64,000 bases of DNA, from NCBI GenBank assembly GCA_003164715.1, contig PLTZ01000027.1, forward strand, positions 1-64,000. The letters are read 5' to 3'. Position numbers and translations under genes: made by a program. The stretch is from Opitutaceae bacterium. GTDB lineage: Bacteria > Verrucomicrobiota > Verrucomicrobiia > Opitutales > Opitutaceae. The notes below the pieces were generated by a model. It was not told the DNA's origin. It searched no databases and saw only the letters and a program-made list of their open reading frames with translations. Shown in pieces: positions 1-64,000 of the stretch. Each line of letters begins with the position of its first letter. The stretch's first letter is position 1.

Positions 1-209
1 GCATCTTCCCCTGTCAACGCTTCGGTGACGTCCTTACGGGCGCCCCCGCATGACTCGGGGCTGGGATGAATGGTTTTGTTCATGCCCATATCGATTATTT
101 CATTCGACTCCTCATGTTGGTTTTACTGACGCACTCCTAATGATCCGCGGCGACGGAGGGAGACGTCGGATCCGGTAGTTGTTTAGGCTGTTCCGGCTTG
201 ACGATATCA
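1..209. other. Non-coding window edge, AT-richer than the rest
   Basis: No gene was found here on either strand. The stretch is visibly poorer in GC than the rest of the window. It contains a small hairpin, CCCCG (44-48) pairing with CGGGG (56-60). Together with the toxin-antitoxin genes that follow, it looks compositionally foreign, but no insertion-sequence end, integrase or direct repeat could be recognised. What lies to the left of the window is unknown. Confidence 0.4.
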
Positions 210-230
210 TGATGACGTACGACGTTATCA
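210..230. promoter_or_regulatory. Dyad operator candidate of the RHH/PIN toxin-antitoxin operon
   Basis: A 21-bp interrupted palindrome, TGAT-n-ACGT-nnn-ACGT-n-ATCA, ends three bases before the antitoxin ATG at 234. Antitoxins of the ribbon-helix-helix class normally bind such dyads as dimers and repress their own operon. Its position over the start region, with no Shine-Dalgarno between it and the ATG, suits autoregulation. The dyad is seen directly; the operator function is inferred. Confidence 0.5.
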
Positions 231-233
231 TTC

Positions 234-458
234 ATGAGAACCATAGTCGATTTGCCCGACGAACAACTTGGAGCGCTCGCCCGTTTATGCGAGGAGCAAA
301 AGATTTCCCGGGCAGAAGCCGTGAGGCGTGCCGTAGACCATTTGATTAGGGAAACAGCGACCAAGCGAAAGGATGTTGGCTTCGGTATCTGGCGACACAA
401 GCGCCTCGACGGTCGCAAATACGTTGAGAAGCTCCGTTCAGAATGGGGAGATCGATGA
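234..458 (+). CDS. RHH (CopG/VapB-type) antitoxin
   Basis: A 74-residue protein beginning MRTIVDLPDEQL, a beta-strand that in ribbon-helix-helix proteins inserts into the DNA groove. Two helices follow (about residues 10-45, with SRAEAVRRAVDHLI). The basic C-terminal tail (about 46-74, WRHKRLDGRKYVEKLRSEW) is the expected toxin-binding part. The stop overlaps the start of the PIN toxin gene by four bases (ATGA), the usual translational coupling of such pairs. No Shine-Dalgarno is visible and a 21-bp dyad sits just upstream. Role: DNA-binding repressor and neutraliser of the downstream toxin. Codon use is less GC-biased than in the neighbouring housekeeping genes, suggesting acquisition by transfer. 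Confidence 0.85.
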   Translation: MRTIVDLPDEQLGALARLCEEQKISRAEAVRRAVDHLIRETATKRKDVGFGIWRHKRLDGRKYVEKLRSEWGDR

Positions 459-820
459 GAGCGATTATCGATAGTGATGTCCTAATCGACTACCTCCAAG
501 GCCTCGACAAAGCTAAGAAGGAATTAGAGCGCTATTCGAAACGAGAGATTAGCATCATCTCCTGGATGGAGATTCTGGCCGGCGCCGATACGGCTGAAGA
601 CGAAAAGGCCTGTCGAGAATTCTTGTTGGGGTTTACCATCCACCAACTCTCCGTCGAAATCGCCAGCGAAGCGTTAAAGATAAGAAAGACGTTTCGTGTT
701 CGGCTGCCGGACGCCATCGTGTGGGCAACTGCTCGAAGCGAGGGATGTTTGCTGGTGACACGTAATTCGAAGGATTTTCCTCCATCGGAGCCAGGTGTTC
801 GAATTCCCTACAAGATCTAG
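455..820 (+). CDS. vapC: PIN-domain ribonuclease toxin (VapC family)
   Basis: A 121-residue protein starting MRAIIDSDVLIDYLQG. The start at 455 was preferred over 443 because it overlaps the antitoxin stop and matches the PIN N-terminus. The acidic metal-binding set of PIN nucleases is present: Asp in IDSDVLID, Glu in SWMEILAG, and Asp in RLPDAIVWATA. PIN toxins cleave RNA, often tRNA or rRNA, when the antitoxin is lost. The exact RNA target cannot be deduced. It forms a two-gene operon with the RHH antitoxin upstream and is followed by a terminator-like hairpin at about 947-974. Confidence 0.88.
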   Translation: MRAIIDSDVLIDYLQGLDKAKKELERYSKREISIISWMEILAGADTAEDEKACREFLLGFTIHQLSVEIASEALKIRKTFRVRLPDAIVWATARSEGCLLVTRNSKDFPPSEPGVRIPYKI

Positions 821-1131
821 CGAGCCCCAGAATCCCACGTTCACCCGTGGCTCTGTTACCGATGTCGCTAATGCGGAGACGTTGCTGCGTTTGGTTTAGA
901 GCGTTCCCGGCCCCAAGGCCGAGCCCATAAAAACTCCAAAAGACGTACTTGGGTCACGTGCACACCCAGTTTTTCATTTGCGGCGGCCCGCGGTGGATGG
1001 CAAACGATGTCGATGTCGCACTTCCCGATCCATCCGCCGGGCACGGGGCAGGGGCCCCTTCGGGAGGCCGCTGATTGCGTTGGGTTTCTAAGGAGTGGGT
1101 GGCCCGGGCCGGACGACATCAACCAAACCTC
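821..1131. other. Intergenic region between toxin gene and fabG
   Basis: No gene is supported here. It contains a CGGCC/GGCCG hairpin with a four-base loop (908-921), a terminator-like element near 947-974, and an AAGGAG sequence at 1090-1095. That AAGGAG lies too far from the fabG ATG to be its ribosome binding site, though it is near an in-frame GTG at 1099. Base composition rises from AT-rich to the GC-rich level of the rest of the window across this stretch. Confidence 0.4.
947..974 (+). terminator. Intrinsic terminator candidate after the toxin-antitoxin operon
   Basis: TGGGT (950-954) pairs with ACCCA (964-968) around a 9-base loop. The stem is extended by ACT/AGT with a single-base bulge and is followed directly by five T residues (970-974). 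It lies about 130 bases after the vapC stop on the same strand. The stem is short, so the call is tentative. It is one of very few hairpin-plus-T-run arrangements in this GC-rich window. Confidence 0.4.
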
Positions 1132-1881
1132 ATGCTGACATTCACCAACAGAACGGCGCTCGTGACGGGCGCAGGCCGCGGTATAGGCAAAGCAATTGCA
1201 GAAACGCTCGCCCGCAACGGAGTGACTGTCATCTGCGTGTCCAAGTCGGCCGAGTCCTGCGGCTCCGCCGCAGCCGCGATCACGCAGGCGGGCGGCAAGG
1301 CCCGCGCCCTGGCCGTGGACGTCTCCGACGCGGCCGCGATCGCCAAGGCGGCTGAGGCCCTGCTGGCGGAGATTCCCATCATCGACATCCTGGTCAACAA
1401 TGCGGGCATCACCCGGGACGGGCTCCTGTTCCGGATGAGCGATGCCGACTGGAATGACGTGATTTCTACCAACCTGACGAGCTGCTTCCACTGGACCAAG
1501 CACCTGGCGCGCCCCATGACCCGCGCCCGCTGGGGGCGCATCGTCAACATCACCTCCGTGAGCGGAATCATGGGAAACGCCGGCCAGGCCAACTATTCGG
1601 CCGCAAAGGCGGGCATGATCGGCCTCACGAAGTCGCTGGCCCGCGAATTCGCCTCGAGGAGCGTCACCGTGAACGCCGTGGCGCCGGGCTTCATCAAGAC
1701 CGACATGACCACGGAATTCGTCAATAAGCCCGAACTTGCGGCCAAGATCCTCGAGGTGGTGCCCCTAAAGCGCTTCGGCGAGGCCTCCGATATCGCAAAT
1801 ATTTGCGCCTATCTCTGTTCCGAAGAGGCCGGGTATGTTACCGGTCAAGTTTTTACCGTTGACGGCGGCATGGCAATGTGA
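1132..1881 (+). CDS. fabG: 3-oxoacyl-[acyl-carrier-protein] reductase
   Basis: A 249-residue short-chain dehydrogenase that reduces beta-ketoacyl-ACP with NADPH in type II fatty-acid elongation, in the cytoplasm. It shows the cofactor loop TGAGRGIG (residues 12-19), NNAG (89-92), and the catalytic Ser142 (ITSVSG), Tyr155 and Lys159 (NYSAAKAG). The C-terminus VTGQVFTVDGGMAM is typical of FabG. The ATG at 1132 puts the Rossmann motif at the usual distance; an in-frame GTG at 1099 would add 11 residues. It is followed at 27 bases by acpP and then fabF, the conserved fabG-acpP-fabF order. Confidence 0.96.
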   Translation: MLTFTNRTALVTGAGRGIGKAIAETLARNGVTVICVSKSAESCGSAAAAITQAGGKARALAVDVSDAAAIAKAAEALLAEIPIIDILVNNAGITRDGLLFRMSDADWNDVISTNLTSCFHWTKHLARPMTRARWGRIVNITSVSGIMGNAGQANYSAAKAGMIGLTKSLAREFASRSVTVNAVAPGFIKTDMTTEFVNKPELAAKILEVVPLKRFGEASDIANICAYLCSEEAGYVTGQVFTVDGGMAM

Positions 1882-1908
1882 AGCCTGCGGTGACTCGGAT
1901 ACCACCAA

Positions 1909-2172
1909 ATGGCTGACCAAAAAACCATAGAACAGCGCGTTAAGGAGATCATTGTGAATCAGCTCAACGTCAATGAGGAGCAGATCACACCCAATGCCTC
2001 CTTCCTTGATGATCTGGGCGCCGATTCGCTCGACACAGTGGAGCTGATCATGGCCTTTGAGGAGGAGTTCAAGGACGAGATCAAGGGGGAGATCCCCGAG
2101 GCAGACGCCGAAAAGCTCCAGACCGTCGGACAGGTCACCGACTACATTAAGAGCAAAGCCGGCCAGAGCTGA
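1909..2172 (+). CDS. acpP: Acyl carrier protein
   Basis: An 87-residue acidic protein with the phosphopantetheine attachment motif GADSLD; the modified serine is Ser40. Length and four-helix pattern match bacterial AcpP. It carries growing acyl chains between FabG, FabF and the other fatty-acid enzymes, and presumably supplies acyl groups to membrane lipid synthesis. It lies between fabG and fabF on the same strand. Its codon use is slightly less extreme than its neighbours, common for highly expressed small genes. Confidence 0.98.
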
Positions 2173-2247
2173 GCCGCCGTTGACGGCATTCTGGCGTTGC
2201 GCGTTTCCCCAAGCCGGAATTCCGCTTAAGGGGCGCCCTTTCAGTCG

Positions 2248-3501
2248 ATGAACAAAGGGATGCCACAGCAGCGGCGTGTTGTCGTGACGGGACTGGGCGT
2301 CGTCACCTCCATCGGACACGACGTCGCGTCGTTCTGGTCCGCGCTCGTCGCAGGGAAAATCGGCGTCCACCGGGTGACGCACTTTGACCCCTCGGACTTC
2401 GCCTGCCAGATCGGCGCCGAGGTCCGCAACTGGGACGTGAACCAGTTCATGGATCCCAAGGAGGCGCGCCGCAACGACCGGTACACGCACTTCGGGTTCG
2501 TGGCGGCGAAGCAGGCCGTCGCCGACTCCGGCATCGACATGGCGAAGGAGGACGGCGACAGGGTGGGGGTCATCATCGGCTCCGGTATCGGCGGGATGCT
2601 TACGTACGAGACCCAGCTCAGGAACCTCTTCGAGCGGGGCCCGAGGAAGGTCTCCCCCTTCGCGATCCCGTCCCTCATCGGGAACATGTGCGCGGGCCTG
2701 GTGGCGATCGAACTCGGCGCCCGCGGCCCCAACTTCGGGATGGTCTCGGCCTGCGCCACGGGCACCCACTCCCTCGGCGAGGCGGCTCACGCGATCCGCC
2801 GGGGCGACGCGGACATCATGGTCGCCGGCGGGAGCGAGGCGGCGATCACGCCCTTTGCGTACGCCTCGTTCTGCGCGATGAAGGCGATGAGCACCCGCAA
2901 CGACAACCCGCGCGGCGCAAGCAGGCCCTTCGACAAGGGGCGTGACGGCTTCATCATGGGCGAGGGCGCGGGGGTCCTGGTGCTCGAGTCCCTCGAGCAC
3001 GCCCGCGCGCGGGGCGCAAGGATCTACTGCGAGCTGGCGGGCTACGCCGCCACGTGCGACGCGTACCACATCACGCAGCCGGACCCCGAGGGCAAGGGCC
3101 TCTCGATGGCGATGCACCGGGCGCTCGAGAGCGCGGGTGTGCGGACCGACGCCATTGACTACATCAACGCGCACGGAACCTCGACCCCGTACAACGACAA
3201 GTTCGAGACGCTCGCCATTAAGAGGATCTTCGGGGACTACGCCCGCGAGCTCCCAGTCAGCTCGACAAAGTCGATGACCGGGCATTTGCTTGGGGCCGCA
3301 GGTGGAATCGAGTCGGTCGTATGCGTCAAGACCATCGAACAGGGAATCATCCCCCCAACCATGAATCTGGAGGAGCCCGATCCGGACTGCGACCTGGACT
3401 ATGTCCCGAACGCCGCCCGCCAGGCGAGGGTCCGAACGGTCCTGAGCAACAATCTGGGCTTCGGCGGGCAGAACGCCGCCGTGGTGTTCCGCGCCGTATA
3501 G
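2248..3501 (+). CDS. fabF: 3-oxoacyl-[acyl-carrier-protein] synthase II
   Basis: A 417-residue condensing enzyme that joins malonyl-ACP to acyl-ACP. The Cys-His-His triad is present: nucleophile Cys169 in VSACATGTHS, one His in NAHGTSTPYND, and one in KSMTGHLLGAAGG. Opening motif RRVVVTGLGVVTSIG and closing NNLGFGGQNAAVVFR are those of KAS II. It is the last gene of the fabG-acpP-fabF set. The reading frame of the next gene, a transglycosylase, overlaps its 3' end if the only upstream ATG is used. Confidence 0.97.
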   Translation: MNKGMPQQRRVVVTGLGVVTSIGHDVASFWSALVAGKIGVHRVTHFDPSDFACQIGAEVRNWDVNQFMDPKEARRNDRYTHFGFVAAKQAVADSGIDMAKEDGDRVGVIIGSGIGGMLTYETQLRNLFERGPRKVSPFAIPSLIGNMCAGLVAIELGARGPNFGMVSACATGTHSLGEAAHAIRRGDADIMVAGGSEAAITPFAYASFCAMKAMSTRNDNPRGASRPFDKGRDGFIMGEGAGVLVLESLEHARARGARIYCELAGYAATCDAYHITQPDPEGKGLSMAMHRALESAGVRTDAIDYINAHGTSTPYNDKFETLAIKRIFGDYARELPVSSTKSMTGHLLGAAGGIESVVCVKTIEQGIIPPTMNLEEPDPDCDLDYVPNAARQARVRTVLSNNLGFGGQNAAVVFRAV

Positions 3502-4007
3502 GGCTCGCGCTCGCGCTGCTCGTGCTCGCCGGGTGCTCGCCGCGCCCGGACAACGCCCCGGGCGAATTCCCGAGCACCCTCGGGGCCCGGCGCGCGATCT
3601 GGGGCGCGGTCCAGCCGCTCGCGACGGCCCGCAAGATCGACCCGCAGTTCGTCTACGCCGTCGTGAAGCTCGAGTCGAACTTCAACCCGCACGCGAAGCG
3701 GGGCGAGAACCGCGGCCTCCTGCAGATCAAGCCCCGCGCATGGCGGTCGGTCTCGAGCCTGCCCTATGAGACCGGTGTCTGGGACTGGCGCGCGAACCTC
3801 ACGGCCGGCCTGGACGGCATGGTGCGGATGAAGCGGGCGCTCGAGGCGAAGGGGGTGTTCTCGTACCCGCTATTGTGGGCCTGCTACCATTACGGCTACG
3901 ACTACGTGGAGTCCCGAGGCTTCGACATGAGCCGGATCCCGACGCCCACGGACCCGATCGCGTACAAGCTTTGGTCGGGCGAGATTCATCCGCTGCCCAC
4001 GCCTTAA
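3321..4007 (+). CDS. Membrane-bound lytic transglycosylase (SLT/MltE-like lipoprotein)
   Basis: Soluble-lytic-transglycosylase fold. The catalytic Glu is in VYAVVKLESNFNPHAKRG, followed by GLLQIKPRAW and YNYG-like AC(Y)HYGYDYV elements. It would cleave peptidoglycan to 1,6-anhydromuropeptides in the periplasm. A lipobox LVLAGC puts the lipidated Cys at 3534-3536, after a hydrophobic run GLALALLVLAGC. The start is a problem: the only ATG in frame (3321) overlaps fabF by 181 bases and gives an implausibly long leader before the lipobox. No ATG or GTG lies in frame between the fabF stop and the hydrophobic core. A non-standard start such as ATA at 3498, overlapping the fabF stop, is possible. 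Confidence 0.78.
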   Translation: MRQDHRTGNHPPNHESGGARSGLRPGLCPERRPPGEGPNGPEQQSGLRRAERRRGVPRRIGLALALLVLAGCSPRPDNAPGEFPSTLGARRAIWGAVQPLATARKIDPQFVYAVVKLESNFNPHAKRGENRGLLQIKPRAWRSVSSLPYETGVWDWRANLTAGLDGMVRMKRALEAKGVFSYPLLWACYHYGYDYVESRGFDMSRIPTPTDPIAYKLWSGEIHPLPTP

Positions 4008-4106
4008 TGGCCGGGCGCACATGCGCTAGGATTTCCCCTTTGGGGATCCGAAAACTGATGCAAGCCATTACCCCTTATCGGGATAGTGGATGCGCGGAGT
4101 AGGTCT

Positions 4107-4337
4107 TTAGACCTTCTGAACCAAACCCGCCTTCAGGGCCTTCACCGAGACCCAGACCCTCTTCGTGCCCCCGTTGGCCGTGCGGATGCGCACCTTCTGG
4201 AGATTGGGGCGGAATTTGCGCTTCGTGATGCTCGTCACGTGCGTGCCGATGCCGCCGCTCTTCTTGGACTGGCCCTTGCGGTTGATGATGTTGCCCTTTA
4301 CGGGGCGGCGACCTGTGACAAAGCAGATTTTGGTCAT
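4107..4337 (-). CDS. rpmB: 50S ribosomal protein L28
   Basis: A 76-residue basic protein starting MTKICFVTGRRPVKGN, with GTHVTSITKRKFRPNLQKVRI and the end KALKAGLVQKV: the L28 signature over its full length. It is a component of the large ribosomal subunit. It stands alone here, without rpmG beside it, 59 bases downstream of the methyltransferase gene on the same strand. No Shine-Dalgarno is visible on its strand before the ATG, although the opposite strand happens to read AAAGGAG there. Confidence 0.97.
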   Translation of the reverse strand: MTKICFVTGRRPVKGNIINRKGQSKKSGGIGTHVTSITKRKFRPNLQKVRIRTANGGTKRVWVSVKALKAGLVQKV

Positions 4338-4396
4338 GGCGAAAGGAGTTAAAGGGAAGACGTTAGCGGTCCGCTCGATTCGTAGGCAAGGGCAAT

Positions 4397-5404
4397 TTAC
4401 GTCGGGAGCGTCCCTGGACGCAGGGCCCAGAGGACCTGGAACTTCTGGCCCATGTGCGCCGGATGGAGGAGTTGCAGGAGCGCGAGCTTGTCGCGGCTCA
4501 TCCGCCCGGCCTCTGCCGCCGCCAGCGACTCGATGAAGCCGGCCGCGTGGCGCGTGAAGAAGGCCTCCTGGGACTCCACCCTGGGATCCTTGAAGCCGGC
4601 CTCCGACAGGGCCAGGCGCAGCCAGTCCCAGCAGACGTGGCAGGTCAGGTCCTGCTCCCCGGCAAAGGCCAGCAGGTCGTTGTGCTGGGCGTGGCCGCGG
4701 TAGGCCCGGGCCGTGCCCGCCGGGGTGGCCTGCGCCAGCTCCTCCCAGGACTTCCCGTAGTCGAAGGCGACGAAGAGGCCGTGCCAGGGCTCCCCCGCGA
4801 TCGCGCGAGCCAGGCGGGCGGCCGCAAGGGGCGCGTCGATCGCGTAGCCCTCGGGCGCAACCTGCGGCAGGGCCAAGGTCGCGGGGAAGACGGGCTCCAT
4901 CTCGGCCTCGGAAAGCGCCGCGGCGCCGACCCGCACGCCGAGTTCCCTCCAGCGCCCGCCGGTAAAGCGAAGGCGGCGGAACGGCTGCGCATCGAAGAGC
5001 TCGTTTGAGAAGACGACCGACGGACCCTCGATCCGCAGGGGTTCCCCAATCCCTACCGCCCGGTACGACCTGAAGGGGTGGGGGCCCTCCCGCAGGATGC
5101 CGGCCCCGGGCTCGGCCCCCAACTCGACAAAATCGTAGTTGCCGGGCCTGGCCGCGCCGAGAAGCCCGGCGCACGCCGCGGCGACCATCCGGCCGAACAC
5201 CGGCGCCGAGGCGGTCGCGGTCAGGAAGTCGGTCCCGGGCCCGTAGCCGATCCGCGGGCGCTCCCTGCGGTAGTAGCCGGCGGCGGGATCGTAGAGAGCC
5301 ACGTCCATGAATTCCTCGAAGGTCAGGGCCGGCCTTGCGCCGGCCCTTGCGCGCAGCGCCCTAAGGATCTCGGGGCTCACCGGATATTCTTCCGAAGGCT
5401 GCAT
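4397..5404 (-). CDS. SAM-dependent protein arginine methyltransferase, MidA/NDUFAF7-like
   Basis: A 335-residue protein of the COG1565/DUF185 class. Recognisable parts are TFEEFMDVALYDPAAGYYRRERPRIGYGPGTDFLTATASAPVFGRM near the N-terminus and a SAM-binding VELGAEPGAGIL. FSNELFDAQPFRRLRFTGGRW and FAFDYGKSWEEL-like elements follow. The eukaryotic relative methylates a complex I subunit; the bacterial role is not settled. It is divergent from the CtpA-like protease, whose ATG candidates begin 17 bases away. Family assignment is firm, substrate unknown. Confidence 0.88.
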   Translation of the reverse strand: MQPSEEYPVSPEILRALRARAGARPALTFEEFMDVALYDPAAGYYRRERPRIGYGPGTDFLTATASAPVFGRMVAAACAGLLGAARPGNYDFVELGAEPGAGILREGPHPFRSYRAVGIGEPLRIEGPSVVFSNELFDAQPFRRLRFTGGRWRELGVRVGAAALSEAEMEPVFPATLALPQVAPEGYAIDAPLAAARLARAIAGEPWHGLFVAFDYGKSWEELAQATPAGTARAYRGHAQHNDLLAFAGEQDLTCHVCWDWLRLALSEAGFKDPRVESQEAFFTRHAAGFIESLAAAEAGRMSRDKLALLQLLHPAHMGQKFQVLWALRPGTLPT

Positions 5405-5420
5405 TTACAACCGAGAGCCG

Positions 5421-6701
5421 ATGGACACACTTCCCCCCATGTTCAAACGGATTCTCATCCTGGCCGGGGCGGCGGTGATCGGTTTCGCCGCCTGCCTGGG
5501 CACGGTGAGGCTCGCGAGCTCGTGGTCGCTCTTCCCGAGCAGGGAGCTGAACCGCTCGGCCGACTACGTCCGCGACGTCATGAAGACCGTCAACGAGAAC
5601 TACGTCGACCCGGGCGCCGCGGGCTATGACACGCTCGCCCGGCTCTCGATGCACGGGATGGTCGACTCGCTCGACCCCCATTCCGAGTACCTCGAGTCCA
5701 AGGACAACCGGGAATTGGAGGAGGACCTCGACGGCGAATACGGGGGGATCGGCATCGAGGTCGAGATGCACAAGGGCGCCTTCTGCGTGGTGGAGCCGAT
5801 CCCCGGGTCGCCCGGCTACCGCGCCGGGATCCGCGTGGGCGACCAGATCGTCAGCATCGACGGCAAGCCGGTCGAGCACGGAGTACCGATGGACAAGGTC
5901 GTGGACAAGCTCCGCGGCAAGCCCCACACCCACGTCAGGATCGGCCTCGTGCGGCCGAGCGACGGGAGCCGCATGGACCTGAATCTCGTGCGCGAGGTCA
6001 TCAAGGTCGTGAGCGTCCGCGGCGCCCGCGTCATCGACGGGGCGACCGGCTACATCCAGATCGTCGAGTTCTCGGACCACACGGGCGAGCAGTTCGACGA
6101 GGCGCTGAACCAGCTCCTCAAGAAGGGCATCGACAGCCTCATCATCGACCTGCGCAACAACCCGGGCGGGCTCCTCGACTCGGCGGTCGACGTCGCCGAG
6201 CCGTTCTTCAAGAAGGGGGAGCTGATCGTCTACACCCAGGGCCGAAGGCCCTCCGACAAGGAGAACTACCTCTCAGACACGGACGGCGACCCGCTGAATA
6301 TTCCCGTGGCCGTTCTCATCAACGGCGACACCGCGAGCGCCGCCGAGATTGTCGCCGGCGCCTTGAAGGACGCCGGCCGCGCCGTGATTGTCGGCGAGCG
6401 CTCCTACGGGAAGGGCTCCGTGCAGACGATCTTCAAGCTGAAGAACGGGGAGGGGCTGCGCCTGACGACGGCGCACTATTTCACGCCGAGCGGCGTGAAG
6501 ATTAACGCCGCGGGCATCTCGCCGCATGTGGAGGTCGTGATGACCCCGGAGGAGGACCGGATGCTCGAGCGCCAGGCCTCGAGGCCCGACATCACGGATC
6601 CCGCGGACTTCCGGGAGCGCTACGAGTTCACCCCGATCGAGGACCGGCAGCTCGACGCCGCGGTGGACGTCCTGCGGGCCGCCCGCCTCTTTAGCAGGTG
6701 A
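5421..6701 (+). CDS. Carboxyl-terminal processing peptidase (S41A)
   Basis: A 426-residue protease: N-terminal membrane anchor or signal (FKRILILAGAAVIGFAACLG), then the substrate-gating PDZ domain (EYGGIGIEVEMHKG to VRIGLVRPSDG), then the S41 catalytic core. Ser and Lys of the dyad are visible in INGDTASAAEIVAGALKDAGRAVIVGERSYGKGSVQT. It should work in the periplasm, trimming proteins from their C-terminus. The start could equally be the ATG at 5439, which is directly preceded by six C residues like several other starts in this window. It overlaps tsaD by four bases (GTGA), so the two are probably translated in tandem. Confidence 0.93.
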   Translation: MDTLPPMFKRILILAGAAVIGFAACLGTVRLASSWSLFPSRELNRSADYVRDVMKTVNENYVDPGAAGYDTLARLSMHGMVDSLDPHSEYLESKDNRELEEDLDGEYGGIGIEVEMHKGAFCVVEPIPGSPGYRAGIRVGDQIVSIDGKPVEHGVPMDKVVDKLRGKPHTHVRIGLVRPSDGSRMDLNLVREVIKVVSVRGARVIDGATGYIQIVEFSDHTGEQFDEALNQLLKKGIDSLIIDLRNNPGGLLDSAVDVAEPFFKKGELIVYTQGRRPSDKENYLSDTDGDPLNIPVAVLINGDTASAAEIVAGALKDAGRAVIVGERSYGKGSVQTIFKLKNGEGLRLTTAHYFTPSGVKINAAGISPHVEVVMTPEEDRMLERQASRPDITDPADFRERYEFTPIEDRQLDAAVDVLRAARLFSR

Positions 6702-7726
6702 TCCTCGCCTTCGAGAGCTCCTGCGACGAGTCGGCGATCGCGGTCTTCGACCCCGCCTCCGGCGTCGCGTGCGAGTGGGTCCACAGCCAGATCTCGCTTC
6801 ACTCGGAGCACGGGGGCGTGGTCCCCGACATCGCGACCCGCGAACACCTGCGGCACTTCGGGCCGCTCCTTAGGCTCGCGATCAAGGACCCCTCCTGGCG
6901 CGGCGTCTCGCAGGTGGCCGTGACCCGCGGGCCGGGTCTCGCCGCGTGCCTCGCCGTGGGGGCCGCCGCCGCGAAGTCCGTCGCCCGGGCGCTTCGCCTG
7001 CCGGTTGTGGGCGTCAATCACCTGCGCGCGCACGCGTGGTCGCCCTTCATCCCCCTCCACGCCGAGTCCCCCGGCGCCTTCCAGGAGAGACTCAGGGAAC
7101 TCCTTCCCCACCTGGGGCTCATTGTCTCGGGCGGAAACACGATCCTCTTCTCGATATCGGAGGCCGGGGCGCTCGAGCAGCTCTCCTCCACAAGGGACGA
7201 CGCCGCCGGAGAGGCCTTGGACAAGGGTGCCAAGCTCCTCGGAATCGGCTACCCGGGCGGCCCGGAGATCGAGAGGCGCGCCGCGGGGGGGCGCCCCGAC
7301 GCCTTCGATTTCCCGCGGGGGATCGGGCGCCCGGGGGACCTCGACTTCAGCTTCTCGGGGCTTAAGACGAGCCTGCGCTACCGCGTCCAGGCGATGCCCG
7401 AGCCCCAAGTGCGCGCCTCGCTCGCGGACCTGTGCGCGAGCTACCAGGCGGCGGTCGTCGACGCCCTCTCGTCGAAGACCGCGGCGGCGCTCGAGCGCCG
7501 GCCGTACCGGAGCGTGGGCCTGTCGGGCGGCGTTGCGAACAACCGCGCCCTATGCGGCGCAATCGAAGCCAGGGCGCGCAACGCCGGGGCGCGCTTCATG
7601 GCCGCCCTGCCGCGCCACACGGGCGACAATGCGGCGATGATCGGCTTCGCGGCGTGGATCGACGCTGCGGACAGCGCGCGGTTCTCCGGCGGCGCCCTGC
7701 AGGTCGACCCGGGCGCCTACTTGTAG
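6698..7726 (+). CDS. tsaD: tRNA N6-adenosine threonylcarbamoyltransferase
   Basis: A 342-residue ASKHA-fold protein that transfers threonylcarbamoyl to A37 of ANN-decoding tRNAs together with TsaB/TsaE. It opens ILAFESSCDESAIAVFD and contains GGVVPDIATREH, the metal-binding His pair NHLRAH, SGGNT, GGVANNRAL and TGDNAAMIG. The start is a GTG overlapping the S41 peptidase stop. Its 3' end overlaps the convergent rpoN end by ten bases. Confidence 0.96.
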   Translation: MILAFESSCDESAIAVFDPASGVACEWVHSQISLHSEHGGVVPDIATREHLRHFGPLLRLAIKDPSWRGVSQVAVTRGPGLAACLAVGAAAAKSVARALRLPVVGVNHLRAHAWSPFIPLHAESPGAFQERLRELLPHLGLIVSGGNTILFSISEAGALEQLSSTRDDAAGEALDKGAKLLGIGYPGGPEIERRAAGGRPDAFDFPRGIGRPGDLDFSFSGLKTSLRYRVQAMPEPQVRASLADLCASYQAAVVDALSSKTAAALERRPYRSVGLSGGVANNRALCGAIEARARNAGARFMAALPRHTGDNAAMIGFAAWIDAADSARFSGGALQVDPGAYL

Positions 7727-9219
7727 TCGCGCCGCAGGTTGCTCGGCAGGATCCCGAGCTCCTCGCGGTACTTCGCGACCGTGCGGCGCGCGATGCTGAT
7801 CCCCTTCTCCTGGAGCTTGCTCACGAGCTCCTGGTCGCTCAACGGGGCCCCCTTGTTCTCGACGGCGATCTGGTCGGCGATCATCTCCTTGACGCTCGTG
7901 TTCGAGACCGACGCCCCGCTGTCGTTCTGGTATCCCGGCGTGAAGAAGTACTTGAACTCGAAGACGCCGTGCGGCGTGCGGATGTATTTGTTGGCGATCG
8001 CCCGGCTGACCGTCGTCTCGTGGACCCCCACGACGTCCGCGATCTGCGTCATCGTGAGCGGCTTTAGCTGCGCCACCCCGTGCTCGAAGAACGGCAGCTG
8101 CGCCTTCAGGATCTCGCGCGTGATGCGCTCGATCGTCCTCTGGCGCTGCTCGATCGAGTCGATCAGGAACTTGCCCGAGCGCATCCGGTCCTTCAGGTAG
8201 TCGCGCTCCCCCTTGCTTAAGGTGCCCTTGGCGATCAGGTCGCGGTAGGTGCTCGAGATCCTCAGCCGCGGGATGTAGTCGTTGTTGAGGTGGATCTTCC
8301 ACTCGTCCCCGTCGCGCTCCACCACGACGTCGGGCACGACGACGCGGTTCTGGTCCTCGGCGAACTGCCGGCCGGGGGCGGGATCGAGTTTGCCGATCTC
8401 CTCGATCGCGCTCTGGATGTCGTCGGACGCCGCTCCCAGCTTGCGCGAGAGCTCGGGGATCCGGCGCCGCGTCAGGAGTTCGAAGTGGTCGCGGATGATG
8501 CGCGAGGCCAGGGAATCGGAGCGCCCCTTGGCCGAGAGCTGCGCAAGGAGGCACTCCGAAAGGCTCTCCGAGCCGATCCCTGCGGGCTCAAAGGTCTTCA
8601 GGGCGGCCACGGCCTCCTGGAGCGACTCGAGCGGCAGCCCGGTCTGGAGCGCCGCGTCGGCGGCCCGGAGGGTGAGGAAGCCGCGGTCGTCGAGGCTGCC
8701 GACCAGGTGGCGCATCGCCTCCATCGCCTTCGGGGACAGGTCGGTCATCTCCGCCTGCCTCATCAGGTGCTCCTGGAGCGAGGTCTCGCTGGCGATCGAG
8801 TCGAAGAAGTGCTGCCGCCGCTCCGCGTCCTCGGACGTGTAGCTCTGGACGCCTCCGGCGGTCGCCATGTAGTCGCGCCAGTCGTCGTCAATCTTCCCGA
8901 GGATCTCGAACTCCTTCGAGAAGTCCATCTCCTCGCGCTTCGTCTCCGCCGCGGGCTCCGGGGTCCCTTCGGCGCTGGCCGCGGTGTCGTCCCCGTTTGC
9001 GTCGGACTCGCCCGTGTCCGACTCGGCCTTCTCGGGGCTCATCGCGTCCATCGGCAGCTCCTCAAGCGTCGGGTTGGACTGGAGCTCCTCCTGGATGACG
9101 CTTCGCAGGTCGAGCGCCGCCACCTGCAGGATCTTGAGCGACTGGCGCAGCTGCGGCGCCAGCACGAGCGACTGCGTCTGGCGCTGGCGGAGATCCTGGC
9201 TGAATCCTCCCATGCTCAT
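7717..9219 (-). CDS. rpoN: RNA polymerase sigma-54 factor
   Basis: A 500-residue sigma-54. The glutamine/leucine-rich region I, which contacts activators, opens the protein (LRQRQTQSLVLAPQLRQSLKILQ). An acidic linker follows, then the core-binding domain, a helix-turn-helix (ETTVSRAIANKY), and the RpoN box ARRTVAKYRE near the C-terminus, which reads the -24 element. All parts are intact. It lies 22 bases downstream of a Ser/Thr protein kinase gene on the same strand, so the two are likely cotranscribed. It converges on tsaD with a ten-base overlap. Confidence 0.97.
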   Translation of the reverse strand: MSMGGFSQDLRQRQTQSLVLAPQLRQSLKILQVAALDLRSVIQEELQSNPTLEELPMDAMSPEKAESDTGESDANGDDTAASAEGTPEPAAETKREEMDFSKEFEILGKIDDDWRDYMATAGGVQSYTSEDAERRQHFFDSIASETSLQEHLMRQAEMTDLSPKAMEAMRHLVGSLDDRGFLTLRAADAALQTGLPLESLQEAVAALKTFEPAGIGSESLSECLLAQLSAKGRSDSLASRIIRDHFELLTRRRIPELSRKLGAASDDIQSAIEEIGKLDPAPGRQFAEDQNRVVVPDVVVERDGDEWKIHLNNDYIPRLRISSTYRDLIAKGTLSKGERDYLKDRMRSGKFLIDSIEQRQRTIERITREILKAQLPFFEHGVAQLKPLTMTQIADVVGVHETTVSRAIANKYIRTPHGVFEFKYFFTPGYQNDSGASVSNTSVKEMIADQIAVENKGAPLSDQELVSKLQEKGISIARRTVAKYREELGILPSNLRRDYK

Positions 9220-9241
9220 CGGAATCGAGGCGGCGAACGCC

Positions 9242-10261
9242 TCATGGTTCCGGCGGAGGTGGGGGCGGCGGGCGCGGAGAAGGCGGCGGCGGCGGCGCGG
9301 CGAAGGGCGGGATGGAGGGCTCGGGATCGCGGACGCCGAAGAGGTCCCGGAGGTAGGTGCCGAGCTTCTCGTTGGTGGGGCCGTAGCCGTCGCTGTAAAG
9401 GTAGAGCTCCAGGTCGTTCAGCATCTCGGCCGCGGACTGGTAGCGCTGGTCGCGGTTGCGCCGAAGCGCCTTCTGGATGATCGCCTCAAGGCGGGGGTCG
9501 ATGTCGGACCTGAGCGTGGAGAACTGCGGGATCAGCATCGCCAGGATGTTCCGGCGCGACTGGGCGCGGTCGACGTTCCTGAAGATGTTCCGGCCGAGCA
9601 GGATCTCGGTCAGGACGATGCCCAAGGGGAACAGGTCGGCGCGCGCGTCGGTGACCGCGTAGCTCGCCTGCTCCGGGGAGAGGTACTCGTCCTTGCCCGC
9701 GATCACCTTTCCCTCCTCGTTGTACATGAGGTTCAGGGCCTTCGCGATCCCGAAGTCGGTCAGCTTCACGTCGCCCTCGTAGCCGATCAGGATGTTCTTA
9801 GGCCCGATGTCGCGGTGCACGATGTTGAGGTGGTGGCCGTCGCGGTCGCGCTTCTGGTGGGCGTAGGTGAGCCCGCGGGCGACACGCGACACGATGAAGG
9901 CGGCCAGGTCGACCGGCACCTGCCTGCCGAGCTGGCGGTGCTTGTCCAGGAACTGCTCCAAGTTCTGGCCGCCCACGTACTCCATCACCATGAAGTACTG
10001 GCCGCCGATCTGGCCCAGGTGGTAGGTCTGGACGATGTTGGTGTGGATCAGGTCGGCCACGAGCCTGGCCTCGCCGATGAAATTCTTCTGAAACTCGGGG
10101 ATCGCGGAGTACTCCTCGCGAATCAGCTTCACGGCGACCGTTTTTCTGAACTGCCCGGCGCCGAGCTGATGGGCCTCGTACACGACGCCCATCCCTCCCT
10201 CGGCAAGCTGGCGGACCATCTCGTAGTTGATCTCGTTAAGGATTTGGGTGATGGCGGCCAC
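9242..10261 (-). CDS. Hanks-type serine/threonine protein kinase
   Basis: About 339 residues if the GTG at 10261 is used; an upstream ATG at 10381 is in frame but would leave only 19 bases to the divergent Fe-S carrier gene. Kinase motifs are complete: glycine loop [21 protein letters not shown] (ATP lysine), [11 protein letters not shown] (catalytic loop), DFGIAKALN, and SPEQASYAV in place of the usual [11 protein letters not shown] carries Ile-Gly-Pro where HRDLKPEN is standard, so the catalytic-loop Lys is absent. The C-terminus is a proline tract rather than a membrane segment plus sensor domain, so the kinase is probably soluble. It lies directly upstream of rpoN. Confidence 0.88.
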
Positions 10262-10400
10262 CGTTCCTGAATGGAAGCGCCGGGATTCGCCGCTTGCAAG
10301 TGAACATTCCGCAATTACGGCCCGATTTCTGCTGCGACCCGACTCCAGAGCGTCCCAAGGGCCCATTTGACACGGCTTCACTCCGCCCTACGTTGGCGAA

Positions 10401-10718
10401 ATGATCCAACTGACCCCACATGCGGCCACCCAGGTGCGCGCGATGCGCGCCGGCGCCGCGGCGCAGGGGACCCGCCTTCGCCTGTTCATCGAGACCGGCG
10501 GGTGCTCCGGCCTCCAGTACGGGATGTCGTTCGACGAGCCGAAGGGCGATGACGCGGCCTTTGAGAGCGAGGGCGTCTCGATCGTCGTGGACCCGGCCAG
10601 CTTAAAGCACCTCGACGGCACCCTGGTCGACTTCGACGACGGACTCCACGGCAAGGGCTTCGAGATCAAGAACCCGAACGCGCACTCGACCTGCGGGTGC
10701 GGAAAGTCGTTCAACTAA
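10401..10718 (+). CDS. A-type iron-sulfur carrier protein (IscA/ErpA/SufA family)
   Basis: A 105-residue HesB-like protein that accepts and passes on Fe-S clusters. The three conserved cysteines are present: one in TGGCSGLQYG and two in the C-terminal STCGCGKSF. The body (ISIVVDPASLKHLDGTLVDF-like) is standard. Which subfamily it belongs to cannot be decided from the sequence alone, and no isc or suf operon is adjacent. It converges on ubiE/menG, sharing bases of the two stop codons (CTAA at 10715-10718). Confidence 0.93.
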   Translation: MIQLTPHAATQVRAMRAGAAAQGTRLRLFIETGGCSGLQYGMSFDEPKGDDAAFESEGVSIVVDPASLKHLDGTLVDFDDGLHGKGFEIKNPNAHSTCGCGKSFN

Positions 10719-11452
10719 ACGCCGGGCCCGCGGCGCGCCACATGCAGGGCGACGATGCCCATCGTCATCGCCCTCGCCGTGACGGCGGCAAAGCCCGCGG
10801 CGCGGATCTCCTCCGAGAGGGCGGCGCGGCCCGGAAAGGTGCCGATCGAGTCGCCGAGGTATTCATAGGCGCCGCGGTCGCCGGTCAGCATGCCGGCGAG
10901 CCCCGGGATGACGCGCCTTAAGTGGAACCAGTAGAGCGGCCGCACCCACGGCCACGGCTGGGAGAACTCGAGAATGAAGAGGCAGCCGCCGGGCCTCAGC
11001 ACCCGGCGGATCTCGCAGAGGCAGCGCGCGCGGTCGGCCACGTTGCGCAGGCCGAAGGCGATCGTGACCGCGTCGAACGCCCCGTCTTCGAGCGGAAGGG
11101 CGAGCGCGTCACCGCTGCGGAACTCGAGGCCGGGATGCTTCCCGGGACGGGCGGCCTTCTTGCGCTCGGCCTCGGCGAGCATCGGGGCGCAGAAATCCAT
11201 CCCGACGACGCGCACGCCCTGGGCCAGGCCGCGCTCGAGCGCGAATGCCACGTCGCCGCTTCCCGTGGCCAGGTCTAGGACGCTTCGCGGGCGCTCCCGG
11301 CGCACGGCGCCCACGAGGCAATGTCGCCAATAGGTGTCAATTCCGCCGCTCAAAACCCGGTTGGAGAGGTCATAGCGGCGGGCTATCCGGCCGAACATGG
11401 AATTTACCGCGTGGGGATCAGGCACGTTTTTTGGTGATAAGTATTGACGCAA
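10715..11452 (-). CDS. ubiE: Demethylmenaquinone/ubiquinone C-methyltransferase
   Basis: A 245-residue class I SAM methyltransferase. It contains MFGRIARRYDLSNRVLSGGIDTYWR, the SAM motif VLDLATGSGDVAF, and AFGLRNVADRARCLCEIRRVLRPGG, the UbiE/MenG signatures. It catalyses the C-methylation step of menaquinone and/or ubiquinone synthesis. The start is uncertain: position 11452 is a TTG, and a GTG at 11425 is an alternative. Its 5' end overlaps the promoter-like sequence of the divergent HU gene. Confidence 0.93.
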   Translation of the reverse strand: MRQYLSPKNVPDPHAVNSMFGRIARRYDLSNRVLSGGIDTYWRHCLVGAVRRERPRSVLDLATGSGDVAFALERGLAQGVRVVGMDFCAPMLAEAERKKAARPGKHPGLEFRSGDALALPLEDGAFDAVTIAFGLRNVADRARCLCEIRRVLRPGGCLFILEFSQPWPWVRPLYWFHLRRVIPGLAGMLTGDRGAYEYLGDSIGTFPGRAALSEEIRAAGFAAVTARAMTMGIVALHVARRGPGV

Positions 11453-11473
11453 TTCATCTCAGACGAATAATTT
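11444..11473 (+). promoter_or_regulatory. Sigma-70-type promoter candidate for the HU-family gene
   Basis: TTGACG at 444-449 is followed after 17-18 bases by ATAATTT (467-473), close to the -35/-10 consensus, about 40 bases before the HU ATG. The surroundings are strikingly AT-rich for this window. A good ribosome binding site AAAGGAA follows. The -35 overlaps the proposed start of the opposite-strand ubiE gene. Confidence 0.5.
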
Positions 11474-11512
11474 AAGTTGCCTCAGTAAAGTATATACCCA
11501 AAGGAACAATTC

Positions 11513-11824
11513 ATGTCCACGAACCTCACAAAACGCGAGATCGTGTTGGAAATCTACCGGAAGGCTGGATTCCCGCAAAAGCAGATCGTCGATACGGTCC
11601 AACAGACCCTCGACATTGTACAGAAGGCGCTATCAGAGGGCCGTAACGTCGAGTTGCGGAACTTTGGCGTCCTCGAAGTCCAGGTGCGCAAGCAGCGGGT
11701 CGGTAGGAATCCCAACAAGCCCGAGGCGGAAGTCATTATTCCGCAAAGAGCCGTCGTTAAGTTCAAGGCGGGCAAGATCCTCAAGCAGCAACTCAAGAAG
11801 CTCGACCTGAGCACCCTCGTCTGA
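11513..11824 (+). CDS. HU/IHF-family DNA-binding protein
   Basis: A 103-residue basic nucleoid protein: MSTNLTKREIVLEIYRKAGFPQKQIVDTVQQTLDI dimerisation helices, then VELRNFGVLEVQVRKQRVGRNPNKP, the beta-arm with the DNA-intercalating proline. The extra C-terminal lysine stretch (KAGKILKQQLKKLD) lengthens it slightly over HU. It bends and compacts DNA, and could serve sigma-54 promoters if it acts like IHF. A strong AAGGAA ribosome binding site sits nine bases before the ATG. Codons are less GC-biased than its neighbours, as expected of a highly expressed gene. Confidence 0.95.
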   Translation: MSTNLTKREIVLEIYRKAGFPQKQIVDTVQQTLDIVQKALSEGRNVELRNFGVLEVQVRKQRVGRNPNKPEAEVIIPQRAVVKFKAGKILKQQLKKLDLSTLV

Positions 11825-11891
11825 CCACGAGGGGTGCCCGAGCGCTTTTGGTTCGCCCTGTGAAGGGCGTCTTGCACCGTGTCCGTCCCTG

Positions 11892-13205
11892 ATGGCCACG
11901 TTTCAGCCCCTGCCCGGGTTTCGGGATTTCTACCCCGAGGACCTCGCCAAACGAACCCACATCTTTCGCCTCTGGCGTCAGACGGCTGCGGCATTCGGGT
12001 TTGCCGAGTACGACACTCCGGTTCTTGAGCCCCTCGACCTTTACCGGGCGAAGTCCGGTGACGAGATCGAGGCGCAGCTCTTCAGCTTCACAGACAAGGG
12101 GAAACGGGAGGTTGCGCTGCGTCCGGAGATGACGCCGAGCGTGTGCCGGCTGGTCGGCGAGAGGGCGGGCGCCCTCAAGCGGCCGATCAAGTGGTTCAGC
12201 ATCGCCGAGTTCTACCGGTACGAGCGGATGCAGAAGGGAAGGGGCCGGTGCTTCCACCAGTTCAATGCCGACGTGTTCGGGGAGCCGGGCCCGGAGGCGG
12301 AGATCGAGCTGATCGCGCTCCTAGTCCAGTGCATGCGCGCCTTCGGGCTGACGCAGAAGGACTTCTGCGTGCGCCTGAGCGACCGCAACCTCTGGTTCCA
12401 CTACCTGGGGTCCCTAGGGCTGGACGACGCGCGGATTCGCGCGCTCCTCGGGGCGATCGACAAGTACGAGCGCAGCGGGCACGAGGCCTTCAAGCCGTAC
12501 GAGGACGCGTTTGGGCCCCTGCCCGAAGGCCTGAAGGACAAGGTCCTTGCGTTTCTCGCGATCCGGTCCTTTGAGGAGCTCGAGTCGGCGCTTGGCGCCG
12601 ACCCGGCCGCGGGCACCGCGGCCCGGCTCGCCGACTGGCGAAAGCTCCTGGGCGGCCTTTCCGCGATGGGGCTTGCCGACTATATCCAGGTCGACCTCGG
12701 GGTCGTCCGCGGCCTAGCCTACTACACGGGCTTCGTCTTCGAGGCGTTCGACCGCAAGGGCGAGCTCCGGGCGCTGGCCGGGGGCGGCCGCTATGACGAC
12801 CTGGTCGGCAAGCTCGGCGGAAGCGAGCTGCCGGCGGTCGGCTTCGCGATCGGGGACATGACCTTCGCGCTCCTCCTGGAGGAGCGCGGGCTCTCACCGG
12901 CCGTGGCCGCCGCACCGGACGTCTACTGCGTCATCGGGGGCGAGGCGGAGCGCCGGGCGGCGTTCGCGGACATCCACAGGCTGCGCTCGGGCGGCTACCG
13001 CGTGGAGTACCCGCTTAAGGAGCTGGCCTTCGGCAAGCAGTTCAAGGCGGCGGCCGAATCCGGCGCCCGGCTCGCCCTCATCTACGGGGGAGACGAGCTG
13101 GCGCGCGGCGTCGTCAAGATGCGCGACATGGGAACGCGCACCGAGCGGGAGTTTCCGGCGTCCGAGGTCGAGGCCTCGGTCCGGGGGTTCTTCGCGGGGC
13201 CTTAG
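11892..13205 (+). CDS. hisS: Histidyl-tRNA synthetase
   Basis: A 437-residue class II synthetase. It shows the opening GFRDFYPED, motif 2 around FYRYERMQKGRGRCFHQFNADVFG, and the histidine-A-type motif DLGVVRGLAYYTGFVFEAFD with GGGRYDDLVGKLGG. The C-terminal anticodon-binding domain is present (from about residue 340). The complete histidine motifs and a full anticodon domain argue against the paralogue HisZ. It converges on cdd with a four-base stop overlap (TTAG). Confidence 0.95.
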   Translation: MATFQPLPGFRDFYPEDLAKRTHIFRLWRQTAAAFGFAEYDTPVLEPLDLYRAKSGDEIEAQLFSFTDKGKREVALRPEMTPSVCRLVGERAGALKRPIKWFSIAEFYRYERMQKGRGRCFHQFNADVFGEPGPEAEIELIALLVQCMRAFGLTQKDFCVRLSDRNLWFHYLGSLGLDDARIRALLGAIDKYERSGHEAFKPYEDAFGPLPEGLKDKVLAFLAIRSFEELESALGADPAAGTAARLADWRKLLGGLSAMGLADYIQVDLGVVRGLAYYTGFVFEAFDRKGELRALAGGGRYDDLVGKLGGSELPAVGFAIGDMTFALLLEERGLSPAVAAAPDVYCVIGGEAERRAAFADIHRLRSGGYRVEYPLKELAFGKQFKAAAESGARLALIYGGDELARGVVKMRDMGTRTEREFPASEVEASVRGFFAGP

Positions 13206-13621
13206 GCCAGGTCGCCCGGGCCGAACGCGCCGGGCAGAAGCGCCGGCACCCGCGTCTCGATCCGGTTCTTCGAGTCGCAGACGCTGATCACCACCGCGTC
13301 CGGGCCGAACTCATGGATCACCTGCCTGCAGGCCCCGCAGGGTGTCGTCGGCAGCGGCGTCGGCGTGTACACGGCCACGGCGCGAACCGACTTCTCCCCC
13401 GCGGCCACGGCGGAGAAGATCGCCGTCCGCTCGGCGCAGTTGCACATCCCGTAGGCGGCGTTCTCGACGTTGCACCCGGGGTAGATCCTGCCGGAACCGG
13501 CGAGCACGGCGGCCCCCACGGGGAACCTGGAGTAGGGGGCGTAGGCCCTGGCGGACGCGGAGCGGGCGGTCCGCTCCAGCCTGCGCAGGGCGGCGTCGGA
13601 GACTCTCGAGGGGGCGGTCAT
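13202..13621 (-). CDS. cdd: Cytidine deaminase
   Basis: A 139-residue homotetrameric-type enzyme deaminating cytidine and deoxycytidine for pyrimidine salvage. Zinc ligands and catalytic Glu are visible in [17 protein letters not shown] (Cys-Ala-Glu) and [15 protein letters not shown] (Cys-x-x-Cys). [11 protein letters not shown] and [10 protein letters not shown] complete the substrate pocket. Its ATG overlaps the kbl stop by four bases, so it is the distal gene of a tdh-kbl-cdd unit. Confidence 0.95.
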
Positions 13622-14835
13622 GCGGAATGGGGGCGTGTCGCGGGCCAGCCGGCAAGCTCCCTTCGCGTCTCGGTGAAGGCCCGGATCGCGGCGTCCAAGT
13701 CCGCCTGCTCGTGGGCCGCGCTCACCTGTGTCCTGATCCGCGCGGCGTCCTGGGGGACGACGGGGAAGGAGAAGCCGGTCACATAGACGCCCTTCTCGAG
13801 CATCCGGGCGGCGAAGGCCTGCGCGAGCGCGGCGTCCCCCAGCATGACCGGGACGATCGGGTGCTGGCCGGCCCTGATGGCGAGGCCCGCGTGGGTGAGA
13901 CCCTCGCGGAAGTACTTCGTATTGGCCGCAAGCTTGTCGCGCAGCTCGGGCGAGCGGGTGATGAGGTCAATCGAGGCGATCGAGGCGGCCACAATGGCCG
14001 GGGGAAGCGTGTTCGAGAAGAGGTAGGGCCGGGAGCGCTGCCTCAGGAGCTCGATAATCTCCCGGCGCCCGCTCACGTACCCGCCGGAGGCCCCGCCCAG
14101 GGCCTTGCCGAGGGTCCCCGTGAGGATGTCCACCCGGTCGATGACCGAGTAAAACTCCGGGGTGCCGCGGCCGTTCGGCCCCATGAACCCCACGCCGTGG
14201 CTGTCGTCCACCATGACGAGCGCCCCGTGGCGCTCCGCGATGTCGCAGATCGAGCGAAGCGGGGCGACGTACCCGTCCATCGAGAAGACGCCGTCCGTGA
14301 CGACAAGCTTGAAGCGCGCGCCGGCCTGCCTGGCCTCGGTGAGCTTCGCCTCGAGGTCCGGCATCTCGCAGTTGCGGTAGCGGTACCGCTTCGCCTTGCA
14401 CAGCCGGATCCCGTCGATGATCGAGGCGTGGTTGAGTTCATCGCTCACGACCGCATCCTCCTCGCCGAGAAGCGCCTCGAAGACGCCGCCGTTCGCGTCG
14501 AAGCAGGACGAGTAGAGAAGGGTGTCCTCCGTCCCCAGGAAGGCGGAGAGGCGGGTCTCGAGCTCCTTGTGGATCTCCTGGGTGCCGCAGATGAACCGCA
14601 CCGACGCCAGGCCGTAGCCCCAGCGGTCGAGCGCCGCGTGGGCGGCGGCGATAATCTCGGGGTGGCTGGCGAGCCCGAGGTAGTTGTTGGCGCAGAAGTT
14701 GAGGACTTGGGCGCCCCCGGCGACCGAGATCCTCGCGCCCTGCCGGGTCGAGAGCACCCGCTCGCGCTTGGCGAGGCCCGCCGAGGAGATCTCGCCGAGG
14801 ATTTTCTCGAGGTGCTTTTTGAAGTTTGGGGTCAT
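13618..14835 (-). CDS. kbl: 2-amino-3-ketobutyrate CoA ligase (glycine C-acetyltransferase)
   Basis: A 405-residue alpha-oxoamine synthase. It splits 2-amino-3-ketobutyrate with CoA into glycine and acetyl-CoA, the second step of threonine breakdown. The PLP lysine lies in [17 protein letters not shown]. Other landmarks are [47 protein letters not shown] and [14 protein letters not shown]. It follows tdh by five bases and overlaps cdd by four. The ATG is directly preceded by CCCC rather than a Shine-Dalgarno. Confidence 0.97.
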
Positions 14836-14840
14836 GGGGT

Positions 14841-15881
14841 TTAGCTCCAGTTGAGGACGATCTTGCCGCTCCTGCCGGAGCGCATGAGGTCGAAGCCGCG
14901 CTGGAAGTCCGTGAAGTCCATCCGGTGCGTGATCACGGGCGAGATGTCGAGCCCGCTCTGGATCATCGCCGTCATCTTGTACCAGGTGTCGTACATCTCC
15001 CGCCCGTAGATCCCGCGGATCGTGAGCATGTTGAACACAACCTTCGTCCAGTCGACCGGGGCCGCGTGCGGGATGATCCCGAGGAGCGCAATCCGCCCCC
15101 CGTGGGCCATGTTGTCGATCATGTCATTGAGCGCCTTCGGGTTACCGGACATCTCGAGGCCGACATCGAAGCCCTCCTTCATCCCGAGCTCGGCCTGAAC
15201 GTCGGGCAGGTGCTCGCGGGAGACGTCGACCACGCGGGTCGCCCCCATCCTCGAGGCGAGCGCCAGGCGGTCGGTGTTCACGTCGGTGACGACGATCTTG
15301 CGCGCGCCGCAGTGCCGCGCGATGGCGGCCGCCATGCAGCCGATGGGGCCCGCCCCAGTGATGAGGACGTCCTCGCCGACCAGGTCGAACTGGAGCGTCG
15401 TGTGGGTGGCGTTGCCCAAGGGGTCGAAGCACGAGAGCACGTCGAGCGGGATCGACGGGTCGACCGGGACGGCGTTCGTCGCGGGGATGCACAGGTACTC
15501 GGCGAAGGCCCCGTTGCGGTTCACACCGACGCCCTTCGTGTCCTTGCACAGGTGGCGCCGGCCGGCCAGGCAGTTGCGGCAGACCCCGCACACGATGTGG
15601 CCCTCGCCGTCGACCAGGTCGCCCTTCTGGAAGCGCTGCACGGAGGAGCCCACCTCCTCGATGGTCCCGACGAACTCGTGGCCGATCACCATCGGCGCCT
15701 TGATCGTCTTCTCGGCCCACTCGTCCCAGTTGTAGATGTGGACGTCCGTGCCGCAGATCGAGGTCTTGCGTATCTTGATCAGGACGTCGTTCGGCCCCGG
15801 CACCGGCACCGGGACCTCCGTTAGGTTGAGCCCGGGCCCGGGTCTCAACTTTGAAATCGCCCGCATCATCTTTGCGCTCAT
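14841..15881 (-). CDS. tdh: L-threonine 3-dehydrogenase
   Basis: A zinc-dependent medium-chain dehydrogenase of 346 residues, or 342 if it starts at MMRAISK (15869). It oxidises threonine to 2-amino-3-ketobutyrate with NAD, feeding Kbl. The catalytic zinc site shows in [17 protein letters not shown] and GHEFVG. The structural zinc cysteines are in [19 protein letters not shown], and the NAD fold in [13 protein letters not shown]. It is the first gene of the tdh-kbl-cdd operon. Homology to the E. coli enzyme begins at the MRAISK residues, so the true start is within a few codons. Confidence 0.96.
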
Positions 15882-16001
15882 TTGGGTGCAAAATAGCTTG
15901 TCGCGGATTGCCGCCGAAACAACCACGAACCGGCCCCCAAGGCCCTCGCTCGGGGATTGCGTCCGGGGGCGCTCCCCTGTGCGCTATCGGGCGGCGACCC
16001 T

Positions 16002-17270
16002 ATGACCAACCGATTCTACGGAGCCTTCGACACCGAAACCCCCGCCGGAGCGCACAAGACCGACTACCGGAACGCGTTCCAGATCGACCGCGACCGGATC
16101 ATCCACGCGCACGCCTTCCGCAAGCTCCAGTCGAAGACGCAGGTCTTCCTCTCCGGGGAGTATGACTTCTACCGCACGCGGCTCACGCACTCGATGGAGG
16201 TGGCCCAGATCGGGCGCTCGATCTGCCAGTTCCTGAGGAGCGCGAAGGGCCCCCTCGGCGACGACTTCTTCATCGACGCGGACCTGGTCGAGGCGGTCTG
16301 CCTCGCGCACGACCTGGGGCACCCCCCGTTCGGGCATTCCGGGGAGCGCACGCTCCAGGAGCTCATGGGGCGCTGGGGGGGCTTCGAGGGGAACGCCCAG
16401 ACGCTGCTCATCCTGACGCAGACCATGTACCAGGACCGCTCCGGCGTGCGCGGGATGCAGCCCTCGCGCGCCCTCCTGGACGGGATCCTCAAGTACAAGA
16501 CGCTCCACGGGCAGTTCAAGGCGCCCCCGGCGAACCACTTCCTCTACGACACGCAGCGGGGGGTGATCGGCTTTGTCTTCGGGGGCAAAAAGCCCCCCGC
16601 GAGCCTTTCGCCGGGCGACCGGCTCAACCGCTTCAAGAGCGTCGAGTGCCAGATCATGGACTGGGCCGACGACGCGGCGTACTCGCTTAACGACATCGTG
16701 GACGGCGTAAAGGCCGGGTTCCTCACGATCGACCGGATCGAGGCGTGGGCAGACGGGAAGGTGGGCGACGCGATGGGCGTGCGGCTCTTGGACGAGCTTC
16801 TGGACGGCATCCGGCGGGAGCGCCTCGAGGCGATCTTCTCGGACCGGATCGGCGCGTTCATCACGGCCTGCCGCCTGCGGGAGCGCACGAACTTCATGTC
16901 GCGCCGGACGAACCGGTACCGCTATGAGCTCGTCGTCGACCCCGAGGCGCAGCGCCAGGCCCTGTTTTACAAGACGATGGCCAACGACATCATCTTCGAG
17001 AGCCCGCAGCTCCAGCAGATGGAGCACAAGGCCCGCAAGGTCCTCTTTGACCTCTGGGACTCGTGCTGGCGCAACTACGTCGAGCCCGGCCCGAGGGTGG
17101 TGCGCATCCTGCCCCCGGCGGTGGGCAGGCTCCTCGACGCCGCGAAGGGCCGCAAGGCGAAGGCGCGGCAGATCTGCGACTGGCTCTCGAGCCTCACCGA
17201 CGGGATGATCGTCAGGACCTACCGGCGCCTGTTCGACCCCGAGTTTGGATCCATCAGGGACCTGAGCTGA
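16002..17270 (+). CDS. dgt: Deoxyguanosinetriphosphate triphosphohydrolase-like HD protein
   Basis: A 422-residue HD-superfamily dNTPase that removes triphosphate from dNTPs. Metal-binding residues appear in RTRLTHSMEVAQIGRSI and AHDLGHPPFGHSGE. FEGNAQTLLILT, GILKYK and MDWADDAAYSLNDIVDG are further family hallmarks. It could limit dNTP pools. It is divergent from tdh, and has no Shine-Dalgarno before ATG 16002, which was chosen because MTNRFYGAFD leads directly into the conserved start. Confidence 0.93.
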   Translation: MTNRFYGAFDTETPAGAHKTDYRNAFQIDRDRIIHAHAFRKLQSKTQVFLSGEYDFYRTRLTHSMEVAQIGRSICQFLRSAKGPLGDDFFIDADLVEAVCLAHDLGHPPFGHSGERTLQELMGRWGGFEGNAQTLLILTQTMYQDRSGVRGMQPSRALLDGILKYKTLHGQFKAPPANHFLYDTQRGVIGFVFGGKKPPASLSPGDRLNRFKSVECQIMDWADDAAYSLNDIVDGVKAGFLTIDRIEAWADGKVGDAMGVRLLDELLDGIRRERLEAIFSDRIGAFITACRLRERTNFMSRRTNRYRYELVVDPEAQRQALFYKTMANDIIFESPQLQQMEHKARKVLFDLWDSCWRNYVEPGPRVVRILPPAVGRLLDAAKGRKAKARQICDWLSSLTDGMIVRTYRRLFDPEFGSIRDLS

Positions 17271-17315
17271 GCCGGGCGGCAGGGATCCGGCCGCGGGCGC
17301 GAGGTCCCGCCGGAA

Positions 17316-17726
17316 TCAGTCCGGTACGACGGTGGTGACGTCGGTGAAGGCCTTCAGGTCCTCGTCAAAGGACGCGATTACGCCCCCGCACTCCGCCGCG
17401 GTTGCGGCCAGATAGGCATCGCCAAAGTCCACGTTCCCCCTGACGACCCGCTGCAGGGCATCGAGAACCCGGGTGCGGTCGCCCACATGGACGACATCCG
17501 TTTGGATCATCGGGACGAGCCGGGCGGCGGCGGCGGGCTTCGAAAGCTTGTAGACCCGGGCAAGGACGTAGAAGACCTCAGCGACCGTTACGGCTGAAAG
17601 CGCCAGCTCAATCCCGCCCGCCTTCGCGCTCGCGAACAGCCTCGCCGCAGCGGCGGATTGCTTCGGGTCGTCGTCCCTTAGGAAGCGCAGCACGACGTTG
17701 GCGTCGAGATGATGGCGGAGGGTCAC
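17316..17726 (-). CDS. PIN-domain toxin (VapC-type)
   Basis: A 136-residue PIN nuclease with the acidic residues in HHLDANVVLRFLRDDD, SAVTVAEVFYVL and NVDFGDAYLAATA. It is coupled by a four-base overlap to the upstream AbrB-type antitoxin gene, making a second toxin-antitoxin module. Unlike the module at 234-820, its composition matches the chromosome, so it appears long resident. The RNA target is unknown. Confidence 0.88.
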   Translation of the reverse strand: MTLRHHLDANVVLRFLRDDDPKQSAAAARLFASAKAGGIELALSAVTVAEVFYVLARVYKLSKPAAAARLVPMIQTDVVHVGDRTRVLDALQRVVRGNVDFGDAYLAATAAECGGVIASFDEDLKAFTDVTTVVPD

Positions 17727-17968
17727 TTCCTGCTCCTTCCCTCGCCACTTCCTTCAGCCCACGCCTGGCGGCCCTTGTCCTTCTCCTGGGGGTCCCGTGC
17801 CGCTCGCGTCCGGGCGGAGCCCAGAAGCATCATGATGTCGGGAACCGGCCTTACCTGGGCGCTGCCGTCCGGCATTTCCTCCCACACGACTTCCACCGAC
17901 TTCCACCGTGCTCGAAAAGCGGCCGGAATAGTGGTCTGTCCTTTACTTGATACATAGGTCTTTACCAT
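17723..17968 (-). CDS. AbrB/SpoVT-type antitoxin
   Basis: An 81-residue protein with a swapped-hairpin DNA-binding N-terminus (MVKTYVSSKGQTTIPAAFRARW). This is followed by a short linker and a basic, toxin-binding C-terminal half. It should bind its own promoter and neutralise the PIN toxin encoded immediately downstream. A GTAAAGAG run ahead of the ATG may be its ribosome binding site. The region upstream (17969-18170) is shared with the divergent glycosidase gene. Confidence 0.86.
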   Translation of the reverse strand: MVKTYVSSKGQTTIPAAFRARWKSVEVVWEEMPDGSAQVRPVPDIMMLLGSARTRAARDPQEKDKGRQAWAEGSGEGRSRK

Positions 17969-18170
17969 GGTCGCTACTCTTTACCCTACGATGAGCCCCG
18001 TCAAATCGAATCCGTCGGCGTTTCGCCCGGCCGCCAGAAGCCAGCCGGCACCCGCGGAATATGGTTTTCACCGCGCCCACCGCGCACTAGCTTAACAGGC
18101 GGTAGACCGCACCGCCTTGCGGCGCCGAAACCGGGACGATCACCCCGGTTCACCCAGACCCCCGAGACCC

Positions 18171-19919
18171 ATGAGAACACCGCCCCCGCCTTCATTGAGA
18201 TTGCCCGCGCTCGCCGCCTTACTCGCAGCACTTGCCGCGCCTGCCGCCATACCCTGCCGCGGCGCGGCCACCGACCCCGGGGTGCCGCGCCTCGAGAAAC
18301 ACGGCGGCGCCACGCAGCTGGTCGTGGACAACAAGCCCTTCCTCATCCGTGGCGCGGAGCTCAGCAATTCGAGCGCCTCCAGCCTCGAATTCATGAAGCC
18401 GGTCTGGCCCCGGCTCGTCGACAGCCGCCTCAACACGGTCCTTGCCACCGTGACCTGGGAGCTCATCGAACCGCAGGAGGGAAAATTCGACTTTAGGCTC
18501 GTGGACGGCCTGATCGAGCAGGCGCGGGCGTACGACCTGCGGCTCGTGGTGCTCTGGTTCGGGAGTTGGAAGAACGGCAAGTCCACCTACCAGCCCCTCT
18601 GGGTGAAGACGGACCAGGCGCGCTTTCCGCTCGTCCAGAGCGAGCAGGGCCGAAGCCTCAACACGCTCACCCCGTTCGGCGACGCCACCTGCGAGGCGGA
18701 TGCGCGCGCGTTCGCCGCGCTCATGCGCCACCTGCGCGAGGTCGACGGCACGCGGCACACGGTCCTCATGATCCAGGTCGAGAACGAGATGGGCGTTCTC
18801 GAGGACTCGCGCGACTATGGGAGCGCCGCCAGGGCGGCGTTCGCCGGCCCCGTGCCGGCGGAGCTGATGGGCTACCTCGCGGCGCACAAGGACTCGCTCG
18901 TTTCGGAGCTGCGCGAGTTGTGGGAGGCGAACGGCGCGCGGAGCTCGGGCACGTGGGCCCAAGTCTTCGGCCCGGGAAAACCCGCGGGCAAGGAGATCCC
19001 CGTGCGCACGCTCGTCCCGCCGATGACCGAAGCGGAGCACGAGACCGCATGGCGCAAGCTCTGGTGGCCCGTGGACGAGATCTTCATGGCGTGGCGCTAC
19101 GCCCGCTTCGTCAACCGGGTGGCCGAGGCCGGCAAGGCCGAGTACCCGCTGCCGCTCTACGTGAACACCTGGCTCCAGCAGCGCGACCACGCGTGGCCGG
19201 GCACGTACCCGAGCGGCGGCCCGGTGCCCCAGGTGCTGAACGTGTGGCAGGAGGGGGCACCCGCGATCGACGTCCTGGCGGGCGACATCTACGTCCCGGA
19301 GTTCCAGGAGACGTGCGAGCGGTACCACCGCTGCGGCAATCCGATCCTGATCCCGGAGTCGCGCGGCGGCGGCGCCGGGGCGGCGCAGGCGATCTGGGCC
19401 TTCGGGAAGATGGACGCCATCGCCTATTCGCCGTTCGGGATCGACCGGGCCCCCGACGTGGACCCGGAGTTCGCCCAGGGCTATGACATAATCGCCCAGT
19501 GCTCGCCGCTCATCCTGGAGCACCAGGGGGACGCGACGATGACCGCCGTGCTCCTGGAGCAGGGCGGGGCGCCGCAGACGGTGCGGCTCGGCGACTACCA
19601 GATCGAGGCGCGCTACGCCGCGCACGGCCCCGGCCCCCTGCACGCCGTGGCCTCGCCCGAGCGCGTAGCCGGCCTCTTCATCGCGACCGGCCCCGACGAC
19701 CTGATCATCGTCGGCCGCGCCATGAACGTCTATTTCTCCTGCGCGGCGGCCCCCGCGCAGAGCGTCGGCCTCGGCACAGTCGACGAGGGCGTCTACGCAG
19801 ACGGCGTCTGGATCCCCGGGCGCCGGCTAAACGGCGACGAGACTCCGGAGTGGAAGGCCCTTCATTTCAGGGCCGAGAAATACGGTATCCAGAGGGTCAA
19901 GCTCTACCGCTATCACTAA
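18171..19919 (+). CDS. GH35-like beta-galactosidase with DUF5597-type C-terminus
   Basis: A 582-residue secreted protein: signal peptide with h-region LPALAALLAALAAPAAIP, then a TIM barrel. It opens LVVDNKPFLIRGAELSNSSAS and has the acid/base candidate Glu206 in IQVENEMG. A nucleophile candidate, Glu396, lies in ILIPESRGG. The smaller C-terminal beta domain (from about residue 450) has the look of DUF5597. Such enzymes release terminal beta-galactosyl units, for example from xyloglucan or pectin side chains. Exact specificity cannot be read. The ATG at 18171 is preceded by C-rich sequence, without Shine-Dalgarno. Confidence 0.85.
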   Translation: MRTPPPPSLRLPALAALLAALAAPAAIPCRGAATDPGVPRLEKHGGATQLVVDNKPFLIRGAELSNSSASSLEFMKPVWPRLVDSRLNTVLATVTWELIEPQEGKFDFRLVDGLIEQARAYDLRLVVLWFGSWKNGKSTYQPLWVKTDQARFPLVQSEQGRSLNTLTPFGDATCEADARAFAALMRHLREVDGTRHTVLMIQVENEMGVLEDSRDYGSAARAAFAGPVPAELMGYLAAHKDSLVSELRELWEANGARSSGTWAQVFGPGKPAGKEIPVRTLVPPMTEAEHETAWRKLWWPVDEIFMAWRYARFVNRVAEAGKAEYPLPLYVNTWLQQRDHAWPGTYPSGGPVPQVLNVWQEGAPAIDVLAGDIYVPEFQETCERYHRCGNPILIPESRGGGAGAAQAIWAFGKMDAIAYSPFGIDRAPDVDPEFAQGYDIIAQCSPLILEHQGDATMTAVLLEQGGAPQTVRLGDYQIEARYAAHGPGPLHAVASPERVAGLFIATGPDDLIIVGRAMNVYFSCAAAPAQSVGLGTVDEGVYADGVWIPGRRLNGDETPEWKALHFRAEKYGIQRVKLYRYH

Positions 19920-19984
19920 AGGGCCGCGCTCGGGCGGAGGCGCCCCGCGCATCGCACCCCCAAGGCGCCGCCAACCGGGGAGGC

Positions 19985-20584
19985 TTAAGGCCCCGGCTCC
20001 AGGTGCTTCGCCTGCACCGCGTGTTTGATCAGGCGCTCGGCCTCTTCCCAGAGAGCCGCCGAACCCTCCGAGATGTGCGCATTGCGGGCGACCACGCGGT
20101 CCGCCGTCACCTGGTGGCGCTTCCACGCCGCCCCCTCGGTGCTGCAGTTCAGGAGCACGGGCTGGAAGCGGTCGACCGCGGCGGCGAACTTCGCCTCGGG
20201 TGTTCGCCTCTCCTCGAACTCGTCCCAGAGGCCGCGGAACTGCGCCGCCTGGTCGGCGGGCAGTAGCCCGAAGATCCGGTCCGCGGCGATCGCCTCGCGA
20301 TCATGCTGGCCCGCCATCCTGGCGGTGTCGTAGGCAAACGTGTCGCCGGCGTCGATCTCCACGAGGTCGTGGAGGATCACCATCTTCAAGACCCGCAGGA
20401 CGTCCAGGCGCGGCTCGTTCGCGTGCTCCGCAAGGACAATCACCGCCAGGCACAGGTGCCACGAGTGCTCGGCGTCGTTCTCCGCCCTGCGGCTCTGCGT
20501 GCAGACGGTCTGGCGGAACACCTCCTTGAGCCTGTCCATCTCAAGAATGAAGCGCACCTGCTGCTCAATCCGCTCGTTCTCCAT
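19985..20584 (-). CDS. HD-domain hydrolase (YfbR/5'-nucleotidase-like)
   Basis: A 199-residue protein with the HD signature spread over NDAEHSWHLCLAVIVLAEHAN and VILHDLVEIDAGDTFAYD. This pattern is typical of HD_3-type enzymes that dephosphorylate deoxynucleoside monophosphates. It starts at MENERIEQQVRFILEMDRLK. It lies 10 bases downstream of the OpgC-like gene on the same strand. Substrate unproven. Confidence 0.85.
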   Translation of the reverse strand: MENERIEQQVRFILEMDRLKEVFRQTVCTQSRRAENDAEHSWHLCLAVIVLAEHANEPRLDVLRVLKMVILHDLVEIDAGDTFAYDTARMAGQHDREAIAADRIFGLLPADQAAQFRGLWDEFEERRTPEAKFAAAVDRFQPVLLNCSTEGAAWKRHQVTADRVVARNAHISEGSAALWEEAERLIKHAVQAKHLEPGP

Positions 20585-20594
20585 CCCGCGGAGC

Positions 20595-21731
20595 CTAGGC
20601 CTGGCTGCGGCTGCTTGCGAGTTCCGACTGCCGGGCGAGGGCGGGCGCGGCGCCGCGCGCAAGGAGCGATTGGCGGGCGAAGGCGGCTGCAAAGAGGATG
20701 GTGACGGCCGCGGCCGCCACGAGCGTGCGCGAAAGCTCGGTGCCAAAGAGGGACGGGAACTGCAGGAGGCCCATGACGGCGACGCTCTGGGTGGCGACGA
20801 CCGCGAGCGAATGCCGCCCGAGGAAGGCCAGCGGCCGCCACGTGAGCGCGCCCGGGAACTGCGCGCCGAGGACCCCGAAGAGGTAGGCCACGCAGCCGAA
20901 GTCCGCCATGCGCAGGAGCCCGAGGGCCGGCTTGTTCACGAGCACGCCGAAGACGCGGTCGGGCCAGAGCGCCGGCCACTGGGCGTAGTGGACGCCGATC
21001 CCGTAGACGGCGACGGCCGCGGCCCCGGCGAGGACCCACGGGCTCGGCCGGGAGACCTGCGGCCGCCCGCAGGCGCGCGCATGCCCGACCACGACGCCGG
21101 CCACGAAGAGGAACTGCCAGGCCAGCAGGTTAAAGCTTCCCGTGTTGATCGGGTAGAGCGGGGCCCCGTCCACCGGGGGCGCCCACTGGACCGCGAGCCA
21201 GACGCCGCCGCTAATCGCGAGGACGAGGGAACGCCGGCCGGACTCGAGGGAGCGGATCACCGTCGGCAGCAGCATCACAAAGCCGCAGTACATGGGAAGG
21301 AGGTCGAGGAGCCCGGGCTGGTAGAGGAGCGAGACGCCGAGCCCGAGGGACAGGGCCGGGTGCTCGAAGAAGAGCCGGGGGACCGCCGGCGAGCAGTAGC
21401 CCACCAGGCGCTCGGTCAGCTGCACGAGGACAAACGCCGCAAGGACCGAGCCGACGTGCCAGCGGTAGATCGATTTCGCGCGCTCGGACGCCGCCGTCCA
21501 CAGCCCGGCGGGTCCCTGGGACCGGAACCGGCGCGTGTAGACCCATCCGGCCATGAGGCCCGAAAGGAACACAAAGCCCTCGGCCGCCGAAAAGAGCCCC
21601 ACCGACTGGTCCGTAATCCGCCGCAGCTCGGTCGGCAAGTGGTTGACCGTCATGATGACGAGGAACAGCCCCCGCAGGGTGTCAAACCGCAGGTCGCGCC
21701 CGCCCGGCCGCACTTCTAACTTGGAATTCAC
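20595..21731 (-). CDS. OpgC-like membrane acyltransferase
   Basis: A 378-residue integral membrane protein with about ten hydrophobic segments. It opens RDLRFDTLRGLFLVIMTVNHLPTELRRITDQSVGLFSAAEGFVFLSG, the OpgC family signature (FDxLRG, VNH, SAAEGFVFLSG). OpgC succinylates osmoregulated periplasmic glucans; other relatives modify other polysaccharides. The most likely start is the GTG at 21731, giving a short cytoplasmic N-terminus. It is divergent from the prolyl oligopeptidase with only 24 bases between starts. Confidence 0.86.
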   Translation of the reverse strand: MNSKLEVRPGGRDLRFDTLRGLFLVIMTVNHLPTELRRITDQSVGLFSAAEGFVFLSGLMAGWVYTRRFRSQGPAGLWTAASERAKSIYRWHVGSVLAAFVLVQLTERLVGYCSPAVPRLFFEHPALSLGLGVSLLYQPGLLDLLPMYCGFVMLLPTVIRSLESGRRSLVLAISGGVWLAVQWAPPVDGAPLYPINTGSFNLLAWQFLFVAGVVVGHARACGRPQVSRPSPWVLAGAAAVAVYGIGVHYAQWPALWPDRVFGVLVNKPALGLLRMADFGCVAYLFGVLGAQFPGALTWRPLAFLGRHSLAVVATQSVAVMGLLQFPSLFGTELSRTLVAAAAVTILFAAAFARQSLLARGAAPALARQSELASSRSQA

Positions 21732-21755
21732 GTGTGAGAGCCGACACCATGTACC

Positions 21756-23936
21756 ATGAATCGTTCCAGAATGCGGAAATCCCTTAAGTTTGGCGCAATT
21801 ATTTTTCTGGCGGCCTGCGGCGGGCTGCCGGCGGCGGACGTCCCCGCGGCGCGCCGCGGGCCGCAGGTTGACGACTATTTCGGCGAGAAGGTGGCGGACC
21901 CGTACCGCTGGATGGAGGACATCGATTCGCCGGAGACCGCCGCCTGGGTCGCCGCCGAGCGGGCGGCGACTGCGCAGGCGTTGGCCGCGGTCCCCGAGCG
22001 CACCCGCGTGCGCACCCGCCTCAGGGAGCTGTGGAACTACCCCAGGTTCGGGCTCCCGCAGACGAGGGGCGGGCGCATGTTCTTCACGAAGAACGACGGC
22101 CTGCAGAACCAGGCGGTGCCCTATGTCGTCGACGCGCCGGGACGCGCGCCCCGGGTCCTCATCGACCCCAACCTCCTGTCGAGCGAGGGCACGGTGGCGG
22201 CAACGGAGATCTCCCCGTCCGATGACGGGAGCCTCCTCGGCTACGGGCTCGCGACGGCCGGCTCCGACTGGAACGAGCTGCACGTGCGCGACGTTGCGTC
22301 CGGCAGGGACCTGCCGGACGTCGTTCGCTGGGTCAAGTTCTCGGGGATCGCCTGGACGAAGGACAACGCGGGCTTCTTTTACAGCCGGTTCCCGGAGGTG
22401 CCCAAGGGCGACCGGCTCTTCGGGCGGCTGACCGGCAGGCAGCTCCTCTACCACCGGCTCGGGACGGAGCAGTCCGCGGACCGCCTCATCTTCGAGATGA
22501 AGGACCACCCGGACTGGTTCTTCGGCGGCGAGGTGACCGACGACGGGCGGTACCTCGTGATCAGCGTGGATCAGAACGACCGCACCGAGAACGCGCTCTA
22601 CGTGGCCGACCTCGCGGAGCCCGGGGCGCCCCGCCTCAGGGCCCCGGTGGTGCGGCTCCTGGACAGGTTCGACGCCCGGTACACGTTTCTCGGCAACCGC
22701 GGGACGGTCCTCTTCGTGCTGACGACCCTCGACGCCCCCCGGGGCCGCGTGGTGGCGATCGACCTCGTGTCGCCCGGGCCCGCAGCCTGGAGGACGCCCG
22801 TCCCCCAGGCCGAGGACGCGATCGAGGACGCCGGGTTCGTGGGCGGAAGGATCGTTGTTTCGAAGCTCCACGACGTGCAGAGCAGGCTCACCGCGTTCGC
22901 GCCCGACGGCTCCTCGCGCCGCGACCTCCCGCTGCCGGGCGTCGGGTGCGTGACGGCGCTTTCCGGCCGCTCCGACGACCCGGCGCTCTACTACGGCTTC
23001 TCATCCTTCCTGGCGCCCGAGTCGATCATGAGCTGCGACGTCGCCACCGGCCGCCAGACCGTGTTCCAGGAGCCGAGGACGGCCTTTGACCCGTCGGCCT
23101 TCGAGACGACGGAGATGTTCTACCCGTCGCGCGACGGCATGCGGATCCCGATGTTCGTCACGGCTCGCAAGGGGCTAAGGAGGGACGGCACCGCCGCCGC
23201 CTGGCTCTACGGCTACGGCGGCTTCGCGGTTGCGGTCAAGCCCGAGTACGCCGTGCCGGTGGCCGTCTGGCTCGAGATGGGGGGGATCTACGTCCAGGCG
23301 AACCTGCGCGGCGGCTCCGAGTACGGCGAGGCCTGGCACCTGGCCGGCACGAAGGAGCGCAAGCAGAACGTCTTCGACGACTTTGTCGCGGCCGCCGAGT
23401 ACCTCGTGGCGCAGGGCTACACGCGCAGGGACCGCCTGGTGATCGAGGGCCGCTCGAACGGCGGGCTTCTGATCGGCGCGGTGCTCAACCAGCGGCCCGA
23501 CCTGGCGGCGGTCGCCCTTCCCGGGGTGGGGGTCATGGACATGCTCCGCTACCACACGTTCACAGTCGGCGCCTCGTGGGCCGCGGACTTCGGCACGAGC
23601 GAGGACCCGGCGGGCTACAGGATTCTGAAAGCCTATTCGCCGCTCCACAACATCCGCGAGACCGCCCGGTACCCGGCCGTGCTCATCACGACGGGCGACC
23701 ACGACGACCGCGTCTTCCCGGCGCACTCCTTCAAGTACGCCGCGGCGCTCCAGCATGCGGCGGCGCGGGTTGCGGGCTCGGGGCCCGTCCTGATCCGGAT
23801 CGAGTCAAACGCGGGCCACGGGGGATCGACCGGCACCTCGCCCGTCTCGAAGGTGATCGACGAGTGGGCCGACAAGATAGGCTTCGCGGCCCACTATGTC
23901 GCTCCCGGCACGCTCGCGGCGCCAGGCGACCGCTAG
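21756..23936 (+). CDS. Prolyl oligopeptidase (S9A)
   Basis: A 726-residue serine peptidase cutting after proline in short peptides. An N-terminal seven-blade propeller (about residues 80-430) gates the C-terminal alpha/beta-hydrolase. The catalytic triad is visible: Ser in IEGRSNGGLL, Asp in GDHDDRVFPAHS, His in NAGHGG. DPYRWMED near the N-terminus and GGFAVAVKPEY are S9A hallmarks. The leader ends in LAACG, a possible lipobox, so it may be a periplasmic lipoprotein. The second Met (21771) is an alternative start. Confidence 0.94.
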   Translation: MNRSRMRKSLKFGAIIFLAACGGLPAADVPAARRGPQVDDYFGEKVADPYRWMEDIDSPETAAWVAAERAATAQALAAVPERTRVRTRLRELWNYPRFGLPQTRGGRMFFTKNDGLQNQAVPYVVDAPGRAPRVLIDPNLLSSEGTVAATEISPSDDGSLLGYGLATAGSDWNELHVRDVASGRDLPDVVRWVKFSGIAWTKDNAGFFYSRFPEVPKGDRLFGRLTGRQLLYHRLGTEQSADRLIFEMKDHPDWFFGGEVTDDGRYLVISVDQNDRTENALYVADLAEPGAPRLRAPVVRLLDRFDARYTFLGNRGTVLFVLTTLDAPRGRVVAIDLVSPGPAAWRTPVPQAEDAIEDAGFVGGRIVVSKLHDVQSRLTAFAPDGSSRRDLPLPGVGCVTALSGRSDDPALYYGFSSFLAPESIMSCDVATGRQTVFQEPRTAFDPSAFETTEMFYPSRDGMRIPMFVTARKGLRRDGTAAAWLYGYGGFAVAVKPEYAVPVAVWLEMGGIYVQANLRGGSEYGEAWHLAGTKERKQNVFDDFVAAAEYLVAQGYTRRDRLVIEGRSNGGLLIGAVLNQRPDLAAVALPGVGVMDMLRYHTFTVGASWAADFGTSEDPAGYRILKAYSPLHNIRETARYPAVLITTGDHDDRVFPAHSFKYAAALQHAAARVAGSGPVLIRIESNAGHGGSTGTSPVSKVIDEWADKIGFAAHYVAPGTLAAPGDR

Positions 23937-23950
23937 GCTCCCCACGGGGG

Positions 23951-25369
23951 TCACCACCCGCCGCCTAGCGCGCGCACCAGGAGCACGGTCGCCTCCAGGC
24001 GGCCGGCCCGGGCCTGCGTGAGCGAGATCTCGCTTGAGAGCTGCGTGCGCTGGCTGTCGATCACCTCGATGTAGCTCACAAGCCCGGCCTTGTAGCGCAC
24101 GACCGAGAGGTTCGCCGCGCTCCTCGACGCGTCCACGGCGCGCTCGAGCGCCTCCGCCTGCCGGGCCAAGAGCCGCAGGTCCGAGAGCCCGTCCTCCACC
24201 TCCTGGAAGGCGACCAGCACCTGCTGGCGGTAGGTGGCCACCGACTCCTCGTACGCGGCCTTCGCCTGGCGGTAGTTGGCGAGGTGGGTCCCACCGTTGA
24301 AGATCGGCAGCGAGACCAGCGGGCCCGCCGCCCATTCGCGGCTACTCCACCTGAGGAGCGTGTCGAGGTCGCTGCTGTTCACGCCGCCGAAGGCCGTCAA
24401 GCCCACCGAGGGGAAGAAGGCCGCCTTGGCGACCCCGATCCTGGCGTTCGCCGCGGCGAGCGTGCGCTCGGCCGAGGCGACGTCGGGACGGCGCTCCAAA
24501 AGCTCGCTCGGAAGCCCCGTCGGGACGAAGGGAGGGGCGCCCTCGAGCGGCGCGGCCTCGATAGCGAACCCCTCGGGGTTTCGCCCCACGAGGACAGCGA
24601 GCGCGTGCTCCTGAAGGGCGATGGCGCGGTCGTTCGCGACGGCCGTGCTCTCGACCGTCGCCAGCTCGGTCTCGGCCTGGTAGACGTCGAGGTCGCTGTT
24701 GGCCCCGCCCTTGCGGAGCTTGCGGACGAGTTCAAGCGCGTCAGAGAGGAGCGACACCTCGCGGCGCAGGAGCTCCCGCTGCGAGACAAGCGAGCGCAGC
24801 GTGAAATAGTTCTGGGCGACGCCGGCCTCGAGCGTAAGGAGGACGTTCTGATAGGTCGCGCCCTGCGCCTCGGCGAGCGAGCGGGCGCTCTCCACCGAGC
24901 GCCTCGCCGCCCCGAAAATGTCGACCTCGTAGGAGAGGACGAGCGGCAGGTCGAACGAGTTCGTGCTGTAGGCGAAGGTCGTCGCGGGGTACTCGGTCTG
25001 CCGGTTCGCCGAATACATGGCCCTCGAGCCGCTGGGATTAACCGAGAGGGACGGGTAGAGGCTCCCGCGCGTGGCGCGGGCGGCCGCCAGGGCCTCGTCG
25101 TAGCGGGCGAGCGCCGCCGCGAGGGTGGGGCTTGCGGCGAGCGCCTTCGCCTCGAGGCCGTCAAGGACGGGATCGTTGAAGACCTTCCACCAGGCCTCCT
25201 TCGGGAGCCCGTCCTTCGGCTGCGCGACCTTCCAGGGGCCGCTCTCCGAGAACGCTGCCGGGGTCTCGACTGCGGGCCTCTTGTAGTCGGGCCCGACGGC
25301 GCAGCCCGCCTCGACCGCGAGGAGCGCGGCCAAAAGCCCCGCTTGGAGCCGTTGGGGGCGCTCGCTCAC
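23951..25369 (-). CDS. Outer-membrane efflux lipoprotein (TolC/NodT family)
   Basis: A 472-residue trimeric channel protein. The N-terminal lipoprotein signal ends EAGCAVGPDYKRP, the NodT-type start. Two helical-hairpin repeats follow, with the typical ANARIGVAKAAFFPSVGLTAFGG and GLVSYIEVIDSQRTQLSSEISLTQARA segments. It is the exit duct of the RND pump encoded just upstream and overlaps the adaptor gene by four bases. Confidence 0.94.
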   Translation of the reverse strand: MSERPQRLQAGLLAALLAVEAGCAVGPDYKRPAVETPAAFSESGPWKVAQPKDGLPKEAWWKVFNDPVLDGLEAKALAASPTLAAALARYDEALAAARATRGSLYPSLSVNPSGSRAMYSANRQTEYPATTFAYSTNSFDLPLVLSYEVDIFGAARRSVESARSLAEAQGATYQNVLLTLEAGVAQNYFTLRSLVSQRELLRREVSLLSDALELVRKLRKGGANSDLDVYQAETELATVESTAVANDRAIALQEHALAVLVGRNPEGFAIEAAPLEGAPPFVPTGLPSELLERRPDVASAERTLAAANARIGVAKAAFFPSVGLTAFGGVNSSDLDTLLRWSSREWAAGPLVSLPIFNGGTHLANYRQAKAAYEESVATYRQQVLVAFQEVEDGLSDLRLLARQAEALERAVDASRSAANLSVVRYKAGLVSYIEVIDSQRTQLSSEISLTQARAGRLEATVLLVRALGGGW

Positions 25370-26496
25370 GGCCTCTTCTCCAGGGCGGCCGGCACGGGGC
25401 TCACCTCCATGCCCTCCGCCAGGGCGTCGTTCGGGTTGGAGACGACCCGGGAACCCTCCCCGAGGCCGTCGATCACCTCGACCCGCGTTCCGAAGTCCCG
25501 CCCGAGCGTCACATGCACGAGGTGGATCCGGTTCGACGCGTCGATCGTGGCGACCTGGGTGCCGGCGGCGTTGATGATGGCGGCGTTTGAGGGGAGCAGG
25601 ATCGCCGGCTGCGCGGCCTGGAAGCGGAAGCGCACCTGCCCGTACATGCCCGGGAAGAGCTCGCCCTTGGGGTTAGGCAGGCGCACCTCCGTCAGGAGCG
25701 TGCGGGAAGCGCTGTCAAGGGAGCCCGCAAAGCGCGCCACCTCGCCGTGGAACGCGCGGCCCGGGAACTCGGGCACGAGGACGTCGGCCAAGAGCCCGAC
25801 CTTCACCGAGCGCACGTAGGCCTGCGGGACGTTGACGAAGACGCGCAATAGGTCCGTCTCGGCAATGTGGAAGATCTCGACGCCGGCCCCCGCGCTTATG
25901 AGCGCCCCGACCTGCGCGTTGCGGGCCGAGACGACCCCGTCATAGGGCGCCGCCACCTGCTGGAAGTCCTTGAGCTGGGTGAGCCGGTCCACGTTCGCCT
26001 GGGCCGCGGCGACGCTGGCCTTGCCCGCCGCGTAGTCCGCGGCCTTCTGGTCGACGTCCTGCTGCGCGACCGCGTTCTGCGCGCCGAGCTCCCTCCAGCG
26101 GTCCGCGCTGATGCGCGCCAGTTCGAGGTTGGCCTGCGCGAGCACGAGGTTGGCGCGGGCCTGGTTCAACTCCTGGTCCAAGTCCGGCCCGTCGATCACC
26201 GCAAGGACCTGGCCGGCCTTGACCCGGTCGCCGATGTCGGCCGTCCACTTGGCGATGTAGCCCGTCGTCCGGGCGTAGATCGGCGTGTCCTGGTAGGCCG
26301 TGATCGCGGCCGGAAGCGTGACCACCGCCGCCTCGGTCTCCTTTGCCGCCACGACGTAGCTCACGACCGGCTGCGAGGTCGGCGCCGCGCGCTCATCGGA
26401 GGCCCCCGCGGCGCGCAGGCGCGGCAGGACGCCCGCCGCGAAGACCACGGCGGCGGCGAGGGGCAGGGCGATCGGCAGGATGCGGGTTGGCTTCAT
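25366..26496 (-). CDS. RND periplasmic adaptor (membrane fusion protein)
   Basis: A 376-residue MFP. N-terminal anchor (LPIALPLAAAVVFAAGVLP), lipoyl half-motif YARTTGYIAKWTADIGDRVKAGQVLAVIDGP, coiled-coil hairpin (about residues 110-170), second lipoyl half YDGVVSARNAQVGALISAG, then beta-barrel. It bridges the inner-membrane pump and the TolC duct. Its ATG is directly preceded by six C residues and no Shine-Dalgarno. It lies 40 bases after the pump gene and overlaps the TolC-type gene. Confidence 0.93.
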   Translation of the reverse strand: MKPTRILPIALPLAAAVVFAAGVLPRLRAAGASDERAAPTSQPVVSYVVAAKETEAAVVTLPAAITAYQDTPIYARTTGYIAKWTADIGDRVKAGQVLAVIDGPDLDQELNQARANLVLAQANLELARISADRWRELGAQNAVAQQDVDQKAADYAAGKASVAAAQANVDRLTQLKDFQQVAAPYDGVVSARNAQVGALISAGAGVEIFHIAETDLLRVFVNVPQAYVRSVKVGLLADVLVPEFPGRAFHGEVARFAGSLDSASRTLLTEVRLPNPKGELFPGMYGQVRFRFQAAQPAILLPSNAAIINAAGTQVATIDASNRIHLVHVTLGRDFGTRVEVIDGLGEGSRVVSNPNDALAEGMEVSPVPAALEKRP

Positions 26497-26536
26497 GGGG
26501 GGTGTCGTTCGGCTCTTAAAAGGGGAGGATCGGGCT

Positions 26537-29500
26537 CTAGGAGGCCCCCACGCGCAGCTCCTCGGCAAGCTCCTCGTCGGGCGTGTGGCCGGACTTGCGC
26601 CGGAGGGTCGCATAGACGACGGGGACAAAGAGGAGGGTTGCCGCCGTCGCCAGGAGGAGCCCCCCGACGACCGCCCGGCCGAGCGGCGCATTCTGCTCGC
26701 CGCCCTCGCCGAGCCCGAGCGACATTGGCAGCATCCCGATGATCATGGCGAGCGCGGTCATAAGGACGGGCCGAAGCCGCGTGTGCCCTGCAAGGAGCGC
26801 CGCCTCCCGTGAGTCCTTGCCCTCCTTGCGCGTGTCGTTTGCGAAGGTGACGAGAAGGACCGAGTTGGCCGTGGCGACGCCGACCGACATGATCGCCCCC
26901 ATGAGCGAGGGGACGCTGAGCGTCGTCCCCGTGAGGAAGAGCATCCAGACCACGCCGCAGAGGGCCCCCGGGAGCGCCATGATGATGATGAAGGGATCCA
27001 GCCAGGACTGGAAGTTCACGACCATCAGCAGGTACACGAGCAGGATCGCGAAGATGACCCCGATCCCGAGGCCCACGAAGGACGTGCTCATGCTCTTGTA
27101 CTGCCCGCGCAGGTTGATCGTGCTGCCGCGGGGCAGGCGTTTCTCCCACTCGGGAAGCAGCTTGCGCACCTGGCCGCCGACCGACCCCAGGTCCTTGCCG
27201 TCGACGTTCGCATAGACCTCGAACACGGGAAGGACGTTGTAGTGGCCGACGACCTGCTGGCTCACGGTCCTCGCGACCGTAGCCACGTTCTCCAGGGGCT
27301 CCGGCGTGTGCGCGGGGCCGACGGTGCCGACCGGGATCGCCTTGAGGGCCTCGATCGAGTTGATCTTGAACTGGGGGGTCTGCGCCACGACCAGGTACTG
27401 CACGCCCTGGGGGCTCAGCCAGTAGGTGGGGCTGACCTGCCCCGAGCCCGTGAGCGAGATCAGCACGTTGCTCGCCACCGCGTTCTCGGTGAGCCCGAGC
27501 TCCTCTGCGCGCGTGCGGTCGACGTTCACGGCGAGCGCGGGAGCGTTCACCACCTGGTGCACGTGCACGTCGACGGCGCCCGGGATCCTTGCGATCCTGG
27601 CGGCCATCTCCCGGACGAGCGCGTAGTTGCCCTTGCTGTCCTGCCCGGAAACCTGGAGGTCGATCGGCGCCGGCAGCCCGAAATTGAGGATCTGGCCGAC
27701 GATGTCCGCGGGCTGCGTGAAGAAGGTGCAGGTCGGCATCTCGCGGTTGAGCCGGGCGCGGATCTCGCGGACGTAGGCCCAGGTCGAGCCGTGCTTCTCG
27801 GCGTTGAGCGCCACCAGGATCTCGCCGTCGGCCGTGCCGACGGTCGCCGTGTCGCTCGACGCCAGGTTCGTGCCGCCGTTCGGCAGGCCGATGTTGTCGA
27901 TGATGGTCCTCAGCTCATCGGCCGGGATCACCTTGCGGATGACGTTCTCGGCCTGCGTGAAGTAGCGCTCGGTCTCCTCGATCCGCGTCCCGTCGGGGGC
28001 CCGGACGTGCAGGCGGAACTGGCCGGCGTCGACCCGCGGGAAGAAGTCCTCCCCGAGGAAGGGCGCGGCGGCGGCGGTCACGACGACCAGGCCGATCATG
28101 GCGGCCAGCACGCGGCCCCGGTGGTCGAGCGCGCGGCCGAGGAGCGCCACGTACCCCGAGCGGAAGCGCTCGAAATGCCGGTTGAACGCGACGTGGACCC
28201 TCCAGAACACGTCGCCCTCGCCCTGCAGGGCCCTGTCGTCGTCGTGCAACACGGGCCTGCCGAGGAGCAGATAGTGGACGAACGTGGGGACGACGGTGCG
28301 CGACAGGAAGTAGGAGGCCAGCATCGCGAACATGACCGCCATCGCCAGGGGGCTGAAGAGAAACTTCGCCGTCCCCTGGAGGAAGAAGATCGGCAGGAAG
28401 ACGATGCAGATGCAGAGCGTCGACACGAAGGCCGGGACCGCGATCTGCTGCGCCCCGTCGAGGATCGCCCCGACGAGCGTCTTACCCATGTGGTGGTTGC
28501 GGTCGATGTTCTCGATCGTGACGGTCGCGTCGTCGACCAGGATGCCGACCGCGAGCGCCAGCCCGCCGAGCGTCATCGCGTTGATCGTCTGGCCTAGCGC
28601 GAACAGGCAGATGATGGAGCAGAAGATCGACAGCGGGATCGAGAGGGCGACCACCAGCGTGTTCCTCCAGGTGCCGAGGAATAGGAGAATCATGACCGCC
28701 GTCAGCGCCGCGGCGATCACGGCCTCCTTGATGACGCCGCTTAGCGCCGCGCGCACGAAGATCGACTGGTCGAACTCGGCCTTCAGCTCGAGCTCGGGGG
28801 GGAGCGAGTTCCTCACGTGCGGGAGCACCTCCTTGATCCGGTCGATGACGTCGAGGGTCGACGCCGACCCGCTCTTCAGGATCGTCGTCAGCGCGCCGCG
28901 GGTCCCGTCCTGGCGCACGATGTTTGTCTGGGGGGAGAAGCCGTCGCGCACCTGGGCGACGTCGCGGATGTAGACGGTGGCGCCGTTCACCACCTTCACC
29001 GGGATGTCGCCCAGTTCCGCGGTCGCCGACGGGCTGCTGTTGAGCAGCACCGCGTACTCCCGGTCGCCGATCTTAACGGTCCCCGAGGGGAGCGTCAGGT
29101 TCTGGGCCGCGAGCGCCAGGTTGACGTCGTTCGGCGTCAGGCCCTTCGACTGGAGGGCCTTCGGGTCCAGGTCGACCATGATCTGGCGGAACTTGCCCCC
29201 CATGGGGAGGGTGACGGAGGCCCCCTGCACGACCGCGAGCTGGACCCGCAGGAAGTTGAGCCCGAGGTCGGAGAGGCTCTGCTCGCTGAGCGTCTTGCTG
29301 CCGAGCCCGAGCTGCAGGATCGGCACGTTTGAGGCGTTGTAGCGGATGATGAGCGGAGGCGTGCCCCCCGGGGGCATGACCCGGATGATCGTCTGGTTGA
29401 TCGCGGTCACCTGGGCCACCGCCGCATCGATGCTTGTCCCGGGTTGGAAGAAGACCTTGATGACCCCGACGCCCGTAAACGACTGGGACTCCAGGTGTTC

Positions 29501-29773
29501 GATGTCGTTGACGGTGCTCAGCATCGCCCGCTCGCTGATCGTGACGACGCGCTTGGCCATCTCCTCCGGGGTCAGGCCGCCGTACTGCCAGATGACCGAG
29601 ACGACCGGGATGTCGATCACCGGGAAGATGTCCTTCGCCATCTTGAGCGCGGACAGGACCCCCAGGATCACGATGGCCAGGGCCATGACCGTGAAGGTGT
29701 AGGGGCGGCGAAGGGCGAGTCGGACGATCCACATAACGCTTGGGGGCGGCTTAAACGGGCGATCATGCACCAT
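26537..29773 (-). CDS. RND-family multidrug/efflux permease (AcrB-like)
   Basis: A 1078-residue inner-membrane proton antiporter with twelve membrane spans in two halves. Recognisable are FPVIDIPVVSVIWQYGGLTPEEMAKRV and the proton-relay segment GGLALAVGILVDDATVTIENIDRN (two adjacent Asp). MGAIMSVGVATANSVLLVTFAND in the second half is also clear. The start at 29773 is supported by GGAGG eleven bases upstream; MWIVRLALRRP (29734) is the alternative. Order pump-adaptor-duct makes a complete tripartite exporter. No TetR- or two-component regulator is adjacent, so control is unclear. Substrates unknown. Confidence 0.95.
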   Translation of the reverse strand: MVHDRPFKPPPSVMWIVRLALRRPYTFTVMALAIVILGVLSALKMAKDIFPVIDIPVVSVIWQYGGLTPEEMAKRVVTISERAMLSTVNDIEHLESQSFTGVGVIKVFFQPGTSIDAAVAQVTAINQTIIRVMPPGGTPPLIIRYNASNVPILQLGLGSKTLSEQSLSDLGLNFLRVQLAVVQGASVTLPMGGKFRQIMVDLDPKALQSKGLTPNDVNLALAAQNLTLPSGTVKIGDREYAVLLNSSPSATAELGDIPVKVVNGATVYIRDVAQVRDGFSPQTNIVRQDGTRGALTTILKSGSASTLDVIDRIKEVLPHVRNSLPPELELKAEFDQSIFVRAALSGVIKEAVIAAALTAVMILLFLGTWRNTLVVALSIPLSIFCSIICLFALGQTINAMTLGGLALAVGILVDDATVTIENIDRNHHMGKTLVGAILDGAQQIAVPAFVSTLCICIVFLPIFFLQGTAKFLFSPLAMAVMFAMLASYFLSRTVVPTFVHYLLLGRPVLHDDDRALQGEGDVFWRVHVAFNRHFERFRSGYVALLGRALDHRGRVLAAMIGLVVVTAAAAPFLGEDFFPRVDAGQFRLHVRAPDGTRIEETERYFTQAENVIRKVIPADELRTIIDNIGLPNGGTNLASSDTATVGTADGEILVALNAEKHGSTWAYVREIRARLNREMPTCTFFTQPADIVGQILNFGLPAPIDLQVSGQDSKGNYALVREMAARIARIPGAVDVHVHQVVNAPALAVNVDRTRAEELGLTENAVASNVLISLTGSGQVSPTYWLSPQGVQYLVVAQTPQFKINSIEALKAIPVGTVGPAHTPEPLENVATVARTVSQQVVGHYNVLPVFEVYANVDGKDLGSVGGQVRKLLPEWEKRLPRGSTINLRGQYKSMSTSFVGLGIGVIFAILLVYLLMVVNFQSWLDPFIIIMALPGALCGVVWMLFLTGTTLSVPSLMGAIMSVGVATANSVLLVTFANDTRKEGKDSREAALLAGHTRLRPVLMTALAMIIGMLPMSLGLGEGGEQNAPLGRAVVGGLLLATAATLLFVPVVYATLRRKSGHTPDEELAEELRVGAS

Positions 29774-29937
29774 TTTGATCGAAACCTCCAATATCTCTTT
29801 CGTTGCGAAATGATGCCTTCCACGCATTGACGGACGGCGGCGGAAATAGGTGCAGATCCGCGTCATATGCGACGGGAGCGCCGCTTTTCCTTGCTAGGCG
29901 GGCCGACGCGGATTTCGATCACGCGCATTTTGCCCCC

Positions 29938-31527
29938 ATGAAAGTCCTCGTTGCAGACAAGATATCGTCGAAGGGTGTCGGCTGGCTGCGCAAGCAGCCC
30001 GGACTGGAGGTCGTTGAGGCCTACGGCTCCTCGCCGGCGAAGCTCCTCGAGCTCGTGAAGGACGTGCACGCGATCGCGGTGCGCTCGGAGTCGAAGATCA
30101 CGGCCGCGGTGATCGCGGCCGCGCCGCTCCTTAAGGTGGTGGGGCGCGCCGGCGTCGGCGTGGACAACGTGGACGTGGACGCCGCGACCGAGCGGGGGGT
30201 GATCGTGATGAACACGCCCTCGGGCAACACGATAGCCACGGCGGAGCTCACCTTCACGCATCTCCTGTGCGGCGCCCGCCCGGTGCCCCAGGCGGCGGCC
30301 TCCATGAGGGCCGGCCAATGGGACCGCAAGAGCTTCTCGGGCATCGAGCTCTTCAGGAAGACGCTTGGGATCGTCGGCCTCGGCCGCATCGGAAGCGAGG
30401 TCGCCCGCCGGGCGCAGGCCTTCGGAATGCGCGTCCTTGCGTTCGACCCGTACTTGGCCCCGAGCCGCGCCAAGGGGATGCAGATCGAGTCCGTCTCCCT
30501 GGACGACCTCCTGGCGCAGTCCGACTACATCACGGTCCACATGCCGATGACCGAGGACACGCACTACATGATCGACGAGGCCGCGCTCGCCAAGTGCAGG
30601 AAGGGGGTCCGGATCTTCAACTGCGCCCGCGGCGGCATCATCAAGGAGTCGGCGCTCATCGCGGCGCTCAGGAGCGGCCAGGTGGCCGCCGCCGGCCTCG
30701 ACGTCTACGAGGACGAGCCGCTCTCCGCCTCGAGCGAGCTTAGGACGCTCCCCAACGTGACCCTGACCCCGCACCTCGGCGCCTCGACCGCGGAGGCCCA
30801 GGACGCCGTCGGAGTCGAGGTCGCCGAGCAGATCGCCGATGTGCTGAACGGAGGGGTGATCCGCAACGCCGTCAACATGCCGACGCTTGACGCCGCGACC
30901 CTCGCCGTCCTCAAGCCCTACCTCGACCTGGGTGCCAAGTTGGGGACCCTGGTCCAACAGCTGTCCCCGGAGCACGTCGGGTTCCTCAAGATCACCTACT
31001 GGGGCAAGATCGTCGACCTGGACGCCAACGCCATCACGCGCTCCATCCTGCGGGGCTGGCTCAAGCGCATCAGCGGCGACAACGTGAACTTCGTGAACGC
31101 GCCGTTTCTGCTCGAGCGCCTGGGCGTCCGCTGCGAGGTCGTCAAGTCGACGGGCGAGGCGGACTACACGGAGCTCATCCAGGTCGAGTCGACGGGCGCC
31201 GACGGCGTCGTGCGCAGCGCGGCCGGCACCCTGATCGGCAAGTCCAGCAGCCCGCGGATCGTCTCCATCAACACCCGCGCGGTCGAGGTGGTGGCGACCG
31301 GCAAGCTCCTCATCATCGAGAACAGCGACGAGCCCGGCATGATCGGCTACGTGGGGACCCTCCTCGGCAGGGACAAGGTCAACATTGCCAACATGTCGCT
31401 CAGCCGCCAGGAGCCCGGCCAGACCGCGCTCATGGTCATCAACCTGGACAGCGAACCGAGCGACGCGGCGCGGCGCGAGTTGAAGGCCCACAAGGCCATC
31501 CGCCTGGCCAAGTTCGTGCACCTCTAA
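29938..31527 (+). CDS. serA: D-3-phosphoglycerate dehydrogenase (ACT-containing long form)
   Basis: A 529-residue enzyme that commits 3-phosphoglycerate to serine synthesis. NAD-binding GLGRIGSEVARRAQAFG, the catalytic-site RGGIIKESAL, and the Asp and His residues in HLGASTAEAQ are present. An intervening domain (about 320-450) and a C-terminal ACT domain (LLIIENSDEPGMIGYVGTLLG) indicate serine feedback control. ATG 29938 is preceded by CCCCC. It opens a same-strand run of six genes. It is divergent from the RND pump gene. Confidence 0.96.
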   Translation: MKVLVADKISSKGVGWLRKQPGLEVVEAYGSSPAKLLELVKDVHAIAVRSESKITAAVIAAAPLLKVVGRAGVGVDNVDVDAATERGVIVMNTPSGNTIATAELTFTHLLCGARPVPQAAASMRAGQWDRKSFSGIELFRKTLGIVGLGRIGSEVARRAQAFGMRVLAFDPYLAPSRAKGMQIESVSLDDLLAQSDYITVHMPMTEDTHYMIDEAALAKCRKGVRIFNCARGGIIKESALIAALRSGQVAAAGLDVYEDEPLSASSELRTLPNVTLTPHLGASTAEAQDAVGVEVAEQIADVLNGGVIRNAVNMPTLDAATLAVLKPYLDLGAKLGTLVQQLSPEHVGFLKITYWGKIVDLDANAITRSILRGWLKRISGDNVNFVNAPFLLERLGVRCEVVKSTGEADYTELIQVESTGADGVVRSAAGTLIGKSSSPRIVSINTRAVEVVATGKLLIIENSDEPGMIGYVGTLLGRDKVNIANMSLSRQEPGQTALMVINLDSEPSDAARRELKAHKAIRLAKFVHL

Positions 31528-31538
31528 GAGGCCAACCG

Positions 31539-32213
31539 ATGACCGGCCCCGAACATGGCGACCTCGTCCTGCCGCTCGCGATCGCGGCAGCCGCGGGGTA
31601 TTTCCTTGGGGCGCTCCCGTTCGGCTACCTGGTCGCCCGCTCGAGGGGAGTCAACATCTTCGAGGTCGGCAGCAAGAGCCCCGGGGCGACCAATGTGGGC
31701 CGGGTCTTGGGGAAGTGGCCGCGCAACCTCGTGTTCGCGCTCGACACCCTGAAGGGCGCGGCCGCCGCGGGATGGCCGCTCCTCGTCGTGTGGGGGGCGG
31801 TGCGGGCCTTCGACGTCCCAAGCGCCCTCGGTTTCGTCGGGCTCGGCTTCGCCCTGGTCGGCCACTCGTTCTCGTGTTTCACCCGCTTCCGGGGCGGAAA
31901 GGGGGTCTCGACCGCGGTCGGGGGACTCCTGGTCCTCATGCCGGCGGTCGCCGCGGTCTCGGGCTTGGTCTGGCTCTGCGTCTTCTTCGCGACCCGCTAC
32001 GTGTCGCTGGCCTCGATCCTCGCCGCGATGAGCCTGCCGGTCACCGCGGCGCTCACGACCCGCGGGGCGCTCTCCCTCTGGGTGACGGGCTTCGTCGCGG
32101 CCTTCATCGTCGTCATGCACCGCACCAACGTCGTGCGCCTGTTGCGGGGCACCGAGAAGCGCTTCGAGCGCAGGCGGGACGCGGACCCGAAGGAGCCCGC
32201 GGGAAAGCCATGA
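31539..32213 (+). CDS. plsY: Acyl-phosphate:glycerol-3-phosphate acyltransferase
   Basis: A 224-residue membrane protein with five or more hydrophobic segments. The PlsY motifs are present: GYFLGALPFGYLVARSRGVNI, GSKSPGATNVGRVLG (motif 1 plus substrate loop), and GHSFSCFTRFRGGKGVSTAVGG. It makes lysophosphatidic acid, the first phospholipid intermediate. Its basic C-terminal tail is longer than usual. It sits inside an amino-acid operon, 11 bases after serA and overlapping hom by four bases. Confidence 0.95.
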   Translation: MTGPEHGDLVLPLAIAAAAGYFLGALPFGYLVARSRGVNIFEVGSKSPGATNVGRVLGKWPRNLVFALDTLKGAAAAGWPLLVVWGAVRAFDVPSALGFVGLGFALVGHSFSCFTRFRGGKGVSTAVGGLLVLMPAVAAVSGLVWLCVFFATRYVSLASILAAMSLPVTAALTTRGALSLWVTGFVAAFIVVMHRTNVVRLLRGTEKRFERRRDADPKEPAGKP

Positions 32214-33532
32214 GTAACAGGCGCACCATCAACATCGGCCTCTGCGGCCTCGGGACCGTGGGCCAGGGCGTCTGGAAGCATTTCGGGCGCCTGCGCGCGG
32301 AGCTCGAGGCCCGCCTCGGCGCACGGATCGTCATCCGAAGGGTCGCCGTCAGGAGCCTCTCGAAGGCCCGCGCCGTCAAGGTGCCGCGGGCAAAGCTGAC
32401 CACGGACGCGCTGGCGCTGGCGACCGACCCCGGGATCGACATCGTGTGCGAGCTGATGGGCGGCACCGAGGCCGCCCGCGCGGTCACGCTTAGGGCCCTG
32501 CGGCTCGGGAAGGTCGTCGTCTCCGCCAACAAGGCGCTCATCTGCGCCCACGGGGCGGAGATCTTCGCGGCCGCCCGGCGCCACGGCGGCCACTTCCTTT
32601 TCGAGGCCAGCGTCGCGGGGGGCATCCCGCTCATCAAGGCCATCCGGGAGGGCCTCGTGGCCAACCGCTTCGCGCGCATCTACGGGATCCTGAACGGGAC
32701 CTGCAACTACATCCTGACGCAGATGGAGGACTTGGACGCGCCGTACGCGAGCGTGCTTGAGGAGGCGAAGCGCCTGGGCTACGCCGAGGCCCAGGAGTCG
32801 CTCGACGTCGAGGGCTGGGACACGGCGCACAAGGCCTCGATCCTCGCGTGGCTCGCCCACGGGGTCTGGGTCCGCCCGGAGCAGATGATCGTCGAGGGGA
32901 TCGAGCGGATCACCCCCGCCGACTTTAAGAACGCCGCCTCGCTCGGCTACGGGATCAAGCTCCTCGGGATCATCACGCGCGACTTTGAGACGGACGAGAT
33001 CAGCGTGCGCGTCCATCCGACGCTTTTGCCCGAGGGGAGCGTGCTCGCCCGGGTGAGCGGCGTCTTCAACGCGATCTCCGTCAGCGGGGACGTCGTGGGC
33101 ACCACCGTCTACATCGGGCGCGGGGCGGGGCAGGACGCGACCGCGAGCGCGGTCATCAGCGACATCACCGACGCGGTCGCCCTCCTCCTGCACGGCAAGG
33201 GGGCCCACTTCATGGGCGAGGAGCTGCCGCCCGCGTCCAGGGGCGCGCGCATGGCCCCTCCCGAGAGAATCCGCGGGCGCTACTACGTGAGGCTGACGGT
33301 GGCCGACCGGCCGGGCGTCCTCGCCCGGGTCGCCACCATCATGGCGCGCAACCGCATGAGCATCGCCAGCGTCATCCAGAACCCCTCCGAGCGGCCGGGA
33401 TCGGCCTCGCTCGTCCTCACCACCCACGAGAGCGACGAGCGCTCGGTGCGCGCGGCGCTGCGCTCGCTCTGCGCGCTTGGCAGCGTGCGCGAGGAGCCGC
33501 TTCTCCTGCGGATCGGCGACCTCGAGGACTAG
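32210..33532 (+). CDS. hom: Homoserine dehydrogenase
   Basis: A 440-residue monofunctional enzyme. NADP-binding GLCGLGTVGQGVW, catalytic region VSANKALICAHG and FEASVAGGIPLIKAIREGL, GILNGTCNYILTQM, and YAEAQESLDVEGWDTAHKASILA are all standard. The C-terminal ACT domain (YYVRLTVADRPGVLARVATIM) should sense threonine. It converts aspartate semialdehyde to homoserine, and is followed by lysC and thrC of the same route. Start overlaps the plsY stop (ATGA). Confidence 0.96.
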   Translation: MSNRRTINIGLCGLGTVGQGVWKHFGRLRAELEARLGARIVIRRVAVRSLSKARAVKVPRAKLTTDALALATDPGIDIVCELMGGTEAARAVTLRALRLGKVVVSANKALICAHGAEIFAAARRHGGHFLFEASVAGGIPLIKAIREGLVANRFARIYGILNGTCNYILTQMEDLDAPYASVLEEAKRLGYAEAQESLDVEGWDTAHKASILAWLAHGVWVRPEQMIVEGIERITPADFKNAASLGYGIKLLGIITRDFETDEISVRVHPTLLPEGSVLARVSGVFNAISVSGDVVGTTVYIGRGAGQDATASAVISDITDAVALLLHGKGAHFMGEELPPASRGARMAPPERIRGRYYVRLTVADRPGVLARVATIMARNRMSIASVIQNPSERPGSASLVLTTHESDERSVRAALRSLCALGSVREEPLLLRIGDLED

Positions 33533-33557
33533 GGCGCCACCACCCCCCGCTTCCACC

Positions 33558-34775
33558 ATGCCCCGAATCGTCCAGAAATACGGCGGAACCTCCGTAGGCG
33601 ACGTCGAACGGATCAAGAAGGTCGCCGAGCGGATCAAGGCCGCCCGCGAAGAGGGAAACGAGGTCGTCGTCGTATTGTCGGCGAGGGCGGGCCTCACCAA
33701 TGAGCTGATTGCGCGCGCCAAGGGGCTCTGCGCGGAGCCGAGCGAGCGCGAGCTCGACCAGCTGCTCGCCATCGGGGAGCAGGAGAGTGTGGCCCTGATG
33801 GCGATGGCGCTTCACGGGATCAAGGTGCCCGCCGTAAGCTACACCGGCGCGCAGGCCGGCATCTTCACGGACGGGGTCCACACCAAGGCCAAGATACGGA
33901 CGGTCGACCCGAAGCCGGTCGTCAAGGACCTGGACCTGGGCCGGGTCGTGATCGTCGCCGGCTTCCAGGGGATCGACGACGACGGCCAGATCACGACGCT
34001 GGGCCGCGGGGGCTCGGACCTGACGGCGGTGGCCCTGGCCGGGGCGCTCAAGGCCGACGTCTGCGAGATTTACACCGATGTCGACGGGGTCTACACGGCC
34101 GATCCCCGTGTCGTCAAAAACGCCCGCAAGCTCCCCGAGATCTCGTACGACGAGATGCTGGAGCTGGCCTCCTCGGGCTCCAAGGTGATGCAGTCGCGCT
34201 CCGTAGAGTTCGCCAAGAAGTTCGGCGTCGTTTTTGAAGTCCGCTCCTCGTTCAACCACAACCCAGGGACAATCGTGAAGGAAGAAGTCGCCTACATGGA
34301 ACAGGTCGTCGTCCGCGGTATCGCCGCCGACAAGGACCAGGCCAAGGTCATCGTCAGCAACATCCCGGACAAGCCGGGCTCCGCAGCGAGTGTCTTCCGG
34401 GGCCTGGCCGACGCCAACGTCATTGTCGACATGATCGTCCAGACGGCCGGGCGCCACGGGGTCGCGAACCTGACGTTCACCGTGCCCGAGACCGACACCG
34501 CACGCGCCGTCAAGGCCTTGGAGCCCGTGCTGGCCGGCATCGGCGGCGGCCAGGTGACCATGCACCAGCACATCGCGAAGATCTCGGTCGTCGGCGTCGG
34601 CATGAAGACGCACAGCGGCGTCGCCGCGACGCTCTTCCAGGCCCTGGCCGGGGCGGGGATCAACATCGACCTGATCAGCACCTCCGAGATCAAGATCTCC
34701 GTCGTCGTGGACCTCGACCGCGCCGACGATGCCGTCCGCGTGGCCCACGCGGCGTTCGGCCTCGACAAGCTGTAG
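33558..34775 (+). CDS. lysC: Aspartate kinase
   Basis: A 405-residue monofunctional aspartokinase. Catalytic motifs are IVQKYGGTSVGDVERIKKVAERI, LGRGGSDLTAVALAGALKAD and EIYTDVDGVYTADPR. Two C-terminal ACT domains (VSNIPDKPGSAASVFRGLADANVIVDMI and VVGVGMKTHSGVAATLFQAL) provide allosteric control by lysine and/or threonine. It starts the aspartate family pathway and lies between hom and thrC. A C-rich tract precedes the ATG. Confidence 0.97.
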   Translation: MPRIVQKYGGTSVGDVERIKKVAERIKAAREEGNEVVVVLSARAGLTNELIARAKGLCAEPSERELDQLLAIGEQESVALMAMALHGIKVPAVSYTGAQAGIFTDGVHTKAKIRTVDPKPVVKDLDLGRVVIVAGFQGIDDDGQITTLGRGGSDLTAVALAGALKADVCEIYTDVDGVYTADPRVVKNARKLPEISYDEMLELASSGSKVMQSRSVEFAKKFGVVFEVRSSFNHNPGTIVKEEVAYMEQVVVRGIAADKDQAKVIVSNIPDKPGSAASVFRGLADANVIVDMIVQTAGRHGVANLTFTVPETDTARAVKALEPVLAGIGGGQVTMHQHIAKISVVGVGMKTHSGVAATLFQALAGAGINIDLISTSEIKISVVVDLDRADDAVRVAHAAFGLDKL

Positions 34776-34791
34776 CACCGGCTTGGGGCGC

Positions 34792-36150
34792 ATGCGCTAC
34801 GTCTCGACACGCGGCCTGGCCCCCCCCGTGGGCTTTTCGGAGGCCGTGGCCGCGGGCCTGGCGCCCGACGGCGGGCTCTTCGTCCCCGAGTTTCTCCCCG
34901 ACCTCTCGGGGGAGCTCGCGGCGCTGGGCGCGCTCCCGTACCCCGAGCTGTGCGCCCGCTTCCTCGGGAGGTTCGCCACCGACATCCCCGCGCCGGAGCT
35001 CGGCGAAGTGGTCGCGCGCTCGTACGGCGCGTTCGACAGGCCCGAGGTGGCGCCGCTCCTCGAGCTCTCGGGCGGCCTCCACGTGCTCGAGCTCTTTCAC
35101 GGACCGACGCTCGCCTTCAAGGATTTGGCGCTCCAATTGCTCGGCAACCTCTACGCAAGGCAGTGCGCGGTCCGCGGGGAGACGATCAATGTCCTCGGTG
35201 CCACGTCCGGGGACACGGGCGCGGCGGCGATCCACGGGCTAAGCGGGAAGACGGGCACCGCCATCTTCATCCTCTACCCCGACGGCAGGGTCTCGCCGCT
35301 TCAGGAGCGCCAGATGGCCTGCACGGGCGCCGCAAACGTCCACGCGCTCGCGCTCAGCGGCTCCTTTGACGACGCCCAGGCGGTCCTTAAGGCGCTCTTT
35401 GCCGACGGGGCGTTCCGTTCGCGCCACCGGCTCTCAGCGGTCAACTCGATCAACATCGCGCGCATCCTCGCCCAGTGCGTCTACTACCTCCACGCGTGGC
35501 TGCGGCTTCCCGCGGCGGAGCGCCGCACCGCCGAGTTCGTCGTCCCCACCGGGAACTTTGGCAACGTGCTGGCGGGCTGGATGCTCCAGAAGATGGGAGT
35601 CCCGATCCACGGCTTCCGGGTGGCGACGAACCAGAACGACATCCTGCACCGGCTCTTCACGAGCGGCGACTACCAGGTTGGCGCGGTCCGCCCGAGCCTG
35701 GCGCCATCCATGGACATCCAGGTCGCCTCGAACTTCGAGCGCTTCATGTACTACAGCCTGGGCCGCGACGGCGACCGGGTGAGGGCGGTCATGGCCGAGA
35801 TAGCCTCGAAGGGCCGGTACCGCTTCTCCGGGTTCGACCGGGACACCTTCTCCTCGTCGCGGTGCACCGACGCGGAGATCCCGGAGGTCATCCGCCAGGT
35901 TTACCGCGCGTACGGCTACATTGTCGACCCCCACACGGCCTGCGCCTTCAAGGGGCTCGACCCCTCGCGGCCGAGCGTCGTCTTGGCGACCGCCCACCCG
36001 GCGAAGTTCCCCGAGACGATCCGGGCCGCGATAGGCGTGGAACCCACCCATCCGTCGCTCGAGGCGCTCAAGGGCCTGCCGATGGTCCGCCACAAGATTG
36101 TGGCTGACGCGGCCGCAATACGTGGCTTCATCGAGTCCCGCGCCATCTGA
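34792..36150 (+). CDS. thrC: Threonine synthase
   Basis: A 452-residue PLP enzyme of the longer (E. coli-type) class. It opens MRYVSTRGLAPPVGFSEAVAAGLAPDGGLFVPE. The PLP lysine is in HGPTLAFKDLALQLLGNLY, with the phosphate-binding ATSGDTGAAAIHGL. VPTGNFGNVLAGWMLQKMG and VASNFERFMYY are class-specific. It converts phosphohomoserine to threonine. No thrB is seen in the window, so homoserine kinase must be elsewhere. It lies 16 bases after lysC. Confidence 0.96.
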   Translation: MRYVSTRGLAPPVGFSEAVAAGLAPDGGLFVPEFLPDLSGELAALGALPYPELCARFLGRFATDIPAPELGEVVARSYGAFDRPEVAPLLELSGGLHVLELFHGPTLAFKDLALQLLGNLYARQCAVRGETINVLGATSGDTGAAAIHGLSGKTGTAIFILYPDGRVSPLQERQMACTGAANVHALALSGSFDDAQAVLKALFADGAFRSRHRLSAVNSINIARILAQCVYYLHAWLRLPAAERRTAEFVVPTGNFGNVLAGWMLQKMGVPIHGFRVATNQNDILHRLFTSGDYQVGAVRPSLAPSMDIQVASNFERFMYYSLGRDGDRVRAVMAEIASKGRYRFSGFDRDTFSSSRCTDAEIPEVIRQVYRAYGYIVDPHTACAFKGLDPSRPSVVLATAHPAKFPETIRAAIGVEPTHPSLEALKGLPMVRHKIVADAAAIRGFIESRAI

Positions 36151-36164
36151 CGGCCCTAAGCATC

Positions 36165-37739
36165 ATGCCCCCACGCGAAATAAGGATCTACGACACCACC
36201 CTGCGGGACGGGACCCAGGGGGAGGGCATCAGCTTCTCGGTCGCGGACAAGCTGCTCGTCGCGCAGCGCCTGGACCAGTTCGGGGTCGACTACATCGAGG
36301 GCGGCTTCCCGGGCTCCAACCCGCGCGACATCGCGTTCTTCGCCGAGGCGAAGGACCTGAAGCTTAAGCACGCGAAGCTGGCCGCTTTCGGCTCGACCCG
36401 CAGGGCCGGATCAAAGGCCGACACGGACCCCCAGCTGCGGACGCTTCTGGAGAGCGGGATGCCGGTCATGACGATCGTGGGCAAGACCTGGCTCCTCCAC
36501 GTGACCGAGATCCTGCGGACGACGCCGGAGGAGAACCTGGCGATGATCGAGGACTCGGTGCGCTACCTGAAGGCGCAGGGCCGCGAGGTGGTCTACGACG
36601 CCGAGCACTTCTTCGACGGGTACATGGACAACCCGCAGTACGCGCTTCGGACCCTCGAGGCCGCCGCGCGCGGCGGCGCCTCGAACCTGTCGCTCTGCGA
36701 GACCAACGGCGGGAAGCTGGTCCCCCAGGTCCAGTCGATCGTGGCCGACATTGTCGCGCGCTTCGGAGCGGGGCTTGTCGGGATCCACTGCCACAACGAC
36801 AGCGGCCTCGGGGTCGCCGTCACCTTGGCCGGGGTCGACGCGGGCGCCACCTTGGTCCAGGGCACCGTGAACGGCTACGGCGAGCGCGTCGGCAACGCGA
36901 ACCTGGTGACCATTCTGCCCAACCTGGCGCTCAAGATGGGCTGCACGATGACCTGCTCCCCGAATCTGGCGCAGCTGCGGGACCTCTCGCTCTTCTTCGA
37001 CGAGCTGGCGAACCTGCGGCCCAACCCGAAGGCCCCGTTCGTCGGGCAGTCGGCGTTCGCCCACAAGGGGGGTCTCCACGCCAACGCCGCGCAGAAGGTC
37101 GCGCGAAGCTACGAGCACATCGACCCGACCCTGGTCGGCAACCGCACCCGGGTCCTCGTCTCCGACATGGCCGGGCGCAGCAGTCTCGCCCTCAAGGCGA
37201 GGGAGTTCGGGATCGAGCTCGACGAGAAGAGCCCGGAGTTGAAGGGGCTGATCGAGGAGCTTAAGGAGCGCGAGTTCCGCGGCTATGAGTACGAGGCCGC
37301 GGACGCCTCGTTTAAGCTCCTGGTCGGCAGGATGCTCGGCCACAAGAAGGACTTCTTCGAGGTCGAGGGCTACCGCGTCATCGTCGAGCGCCACGGCGGC
37401 GAGATCTGGTCCGAGGCCACCGTCCGCGTGAAGGTGGACGGCGAGTCGGTCCACACGGTCGCGGAGGACTCGGGGCCGATCGGCGCCCTGGACAAGGCGC
37501 TGCGCCTCGCCCTCGAGAAGACCTTCCCCCAGCTGCGCGAGATGCGCCTGCGCGACTTCAAGGTGCGCATTTTGGAGGGCAACGAGGGGACCGGCTCCAG
37601 GACGCGCGTCCTCGTGGAGAGTGGCGACGCCCACTCGGTCTGGGGAACGGTGGGCGTAAGCGACAACATCATCGACGCGTCGTGGGAGGCGCTCCGGGAG
37701 GCGGTTGAGTACCGCCTCTCGATCACGCCGCGCGCCTAG
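36165..37739 (+). CDS. cimA: (R)-citramalate synthase
   Basis: A 524-residue protein with the HMGL-like TIM barrel: IYDTTLRDGTQGEGISFSVADKL, YIEGGFPGSNPRD, LCETNGGKLVPQ and GIHCHNDSGLGVAVT. The C-terminal regulatory LeuA-like domain follows (from about residue 390). The sequence GTQGEGISFS, with KADTDPQLRTLLESG, matches citramalate rather than isopropylmalate synthases. It joins pyruvate and acetyl-CoA to citramalate, giving 2-ketobutyrate for isoleucine without threonine. It ends the serA-plsY-hom-lysC-thrC run. Confidence 0.92.
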   Translation: MPPREIRIYDTTLRDGTQGEGISFSVADKLLVAQRLDQFGVDYIEGGFPGSNPRDIAFFAEAKDLKLKHAKLAAFGSTRRAGSKADTDPQLRTLLESGMPVMTIVGKTWLLHVTEILRTTPEENLAMIEDSVRYLKAQGREVVYDAEHFFDGYMDNPQYALRTLEAAARGGASNLSLCETNGGKLVPQVQSIVADIVARFGAGLVGIHCHNDSGLGVAVTLAGVDAGATLVQGTVNGYGERVGNANLVTILPNLALKMGCTMTCSPNLAQLRDLSLFFDELANLRPNPKAPFVGQSAFAHKGGLHANAAQKVARSYEHIDPTLVGNRTRVLVSDMAGRSSLALKAREFGIELDEKSPELKGLIEELKEREFRGYEYEAADASFKLLVGRMLGHKKDFFEVEGYRVIVERHGGEIWSEATVRVKVDGESVHTVAEDSGPIGALDKALRLALEKTFPQLREMRLRDFKVRILEGNEGTGSRTRVLVESGDAHSVWGTVGVSDNIIDASWEALREAVEYRLSITPRA

Positions 37740-37757
37740 CGGCGCCCACAAGGAGAC

Positions 37758-40013
37758 TCAGTCGGCGCGGTCGCCGTAGAGGACGCCCCGGCCGCCGGTT
37801 CCGAAGTAGACGCGCCCGTAGATGCGCGGGTCCCCGCTAAGGGCCCGCATCTGGCCGAAGCCGTGCTGCGGGTCGCTAATGCGTACCCAGGACGCCCCGG
37901 CGTCGTCCGAGCGGAAGAGACCCTCGACGCCCGACACCTTGCCGACAAGGAAGACGGCGGGGCTCGTGCGGCCGGGCGCCGCTTTGCCGAAGGCGACCAG
38001 CTGCGCCTGGACACCGCTTGCGGCGGCCGCGGAGGCGCCCGAGTTCGTGGAATGCAGGAGTGCCTCGCCCGCGACGACCCAGAACTCGCCCTCGCGCCCG
38101 GGGACAGCGGCGAGCCTGCCGGGCGCCGGGCCCCAGCGCCCCTTCACGACAGGAAGGCCCCCGCCCACGGCCCTGAAGCTGCGCGCCCCGTCGGTGCTCA
38201 CGACAATCGTGCCGGCCTCCGTGTCGTAGGCGTAGAACTTCAGGGGATTCACGGTGTCGGCCACGACCGCCAGGTTCACGGAGCCGCCGACGCAGGGATA
38301 CCACGTGGCGCCCCGGTCGAGGGTGAAGTGGGGGGCGACCCCGGTCGGCGACCAGACGATCGTCCTCGCGTCCGGGGAAATTGCGATCGGGCCCTCGCCC
38401 CGCCAGTACGCTCCGACCGTCCCGGGGGGCTCCGCTGCAAACGCCTTCCAGGTGGCCCCCCCGTCGGTCGAGAATGCCCCCGTGACCAGGTCGTTCCTGT
38501 AGGTGTTCCCCGAGCGGACGACCATCTCCGGGTGCCCCCAGGCAAACGCCATGCTGGAGGTGTCCTTGAAGGCCGGGGTCCCGAACCGGCCCCGCGGGGG
38601 CGAGACCGACAGGTCGTCGTGCCTGAACCCGTCGACGTCGTCGACGCCGCTCAGCAGGTGCGGGCCGCTCGGCGGGCTTAGGAGCACGGTCGGCACGGTC
38701 TCCTCAATCCCCTGGTCGTCAAAGTTCCAGCGCGTCGCCTTGCCCGCGTCCGAGTCCCGGAGGTTGCGGGTCACCCAGATCCCGAACCCGGTGGTGAAGA
38801 TCGCGTGGTCCGGGTCGAGCGGGTCGATCTCCACGTCGCTTATCCAGTGCCGGTTCATCGGCGCCGTGTAGGGCGCCGAAGCGTGGTCCCACTGCGCGTG
38901 CTCCAGGAGCGCTACCCAGGTCCTGCCGCCGTCCGTCGTGCGAAAGATCTCGTCCAGGGGGTAGTAGTGGTTCCAGGTGGCCGCGAGGACGGTCTCGGGG
39001 TGCTCCGGGTCGACCGCGACCGCGCCATATCCGAAATGCCGCGCGCCCTCGGGCTTCTCTGGTGTAATATCGGTCCAGGCCCCGGAGGCCGTGTCGAGCT
39101 TCCAGACGGCCCCGTCGGTCATCGAGTTCGGTCCGGGCTCGCTCCCGTAGCTCACATACAGGATCCCGGCGGCGCTGAGCGCCGAGCGGGTCGGGCGTAG
39201 CCCGAGCGGCTGCCCCGGGACGGCCGCCCAGGTCGCCCCGGCGTCCGTGCTCCTATAGAGGCTCGCGCCGGGGGTCGAGACGGCGGCGTAGACGACCGCC
39301 GTCGGCTCGCCGCGCCTTCCGCCGCGCCCGTCAAAGCGGATCAAGTTGATTCCCGTCCTCTGGGCCGGGAACGTGCGGCCCCCGTGGTGCTGCTCCGGGA
39401 GAACCTCGTCGACCTGCGGGAAGGAGGAGAGCCGGGTCCAGGTGGCCCCGCGGTCGGCGCTTCGCCAGAGGCCCGCACTTCGGGTGCCAAGGAGGAGCAC
39501 CCGGCCGTCGTTCGGGTCGACCGCGAGGCGCTCGCCGTTGCCCCGGCCGGCCTCGTTGGCGCCGAACTTGAAGGGCACGGGGGTGCGCTCCCATGTCCGC
39601 CCGTAGTCGCCCGAACGCAGGACCTCGCCGTTGCTGGCGCCGGGATTGTTGTAGGTCCCGGCGGCAACGTAGACCCGCCCGGCTTCCGACGGGTCGCAGG
39701 CGAGGCTCTCCACGCCAAAGAGGTTCCAGTCCGTCTGGTTCACCCAGTCGAGGAGCGGCGTCCACGGGCCGCCAGAACTGTCCCTGCGATAGGCCCCGCC
39801 GACGTCGGTGCGCACGTAGACAAGCCCCTTCTCGGCGGGGCTAAAGATGATCCCCGTCACGAAACCGCCCCCGCCGAGGGTGACATTGTGGAACACGTAG
39901 CGCTCCGTGGAGGGCACGGGCCCAGCGGCCGCGCCCGAACCCGTAGCCACGGCGAGGGCGAGCGACAGGGCCGCCGCAAAGGAGGTGAAGGGTAGGGCGA
40001 GTCGGGGTTTCAT
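37758..40013 (-). CDS. GH74 xyloglucanase-like secreted beta-propeller protein
   Basis: A 751-residue secreted protein: signal peptide (SFAAALSLALAVATGSGAAAG), then two seven-bladed propellers. VYVRTDVGGAYRRDSSG carries the conserved catalytic Asp of GH74. LFGVESLACDPSEAGRVYVAAGTYNN, GEVLRSGDYGRTWERT and FGANEAGRGNGERLAVDP closely follow the GH74 pattern. BNR/Asp-box repeats (SxDxGxTW) recur. GH74 enzymes cut the glucan backbone of xyloglucan. No carbohydrate-binding module or dockerin is attached. The ATG is abutted by CCCCC. It lies 51 bases after the cardiolipin synthase gene on the same strand. Confidence 0.88.
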   Translation of the reverse strand: MKPRLALPFTSFAAALSLALAVATGSGAAAGPVPSTERYVFHNVTLGGGGFVTGIIFSPAEKGLVYVRTDVGGAYRRDSSGGPWTPLLDWVNQTDWNLFGVESLACDPSEAGRVYVAAGTYNNPGASNGEVLRSGDYGRTWERTPVPFKFGANEAGRGNGERLAVDPNDGRVLLLGTRSAGLWRSADRGATWTRLSSFPQVDEVLPEQHHGGRTFPAQRTGINLIRFDGRGGRRGEPTAVVYAAVSTPGASLYRSTDAGATWAAVPGQPLGLRPTRSALSAAGILYVSYGSEPGPNSMTDGAVWKLDTASGAWTDITPEKPEGARHFGYGAVAVDPEHPETVLAATWNHYYPLDEIFRTTDGGRTWVALLEHAQWDHASAPYTAPMNRHWISDVEIDPLDPDHAIFTTGFGIWVTRNLRDSDAGKATRWNFDDQGIEETVPTVLLSPPSGPHLLSGVDDVDGFRHDDLSVSPPRGRFGTPAFKDTSSMAFAWGHPEMVVRSGNTYRNDLVTGAFSTDGGATWKAFAAEPPGTVGAYWRGEGPIAISPDARTIVWSPTGVAPHFTLDRGATWYPCVGGSVNLAVVADTVNPLKFYAYDTEAGTIVVSTDGARSFRAVGGGLPVVKGRWGPAPGRLAAVPGREGEFWVVAGEALLHSTNSGASAAAASGVQAQLVAFGKAAPGRTSPAVFLVGKVSGVEGLFRSDDAGASWVRISDPQHGFGQMRALSGDPRIYGRVYFGTGGRGVLYGDRAD

Positions 40014-40064
40014 GGGGGAGAGGGGAAGATTCGTGCGGGCCGGGAGAAGCGACTCGCGCGCCTT

Positions 40065-41501
40065 TTAGAGGATCGGCGCCAGGAGCCTGCAGACGTCCTC
40101 GGCGATGCTCGTCACCAGGTGGCGCCTGCGGACGATCGGGGGCGTGCACTGGGTCAGCACGTCGGCAATCCACGCCCGCACCGCGGCCACCTCGGGCTCC
40201 GTGTAGATAAGGACCCCCACCTCGAAGTTCACGAAGAGGCTCCGCAGGTCGAAGTTCGGCGACCCGAAGAGCGCGACGCGATCGTCCATGACGATCGCCT
40301 TGGCGTGGAGCATCCCCCCGTTGTAGACCAGCACGTGGCCCCCGGCCTTGGTCAGCTCGCGGGTGAAGTTGCGCCGCGCGAAGTCCGTCACGGGATGGTT
40401 CGACTTGGCCGGAACGATGAGGGTCACGTTGCAGCCGGCGCGCGCCTTCACGATCATCGAGCGCAGGAGCACCTCGTCCGGGATGAAGTAGGGGGTCACG
40501 ATCTGCAGGCTGTGCTCGGCCTGCTGGATCATCGCCACAATTCCCTCGTAGAGCGGGTCGCCGGGCACGTCCGGGCCGCTCGCGACCACCTGGAGCTCGC
40601 AGGCGCCGCGGATCGGGGCGCCTCCCGCCTGGGCGTCCTCCCTCACCTTGTCCTGGGGCTGGCGCGCCACGAAGCACCAGTCCGCGATGAACACCTCGCC
40701 GAGCACGACGGCGCCGGGGCCCTCGATCACGGCGCCAAAGTCGCGGAAGCGGTTGGGGTAGGGGCCCGCCCCCATGTAATCGAGCGCGATGTTGCGGCCG
40801 CCGACGATCGCCGTGACGCCGTCAAAGATCGCGATCTTGCGGTGGCTTCGCAGGTTCGCGGAGCCGCGCGAGGTGAACGGAAGGACCGGCATGAAGCGGC
40901 CCACCTCGCCGCCGGCCTTGCGGATCGGGTCCACGAATCCCCGGGAGGACAGGAAGCAGCCAAGGGCGTCCAGGAGGAGCCGCACCTTGACGCCCTCCCG
41001 CGCGCGCTGCGCCAGCAACTCCACGATGCGCCGGCCGGTCGCGTCGCGGCTCAGGATGAAGGTCGCGATGTGGATCGAGCGCTTCGCCGCCAGGATCTGG
41101 CGCTCGAGCTCGGCAAAGTCCTCCTCGCCCGTCAGCAGGAGCCGGATCTTGTTCCCCCCGACGGGCTCGAAGCCGCCCGCGGCCGCGACTGTCTTTGCGA
41201 CCGGCGCGAAGACGTGGGAGAGCTCCGCCACACAGATCTTAGGGACGACGGGGACGAGCGCCGTCTTGTTCTTCGCCATGCGGCGCAGCTTGCGGCCGCC
41301 GAGGAGGAGATAGAGCGGCACCCCGAGCCACGGGATAAAGACGATGACGAGGAGCCACGCGAACGTGTTGGCGGGCGCGCGGCGTTCGTTCACGAGTTTA
41401 GCCACCAGGAAGAAGGCCAAGAGGAAACCGGCGACTGTGGCGAGGTGGGCCAGGAAGCCGCCGGGGGCGATTCGGTTCAGGTATTGGCTGAAGGCCGTCA
41501 T
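40065..41501 (-). CDS. cls: Cardiolipin synthase
   Basis: A 478-residue phospholipase-D-family enzyme. Two N-terminal membrane segments (about 15-35 and 45-65) are followed by two HKD catalytic motifs, HRKIAIFD (with VGGRNIALDYMG) and HAKAIVMD (with FGSPNFDLRSL). It condenses phosphatidylglycerol to cardiolipin at the inner membrane. ATG 41501 puts the first membrane helix at the usual position. It is probably cotranscribed with the downstream GH74 gene, although no functional link is obvious. Confidence 0.95.
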   Translation of the reverse strand: MTAFSQYLNRIAPGGFLAHLATVAGFLLAFFLVAKLVNERRAPANTFAWLLVIVFIPWLGVPLYLLLGGRKLRRMAKNKTALVPVVPKICVAELSHVFAPVAKTVAAAGGFEPVGGNKIRLLLTGEEDFAELERQILAAKRSIHIATFILSRDATGRRIVELLAQRAREGVKVRLLLDALGCFLSSRGFVDPIRKAGGEVGRFMPVLPFTSRGSANLRSHRKIAIFDGVTAIVGGRNIALDYMGAGPYPNRFRDFGAVIEGPGAVVLGEVFIADWCFVARQPQDKVREDAQAGGAPIRGACELQVVASGPDVPGDPLYEGIVAMIQQAEHSLQIVTPYFIPDEVLLRSMIVKARAGCNVTLIVPAKSNHPVTDFARRNFTRELTKAGGHVLVYNGGMLHAKAIVMDDRVALFGSPNFDLRSLFVNFEVGVLIYTEPEVAAVRAWIADVLTQCTPPIVRRRHLVTSIAEDVCRLLAPIL

Positions 41502-41647
41502 GCAGGTCCTTGGGCTATGCCTAGGCATGGGTGGCCCGGGGCACAAGCGCCGAGCTACGGGGCGCGCCGCCGAGCGGCCTCGCGCGCCGCGGCCCAAAAT
41601 GGACCTTGACGGAACCCGGCGCTCGTGAATGTTTCGGCGTTTGCGAT

Positions 41648-41730
41648 GGTGGAGTTGAGCAGTGGTCGCTCCGTTGACTGTAAATCAACCGCCTTTGGCA
41701 CCGTTGGTTCGAATCCAACCTCCACCACCA
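41648..41730 (+). tRNA. tRNA-Tyr (GTA)
   Basis: An 83-base class II tRNA. Acceptor stem GGTGGAG (648-654) pairs with CTCCACC (720-726), then discriminator A and encoded CCA (728-730). D stem GAGC/GCTC. Anticodon stem GTTGA/TCAAC with loop CTGTAAA, anticodon GTA at 680-682. Long variable arm with GCC/GGC stem. T stem GTTGG/CCAAC with loop TTCGAAT. The long variable arm and GTA anticodon agree on tyrosine. Confidence 0.98.
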
Positions 41731-41799
41731 TTCTCAAACCGGCGAACACGCCGGCTGGGCTAGGCCGGTAACCTAAGGGAGCTTCCTGCGGAGAACACC

Positions 41800-41958
41800 A
41801 TGGCAGGAAGGATCTTGCGGAGCTTGGCGTCGGTTGGAATTGCACCTTTGGGGGTCGAGGCGCCGTTCACAAGCGAAAGCTTTAGGGACCCCGCCATGCT
41901 CCAGGCGGTCCATTCGCACCCATTCACGTCGATACTGAGCTACCGGTTGGACGCGTGA
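41800..41958 (+). CDS. Possible 52-residue hypothetical protein
   Basis: A short frame starting MAGRILRSLASVGIAPLG and ending SILSYRLDA. It has a well-placed GGAG six bases before the ATG, better than most genes in this window. No domain is recognised, and codon third positions are not strongly GC-biased, so it may be chance or the remnant of an acquired gene next to tRNA-Tyr. The end of the frame overlaps the GTGAA..TTCAC dyad. Confidence 0.22.
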   Translation: MAGRILRSLASVGIAPLGVEAPFTSESFRDPAMLQAVHSHPFTSILSYRLDA

Positions 41959-42101
41959 AAGATCTTCACCCCGGGGTCATCTCGCTTGGGCAACCCCTGA
42001 CGCGGGTGGCCGGGCTACGTAGTTCCCCCTTTTGACGCGGGGGTCCTGCGCACCCATCGTCCCCTCACAGCTTCAACTTTGGCATGGGTTATCATAGGGA
42101 T

Positions 42102-42150
42102 CCACCCTGCACGACAGACTTCTTGGGGAGAACGAATTCGTGCAGGGTGG
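42102..42150. repeat. 13-bp perfect inverted repeat with 23-base spacer
   Basis: CCACCCTGCACGA (102-114) and its exact reverse complement TCGTGCAGGGTGG (138-150) flank 23 bases. The right arm begins inside a separate ten-base palindrome, ACGAATTCGT. Two further hairpins follow within 45 bases. It could be an RNA hairpin, a protein-binding dyad, or a small palindromic repeat element. No second copy was noticed in the window. Confidence 0.6.
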
Positions 42151-42424
42151 CCTGCGGTTCCCGCAAAGCACGCCTCCGGTTTTCGGGAGGCGATTTCGAC
42201 GGGTTCTGCGATTACCGTTTCTGGACCCTGTGATTCTATCGTCAAACAAGGTCCGCCCCGCGGGGCGATGTTGACTAACTTTTAGCAGCATTTTGGCTCC
42301 GGAGGATGCGGACGCGACGCATCAGGCCTGCGGTAATCGTTTGACCCCGTGGCGGTTCAGCAATTCCTTGGGCGAAGGCGCCAGGGCCGATGCGCACCCC
42401 CGGCCCCGCCTTCCGCCCCCTCCC

Positions 42425-44806
42425 ATGATCTCCGAGATTCGCTACGTCCTGCGGTCGCTCAGGCGCCGCAAGGGATTCGCCAGTGTCACCATCCTGACGC
42501 TCGCCCTCGGGATCGGGGCGGCCACGGCGGTCTATTCGATGATGCAGTGGGCCCTGTTCTACGAGCCGGCGTCCTCAAAGGGTCTCTACCAGATAGGGGA
42601 AAAGCAGAAGGACCAACCGGTCATCTTCTTTCTTTGGGTGCCCTTCTACAAGGCGTACAGCGCGCAGACCCAGGTCTTCTCGGAACTTTGCGCCACGGCG
42701 ACCGACGCCGGCAACGTGGTGGTCGATGGCAAGCCCGTATCCATCTTCTCGGAAGCCGTCACCCCGAATTTCTTCAGCGTGCTGCGCGTCTCGCCGCTAC
42801 TCGGGCGCGCCTTTCTCCCGTCGGAGGCGGTGAGCGGGCGCGACAATGTCGTGGTCGTGTCCCATAATTTCTGGAAGAAGCACCTGGGAGGGACCAAGGA
42901 CGCACTGGGGCGGCAGATCAAGGTCGATGAGAAGGTCTGCACGGTGGTCGGCATCCTCAGGGAGGGAGAGAAGTTTCCCGTCTTCAGCTCGGCGGACATC
43001 TTTAGGCCGATGGTCCTGCGCGAGAATCCCAATCAGCCGTGGGACCCGATGCTTGTGGTCCTCGGGCGCCTTCGGCCGGGCGTCACCCGCCCGCAGGCCG
43101 AAGACGCCCTGGCAAGGGCCAAGATTGAGGGAAACTCGGACTTCATGCAGTGGGTTGGGACGCTTCGGCCGGCGCTTTCCACGACCGAAGACATCCGAAG
43201 CACGTTCAACCCGCAGCTCCACTGGGCGCTCCTCGGGGCGGTGGCGTTTCTCTATGCGATCGCGTGCCTGAACGCGTCCAACCTGATTCTGGTGCATTTT
43301 CTGGGAAAGCGAACCGAGATCAGCGTGCGGATGTCCCTCGGAGGCGGCCGCTGGGGAATCCTGCGGCTGCTGTTTATCGAGACCGTTTGCCTCTGCGCCG
43401 GCGGGGCGCTGCTCGGCGCCGTGGTCGCGAACTGGCTCATCCCGCTCCTCTCGTTCCTGGCCGGCAACAGCGATCCCGAACGCAGCTGGAGTAGCTGGAT
43501 CCTCGGGTGGGACACCTACTTCGTCCTGGCGGGACTCACCCTTCTGACCGGCGCCCTGATAGCGGTCGCTCCAGGCGTGCAGCTGCTGCGGGCCAACATC
43601 CTCGCCGGACTCAAGGGCGGGGGAGGCTCGTTGGGCGAGAGTCCCGGGCTCGCCCGAATTAGGGGCACTTTCGTCGTCCTGCAGGCGACCTTCGCCGTCA
43701 TCCTGCTCGTGGGCGCGGGCCTCATGATCCGGTCGTTCCAGCACCTGGGGGACGTGCAGGTTGGTTTCAATCCCGCCCACCGGGTGAAGATGCAGCTCGG
43801 CTACCCGCGGGACTACAAGACGGCGCCGGAGGAGCGCATGGCGCTCCTGGAGCGCACCAAGGCCGCGCTGCTGCGTGTGCCCACCGTCTCCTCGGTGGCG
43901 TACGGCTCCGACTCGCTCCTCGCGGGCTACGACTCCGTGGAACTCAACGTGGAGGCGAAGGACGGATCGTCGACCAAGATCAAGGCCGTGTACGTTTCCT
44001 CGGACTACGGGGAGGCCGGGGGCGTCGTGCTGAAGCGGGGCCGATGGCTGGCGCCCGACACCAAGGGGGAGATCCTGATCAACGAGGCCTACGCCCGCGC
44101 GCGGTTTGGCGCCGCCGACCCGGTCGGCCAATACATCCGCTCCGCGGGCTCCGACGCAAAGGCCCGCGGCTGGCTGGTCGCCGGTGTCGTGGGCGACGTC
44201 CGAGAAAAGGTCCGCGACGAGCCGGTGTTCAAGATCTACATGCCGATCAAGTGGTCCCCTAACGTCGCCACCAGCTTCTTCCTTCGCATGACCGGGGAGC
44301 CGAGCGGCGAGATGCTCGGCAGGCTCACGCAGGCCCTCTACGCCTTCGACCCGAGGATCGTCACCTATTACTCGGTCCCCATGACCGAGCTGCGGAACCG
44401 CCAGCTTTACAATGAGCTCCTCGCTCTCTCGGTCCTAAGGGTCCTCGCCTGCATCGCAACGGCCCTCGCCGTCGTGGGCCTCTTCTCGGTGCTGGCCTAC
44501 ACGGTCGACCGCAGGATGCCCGAGTTCGGGATCCGCATGGCGCTTGGGGCCACCCCGGGGGACCTGGTCGCTCTCGTCATGCGCCGGGGCATCGCGCTCA
44601 CGGCGCTCGGCATCGCGCTCGGTATCGCCGGGGCACTGGCGCTCACACAGTTCCTTAAGAGCCTTCTCTTTGAGACGCCGAACTCCGACCCGGCCGTGAT
44701 TGCGGCCGTGAGCGCGCTTCTCCTCCTGTCGGCCGTCGCCGCGTGCATCCTTCCCTCGGTCAGGGCGAGCAAGCCGGACCTGGTGAGCCTGTTGAAGAGC
44801 GATTAG
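42425..44806 (+). CDS. ADOP-type FtsX/MacB-like ABC permease
   Basis: A 793-residue protein with two MacB/FtsX permease halves: N-terminal MISEIRYVLRSLRRRKGFASVTILTLALGIGAATAVYS, a periplasmic MacB-type domain, membrane clusters at about 270-440, and a second periplasmic domain. The C-terminal FtsX domain is YTVDRRMPEFGIRMALGATPGDLVALVMRRG. This architecture matches the 'acidobacterial duplicated orphan permeases', which lack a neighbouring ATPase; the MalK-like gene next door is of another class. Transported substrate unknown. The start was chosen at the ADOP-typical MISEIRYVLRSLRR; a pyrimidine-rich tract precedes it. Confidence 0.87.
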   Translation: MISEIRYVLRSLRRRKGFASVTILTLALGIGAATAVYSMMQWALFYEPASSKGLYQIGEKQKDQPVIFFLWVPFYKAYSAQTQVFSELCATATDAGNVVVDGKPVSIFSEAVTPNFFSVLRVSPLLGRAFLPSEAVSGRDNVVVVSHNFWKKHLGGTKDALGRQIKVDEKVCTVVGILREGEKFPVFSSADIFRPMVLRENPNQPWDPMLVVLGRLRPGVTRPQAEDALARAKIEGNSDFMQWVGTLRPALSTTEDIRSTFNPQLHWALLGAVAFLYAIACLNASNLILVHFLGKRTEISVRMSLGGGRWGILRLLFIETVCLCAGGALLGAVVANWLIPLLSFLAGNSDPERSWSSWILGWDTYFVLAGLTLLTGALIAVAPGVQLLRANILAGLKGGGGSLGESPGLARIRGTFVVLQATFAVILLVGAGLMIRSFQHLGDVQVGFNPAHRVKMQLGYPRDYKTAPEERMALLERTKAALLRVPTVSSVAYGSDSLLAGYDSVELNVEAKDGSSTKIKAVYVSSDYGEAGGVVLKRGRWLAPDTKGEILINEAYARARFGAADPVGQYIRSAGSDAKARGWLVAGVVGDVREKVRDEPVFKIYMPIKWSPNVATSFFLRMTGEPSGEMLGRLTQALYAFDPRIVTYYSVPMTELRNRQLYNELLALSVLRVLACIATALAVVGLFSVLAYTVDRRMPEFGIRMALGATPGDLVALVMRRGIALTALGIALGIAGALALTQFLKSLLFETPNSDPAVIAAVSALLLLSAVAACILPSVRASKPDLVSLLKSD

Positions 44807-44818
44807 CGCTGAGGCGCG

Positions 44819-45946
<1,128 letters not shown>

Positions 45947-46140
45947 AGGGGGGGTGGAGTCGCCTTGTTCCTGCCCGCAATTTCCTACGAAAATGCGCCT
46001 TGCAAGGGGATTTACGGGTAAACAGAACGAATGCTCGGCGCTGGCAATCCCAAAGATCGCCCGCAATAAACCCTTGCTGGTCCGCCTCGTGCGTTTTCCC
46101 TCGCGCCCGGGAGGAGTCCGGCGCCCCTCGCCAAACCCAC

Positions 46141-47496
46141 ATGCCGCCCAAGCCCCTCACTTTCCCCGAGACCTTCGTCTGGGGCGTCGCGACGGCGGCT
46201 CCGCAGATCGAGGGCGCCGCCTTCCTGGACGGCAAGGGCGAGTCGATCTGGGACCGCTTCTCGCGGATCCCGGGGAAGGTGCGCAGCGGGGACACCCTCG
46301 ACGTGGCCTGCGACCACTACCACCGCTTCCGCGAGGACTTTGCCCTCATGCAGGCGCTCGGCGTCCGCAACTACCGGCTCTCGATCGCATGGCCGCGGAT
46401 CTACCCCTCGGGCGACGGCGCGCCGAACCCGGCGGGCCTCGACTTCTACCACCGCCTCTTCGACTCGATGGCGGAGAACGGCATCACCCCCTGGGTGACG
46501 CTCTTCCACTGGGACCTGCCCCAGGCGCTGGAGGACCGTGGGGGGTGGCCGAGCCGTGTCGTCGTCGACGCCTTCGCGCGCTACGCGGACACGGTCGTCC
46601 GGGCGTTCGCCGGGAAGGTGAAGCACTGGTTCACGACGAACGAGATCCGCTGCTTCACCGACTTCGGCTACGGCCCCGGCGGGCACAACCGGGCCCCCGG
46701 GCGGGTCGAGTCCGCCCGCGTCGTCAACCAGACCTTCCACAACGCGCTCCTGTGCCACGGGCACGCCGTGCGGGCCGTACGGGCCCACGGGGGCCCGGGC
46801 GCCCGGGTCGGGCTTGCGGACAACTGCGACGCGTGCGTCCCGGTGACCGAGACCGCGGCCGACATCGAGGCGGCGAACGCCTGGTTTGTCGACGGCAACC
46901 AGAACGTCATCGACCCCATCTACCGCGGCCACTACGCGGACGCGTACCTGCGGCGGATCGGCGGCGACGCGCCCCATGTGGCCCCGGGGGACTTTGAACT
47001 CATCGGAGCCCCCACCGACTTCCTCGGGCTCAACCTCTACACCGGCTCGTTTGTGCGCGCCTGCGCCGGGGCCCGCTACGAGGTCCTGGCGCTCCCACCG
47101 AACTACTGGCACGCCGACGGGAACTGGCTCAAACTCACCCCGCAGATCATGTACTGGGCCACCCGCTTCTCCAAGGAGAACTACGCACCCAAGGAGATCT
47201 ACATCACCGAGAACGGCTGCGGCTATGACGACGAGCCGGTCGTGGGCGGCGAGGTCGTCGACCTGCACCGGCGCGAGTTCCTGCGCCTGTACCTGGGCGA
47301 GCTCCACCGGGCGATCGGGGAGGGCGTGCCGGTGCGCGGCTACTTCGTCTGGTCGTTCCTCGACAACTTCGAGTGGAACGACGGCTACACGCGCCGCTTC
47401 GGGATCGTCCACGTGGACTTCGCGACGCAGCGGAGGACCCCGAAGCTTTCGGCTCGCTATTTCTCCGGGATCATCCGGCAGAATGGGCTCCCATGA
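46141..47496 (+). CDS. GH1 beta-glucosidase
   Basis: A 451-residue TIM-barrel enzyme: [18 protein letters not shown] at the start, [25 protein letters not shown], acid/base Glu in [10 protein letters not shown], nucleophile Glu in [11 protein letters not shown], and the end [23 protein letters not shown]. It has no signal peptide, so it acts in the cytoplasm on imported beta-glucosides such as cellobiose. ATG 46141 gives the canonical N-terminus. It overlaps the ROK kinase gene by four bases, suggesting that the released glucose is phosphorylated at once. Confidence 0.95.
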
Positions 47497-48449
47497 GCCT
47501 GTACGGCATCGACCTGGGCGGAACGAAGATCGAGGGGGCCGTCATCGACCCCAAGAGGCCGGACCGCGCGCTCTGCCGGCTTAGGGTGCCCACCGAGAGC
47601 CGCAGGGGCTACGACCACGTCATCGGCCAGATCGTCCGGCTGGTGGGGATGCTCGAGCGCGAGTCCGGCACCCGGCGGCCCGCCTGCATCGGATTCGGGA
47701 CCCCCGGCGTCGTCGACCCCGGCACCGGGCTCATGAAGAACTCCAACAGCCTCTGCCTGAACGGCCGGCGGCTGCGCGAGGACCTGGGCGCGGCCCTCGG
47801 CGTCGAGGCGCGGACAGCGAACGACGCCAACTGCTTCGCGCTCGCCGAGGCGCTGCTCGGCGCCGGACGCGGCCGGGGGGTCGTCGTCGGGCTCATCCTC
47901 GGGACCGGCTGCGGCGGGGGAGTCGTCGTCGGCGGCCGGGTCCTCGAGGGCCTGCACGGGATCGCGGGCGAGTGGGGCCACAACCCGATGCGCGGCGAGC
48001 GCACCCCGTGCTACTGCGGCCACGCGGGCTGCGTCGAGACCGTGATCTCCGGCACGGCGCTCGAGCGCTACTACCGGGAGCGCACCGGCCGGGACCTGCG
48101 CCTGCCCGAGATCGTGGTGCGCGCCGCCTCGGGCGAGCGGCCCGCCCGGCAGACGCTGCGCAGGCTCCAGGCAAAGTTCGGGGAGGCGATCGCGGCGCTC
48201 ATCAACATCGTGGACCCCGACGCCGTGGTCATCGGAGGCGGGGTGGGCAACATTGGTCTCCTTTACGAGGACGCGACGCGCGAGGCCGTCCTCCGGCACG
48301 TCTTCAACACGAGCGTCCGCACCGAGTTCCTGCGGCCCGCCCTTGGCGACAGCGCGGGGGTCTTCGGCGCGGCGATGCTCAGCGCCGGGTCCAGATCCGA
48401 AGCGAGGCCAGGAGGAAGTCCTCCAGCGCCGCCGAGTCGTTCAGGTTGA
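47493..48449 (+). CDS. ROK-family sugar kinase
   Basis: A 318-residue sugar kinase of glucokinase type. Phosphate-binding GIDLGGTKIEGAVID, substrate loop NDANCFALAEALLGAGRG, the GTGCGGGVVVGGRVLEGLHGIAGEWGHN stretch, and the zinc-binding ROK motif CYCGHAGCVETVISG are all intact. Likely phosphorylates glucose or another hexose made by the GH1 enzyme. The last 20-25 residues are a Ser/Pro/Gly-rich tail lying antisense over the end of holB (71-base overlap), unlike the usual ROK C-terminus near GAAML. Confidence 0.93.
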   Translation: MSLYGIDLGGTKIEGAVIDPKRPDRALCRLRVPTESRRGYDHVIGQIVRLVGMLERESGTRRPACIGFGTPGVVDPGTGLMKNSNSLCLNGRRLREDLGAALGVEARTANDANCFALAEALLGAGRGRGVVVGLILGTGCGGGVVVGGRVLEGLHGIAGEWGHNPMRGERTPCYCGHAGCVETVISGTALERYYRERTGRDLRLPEIVVRAASGERPARQTLRRLQAKFGEAIAALINIVDPDAVVIGGGVGNIGLLYEDATREAVLRHVFNTSVRTEFLRPALGDSAGVFGAAMLSAGSRSEARPGGSPPAPPSRSG

Positions 48450-49341
48450 CCCGCAATAGGCCCGCCGACCGCTCGAGTGCGTCGACCGCGGACGCCAGCT
48501 GACGGCGGGCCCCCTCGTCGCCGGCTTGGAGGAGCTCCCGGGCGTGCGCGTTCGTCGCCTCCTCGATCCCGGCGAACATCCGCAGCCTTAGGCCCACGGA
48601 GATCTCGGCCTCGAGCGCAATGATCTCGTCCTCGTCCAGGGCCTCCGCGAGGCCCTCCTTGCGGCGGACACCCTCCGCCGCCGACGCCTTGTCGAGCATC
48701 GAGGCGTACCGGGCCAAAAGCCCGTAGACGGTGAAGATCCCGTCCGCGGCCGCGCGGCCCGCGGCGACCCCCTCCGCGAGGCGCCTTAGCCACGCACGGT
48801 AGTCGCCGAGCCAGGCCTCCCATCCCGCGACCCGCACCGCCGAGGCTAGTCCCGGGAAGCGAAAGTGCAGCACCCGGCTGCGGATCGTCGGCAGGAGCGC
48901 GTAGGGCCTCGCGGTCAGGAGCACGATGGTCGTCGCCGCCGGCGGCTCCTCGAGCGTCTTTAGTAGGATGTTCGCCGCCACCGGATGCAGGCGGTCGGCG
49001 TCGTGGAAGATGACGACCTTGTGCTTTGAGAGGGTCGACATGACGTTCACCCGCCCCACGAGCTCGCGAACGGCCGGGGCGCCGATCTGGCGCGATCTTC
49101 CGGCCGGGCGGATCTGGAAGCAGTCCGGATGGCGGTCGGGAGGGTAGGGCGACGGCGCCGCCGACCCCGAATTGAGGAGCCTGTCCGCCAGCGCAAGGCC
49201 GGCCGCCGAGAGCCCCTCCGGGTCGTCGCCCGCCAGAAGCAGGCTGTGCGGCAGGCGGCCGCGCCCGATCGCCCGCTCGATCACCTCGACGGCGGGTGTG
49301 CCCGCAAGGGCGGGCGGCCAGGGGACCGCGGCCGCAGTCAT
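48379..49341 (-). CDS. holB: DNA polymerase III delta' subunit
   Basis: A 320-residue AAA+-fold clamp-loader subunit. It has RGRLPHSLLLAGDDPEG at the N-terminus in place of a working Walker A, as is common for delta'. VVIFHDADRLHPVAANILLKTLEEPPAATTIVLL and LPTIRSRVLHFRFPG are the characteristic sensor region. It helps load the beta clamp on DNA. Its start overlaps the tmk stop by one base, the common tmk-holB arrangement. Its 3' end is overlapped by the convergent ROK gene. Confidence 0.9.
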   Translation of the reverse strand: MTAAAVPWPPALAGTPAVEVIERAIGRGRLPHSLLLAGDDPEGLSAAGLALADRLLNSGSAAPSPYPPDRHPDCFQIRPAGRSRQIGAPAVRELVGRVNVMSTLSKHKVVIFHDADRLHPVAANILLKTLEEPPAATTIVLLTARPYALLPTIRSRVLHFRFPGLASAVRVAGWEAWLGDYRAWLRRLAEGVAAGRAAADGIFTVYGLLARYASMLDKASAAEGVRRKEGLAEALDEDEIIALEAEISVGLRLRMFAGIEEATNAHARELLQAGDEGARRQLASAVDALERSAGLLRVNLNDSAALEDFLLASLRIWTRR

Positions 49342-49988
49342 CAGGCGATCCGGGGCCTGACCGCTTCCCAGATCCGCTTCTCGGTCGACGCCTCGTCCTT
49401 CGACCCGTCGACGACAACGAAGCGCGAGGGCATGCCCTTGGCGAGGACCAGGTAGCCGTCGCGGATCTTGTTGTAGAAATCGATGTTCTCGCGCTCCATG
49501 CGGTCGGGCAGGTCCGACGCCCGCTGGCGGATGCGCGCAAGGCCGAGCCGGGTCGGCACATCGATCACGATCGTCAGGTCGGGCATGACGTTGCCCACGG
49601 CGAAGCGGTTGATCTGGTTCACGGGATCCGCGGCCAGGTTGCGGCCGATGCCCTGGTAGACGGTCGACGAGTCGAGGTACCGGTCGCTCAGGACGATCGC
49701 CCCCCGCATGAGCGCCGGGGCGATGACCTCGCGCACGAGCTGGGCCCGCGAGGCGGCGAAGAGCAGCAATTCCGTCTCCGGGCACATCTCGTCGCCCTTC
49801 GAATTGTGGACGATGATATTGCGGATCTGCTCGCCGATCTCGGTGCCGCCCGGCTCGCGCACGGTGACCACGTCGCGCTTCAGCGTCTGAAGGCGGTTGG
49901 CGAGGCGCGCAATCTGCGAGCTCTTCCCGCTCCCCTCGGAGCCCTCGAACGAGATCAGTGTGCCGGCGAGTTTCGTCTTCGAAGCCAT
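49341..49988 (-). CDS. tmk: Thymidylate kinase
   Basis: A 215-residue dTMP kinase. P-loop ISFEGSEGSGKSSQIARL, DR(Y)x motif VREPGGTEIGEQIR, LSDRYLDSSTVYQGIGRNL with the lid region following, and PDLTIVIDVPTRLGLARI. It makes dTDP for DNA synthesis. It starts at MASKTKLAGTL and is followed without gap by holB. Divergent from the ExbB-type gene, with about 90 bases between starts. Confidence 0.96.
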   Translation of the reverse strand: MASKTKLAGTLISFEGSEGSGKSSQIARLANRLQTLKRDVVTVREPGGTEIGEQIRNIIVHNSKGDEMCPETELLLFAASRAQLVREVIAPALMRGAIVLSDRYLDSSTVYQGIGRNLAADPVNQINRFAVGNVMPDLTIVIDVPTRLGLARIRQRASDLPDRMERENIDFYNKIRDGYLVLAKGMPSRFVVVDGSKDEASTEKRIWEAVRPRIA

Positions 49989-50079
49989 TGGCCGGGGAGC
50001 TTGGGGAAAATCGCGCCCTTTGGCGAGGAAGCTTTGAAATCCATTGGACGAACCCCGAAAATCATCCAACGATCGGGCC

Positions 50080-50778
50080 ATGTTCGTGCATTTCGCCCCC
50101 CTTCTCGCGACGACCAACATTATCGAGGTGTTCGAGCACTGCGATCCGGTCGGCCAGGTCATCACCGGCGGCCTGGCCGTGTTCAGCGTGATCGCGTGGG
50201 CCGTCATGCTCGGCAAGCGCAACGAGCTCAACGCGCTGCGCCGCCTGAACCTCGCGTTCGAGCGGCACCTGCGCGACCAGAAGAATCTCCTCGAGCTCCC
50301 CGAGTCCCTGCGCGAGCGCCGCGACATCCCCTACGCCGACCTCTTCGGCGACGCCGTCGAGGCCTACTGGAAGGCGGCCTCGATCGGCAAGGAGAAGGGC
50401 ATGGACACGCTGCGCTTCCGCCTGGAGCACGCCGAGAACGCCCTGCAGAGGGCGCTTGCGCGCCAGACGCTGCGCTACGAGTCCAACATGGTGTTCCTCG
50501 CGTCGATCGTCTCGGGGGCGCCCTTCCTCGGCCTCCTCGGCACGGTCTGGGGCGTCATGACGGCCTTCAGCGCCGTCTCGGTCCAGCAGACGGCGAGCAT
50601 CCAGACCCTGGCACCCGGGGTCTCGGCCGCGCTCCTGACGACCATCTCGGGGCTCTTGGTGGCGATTCCGGCGCTCTTCGGCTACAATATGCTCTTCGCG
50701 AACACCAAGAGGCTCATCACCGAGCTGGAGAACTACGCAAGCTCGCTCATGGACCGCATCGAGCTCGAGTCGGCGTGA
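50080..50778 (+). CDS. ExbB/TolQ-family proton channel protein
   Basis: A 232-residue inner-membrane protein with three hydrophobic spans (about 25-45, 140-165, 180-205). The MotA/TolQ/ExbB signature SIVSGAPFLGLLGTVWGVMTAFSAVS is followed by APGVSAALLTTISGLLVAIPALFGYN. With the next gene it forms a proton-driven motor. Whether it belongs to the TonB or Tol system is not decided by sequence. No Shine-Dalgarno precedes the ATG. Confidence 0.9.
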   Translation: MFVHFAPLLATTNIIEVFEHCDPVGQVITGGLAVFSVIAWAVMLGKRNELNALRRLNLAFERHLRDQKNLLELPESLRERRDIPYADLFGDAVEAYWKAASIGKEKGMDTLRFRLEHAENALQRALARQTLRYESNMVFLASIVSGAPFLGLLGTVWGVMTAFSAVSVQQTASIQTLAPGVSAALLTTISGLLVAIPALFGYNMLFANTKRLITELENYASSLMDRIELESA

Positions 50779-50803
50779 CCCGGCAGGCTTAAGGAAAACC
50801 CCC

Positions 50804-51241
50804 ATGGCAAGGACCTTCAGGCGCCCCCGTCAGTCCCATCCCATCGCGGAGATGAACGTCACCAACCTGATCGACCTGGGCTTCACGCTCCTGATCATCT
50901 TCATGATCGCCACGCCGCTCATCAACCAGGAGCAGACGATCCCGGTGACGCTCCCCTCGGAGACGAAGAGCCAGCAGCAGAAGCCCGACCGGAGCACCCA
51001 CTATGTCGCGATCTCGATCGACGCGAAGGGCAATATCTACCTGGACGAGCGGACGACCCCGGTCGGCCTGGCCGAGCTGCGGAGCCGCCTGAGGCTCTAC
51101 GCCTCGGAGTCGAAGCCTCCCGTGGTGCGCATCCGCGGCGACGCGCACGTCCCCTATGAGAAGATCGTGGCGCTCATGGATGAGTTAAAGCAGGCCAATC
51201 TCCTGAAGTTCACGTTCGACACCCAGAGCATTTCGAAATGA
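50804..51241 (+). CDS. ExbD/TolR-family protein
   Basis: A 145-residue protein with one membrane span, EMNVTNLIDLGFTLLIIFMIATPLI. The span includes the conserved Asp that carries protons. The remainder is the periplasmic ExbD domain. It lies 25 bases after the ExbB-type gene and overlaps the TonB-like gene by four bases. Its start combines an AAGGA with a CCCCC run right at the ATG. Confidence 0.9.
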   Translation: MARTFRRPRQSHPIAEMNVTNLIDLGFTLLIIFMIATPLINQEQTIPVTLPSETKSQQQKPDRSTHYVAISIDAKGNIYLDERTTPVGLAELRSRLRLYASESKPPVVRIRGDAHVPYEKIVALMDELKQANLLKFTFDTQSISK

Positions 51242-52068
51242 GGGCCCAGTCTCCAGGCGCCTTCGGCCTGTCCGTGCTCCTCCACGGCGCGGTGGTGCTG
51301 CTGATTGGCTTCTTCAGCTACGCCGCGAGCAGCGTGGTCCAGGACTCCCCGAAGGTCCTCGAGCTGGTCGCCGGGGCCGGCGACAACTACATGGCGACCG
51401 AGGCGCCCGCGCTCGGGAGCCCCGGGGGGATAAAGCTCCAGGTGACTCCCGTCCCCCCCGCCGCGAAGCCGGAGCCGGCGCCGATCCAGGCCGCCCCGCC
51501 CGAGGCCGCGCCCAAGGCGCCGGCAAAGCCCGCGGCGACCGCCCCCTCGAAGCCCGTCGACTTGGTGAAGAGCCTCAACCGCGTCGAGCAGCGGCGCAAG
51601 GACCGCCTGGAGAAGAAGTACAAGGAGGAGGAGGAGCGGCAGGAGGCCCTGCGCAAGCAGGCGGAGGCCCGGGCGGCCAAGGCCGCGCGCATCGACGCCG
51701 AGGGGATCCGGGAGGGGGTCATCGGCGGGTCGACGGCGAACAAGGTCGGCGGCGCCGGAGGAAAGGCGCTCACCCGCGAGGAGGCCAGCGAGCTCGAGCT
51801 CTACTGGTCGGAGCTCCTGGCGAAGATCAAGGAGAACCATACGCCGCCCGAGGGTGTCAGCGACACGCTCGTCGCCCGCATGGAGTTCTTCGTCGCGGCC
51901 GACGGGTCCCTTTCCCACTTCCGGATCGTGTCCCCGTCGGGCAACCACGAGTTCGACCGCTCGGTGATCGAGGCGGGCGAGCGCACGCGCTCGATCGGGC
52001 CCCGCCCCGACGGGCGAAGCGAGACGGTCCAGATGACCTTCAAGATGCGCGAGGACGAAGCGCCGTAG
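51238..52068 (+). CDS. TonB/TolA-like energy transducer
   Basis: A 276-residue protein: N-terminal membrane anchor (LSVLLHGAVVLLIGFFSYAA), a proline/alanine-rich stretch (about 65-115), a charged helix rich in Lys/Glu/Arg (about 117-150, RRKDRLEKKYKEEEERQ). A C-terminal TonB/TolA-type domain follows (about 180-270). It should span the periplasm and transmit motor energy to the outer membrane. The long charged helix is more TolA-like, but no tolB or pal follows; a GH3 gene does. Confidence 0.82.
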   Translation: MRAQSPGAFGLSVLLHGAVVLLIGFFSYAASSVVQDSPKVLELVAGAGDNYMATEAPALGSPGGIKLQVTPVPPAAKPEPAPIQAAPPEAAPKAPAKPAATAPSKPVDLVKSLNRVEQRRKDRLEKKYKEEEERQEALRKQAEARAAKAARIDAEGIREGVIGGSTANKVGGAGGKALTREEASELELYWSELLAKIKENHTPPEGVSDTLVARMEFFVAADGSLSHFRIVSPSGNHEFDRSVIEAGERTRSIGPRPDGRSETVQMTFKMREDEAP

Positions 52069-52098
52069 GCGCCCGAAGCGTCCCCGGCGCCCCCCCCT

Positions 52099-54435
52099 AT
52101 GCACCGAACCCCGCTCCTCTGCCTCGCCTGCCTGTCGCTGGCGCTCGCCGGCCCTGCGGCCGCGCAGACGCCGCCCTACAAGGATCCCGCGCAGCCGCTC
52201 GAGGCGCGCCTGGCGGACCTCCTCGGCCGGATGACCCTCGAGGAGAAGGTCGCCCAGCTCCAGGGTTTCCGCACCACCGACCCGCACGCCTTTGACGAGA
52301 AGGGCAACTTTGTCGGCGGCGCCGACGCCCCCGCGCTTGCCAACGGCGCAGGCTCCGTCTGGGCGTGGACGGGCACCCCCGACCGCTTCGCCCGCAACGC
52401 CCGCGAGCGGGTCGTGCGCATGAACTCGGTCCAGAAGTACATGGCCGAGAAGACGCGCCTCGGCATCCCGGTCTTCTCGTTCTCCGAGGCCGTGCACGGC
52501 TACATGGCCGCGGGGGCGACCAGCTTCCCGGCGGCCATTGCGCTCGGCAGCACGTGGGACCCCGCGCTCCTTGAGCGCGTCTTCGCGGCTGCCGCAGTGG
52601 AGGCGAGCGCGCGCGGCGTCCGCCAGGTCCTGGCGCCCGTCCTCGACCTCGCCCGCGACCCGCGCTGGGGCCGCTTCGACGAGTGCTACGGCGAGGACCC
52701 CTACCTGGTCTCCCGGATGGGCATGGCCGCGATCTACGGGCTGCAGGGCCGCGACATCCGGATCGGCCCCGAGCATGTCGCCGTGACCCTCAAGCACTTC
52801 GCGGGCCACGGCCAGCCCGAGGGCGGCCGCAACATCGCCCCCGTAGGCTACTCGGACCGCGAGTTCCGGGAGAACCACCTCTATCCCTTCGAGATGGCCG
52901 TCCGGGTGGCCCGCGCGCACTCGCTCATGGCCTCCTACAACGAGTGGGACGGCGTCCCGAACCATGTGAACCACAAGCTCCTGACCGACATCCTGCGGAC
53001 GGAGTGGGGCTTTGACGGCTTCGTGATGAGCGACGGCGGCGGCATCGATGTCGTCTATGAGGACCACCACGCCGCCGCGGGCCCCGCCGAGGCCGGCGTC
53101 CTGAGCATCGAGGCCGGCGTGGACTACGACCTCGGGGGCAAGGGCCGGTGCTTCTCGACCCTGGCCGCCGAGGAGCGGGCCGGGAAGGTGTCGATGGCGG
53201 CGATCGACCGGGCGGCCGCCGGAGTCCTGCGCGTGAAGTTCCTCTGCGGCCTCTTTGACCGGCCCTACACGGATCCCGACCTCTCGGCGAAGGTGACCCA
53301 CACCGACGCGCACCGGGCGCTGGCCCGCGAGGCGGCCGAGGAGGCCATGGTGCTCCTTAAGAACGAGCACCACACGCTCCCCTTCGACGCCGCCAAGTTA
53401 AAGACCCTCGCGGTCATCGGGCCCAATGCGGCCGAGGTCCACCTCGGCGGCTATTCCGCCGTGCCGATGGAGGGCGTGAGCGTCCTGCAGGGCATAAAAG
53501 ACTTCGCGGGCGGCTCCTTCAAGGTCCTCTACGCGGAGGGGTGCAAGCTGACCGCCAACCATGCTTCGGGCTGGCTCGTGAACGAGAACCCCGTTCCCAA
53601 CGACAGGGCCGACGACAGCCGCCTTATCGACGAGGCCGTGGACACGGCGCTAAGGAGCGACGCCATAGTCCTCGTCCTTGGAGAGAACGAGCTCTTGCGC
53701 CGGGAGGCGTGGAGCGAGGAGCACCTGGGCGACCGGGATACCTTGGACCTGGTCGGCCGCCAGCGCGAGCTCGCGGCGGCAGTCCTCGCCACGGGCAAGC
53801 CCGTGGCCGTTCTCCTCGTCAACGGAGGCCCCCTCACGGTCAGCTACCTCCAGGAGCACGCCCCGGCCATCATCGAGTGCTGGTACCTGGGGGAGGAGAC
53901 GGGCCCGGCCGTGGCCGACGCGCTCTTCGGCAGGGTGAGCCCCAGCGGGAAGCTCACGGTCACCTTCCCGCGCTCGGTCGGCCAGCTGCCCGCCTACTAC
54001 GACCACAAGCCCTCGCGCATGCGCAGCTACGTCCTCGCCGACTCGACGCCCCTCTATCCGTTCGGCTTTGGCCTGAGCTACGCGAGCTTCGGCTACGGGA
54101 ACCTCCGGGTCTCGCCGGCGACGATGGGAGCCGGGGGCACGGCACAGGTCGCGGTCGACGTGACGAACACCGGCGCCGTCAAGGCGGACGAGGTCGTCCA
54201 GCTCTACGTTCACGCGGTCGTGAGCCTTCCCGTGCGGCCGGTCGAGGAGCTCAAGGACTTCCAGAGGGTCACCCTAGCCCCCGGAGAAACGCGCACGGTC
54301 TCGTTCGACGTCGGCCCCGACCAGCTTCAGGCGTACGACCTCGCCATGCGCCGGACGGTGCAACCGGGTGACTTCGAGATCCTTGTCGGAAAATCCTCCG
54401 CCGATGTCCTGAAGGCCACGCTCCGGGTGGAGTAG
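52099..54435 (+). CDS. GH3 beta-glucosidase (BglX-like), secreted
   Basis: A 778-residue enzyme with signal peptide (LLCLACLSLALAGPAAAQ). The (alpha/beta)8 domain shows VLAPVLDLARDPRWGRFDECYGEDPYLVSRMG and KHFAGHGQPEGGRN. The nucleophile Asp is in GFDGFVMSDGGGID. An alpha/beta sandwich (about 390-610) and a C-terminal fibronectin-III-like domain (about 690-778) follow. It removes non-reducing beta-glucosyl, or possibly beta-xylosyl, units in the periplasm. Start preceded by eight C and T. It lies 30 bases after the TonB-like gene, so it may be in that operon. Confidence 0.94.
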   Translation: MHRTPLLCLACLSLALAGPAAAQTPPYKDPAQPLEARLADLLGRMTLEEKVAQLQGFRTTDPHAFDEKGNFVGGADAPALANGAGSVWAWTGTPDRFARNARERVVRMNSVQKYMAEKTRLGIPVFSFSEAVHGYMAAGATSFPAAIALGSTWDPALLERVFAAAAVEASARGVRQVLAPVLDLARDPRWGRFDECYGEDPYLVSRMGMAAIYGLQGRDIRIGPEHVAVTLKHFAGHGQPEGGRNIAPVGYSDREFRENHLYPFEMAVRVARAHSLMASYNEWDGVPNHVNHKLLTDILRTEWGFDGFVMSDGGGIDVVYEDHHAAAGPAEAGVLSIEAGVDYDLGGKGRCFSTLAAEERAGKVSMAAIDRAAAGVLRVKFLCGLFDRPYTDPDLSAKVTHTDAHRALAREAAEEAMVLLKNEHHTLPFDAAKLKTLAVIGPNAAEVHLGGYSAVPMEGVSVLQGIKDFAGGSFKVLYAEGCKLTANHASGWLVNENPVPNDRADDSRLIDEAVDTALRSDAIVLVLGENELLRREAWSEEHLGDRDTLDLVGRQRELAAAVLATGKPVAVLLVNGGPLTVSYLQEHAPAIIECWYLGEETGPAVADALFGRVSPSGKLTVTFPRSVGQLPAYYDHKPSRMRSYVLADSTPLYPFGFGLSYASFGYGNLRVSPATMGAGGTAQVAVDVTNTGAVKADEVVQLYVHAVVSLPVRPVEELKDFQRVTLAPGETRTVSFDVGPDQLQAYDLAMRRTVQPGDFEILVGKSSADVLKATLRVE

Positions 54436-54535
54436 GGGCCCGCCCGCCGCCGGTCGCTGCTTCGGCCGCTTTGGCCCGGCGCGTTTCGGCGGCGTCCGCC
54501 GGAGCCGGGTGCGCAATAAGGGTGTGGCACCCACG

Positions 54536-54560
54536 GGGCATCGAACCCGGTTCGATGCCC
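54536..54560. repeat. 12-bp perfect palindrome downstream of GH3
   Basis: GGGCATCGAACC and GGTTCGATGCCC are separated by a single C. A smaller hairpin GGGTG/CACCC (520-532) lies just before it, and an A8-T4 run follows at 565-576. It is not a standard terminator because the T run does not follow the stem directly on either strand. A cruciform, a dimeric protein site, or part of a tRNA-like remnant are possibilities. Confidence 0.6.
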
Positions 54561-54615
54561 TACTAAAAAAAATTTTGGGCGAGTGAGCCCGGGCCTACTT
54601 GCGGCTGTTTCGGCC

Positions 54616-54644
54616 GCCCGACAATGTCGGGCTATTCATTTTCT
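54616..54644 (+). terminator. Terminator candidate after the GH3 gene
   Basis: GCCCGAC (616-622) pairs perfectly with GTCGGGC (626-632) across loop AAT and is followed by the T-rich TATTCATTTTCT. It lies 180 bases after the GH3 stop on the same strand. A partly overlapping GCGGC/GCCGC hairpin (601-617) precedes it. The T run is interrupted, so efficiency is uncertain. Confidence 0.4.
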
Positions 54645-54690
54645 GTCGCCGCTTATCCGATGCTCCTCGCCTCAACGGCAGTGCCGTTAG

Positions 54691-54753
54691 TTACTTCTTC
54701 TTCGACTTCGATTTCTTCTTCGAAACGACTTTCTTAGCTTTCTTCTTAGCCAT
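54691..54753 (-). CDS. 20-residue lysine-rich micropeptide
   Basis: The whole product is MAKKKAKKVVSKKKSKSKKK: 12 of 20 residues are lysine, resembling a histone H1 tail. Expression is well supported by GAAGGAGA eight bases before the ATG, one of the best ribosome binding sites in the window. The reading frame stays open upstream, but the site sits right at this Met. Two bases after the stop lies a hairpin AACGGC/GCCGTT (674-688). An 8-bp inverted repeat lies 33-57 bases upstream, and a TACAAT -10-like element lies at 843-848. A nucleic-acid-binding or ribosome-associated role is a guess. No family is recognised. Confidence 0.6.
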   Translation of the reverse strand: MAKKKAKKVVSKKKSKSKKK

Positions 54754-54785
54754 GGTGGGTTCTCCTTCGCTTAGGGTTGTCTCGT

Positions 54786-54810
54786 ATCCGGAAAAATTAT
54801 TCTTCCGGAT
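54786..54810 (-). promoter_or_regulatory. Inverted repeat upstream of the micropeptide gene
   Basis: ATCCGGAA (786-793) and TTCCGGAT (803-810) form a perfect dyad around an AT-only-like nine-base core. It could be an operator over a promoter, since AATAAT/TAATTT lies in the core on the minus strand. If transcription starts near 54836 after the TACAAT at 843-848, it could instead be a leader hairpin. The stretch 54780-54880 is unusually AT-rich for this window. Confidence 0.45.
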
Positions 54811-54958
54811 TCGTTGAGCACATTGTCGCCCATCGTCGCGGCATTGTAAACAACTGTCGTATCGCAAAACGCGAAAACTTTTCCTGCGCCCGGCGGCCCA
54901 AATCGCGCGGATTGCGCGCAAATTGCGGCCGCCCGTGTATCCATTTACCCGATAAGTC

Positions 54959-55459
54959 TCAGGCCGGCCACTTCGGCGCCGCGGGCGCGGAGATCGCCTC
55001 CCCGGGGATCGGGCGCTTGCGGTACTCCGAATAGTCCGGCACGATCCGCTGGTACGTCTTGTCCATGAGCGGCGAGGAGATGATGAAGTCCGCGGAGGCG
55101 CGGTCGCACGCGATCGGGATGTTCCAGACGACCGCCATCCGCAGGAGCGCCTTCACGTCGGGATCGTGGGGCTGCGGCTCGAGCGGGTCCCAGAAGAAGA
55201 TGAGGAAGTCGATGTCGCCCTCGACGATCTTCGAGCCGATCTGCTGGTCGCCGCCGAGAGGCCCGCTCTCGAGGCGCTTGATCGGGAACTTGAGCTCCTT
55301 CTCCAGGACGGCGCCGGTCGTGCCCGTCGCGTAGACCTTGTGGTGGGCGAGGAGGTCGCGGTTGAACTTCGCCCATTCGATCAGGTCGCGCTTCTTGTTG
55401 TCGTGGGCGACGAGCGCGATCTTCTTGTTAAGCCCCATTTCGATCGTCTTGTATTTCAT
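54959..55459 (-). CDS. mgsA: Methylglyoxal synthase
   Basis: A 166-residue enzyme converting dihydroxyacetone phosphate to methylglyoxal and phosphate. It contains [33 protein letters not shown], the phosphate-binding and catalytic [11 protein letters not shown] (catalytic Asp), [21 protein letters not shown] and [13 protein letters not shown]. It relieves sugar-phosphate stress when phosphate is scarce. ATG 55459 was used; the Met eight codons later is an alternative. It is divergent from the CvfB-like gene. Confidence 0.96.
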
Positions 55460-55606
55460 CGGGTGAAGTGGTTGGCCCGCGTCACGGGCCGCCGCGATCC
55501 TGGCGCTCTCCGGCTCCCCGGGCGAGCACATAGAGCCGGGCCCGCCGCCGCTTGCGGCCCACATGGCACTCGCCGCCGCGGCGCCTCGGCCCCATGATGC
55601 CCTGGG

Positions 55607-56443
55607 ATGACACTGATCGGGAGACGCAGCAGGCTCTGGGTGACGAGGATCGCGACTCCGGGGGTGTACCTGGACGGCGGCGCGCGGGGGGAGATCCTGA
55701 TGCCGGGCCGCTACGTGCCGAAGGGCACGCTTGTCGGCGAGTTGTTCGACGTCTTTGTCCACCGCGACTCGGAGGACCGCCTGGTCGCCACCCCCGAGAG
55801 GCCGCTCGCGATGGTCGGCGAGTTCGCCGCGCTTCGCGTCTCCAGCGTTAATCCCCGGATCGGGGCCTTCCTCGACTGGGGGCTCGCCAAGGATCTGCTG
55901 CTGCCGATCCGCGAGCAGAGCCGCCGCGTGAGCCCCGGGGAGACGGTGGTCGCCTACGTGTTCGTCGACGTTAAGACCGACCGCATCGTGGCGACCACGA
56001 GGCTCGAGCGCCGCCTAAACGTGACCCCGCCCGCCTACGTGCCGGGGCAGCCGGTCGAGCTCCTCGTGGCCGCCCGCACGGCGCTCGGCTACAGCGCCAT
56101 CGTCTGCAGCGCGCACATGGGGCTGCTCTACCACAACGAGCTTCCCGAGCCCCTCAAGGTCGGGCAGAGGCTCGACGGATACGTCCGGGCCGTGCGCCCC
56201 GACGGGAAGATCGACCTGACGCTCAATCCCTCGGGCTACGGGCGCGTGGCGCCCCTGAAGGAGCAGGTGCTCGAGGCGCTCGCCGCCTCAAAGGGGGCGC
56301 TCCCGCTATCGGACGCGAGCTCTCCGGCGGAGATCCGCAGCGTCTTCGGGGTGAGCAAGAAGGCCTTCAAGCAGGCGATAGGGGCGCTCTACAAGGAGCG
56401 GCGGATCACCATCGGGGAGCGCGGCATCAGGCTCGCCCCGTAG
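55607..56443 (+). CDS. S1-like RNA-binding protein, CvfB/YitL family
   Basis: A 278-residue protein. Tandem OB/S1-like domains begin with [27 protein letters not shown]. The family-typical [23 protein letters not shown] and [30 protein letters not shown] follow. A C-terminal winged helix ends it ([26 protein letters not shown]). In staphylococci CvfB binds RNA and affects virulence gene expression; the role here is unknown. Confidence 0.9.
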
Positions 56444-56512
56444 CGGGCGGCGGGATTCCCGCAGGCGGGCCTTGCGAATGCAGCCGTTCCTCGTTTGTTG
56501 CGGTCCCAAACT

Positions 56513-56938
56513 ATGAAACGAAACGCATCCGCAGTCTGGCACGGCAACCTCAAGTCGGGCAGGGGCACGCTCTCCACCGACAGCACGGTCCTAAAGGACA
56601 CCCCATACTCCTTCACCTCCCGCTTCGAGTCCGGGGTGGGGACCAACCCGGAGGAGCTGATCGCCGCCGCGCACGCGGGATGCTTCACGATGGCGCTCGC
56701 CGCCGCCCTGGAAAAGGCCGGGCACGTCGCGGATACGCTCAGCACCACGGCCGCGGTGACGCTCGAGAACCAACCCAAGACGGGCTGGACCCTCTGCGCG
56801 GTCCACCTCACCACCTCGGCGAAGGTGCCCGGCATCGACGCCGCCGCGTTCGCGGAGGTCGCCGCGGGGGCGAAGGCCAATTGCCCGGTGTCCCGCGTCC
56901 TCAACGCCGCCATCACGCTCGACGCGAGGCTCGCCTGA
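56513..56938 (+). CDS. OsmC-family peroxiredoxin
   Basis: A 141-residue OsmC-type protein that reduces organic hydroperoxides. The two redox cysteines are in AAHAGCFTMALAAAL and AKANCPVSRVLNA, and the Arg/Glu pocket motif GTNPEELIAAAHAGC is present. KSGRGTLSTDS at the N-terminus is typical of OsmC rather than Ohr. It starts at MKRNASAVWHG. It converges on the ABC exporter with 22 bases between stops. Confidence 0.93.
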   Translation: MKRNASAVWHGNLKSGRGTLSTDSTVLKDTPYSFTSRFESGVGTNPEELIAAAHAGCFTMALAAALEKAGHVADTLSTTAAVTLENQPKTGWTLCAVHLTTSAKVPGIDAAAFAEVAAGAKANCPVSRVLNAAITLDARLA

Positions 56939-56960
56939 AGCGCGGCCTGGACGGACGGCC

Positions 56961-58712
56961 CTAGTCCGTCTCGGCGAACTGCAGCGCGTGCAGCCGCGCG
57001 TAGATCCCGCCGAGCGCCAGGAGCTCGACGTGGGTGCCCCGCTCGGCAAGCCGGCCCTGGTCCATGACCAGGATGAGGTCCGCCTTCTGCACCGTCGAGA
57101 GCCTGTGGGCGATGACGAAGGTCGTGCGGCCCTGCATCACCCGCTCCATCGCCTGCTGGATCAGGCGCTCGGAGGCCAGGTCGAGGGCGCTGGTCGCCTC
57201 GTCGAAGATGAGGATGCGGGGGTTCTTGATGATGGCGCGCGCGATCGCGATGCGCTGGCGCTGGCCGCCTGACATCTGCGCCCCGCGCTCCCCGACGACC
57301 GTGCTGTAGCCGTCCGGCAGCTTGACAATGAACTCGTGCGCGTTGGCGACCGTCGCGGCGGCGATGATCTCCTCCCGCGTCGCCTCCGGCTTCCCGTACT
57401 TCAGGTTGTCCTCGAGCGTGCCCGAGAAGAGCACGTTCTCCTGGAGCACGATGCCGATCTGGCGGCGGAACGAGTCGGCCGTCGCCTTGCGCAGGTCGTG
57501 CCCGTCGACAAGCACCTCGCCGCTCGCCGGGTCGTAGAAGCGGGCCAGCAGGTTGATGATGGTGCTCTTGCCGGAGCCGCTGGGGCCCACGATCGCCGCG
57601 ACCTGCCCGGCCCGGACGCTGAACGACACGTCCCTGAGCGTGCGCGGCCCGCCCGGCCGCGAGGCCTCCACGTCGTAGTCGAAGCTGACCCGCCTGAACT
57701 CCACGTCGCCGCGAAGGGGGGGCAGGGGGACCGCGTCCGGCAGGTCCGTCACCTCGGGCTTCGTGTCGAGGAGCGCGAAGACGTTCTCAAGCCCCGTGAT
57801 CGCCCGCTGGAACACCGTGGCCAGGTCGACGAACCGCACGATCGGCGGGAAGACGAAGGCGATGTAGGCGTTGAACGCGACCAAGGTGCCGACGCCCATC
57901 TCGCCCCGGATCACCAGGAGCCCGCCGTAGCCGAGGACGATCAGCGCGCCGACCGATCCCAGCAGGTCGGCGATCACGGCGAGCTTCGTGTTGCGCATCA
58001 CGATCCGGGAGTAGTTGAAGAAGTCCGCGTTGATGCCGCTCGAGAAGGTCGTGATCTCGCCCTCCTCGCGGACGAAGGACTTGATGACGCGGGCGCTCGA
58101 GACCTTCTCGTGGAGGAACCCCATCACGCGGTCCCAGTTCTGGCGGTGGGTCCGGCTTTCCTCGCGCATACGCCGGCGGTTGTAGAGGTAGTTGAAGACG
58201 AAGAGCGGCATGACCGCGCAGGTGGCCGCGGCCAGGCGCCAGTCCACGTAGAAGAGGAACCCGATGACGGCGACGACCGTGACCGAGTCCGCGATCAGGT
58301 TAATGAGGAAGCCGTTCGTCAGGTTGTAGACCTCGCCCGTGTCCTGGCTTATCCGGGAGACGGTCTGGCCGGTGTGCGTCCGGTCGTAGTAGCGCAGCGA
58401 GAGGGTCTGCAGGTGGGCGAAGAGGTGGATCCGCAGGTCGCACACGAGCCGCATCGCGGCGTTCTGGAGCACCCGGTTGCGCACCATCGTGAGCCACGCC
58501 CGCAGGATGAAGAGCGCCGAGAAGAGCGTGAGGAGGCGCGCCAGGAGGCCGAGGTCCTTCTGGGGCAAAGCCTTGTCGATGATGAGCTTCAGGATCCACG
58601 GCGCCGGCAAGGTCAGCAGGGTCGCCATGAGGATGAGGCCGACGCCAAGGGAGATCTTGGCGGCATGGGGCCGGCACAGCCCGAGAAACCTCCGAAACGG
58701 CGATCGGTTCAC
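56961..58712 (-). CDS. MsbA-like ABC exporter (fused membrane and ATPase domains)
   Basis: A 583-residue half-transporter. Six membrane helices lie in residues 15-310, then the ATPase: Walker A VGPSGSGKSTIINLLARFYDP, signature MSGGQRQRIAIARAI, Walker B ILIFDEATSALD, and the switch His in TFVIAHRLSTVQ. Homodimers export lipids or hydrophobic compounds; the lipid A flippase MsbA is the closest well-known type. Substrate unproven. The neighbouring pyruvate kinase gene is divergent. Confidence 0.93.
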   Translation of the reverse strand: MNRSPFRRFLGLCRPHAAKISLGVGLILMATLLTLPAPWILKLIIDKALPQKDLGLLARLLTLFSALFILRAWLTMVRNRVLQNAAMRLVCDLRIHLFAHLQTLSLRYYDRTHTGQTVSRISQDTGEVYNLTNGFLINLIADSVTVVAVIGFLFYVDWRLAAATCAVMPLFVFNYLYNRRRMREESRTHRQNWDRVMGFLHEKVSSARVIKSFVREEGEITTFSSGINADFFNYSRIVMRNTKLAVIADLLGSVGALIVLGYGGLLVIRGEMGVGTLVAFNAYIAFVFPPIVRFVDLATVFQRAITGLENVFALLDTKPEVTDLPDAVPLPPLRGDVEFRRVSFDYDVEASRPGGPRTLRDVSFSVRAGQVAAIVGPSGSGKSTIINLLARFYDPASGEVLVDGHDLRKATADSFRRQIGIVLQENVLFSGTLEDNLKYGKPEATREEIIAAATVANAHEFIVKLPDGYSTVVGERGAQMSGGQRQRIAIARAIIKNPRILIFDEATSALDLASERLIQQAMERVMQGRTTFVIAHRLSTVQKADLILVMDQGRLAERGTHVELLALGGIYARLHALQFAETD

Positions 58713-58870
58713 CGGCTCGAACTAAGCGATCCGCGGCCCGGCGCCAGACCAAACCGCCGGCCCGGCCCTCGTCCGCGCCCGCCCCGCAACGCGGGGCCTC
58801 CTTTGCGGCCCCGCCGAGATTTGTTGGAAGTCGGCTGGAATTCGGCACCGCTCGTGCTACCCCTTGGGGC

Positions 58871-60319
58871 GTGAATCCGCCGCCCCCCGCCGCATCGACA
58901 CCCAAGGCGGCCTTCCGCCTCACCAAGATCATCTTCACCCTCGGCCCCTCCACGCAGGACGAGGCGATGCTTGAGAAACTCATCCTCGCGGGCGTCGACG
59001 TCTGCCGGCTCAACATGGCCCACGCCGACGAGGCGTGGACCCGCACGATGATCCGGCGCGTGCGCGAGGTCTGCCGCAGGACCCAGCGCCACATCGCGCT
59101 TCTCATGGACGTGAAGGGCCCGGAGATCCGGACGGGCGACCTTGCCGAGCCGGTGGACTTGGTCGCCGGCCAGCTGATCGACCTCATGCCGGGGCCGGGC
59201 GAGCCCGAGGACGGGGTGTTCGCGGTCGGCGTCAACTATCCCCTGATGGGCGGGGACGTCCGGGCCGGCACCGTCGTCCTGGTCGACAGCGGCCTCATCC
59301 GGCTCGAGGTACAGAGCACGTCGCCCTCCCGGGTCCGCTGCCGCGTTGTCGTGCCGGCCAAGCTCCACAGCCGCCGGCACATCAACCTGCCCGGGGTGAA
59401 GGTCCGGCTTCCGGCCCTGACGCCGAAGGACCGCGCCGACATCGAGGTCGGCGTCGAGGAGCAGGTCGACTTCTTCGCGCTGTCGTTCGTGCGCGAGGCC
59501 GACGACATCGACATCCTGCGGCGGCTGCTCTCGGACCTCAAGAGCTCGGCGCGCATCGTCGCAAAGGTCGAGGACCAGTCGGGCATCACCAACCTGGACG
59601 AGATCATCGTGGCCTCGGACGCGGTGATGATCGCCCGGGGCGACTTGGGGATCGAGGTGCCGATGGAGACGCTCCCCTTGTTCCAGAAGATGGCCGTCGA
59701 GGCCTGCATCAGGCACCGCAAGCCGGTCATCGTGGCGACCCACCTGCTCGAGTCGATGATCACCTCCCCGGTCCCCACGCGGGCGGAGGTGAGCGACATC
59801 GCGAGCGCCGTCTGGTCCACCGCGGACGCGATCATGCTCTCGGGCGAGACCGCGACCGGCCTGTACCCGCTCGAGTGCGTCCAGTTCATGAAGCGGGTCG
59901 CGGGGAGGGTCGAGGAGAGCGAGCCCAAGGGCTACAACACGGCGCTTCCGCTCAAGAACAACAAGGACCGCCTGCTGCGCTCCGCGGTCGTCCTGGCCCA
60001 GGAGCTCGGGGATTCGGGCATCGTGGTCTTCACGCGCAACGGCTTCCTGCCCCAGTCGCTCGCCGCCCTGCGCGCCAAGCGCTGCCCGATCTACGCGTTC
60101 ACGGACGAGCCGCAGGTCTTCCGCCACATGCTGCTCATGTGGGGGGTCGAGCCGTTCCTGATGCCGTTCGCGGCCGACCCTGAAGAGGTGATCTGCGCCG
60201 CGTTTGCCTACCTGCTCCGCAGGAACTGGGTGAGGCAGGGCGACTGGATGGTGGTGGTGACAAACGTCCTGGCGGGAAAGAAGACGATCGACACGATCCA
60301 GATGCGGCCGGTGGAGTGA
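58871..60319 (+). CDS. pyk: Pyruvate kinase (divergent)
   Basis: A 482-residue enzyme making ATP and pyruvate from phosphoenolpyruvate. Conserved parts: LTKIIFTLGPSTQDEAMLEKLI, MDVKGPEIRTGDL, DFFALSFVREADDID, the catalytic-lysine region IVAKVEDQSG, IARGDLGIEVP, and PTRAEVSDIASAVWSTADAIMLSGETATG. Odd points: the usual NFSHG reads NMAHA, losing the serine that helps bind K+, and ATQMLESM reads ATHLLESM. The start codon is GTG at 58871. It converges on the AsmA-like gene with 18 bases between stops. Confidence 0.93.
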   Translation: MNPPPPAASTPKAAFRLTKIIFTLGPSTQDEAMLEKLILAGVDVCRLNMAHADEAWTRTMIRRVREVCRRTQRHIALLMDVKGPEIRTGDLAEPVDLVAGQLIDLMPGPGEPEDGVFAVGVNYPLMGGDVRAGTVVLVDSGLIRLEVQSTSPSRVRCRVVVPAKLHSRRHINLPGVKVRLPALTPKDRADIEVGVEEQVDFFALSFVREADDIDILRRLLSDLKSSARIVAKVEDQSGITNLDEIIVASDAVMIARGDLGIEVPMETLPLFQKMAVEACIRHRKPVIVATHLLESMITSPVPTRAEVSDIASAVWSTADAIMLSGETATGLYPLECVQFMKRVAGRVEESEPKGYNTALPLKNNKDRLLRSAVVLAQELGDSGIVVFTRNGFLPQSLAALRAKRCPIYAFTDEPQVFRHMLLMWGVEPFLMPFAADPEEVICAAFAYLLRRNWVRQGDWMVVVTNVLAGKKTIDTIQMRPVE

Positions 60320-60337
60320 ACCCTCCGGTGGGGCCCC

Positions 60338-63300
60338 TCATTTCGCGGGCAGGGGCTTGCGGGTCGCCGCCTTGACCAGCAGCTCGTGCCACGGGTCGGT
60401 GTCGATGCGCTCGAGCGTGCCGCCGAGATGGACGTCCTCTCCGAGGAGCGAGTAGCCAAGCTCGTCCGTGCGGGGGGAGAGGAGGCCGGCCTTGGAGAGG
60501 AGGTCCGCGGCGCGGCCGCGGGCCCCGAACTCGAGATCCACGCTGAGCGGCTCCCTGAAGAGGGGCGTGCCGCGCTCGTAGCGGATCGTGCCGGTCCCCT
60601 TCACGTGCTCATCGCGGGCCGTCGCCTCAATCGAGGCAAGCCGGATGGTCCCGTCGCTCCCGCGGACGGCGTCCACCGTGATCTGGTCGCAGCCGATCTC
60701 GGCGACCTCGTAGGTGAAGCTTAAGACCGCCTCGGCGTTCTTGCTGAGGGGGTTCTTTCCCGCGTTCGGGGAGGAGCCCGCCTTGTGCCCGAAGATTACG
60801 CCCACGGCGGAGCCCACGCTGTCGAGCGAGTCCTTCACCGGGGTCGAGGCCTCCGGGATCGACTCCGCCACGCTCGTCTGAAGGAGCCGGATGATCCCCG
60901 TCGTGCTCGCGAGCCGGAACCTCGCCTCGGAGCGCCCGATCAGGTCGTCCGGGCTCCCTCCGCTTCCGGTGATCTCCCCGGTGAGGGAGAAGCGGCCCTC
61001 GACCTGCGCCAGCTGGCCCTTCTCGTGCGCCGGGAAGAGCGTTGCCGCGTCGATTTCCGTCACCAGGGCGGTCGTGGCCTTGACCCGGTAGGGTAGGTCG
61101 GCGGCGGCGTCATAGGCGAGCGTCCCCTCGACCTTCGTGAGGCTGTGATGGTCGACCCCGCCCCGCCCGCCCTCCAGGCGTATCGACGCGGGCTCGATGT
61201 CGAGCGTGCCTCCCACGTCGCTAAACTCGTGGTCGCCCGCCTTGAGCGCGTCGAACGTGAACGCCACGCGCCCGGTCCACGTGCCCCAGAAGGGGGCCCG
61301 GTCGCGCGGGGCGGCCGTCGGCGCCGCGGCGTAGCCCCCGTCCGCGGGCCCCAGGACGCCGCCTAGCGCCTCCAGCGGCCCACCGAGGAGGCGAAGCTCC
61401 TCAAGCGAGACCCTCCCCCCGGTCAGCGTCACCGAGCCCCCGGCGGCGGCCGAACCGCCATTCCACGTGCCCTCCGCCGACACCTCCGTCACCTCCTTTC
61501 CGAATGCAATCTTCGCGGGAACGAGGAAGGCCAACGAGCCGTCGGGGTCGATATTGGCCTTCACGCTCGCCGTGAGCGTCCGCTGCGGGTCGCGCCCGAC
61601 CGCGGAGACGCTGGCCTCCACCTCCGTGGCGCTCCCGAGGGTGCCCGAGAACTCGCCGGAGGCCGAGCGCCCCCTGATCCAGGGGAACGCGGGGGCCGCC
61701 TGCCGGGCGGCGATCGCCGCCAAGTCGGCGCTCCACGTCCCCTTGATCGCAATGGATTGGGCGTTGCCCGGGGCCTCGGACGCGCCGGCCTCGATCCGCG
61801 CCAGGCGCTGTCCGGCGCTGGCGATCTCGAGCGGCGCCAGCCGAAGCTGCCAATCGTGGCGTCCGAACTGGATCACGGGCGAAAGCGAAAGGTCGAGCCC
61901 CCGGGCGAGTGTCCCATGGGCGCCCCTGACCGAGACGCCGGCCGCGGCAAGCGGGGTCTTCGCGCGCAGGGCGAAACCGGAGTCCGTGGCCGCCACGAGC
62001 AGCTCGCCCGTCAGGTCCCCGCCCGCCAGGGTGACGCCCCCGGCCATGCCGGAGACCCAGGCCATCGGGAACCCCGGAACCCGGACGTCCATCCAGTCGG
62101 AACGCGGCTTGGAGAGGCTCAGGCTGCCGGTCGTTTCGTCGATCTCGAAGGCCTGGAGCGACTGCGCGACCGCGGCCGTGCGCGCCTGGCCGAGCGAGAC
62201 CTTGAGGCTGGCGAAGCTCAGGGAATGGCCGCGGTGCACGGCGTCGAAGCGGCTGTCGAACGCGACCGTGCCCAGTTCCTCCAGCGGGGAAGCGAGCACG
62301 CCGAGGTGGCCCGCGATCCCGGAGAGGCTCCCCAGCAGGTGCACGCTCGAGAAGGGTAGGTCGACCTCGAAGCGACCGTCGCCTGAGACCGAGAAATTCG
62401 GGAGCGGACGGCCCCGCGTGAAGGCCCCGAGGTCGTAGTCGCGAAGATCGACCCTCCATGTCCCCGAGAGGCCCCGCGCCGCACCGGGCAGGCTTGCCTC
62501 AAGGGCCAGCAGGCGCCGGCCCCCGCGGCCGATTTCGACCCAATAGGCCTCCTCGGTGGGGCTCGTTGCCGCCACGCTGGCCGCCACGTCGAGGTTTTCC
62601 TCGACCGACCCGCGCTTGACCGAGACGTCGGCCTTGATCCCGATCCGGCCCGCGGAGGCCGCCCTGCGCATCCCGACGGTCACCGTGCCGTGCGCGGAGA
62701 ACGAGGTCCAGCCCTGGTCCGCATTCCTAGCGTCGCCCGAGGCGTCAAAAGGGAATGCGCCGTCACGACCCCCGGAAAGCCCGCCGCCCGTCAGGACCAC
62801 GTGCACGGAGGCCGGCGCCCTTCCGGTTGCGCTAGGAAGCAGCACGTCGCCCTCCAGGGCGACCCCGTCCAGGGACCCGTCCACCGGCAGGCGCCATCCG
62901 TTAAGGATCCCGCGAAACGCGCGGGCGGCCGCCTGCGCGGGCGCCGCGCCCGGGTTTGCCGGTGGCCCCGCAGAGGCCGCGGCCGAGGGCGCGGAGACCG
63001 GCTCGGGCGCGGCCGCCCTGCCGGAGGCGTTCCTCAGGTCGAGGGTCCACCCCTTGGCCTCCAGCCTCCGGATGAGGAGCCCGCGGCCGAGGAGCGCCGT
63101 CGTCAACGGCAGCTTCGCCTTGAGGCTCGGGACCGTGAGCACGGCGCCGCCGGACTCCAGCCGCAGGTCCTCCACGTCCGCCTCGCCGAAGCCCGCCGTG
63201 ACCGATGCCAGGGTTGCCTTGAGGCCCGGCTGCCTCGCCAGGGCGGCCTGCGCGACCCAGGTCTGCACCGCTGGCAGTAGGGCGACGGCCGCGAGGATGC

Positions 63301-63355
63301 CGAGAAAGGCGGCGATCACGCAGGCACAAATGCCGAGAAGTCGGATGAATTTCAC
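60338..63355 (-). CDS. Large AsmA/TamB-like membrane-anchored protein
   Basis: A 1005-residue protein with one N-terminal membrane helix (LLGICACVIAAFLGILAAVALLPAVQTW). A very long, beta-rich, mostly repetitive periplasmic part follows. SVTAGFGEADVEDLRLESGG near the start and VEGRFSLTGEITGSGGSPDDLIGRSEARFRLASTTGIIRLL in the last third resemble AsmA C-terminal domains. Such proteins form hydrophobic grooves that carry phospholipids between membranes. Assignment rests on architecture and short motifs only. Start codon GTG at 63355. Confidence 0.72.
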   Translation of the reverse strand: MKFIRLLGICACVIAAFLGILAAVALLPAVQTWVAQAALARQPGLKATLASVTAGFGEADVEDLRLESGGAVLTVPSLKAKLPLTTALLGRGLLIRRLEAKGWTLDLRNASGRAAAPEPVSAPSAAASAGPPANPGAAPAQAAARAFRGILNGWRLPVDGSLDGVALEGDVLLPSATGRAPASVHVVLTGGGLSGGRDGAFPFDASGDARNADQGWTSFSAHGTVTVGMRRAASAGRIGIKADVSVKRGSVEENLDVAASVAATSPTEEAYWVEIGRGGRRLLALEASLPGAARGLSGTWRVDLRDYDLGAFTRGRPLPNFSVSGDGRFEVDLPFSSVHLLGSLSGIAGHLGVLASPLEELGTVAFDSRFDAVHRGHSLSFASLKVSLGQARTAAVAQSLQAFEIDETTGSLSLSKPRSDWMDVRVPGFPMAWVSGMAGGVTLAGGDLTGELLVAATDSGFALRAKTPLAAAGVSVRGAHGTLARGLDLSLSPVIQFGRHDWQLRLAPLEIASAGQRLARIEAGASEAPGNAQSIAIKGTWSADLAAIAARQAAPAFPWIRGRSASGEFSGTLGSATEVEASVSAVGRDPQRTLTASVKANIDPDGSLAFLVPAKIAFGKEVTEVSAEGTWNGGSAAAGGSVTLTGGRVSLEELRLLGGPLEALGGVLGPADGGYAAAPTAAPRDRAPFWGTWTGRVAFTFDALKAGDHEFSDVGGTLDIEPASIRLEGGRGGVDHHSLTKVEGTLAYDAAADLPYRVKATTALVTEIDAATLFPAHEKGQLAQVEGRFSLTGEITGSGGSPDDLIGRSEARFRLASTTGIIRLLQTSVAESIPEASTPVKDSLDSVGSAVGVIFGHKAGSSPNAGKNPLSKNAEAVLSFTYEVAEIGCDQITVDAVRGSDGTIRLASIEATARDEHVKGTGTIRYERGTPLFREPLSVDLEFGARGRAADLLSKAGLLSPRTDELGYSLLGEDVHLGGTLERIDTDPWHELLVKAATRKPLPAK

Positions 63356-63659
63356 CAGAGTGACCGATCGTACGACCGCGCGCGCCAGTCAATGTGTCAT
63401 GTTTAAAGACTGACCGGGCCCCTCGTGCGCTGAACAGGAACCCGCCCCCCAAGCGCCAGCGCCTCCCCGGGGACCTTCCGCAAGGCCCCGTCGCCAAGGC
63501 TTAACCCGCAAGTAAGTATGAAGTAAACTGTTGCGCAGCACCTGCCGCCGTGATTGGCTCCGGGTCGAGCCGCCCGCCTTCCGGGCGAACGGCAAAATCG
63601 GCGCAGGATATACCAAGAACTGGCGAGTCGGTACAAAATGGGGGGAATAGAATTACCGC
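63356..63659. other. Divergent intergenic region before the malic enzyme
   Basis: About 300 bases between two divergent genes, holding no supported gene. It contains a CGCCCG/CGGGCG hairpin (571-587) without a T run, and AT-richer patches near 63510-63535 and 63600-63655 that could hold promoters. No clear -35/-10 pair was recognised. Confidence 0.4.
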
Positions 63660-63707
63660 GTGACTAAACAACCCCACATCGGTCTGTCCGCATGGGGGGA
63701 GGCTCCG

Positions 63708-64000
63708 ATGCTGCACGGCGCCGCCGTTCTCGCCGACCCCCTCCTCAACAAGGGCACGGCCTTCAGCGAACGCGAGCGCGACGCGCTCGGCCTTCGTCCG
63801 CTTCTGCCGCCGCGGGTCTTCACGATGGACGAGCAGGTCCAGCGCACGCTCGGGGCCGTCCGGCGCAAGCAGGACAACATCGAGAAATACATCTACCTGA
63901 CGAACCTCCAGAACCGCAACGAGGTGCTCTTCTACCGGCTTGTCATCGACTACATCGAGGAGATGGTGCCCCTCATCTACACGCCCACGGTCGGCGAGGC
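63708..64000 (+). CDS. NAD(P)-dependent malic enzyme, N-terminal part (cut by window edge)
   Basis: The visible 97 residues match the malic enzyme N-terminal domain: [67 protein letters not shown]. The catalytic Tyr lies in [10 protein letters not shown]. The enzyme decarboxylates malate to pyruvate. ATG 63708 is preceded at five bases by GGGGGAGG, so it is preferred. An in-frame GTG at 63660 would add 16 residues and cannot be excluded. The rest of the gene lies beyond the window. Confidence 0.9.
   Translation, partial: [97 protein letters not shown]

Follow-up and report, generated by a model that had tools for sequence, protein, structure and literature searches.

A twenty-codon lysine-rich gene behind the conserved leader of a small basic-protein locus in Opitutaceae

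In the 64,000-nucleotide stretch of Opitutaceae DNA analysed here (the window), a minus-strand gene for a 20-residue peptide with 12 lysines stands behind a promoter and a 5' leader that precede genes for small basic proteins in other genera of the family (Table 1). A preliminary description of the window had proposed this micro-gene and credited it with a regulatory layout of its own. Both proposals hold: the peptide gene lies where it had been placed, and its promoter, Shine-Dalgarno sequence and 5' dyad are all conserved. On sequence comparison the micro-gene is a genuine protein-coding gene, and its conserved promoter suggests that it is transcribed separately. We think it probable that it represents a housekeeping small-basic-protein gene, a one-per-genome locus of Opitutaceae, which has been reduced in the window lineage to a lysine peptide.

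Table 1. The lysine-peptide gene and its surroundings in the window
Feature	Sequence	Coordinates	Strand	Basis or remark
Upstream neighbour mgsA		54959..55459	minus	methylglyoxal-synthase-like; name from sequence
Upstream box	ACGACAGTTGTTTACAAT	54843..54860	minus	invariant; overlaps the -35 region; includes TACAAT
-35 element	TTTACA	54850-54845	minus	scan; conserved in 7/7 aligned species
-10 element	GACAAT	54827-54822	minus	seven-species alignment (A6)
Conserved 5' leader		54750..54822	minus	common to other Opitutaceae small basic-protein genes; model R3
Leader hairpin (dyad)		54786..54810	minus	fold and covariation
Shine-Dalgarno	GAAGGAGAA	54768-54760	minus	direct reading; strong
Micro-ORF	MAKKKAKKVVSKKKSKSKKK	54753-54691	minus	20 codons, 12 Lys; coordinates script-verified
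Small hairpin	AACGGCACTGCCGTT	54688-54674	minus	two bases after the stop; not conserved in relatives
Putative structured 3' UTR		54565..54671	minus	closing helix and U8 tract
Closing helix	GGCGAGGAGC with GCTCACTCGCC	54671-54662 with 54588-54578	minus	
U8 tract		54572-54565	minus	inferred 3' end

The lysine-peptide unit is carried by 8 of the 13 genomes of the window genus. Searched at the DNA level, 57 related genomes yielded it in five members of the genus besides that of the window (71-74% identity, E 1e-14 to 1e-22); a comparison anchored on mgsA added G002 and a leader similarity search G011, and the orthologues in these seven further genomes encode 19-24 residues. The gene mgsA adjoins the micro-gene in seven of the lysine-type genomes and not in G011. 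The core of the upstream box, the 16-mer ACGACAGTTGTTTACA, is identical in six of the 13 genomes and occurs once in each, at the unit only, even when one mismatch is allowed. The leader-model search found no leader in G005 and G010, and gave only weak matches, before unrelated sequence, in G001 and G012; in these four genomes the unit is missing or unrecognised, being either dispensable there or lost in assembly. Searches beyond the genus were made with a pattern combining promoter and ORF, which returned 112 stretches from a collection of 84,980 species and 19 from a viral collection. Only six of these records encode the lysine peptide family, and all six are Opitutaceae metagenome-assembled genomes of the window genus (palsa_1447, palsa_1446, palsa_1380, B4coas_bin-0458, AM-lipid-02-D3_bin-1065 and VK1_bin-0186). 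Nearly all the other stretches are chance matches, and we reject horizontal or viral spread of the unit. One IMG/VR viral contig (L185) has, after a sequence that fits the promoter pattern by chance, a lysine-rich ORF of 31 residues, MAKKATGKKKNDPIVTGAKKQKNKKKKGSKK. A protein HMM built from the lysine peptides alone gave weak results, the peptides being of low complexity, and a search for a Shine-Dalgarno sequence followed by MAKK returned the window genome only.

Conservation of frame, Shine-Dalgarno and dyad in close relatives, which the preliminary description had named as the point to check, is found among the genomes that carry the unit. The eight ORFs are 19, 20, 20, 20, 21, 21, 24 and 24 codons long; all begin MAK, differ in length by whole codons and end in a run of lysine or arginine. 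We compared synonymous and nonsynonymous differences between them, a test limited by the low complexity of a lysine ORF, and the closest pair (G003 and G006) showed five synonymous differences to one nonsynonymous, where about 22% synonymous would be expected from the sequence; our own binomial arithmetic puts the chance of this result alone at about 0.003. The counts are 9 to 2 between G006 and G008 and 10 to 3 between G003 and G008, and more distant pairs come closer to the neutral expectation. The Shine-Dalgarno sequence, claimed to be excellent in the window and confirmed as strong, is of the type GAAGGA(A/G)AA in most orthologues; G004 has a weaker site (GAAAGATA) and G008 an altered one (GTAGGAAAA).

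A sigma-70-type promoter stands directly upstream of the leader. Its two elements are separated by exactly 17 nt in the seven-species alignment, where the -10 element reads GACAAT, GACACT, GATTAT, GATACT or GATGAT, with positions 1, 2 and 6 invariant (GAnnnT). Read by eye, other genera have TTTACA or TTGCTA with a 17-nt spacer at the corresponding place, and the window conforms to the resulting pattern of TTTACA (or TTGCTA), 17 nt and GAnnnn, one of the marks by which we recognise the locus. Variants of the upstream box, CGACGGTTGTTTAC(A/T)(A/T)TG, precede the 47-residue protein gene in several other genera. The TACAAT element first taken as part of the regulatory layout is present, at 54848-54843, and yet not as a promoter element in its own right: it overlaps the -35 TTTACA, and read as a -10 box it has no conserved -35 element 17 nt upstream, whereas TTTACA-17-GAnnnT is conserved. 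Transcription would start near 54815, a few bases before the dyad.

The relationship to genes outside the genus rests on the leader, for which we built three models. R1, a sequence model made from seven lysine-type promoter-leader regions only, matches other genera at E values of 1e-11 to 7e-8, mostly before genes for 47-residue proteins such as MGDRSPKSVQKQASQKQSRANDSNSKKQQLITSQQATKAKAAAGKKK; a weaker match in G033 (E = 2e-4) stands directly before a gene for a 33-residue protein, MAKTQNSQKQTKKQPLKTAAEKRAAKRDKKNAR. R2 describes the leader with its stem and, with the window in its training set, finds 69 of 252 Opitutaceae genomes at E<1e-8, in 20 genera, with one strong copy in each, the window genome (G000) included; a single copy per genome is another mark of the locus. 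R3 is an independent control, a covariance model built only from leaders of the 47-residue type and without lysine-type leaders. In the 64 kb of the window it has a single significant site (54822-54750, minus strand, E=5e-9; next best 0.29), and it also recovers all seven other lysine-type loci. Because R3 recovers the window site and these seven loci, we take the window leader to be homologous to the leader of the 47-residue protein genes; like theirs, it ends at the start codon, which is a further mark of the locus. No Rfam family matched the leader or the 3' region.

Weak likenesses to the leader model also lie upstream of rplT, the gene of bL20, in G111, G072, G205 and G008. The hairpin there differs in sequence, scores much lower and sits between rpmI and rplT, and we regard the likeness as coincidental. 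That hairpin, GGCGGGTGA...CCTAAGCCGACCCGCCGGCGA, is itself conserved in several Opitutaceae (L321, L322, L325, L328) and may be an L20 autogenous operator.

Within the leader, the perfect 8-bp dyad that had been described, ATCCGGAA...TTCCGGAT, is confirmed 33-57 bases upstream of the ATG. Further G-U and A-U pairs lengthen it into a stem of 11 bp closed by a loop of 3 nt, and the window leader folds with z = -4.9. A hairpin occupies the corresponding place in all seven aligned lysine-type species, with stem sequences and loop lengths that vary. In an alignment of 72 leaders (A9), which was fitted to the structure and so favours the stem in a covariation test, the paired fraction of cells is 87.5%, and sliding the partners lowers it to 44-53%. 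Both partners have changed in 7 of the 11 pairs, a total of 34 cells where shuffles give 13.4 +- 2.9; the alignment scores 0.211 for covariation and shuffled ones 0.149 +- 0.010, with 0 of 500 shuffles reaching the observed value. Pair counting in an unfitted MAFFT alignment of 25 sequences points in the same direction, supporting the stem; RNAalifold predicted no structure on the 25-leader MAFFT alignment. We read the dyad as an RNA hairpin at the 5' terminus of the message, with a covarying stem, in a leader common to small basic-protein genes. The loop is nearly constant in leaders of the 47-residue type (AAACRAACA), relaxed in most lysine-type ones and kept in G011. The window loop region, GAAUAAUUU, differs from this motif, which is typical of the 47-residue type and is not required for the locus.

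The products behind the leader change between genera. The gene that the leader precedes in Opitutaceae is almost always that of a basic protein of 47 residues (MGDRSPKS...), in many cases with the gene of a 33-residue protein (MAKSQNSKKQTKK...) after it, and the two genes form a frequent two-gene unit (L214, L208, L216, L219 and about 60 other loci); the 33-residue gene lies downstream of the 47-residue gene, often directly, or, in G033, straight behind the leader. The 47-residue gene, beginning MGDRSPKS or MGDKSPKS, is found in Opitutaceae and in other orders and classes of Verrucomicrobiota. It shares with the window the promoter layout and the homologous, covarying 5' leader, and its protein resembles the lysine peptide in being very small and basic, with a lysine tail. 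Unlike the window peptide, which is 20 residues of mainly lysine and begins MAKKK, it has a conserved MGDRSPKS...QQATKAK pattern, and its N-terminus MG-D-(R/K)-S-P-K does not occur in the window peptide. The 33-residue protein, MAK[ST]QNSKKQTKK...KKAAKRDKK, starts MAK as the lysine peptide does and is about 40% Lys/Arg, but it is longer and has a distinct conserved motif, QNSKKQTKK, that does not occur in the window peptide. The window genome has no homologue of either protein.

Within the window genus, G009 has the 47-residue gene, and G011 has a leader of the 47-residue type, with an intact loop, before the lysine peptide MAKSKKAVKKPAKKKSAKKKK. Most simply, the locus would have lost the 47-residue protein in the window genus and would now encode a lysine peptide derived either from the 33-residue partner by shortening or from the 47-residue protein by collapse. 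Beyond the leader that they have in common, homology of the lysine peptide to either protein is not demonstrable at such length and low complexity. Elsewhere, G184 (L313) has a 47-residue protein shortened in frame to 24 residues, MGDKSPKATQKQATKSKAASNKKK, and in G071 (L314) AGG replaces the start codon of the 47-residue gene, perhaps in a decayed copy or through an assembly error.

In the reading we favour, that of a housekeeping gene reduced to a lysine peptide, the sigma-70-type promoter would start transcription a few bases before the hairpin, which would form the 5' end of the mRNA and probably protects the message, sets its translation or does both. The Shine-Dalgarno sequence would then drive translation of a cationic peptide: a 47-residue protein in most genera, often with a 33-residue partner, and a lysine peptide of 19-24 residues in the window genus. 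On its downstream side in the window the micro-gene faces a convergent gene (52099-54435, plus strand), which gives it a monocistronic layout. Taken together, this layout, the sigma-70-like promoter, the 5' hairpin and the Shine-Dalgarno sequence suggest that a polycationic, disordered peptide is steadily and strongly expressed. The product is most likely abundant and intrinsically disordered, and its predicted targets are rRNA or the ribosome, mRNA, or nucleoid DNA. The histone-tail-like or ribosome-associated character proposed in the preliminary description is a conjecture.

The hairpin might instead be an autoregulatory RNA operator to which the basic product binds, damping its own translation, as some ribosomal proteins do by binding a hairpin in their 5' mRNA. 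Conservation and covariation of the hairpin, the conserved AAACRAACA loop of the 47-residue type, the strong basicity of the products and a leader that ends at the start codon region would all suit such an operator. The hairpin, however, keeps a distance of about 33 nt to the start codon and leaves the Shine-Dalgarno sequence uncovered in folds; moreover, relaxation of the loop coincides exactly with the change of the protein to a lysine peptide, which fits a joint change of RNA and protein but also a simple loss of function. We consider autoregulation unlikely. In a variant of this reading, a tiny basic protein would bind its own 5' hairpin across Opitutaceae as an autoregulatory RNA-protein module, and the protein partner would have been rebuilt in the window genus: the 47-residue protein was replaced by, or collapsed to, a 20-residue lysine peptide while the loop changed with it, to leave a very small regulatory pair. 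This too we doubt.

The 3' end probably lies farther downstream than first supposed. The small hairpin two bases after the stop exists as described, but as an end element it fails: it is not conserved and has no U-run on the minus strand, and we reject it as a terminator. The proposed transcript of about 160 bases is likewise not borne out. In four species (G000, G004, G006 and G008) GGCGAG begins 19-20 nt past the stop, paired with CTCGCC across a span of 92-102 nt; a U-rich tail follows this closing helix in three of them, and in the window it is the U8 tract. The helix is absent in G007 and G002. The transcript is probably about 250 nt long, ending at the U-tract near 54565, and folds with z = -3.9. 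Such a strongly folding 3' region, with a closing helix that recurs in four species, could make the transcript a dual-function small RNA, in which the structured 3' part is the regulatory RNA and the lysine ORF a by-product or minor product. Yet the 3' region diverges faster than ORF and leader and is absent in G002 and G007, it matches no Rfam family, and the mRNAs of other genera often either close with a simple stem and U-run resembling a terminator or read on into the 33-residue gene. Nor is it 6S RNA, a candidate we rejected for the 3' structure, since 6S RNA lies elsewhere in the window genome (G000:C49; RF00013, 44.5 bits, just below the cut-off of 46.4). We judge a dual-function RNA quite improbable. 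By eye, the 3' regions of G006 and G008 (L029, L032) also show a possible pseudoknot, about 10-130 nt after the micro-ORF stop, in which GUCGCC would pair with GGCGAC across the closing helix GGGCGAGG/CCUCGCCC.

That the dyad acts as DNA, as an operator that overlaps the transcription start and binds a dimeric transcription factor, strikes us as very improbable. It is palindromic in several lysine-type species (TTCGGRA...TYCCGAA) and overlaps the predicted start site, but its half-sites are variably spaced, G-U pairs occur often, as do compensatory changes, and the outer stem stays paired although its sequence changes freely. In leaders of the 47-residue type the arms are not symmetric as DNA, GGGG...UUCC being paired through G-U. 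A lysine-sensing attenuator, with the short lysine-rich ORF and nearby hairpins as the leader peptide unit of a downstream operon, is highly improbable, given the convergent gene downstream in the window, no lysine gene in the stretches examined in relatives, and a 5' leader common to proteins that are not lysine-only.

Searches of Pfam, NCBIfam, Rfam and PDB point to a leader and small-basic-protein gene family not described there. The window peptide matched nothing in NCBIfam (E up to 10) or Pfam, a 20-residue query having little power; the four small proteins searched had no NCBIfam match at E up to 10, TIGR04137 included; the one Pfam match to the 47-residue protein (E = 0.58) is noise. 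Sequence searches of PDB with the small proteins found no match, and the diagnostic peptide strings did not occur in the literature searched. Some databases may carry these proteins under the name 'hypothetical protein'. Two known groups invite comparison. The bTHX (Thx) ribosomal protein, of about 20-30 residues, is extremely basic, and the window peptide is as short and as basic but has no bTHX-like motif. TIGR04137 is a Chlamydiae/Verrucomicrobia small basic protein family; it shares with the window peptide small size, basicity and phylum, but the peptide does not match its profile.

The leader RNA and the small basic proteins make up an uncatalogued gene family, with a single copy in each of at least 69 Opitutaceae genomes and relatives of the proteins in other Verrucomicrobiota. 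Such short genes of low complexity escape annotation pipelines but can be found through the leader. How small a conserved and, as its promoter suggests, separately transcribed protein gene can become is illustrated by the window lineage, with 19-24 codons that are mostly for lysine. Should the product be a component of the ribosome or nucleoid, a part of the basic cell machinery has been missed in the phylum. The window also holds the edge of a group II intron (positions 1-98, minus strand; Rfam group-II-D1D4-6, E=4.5e-14).
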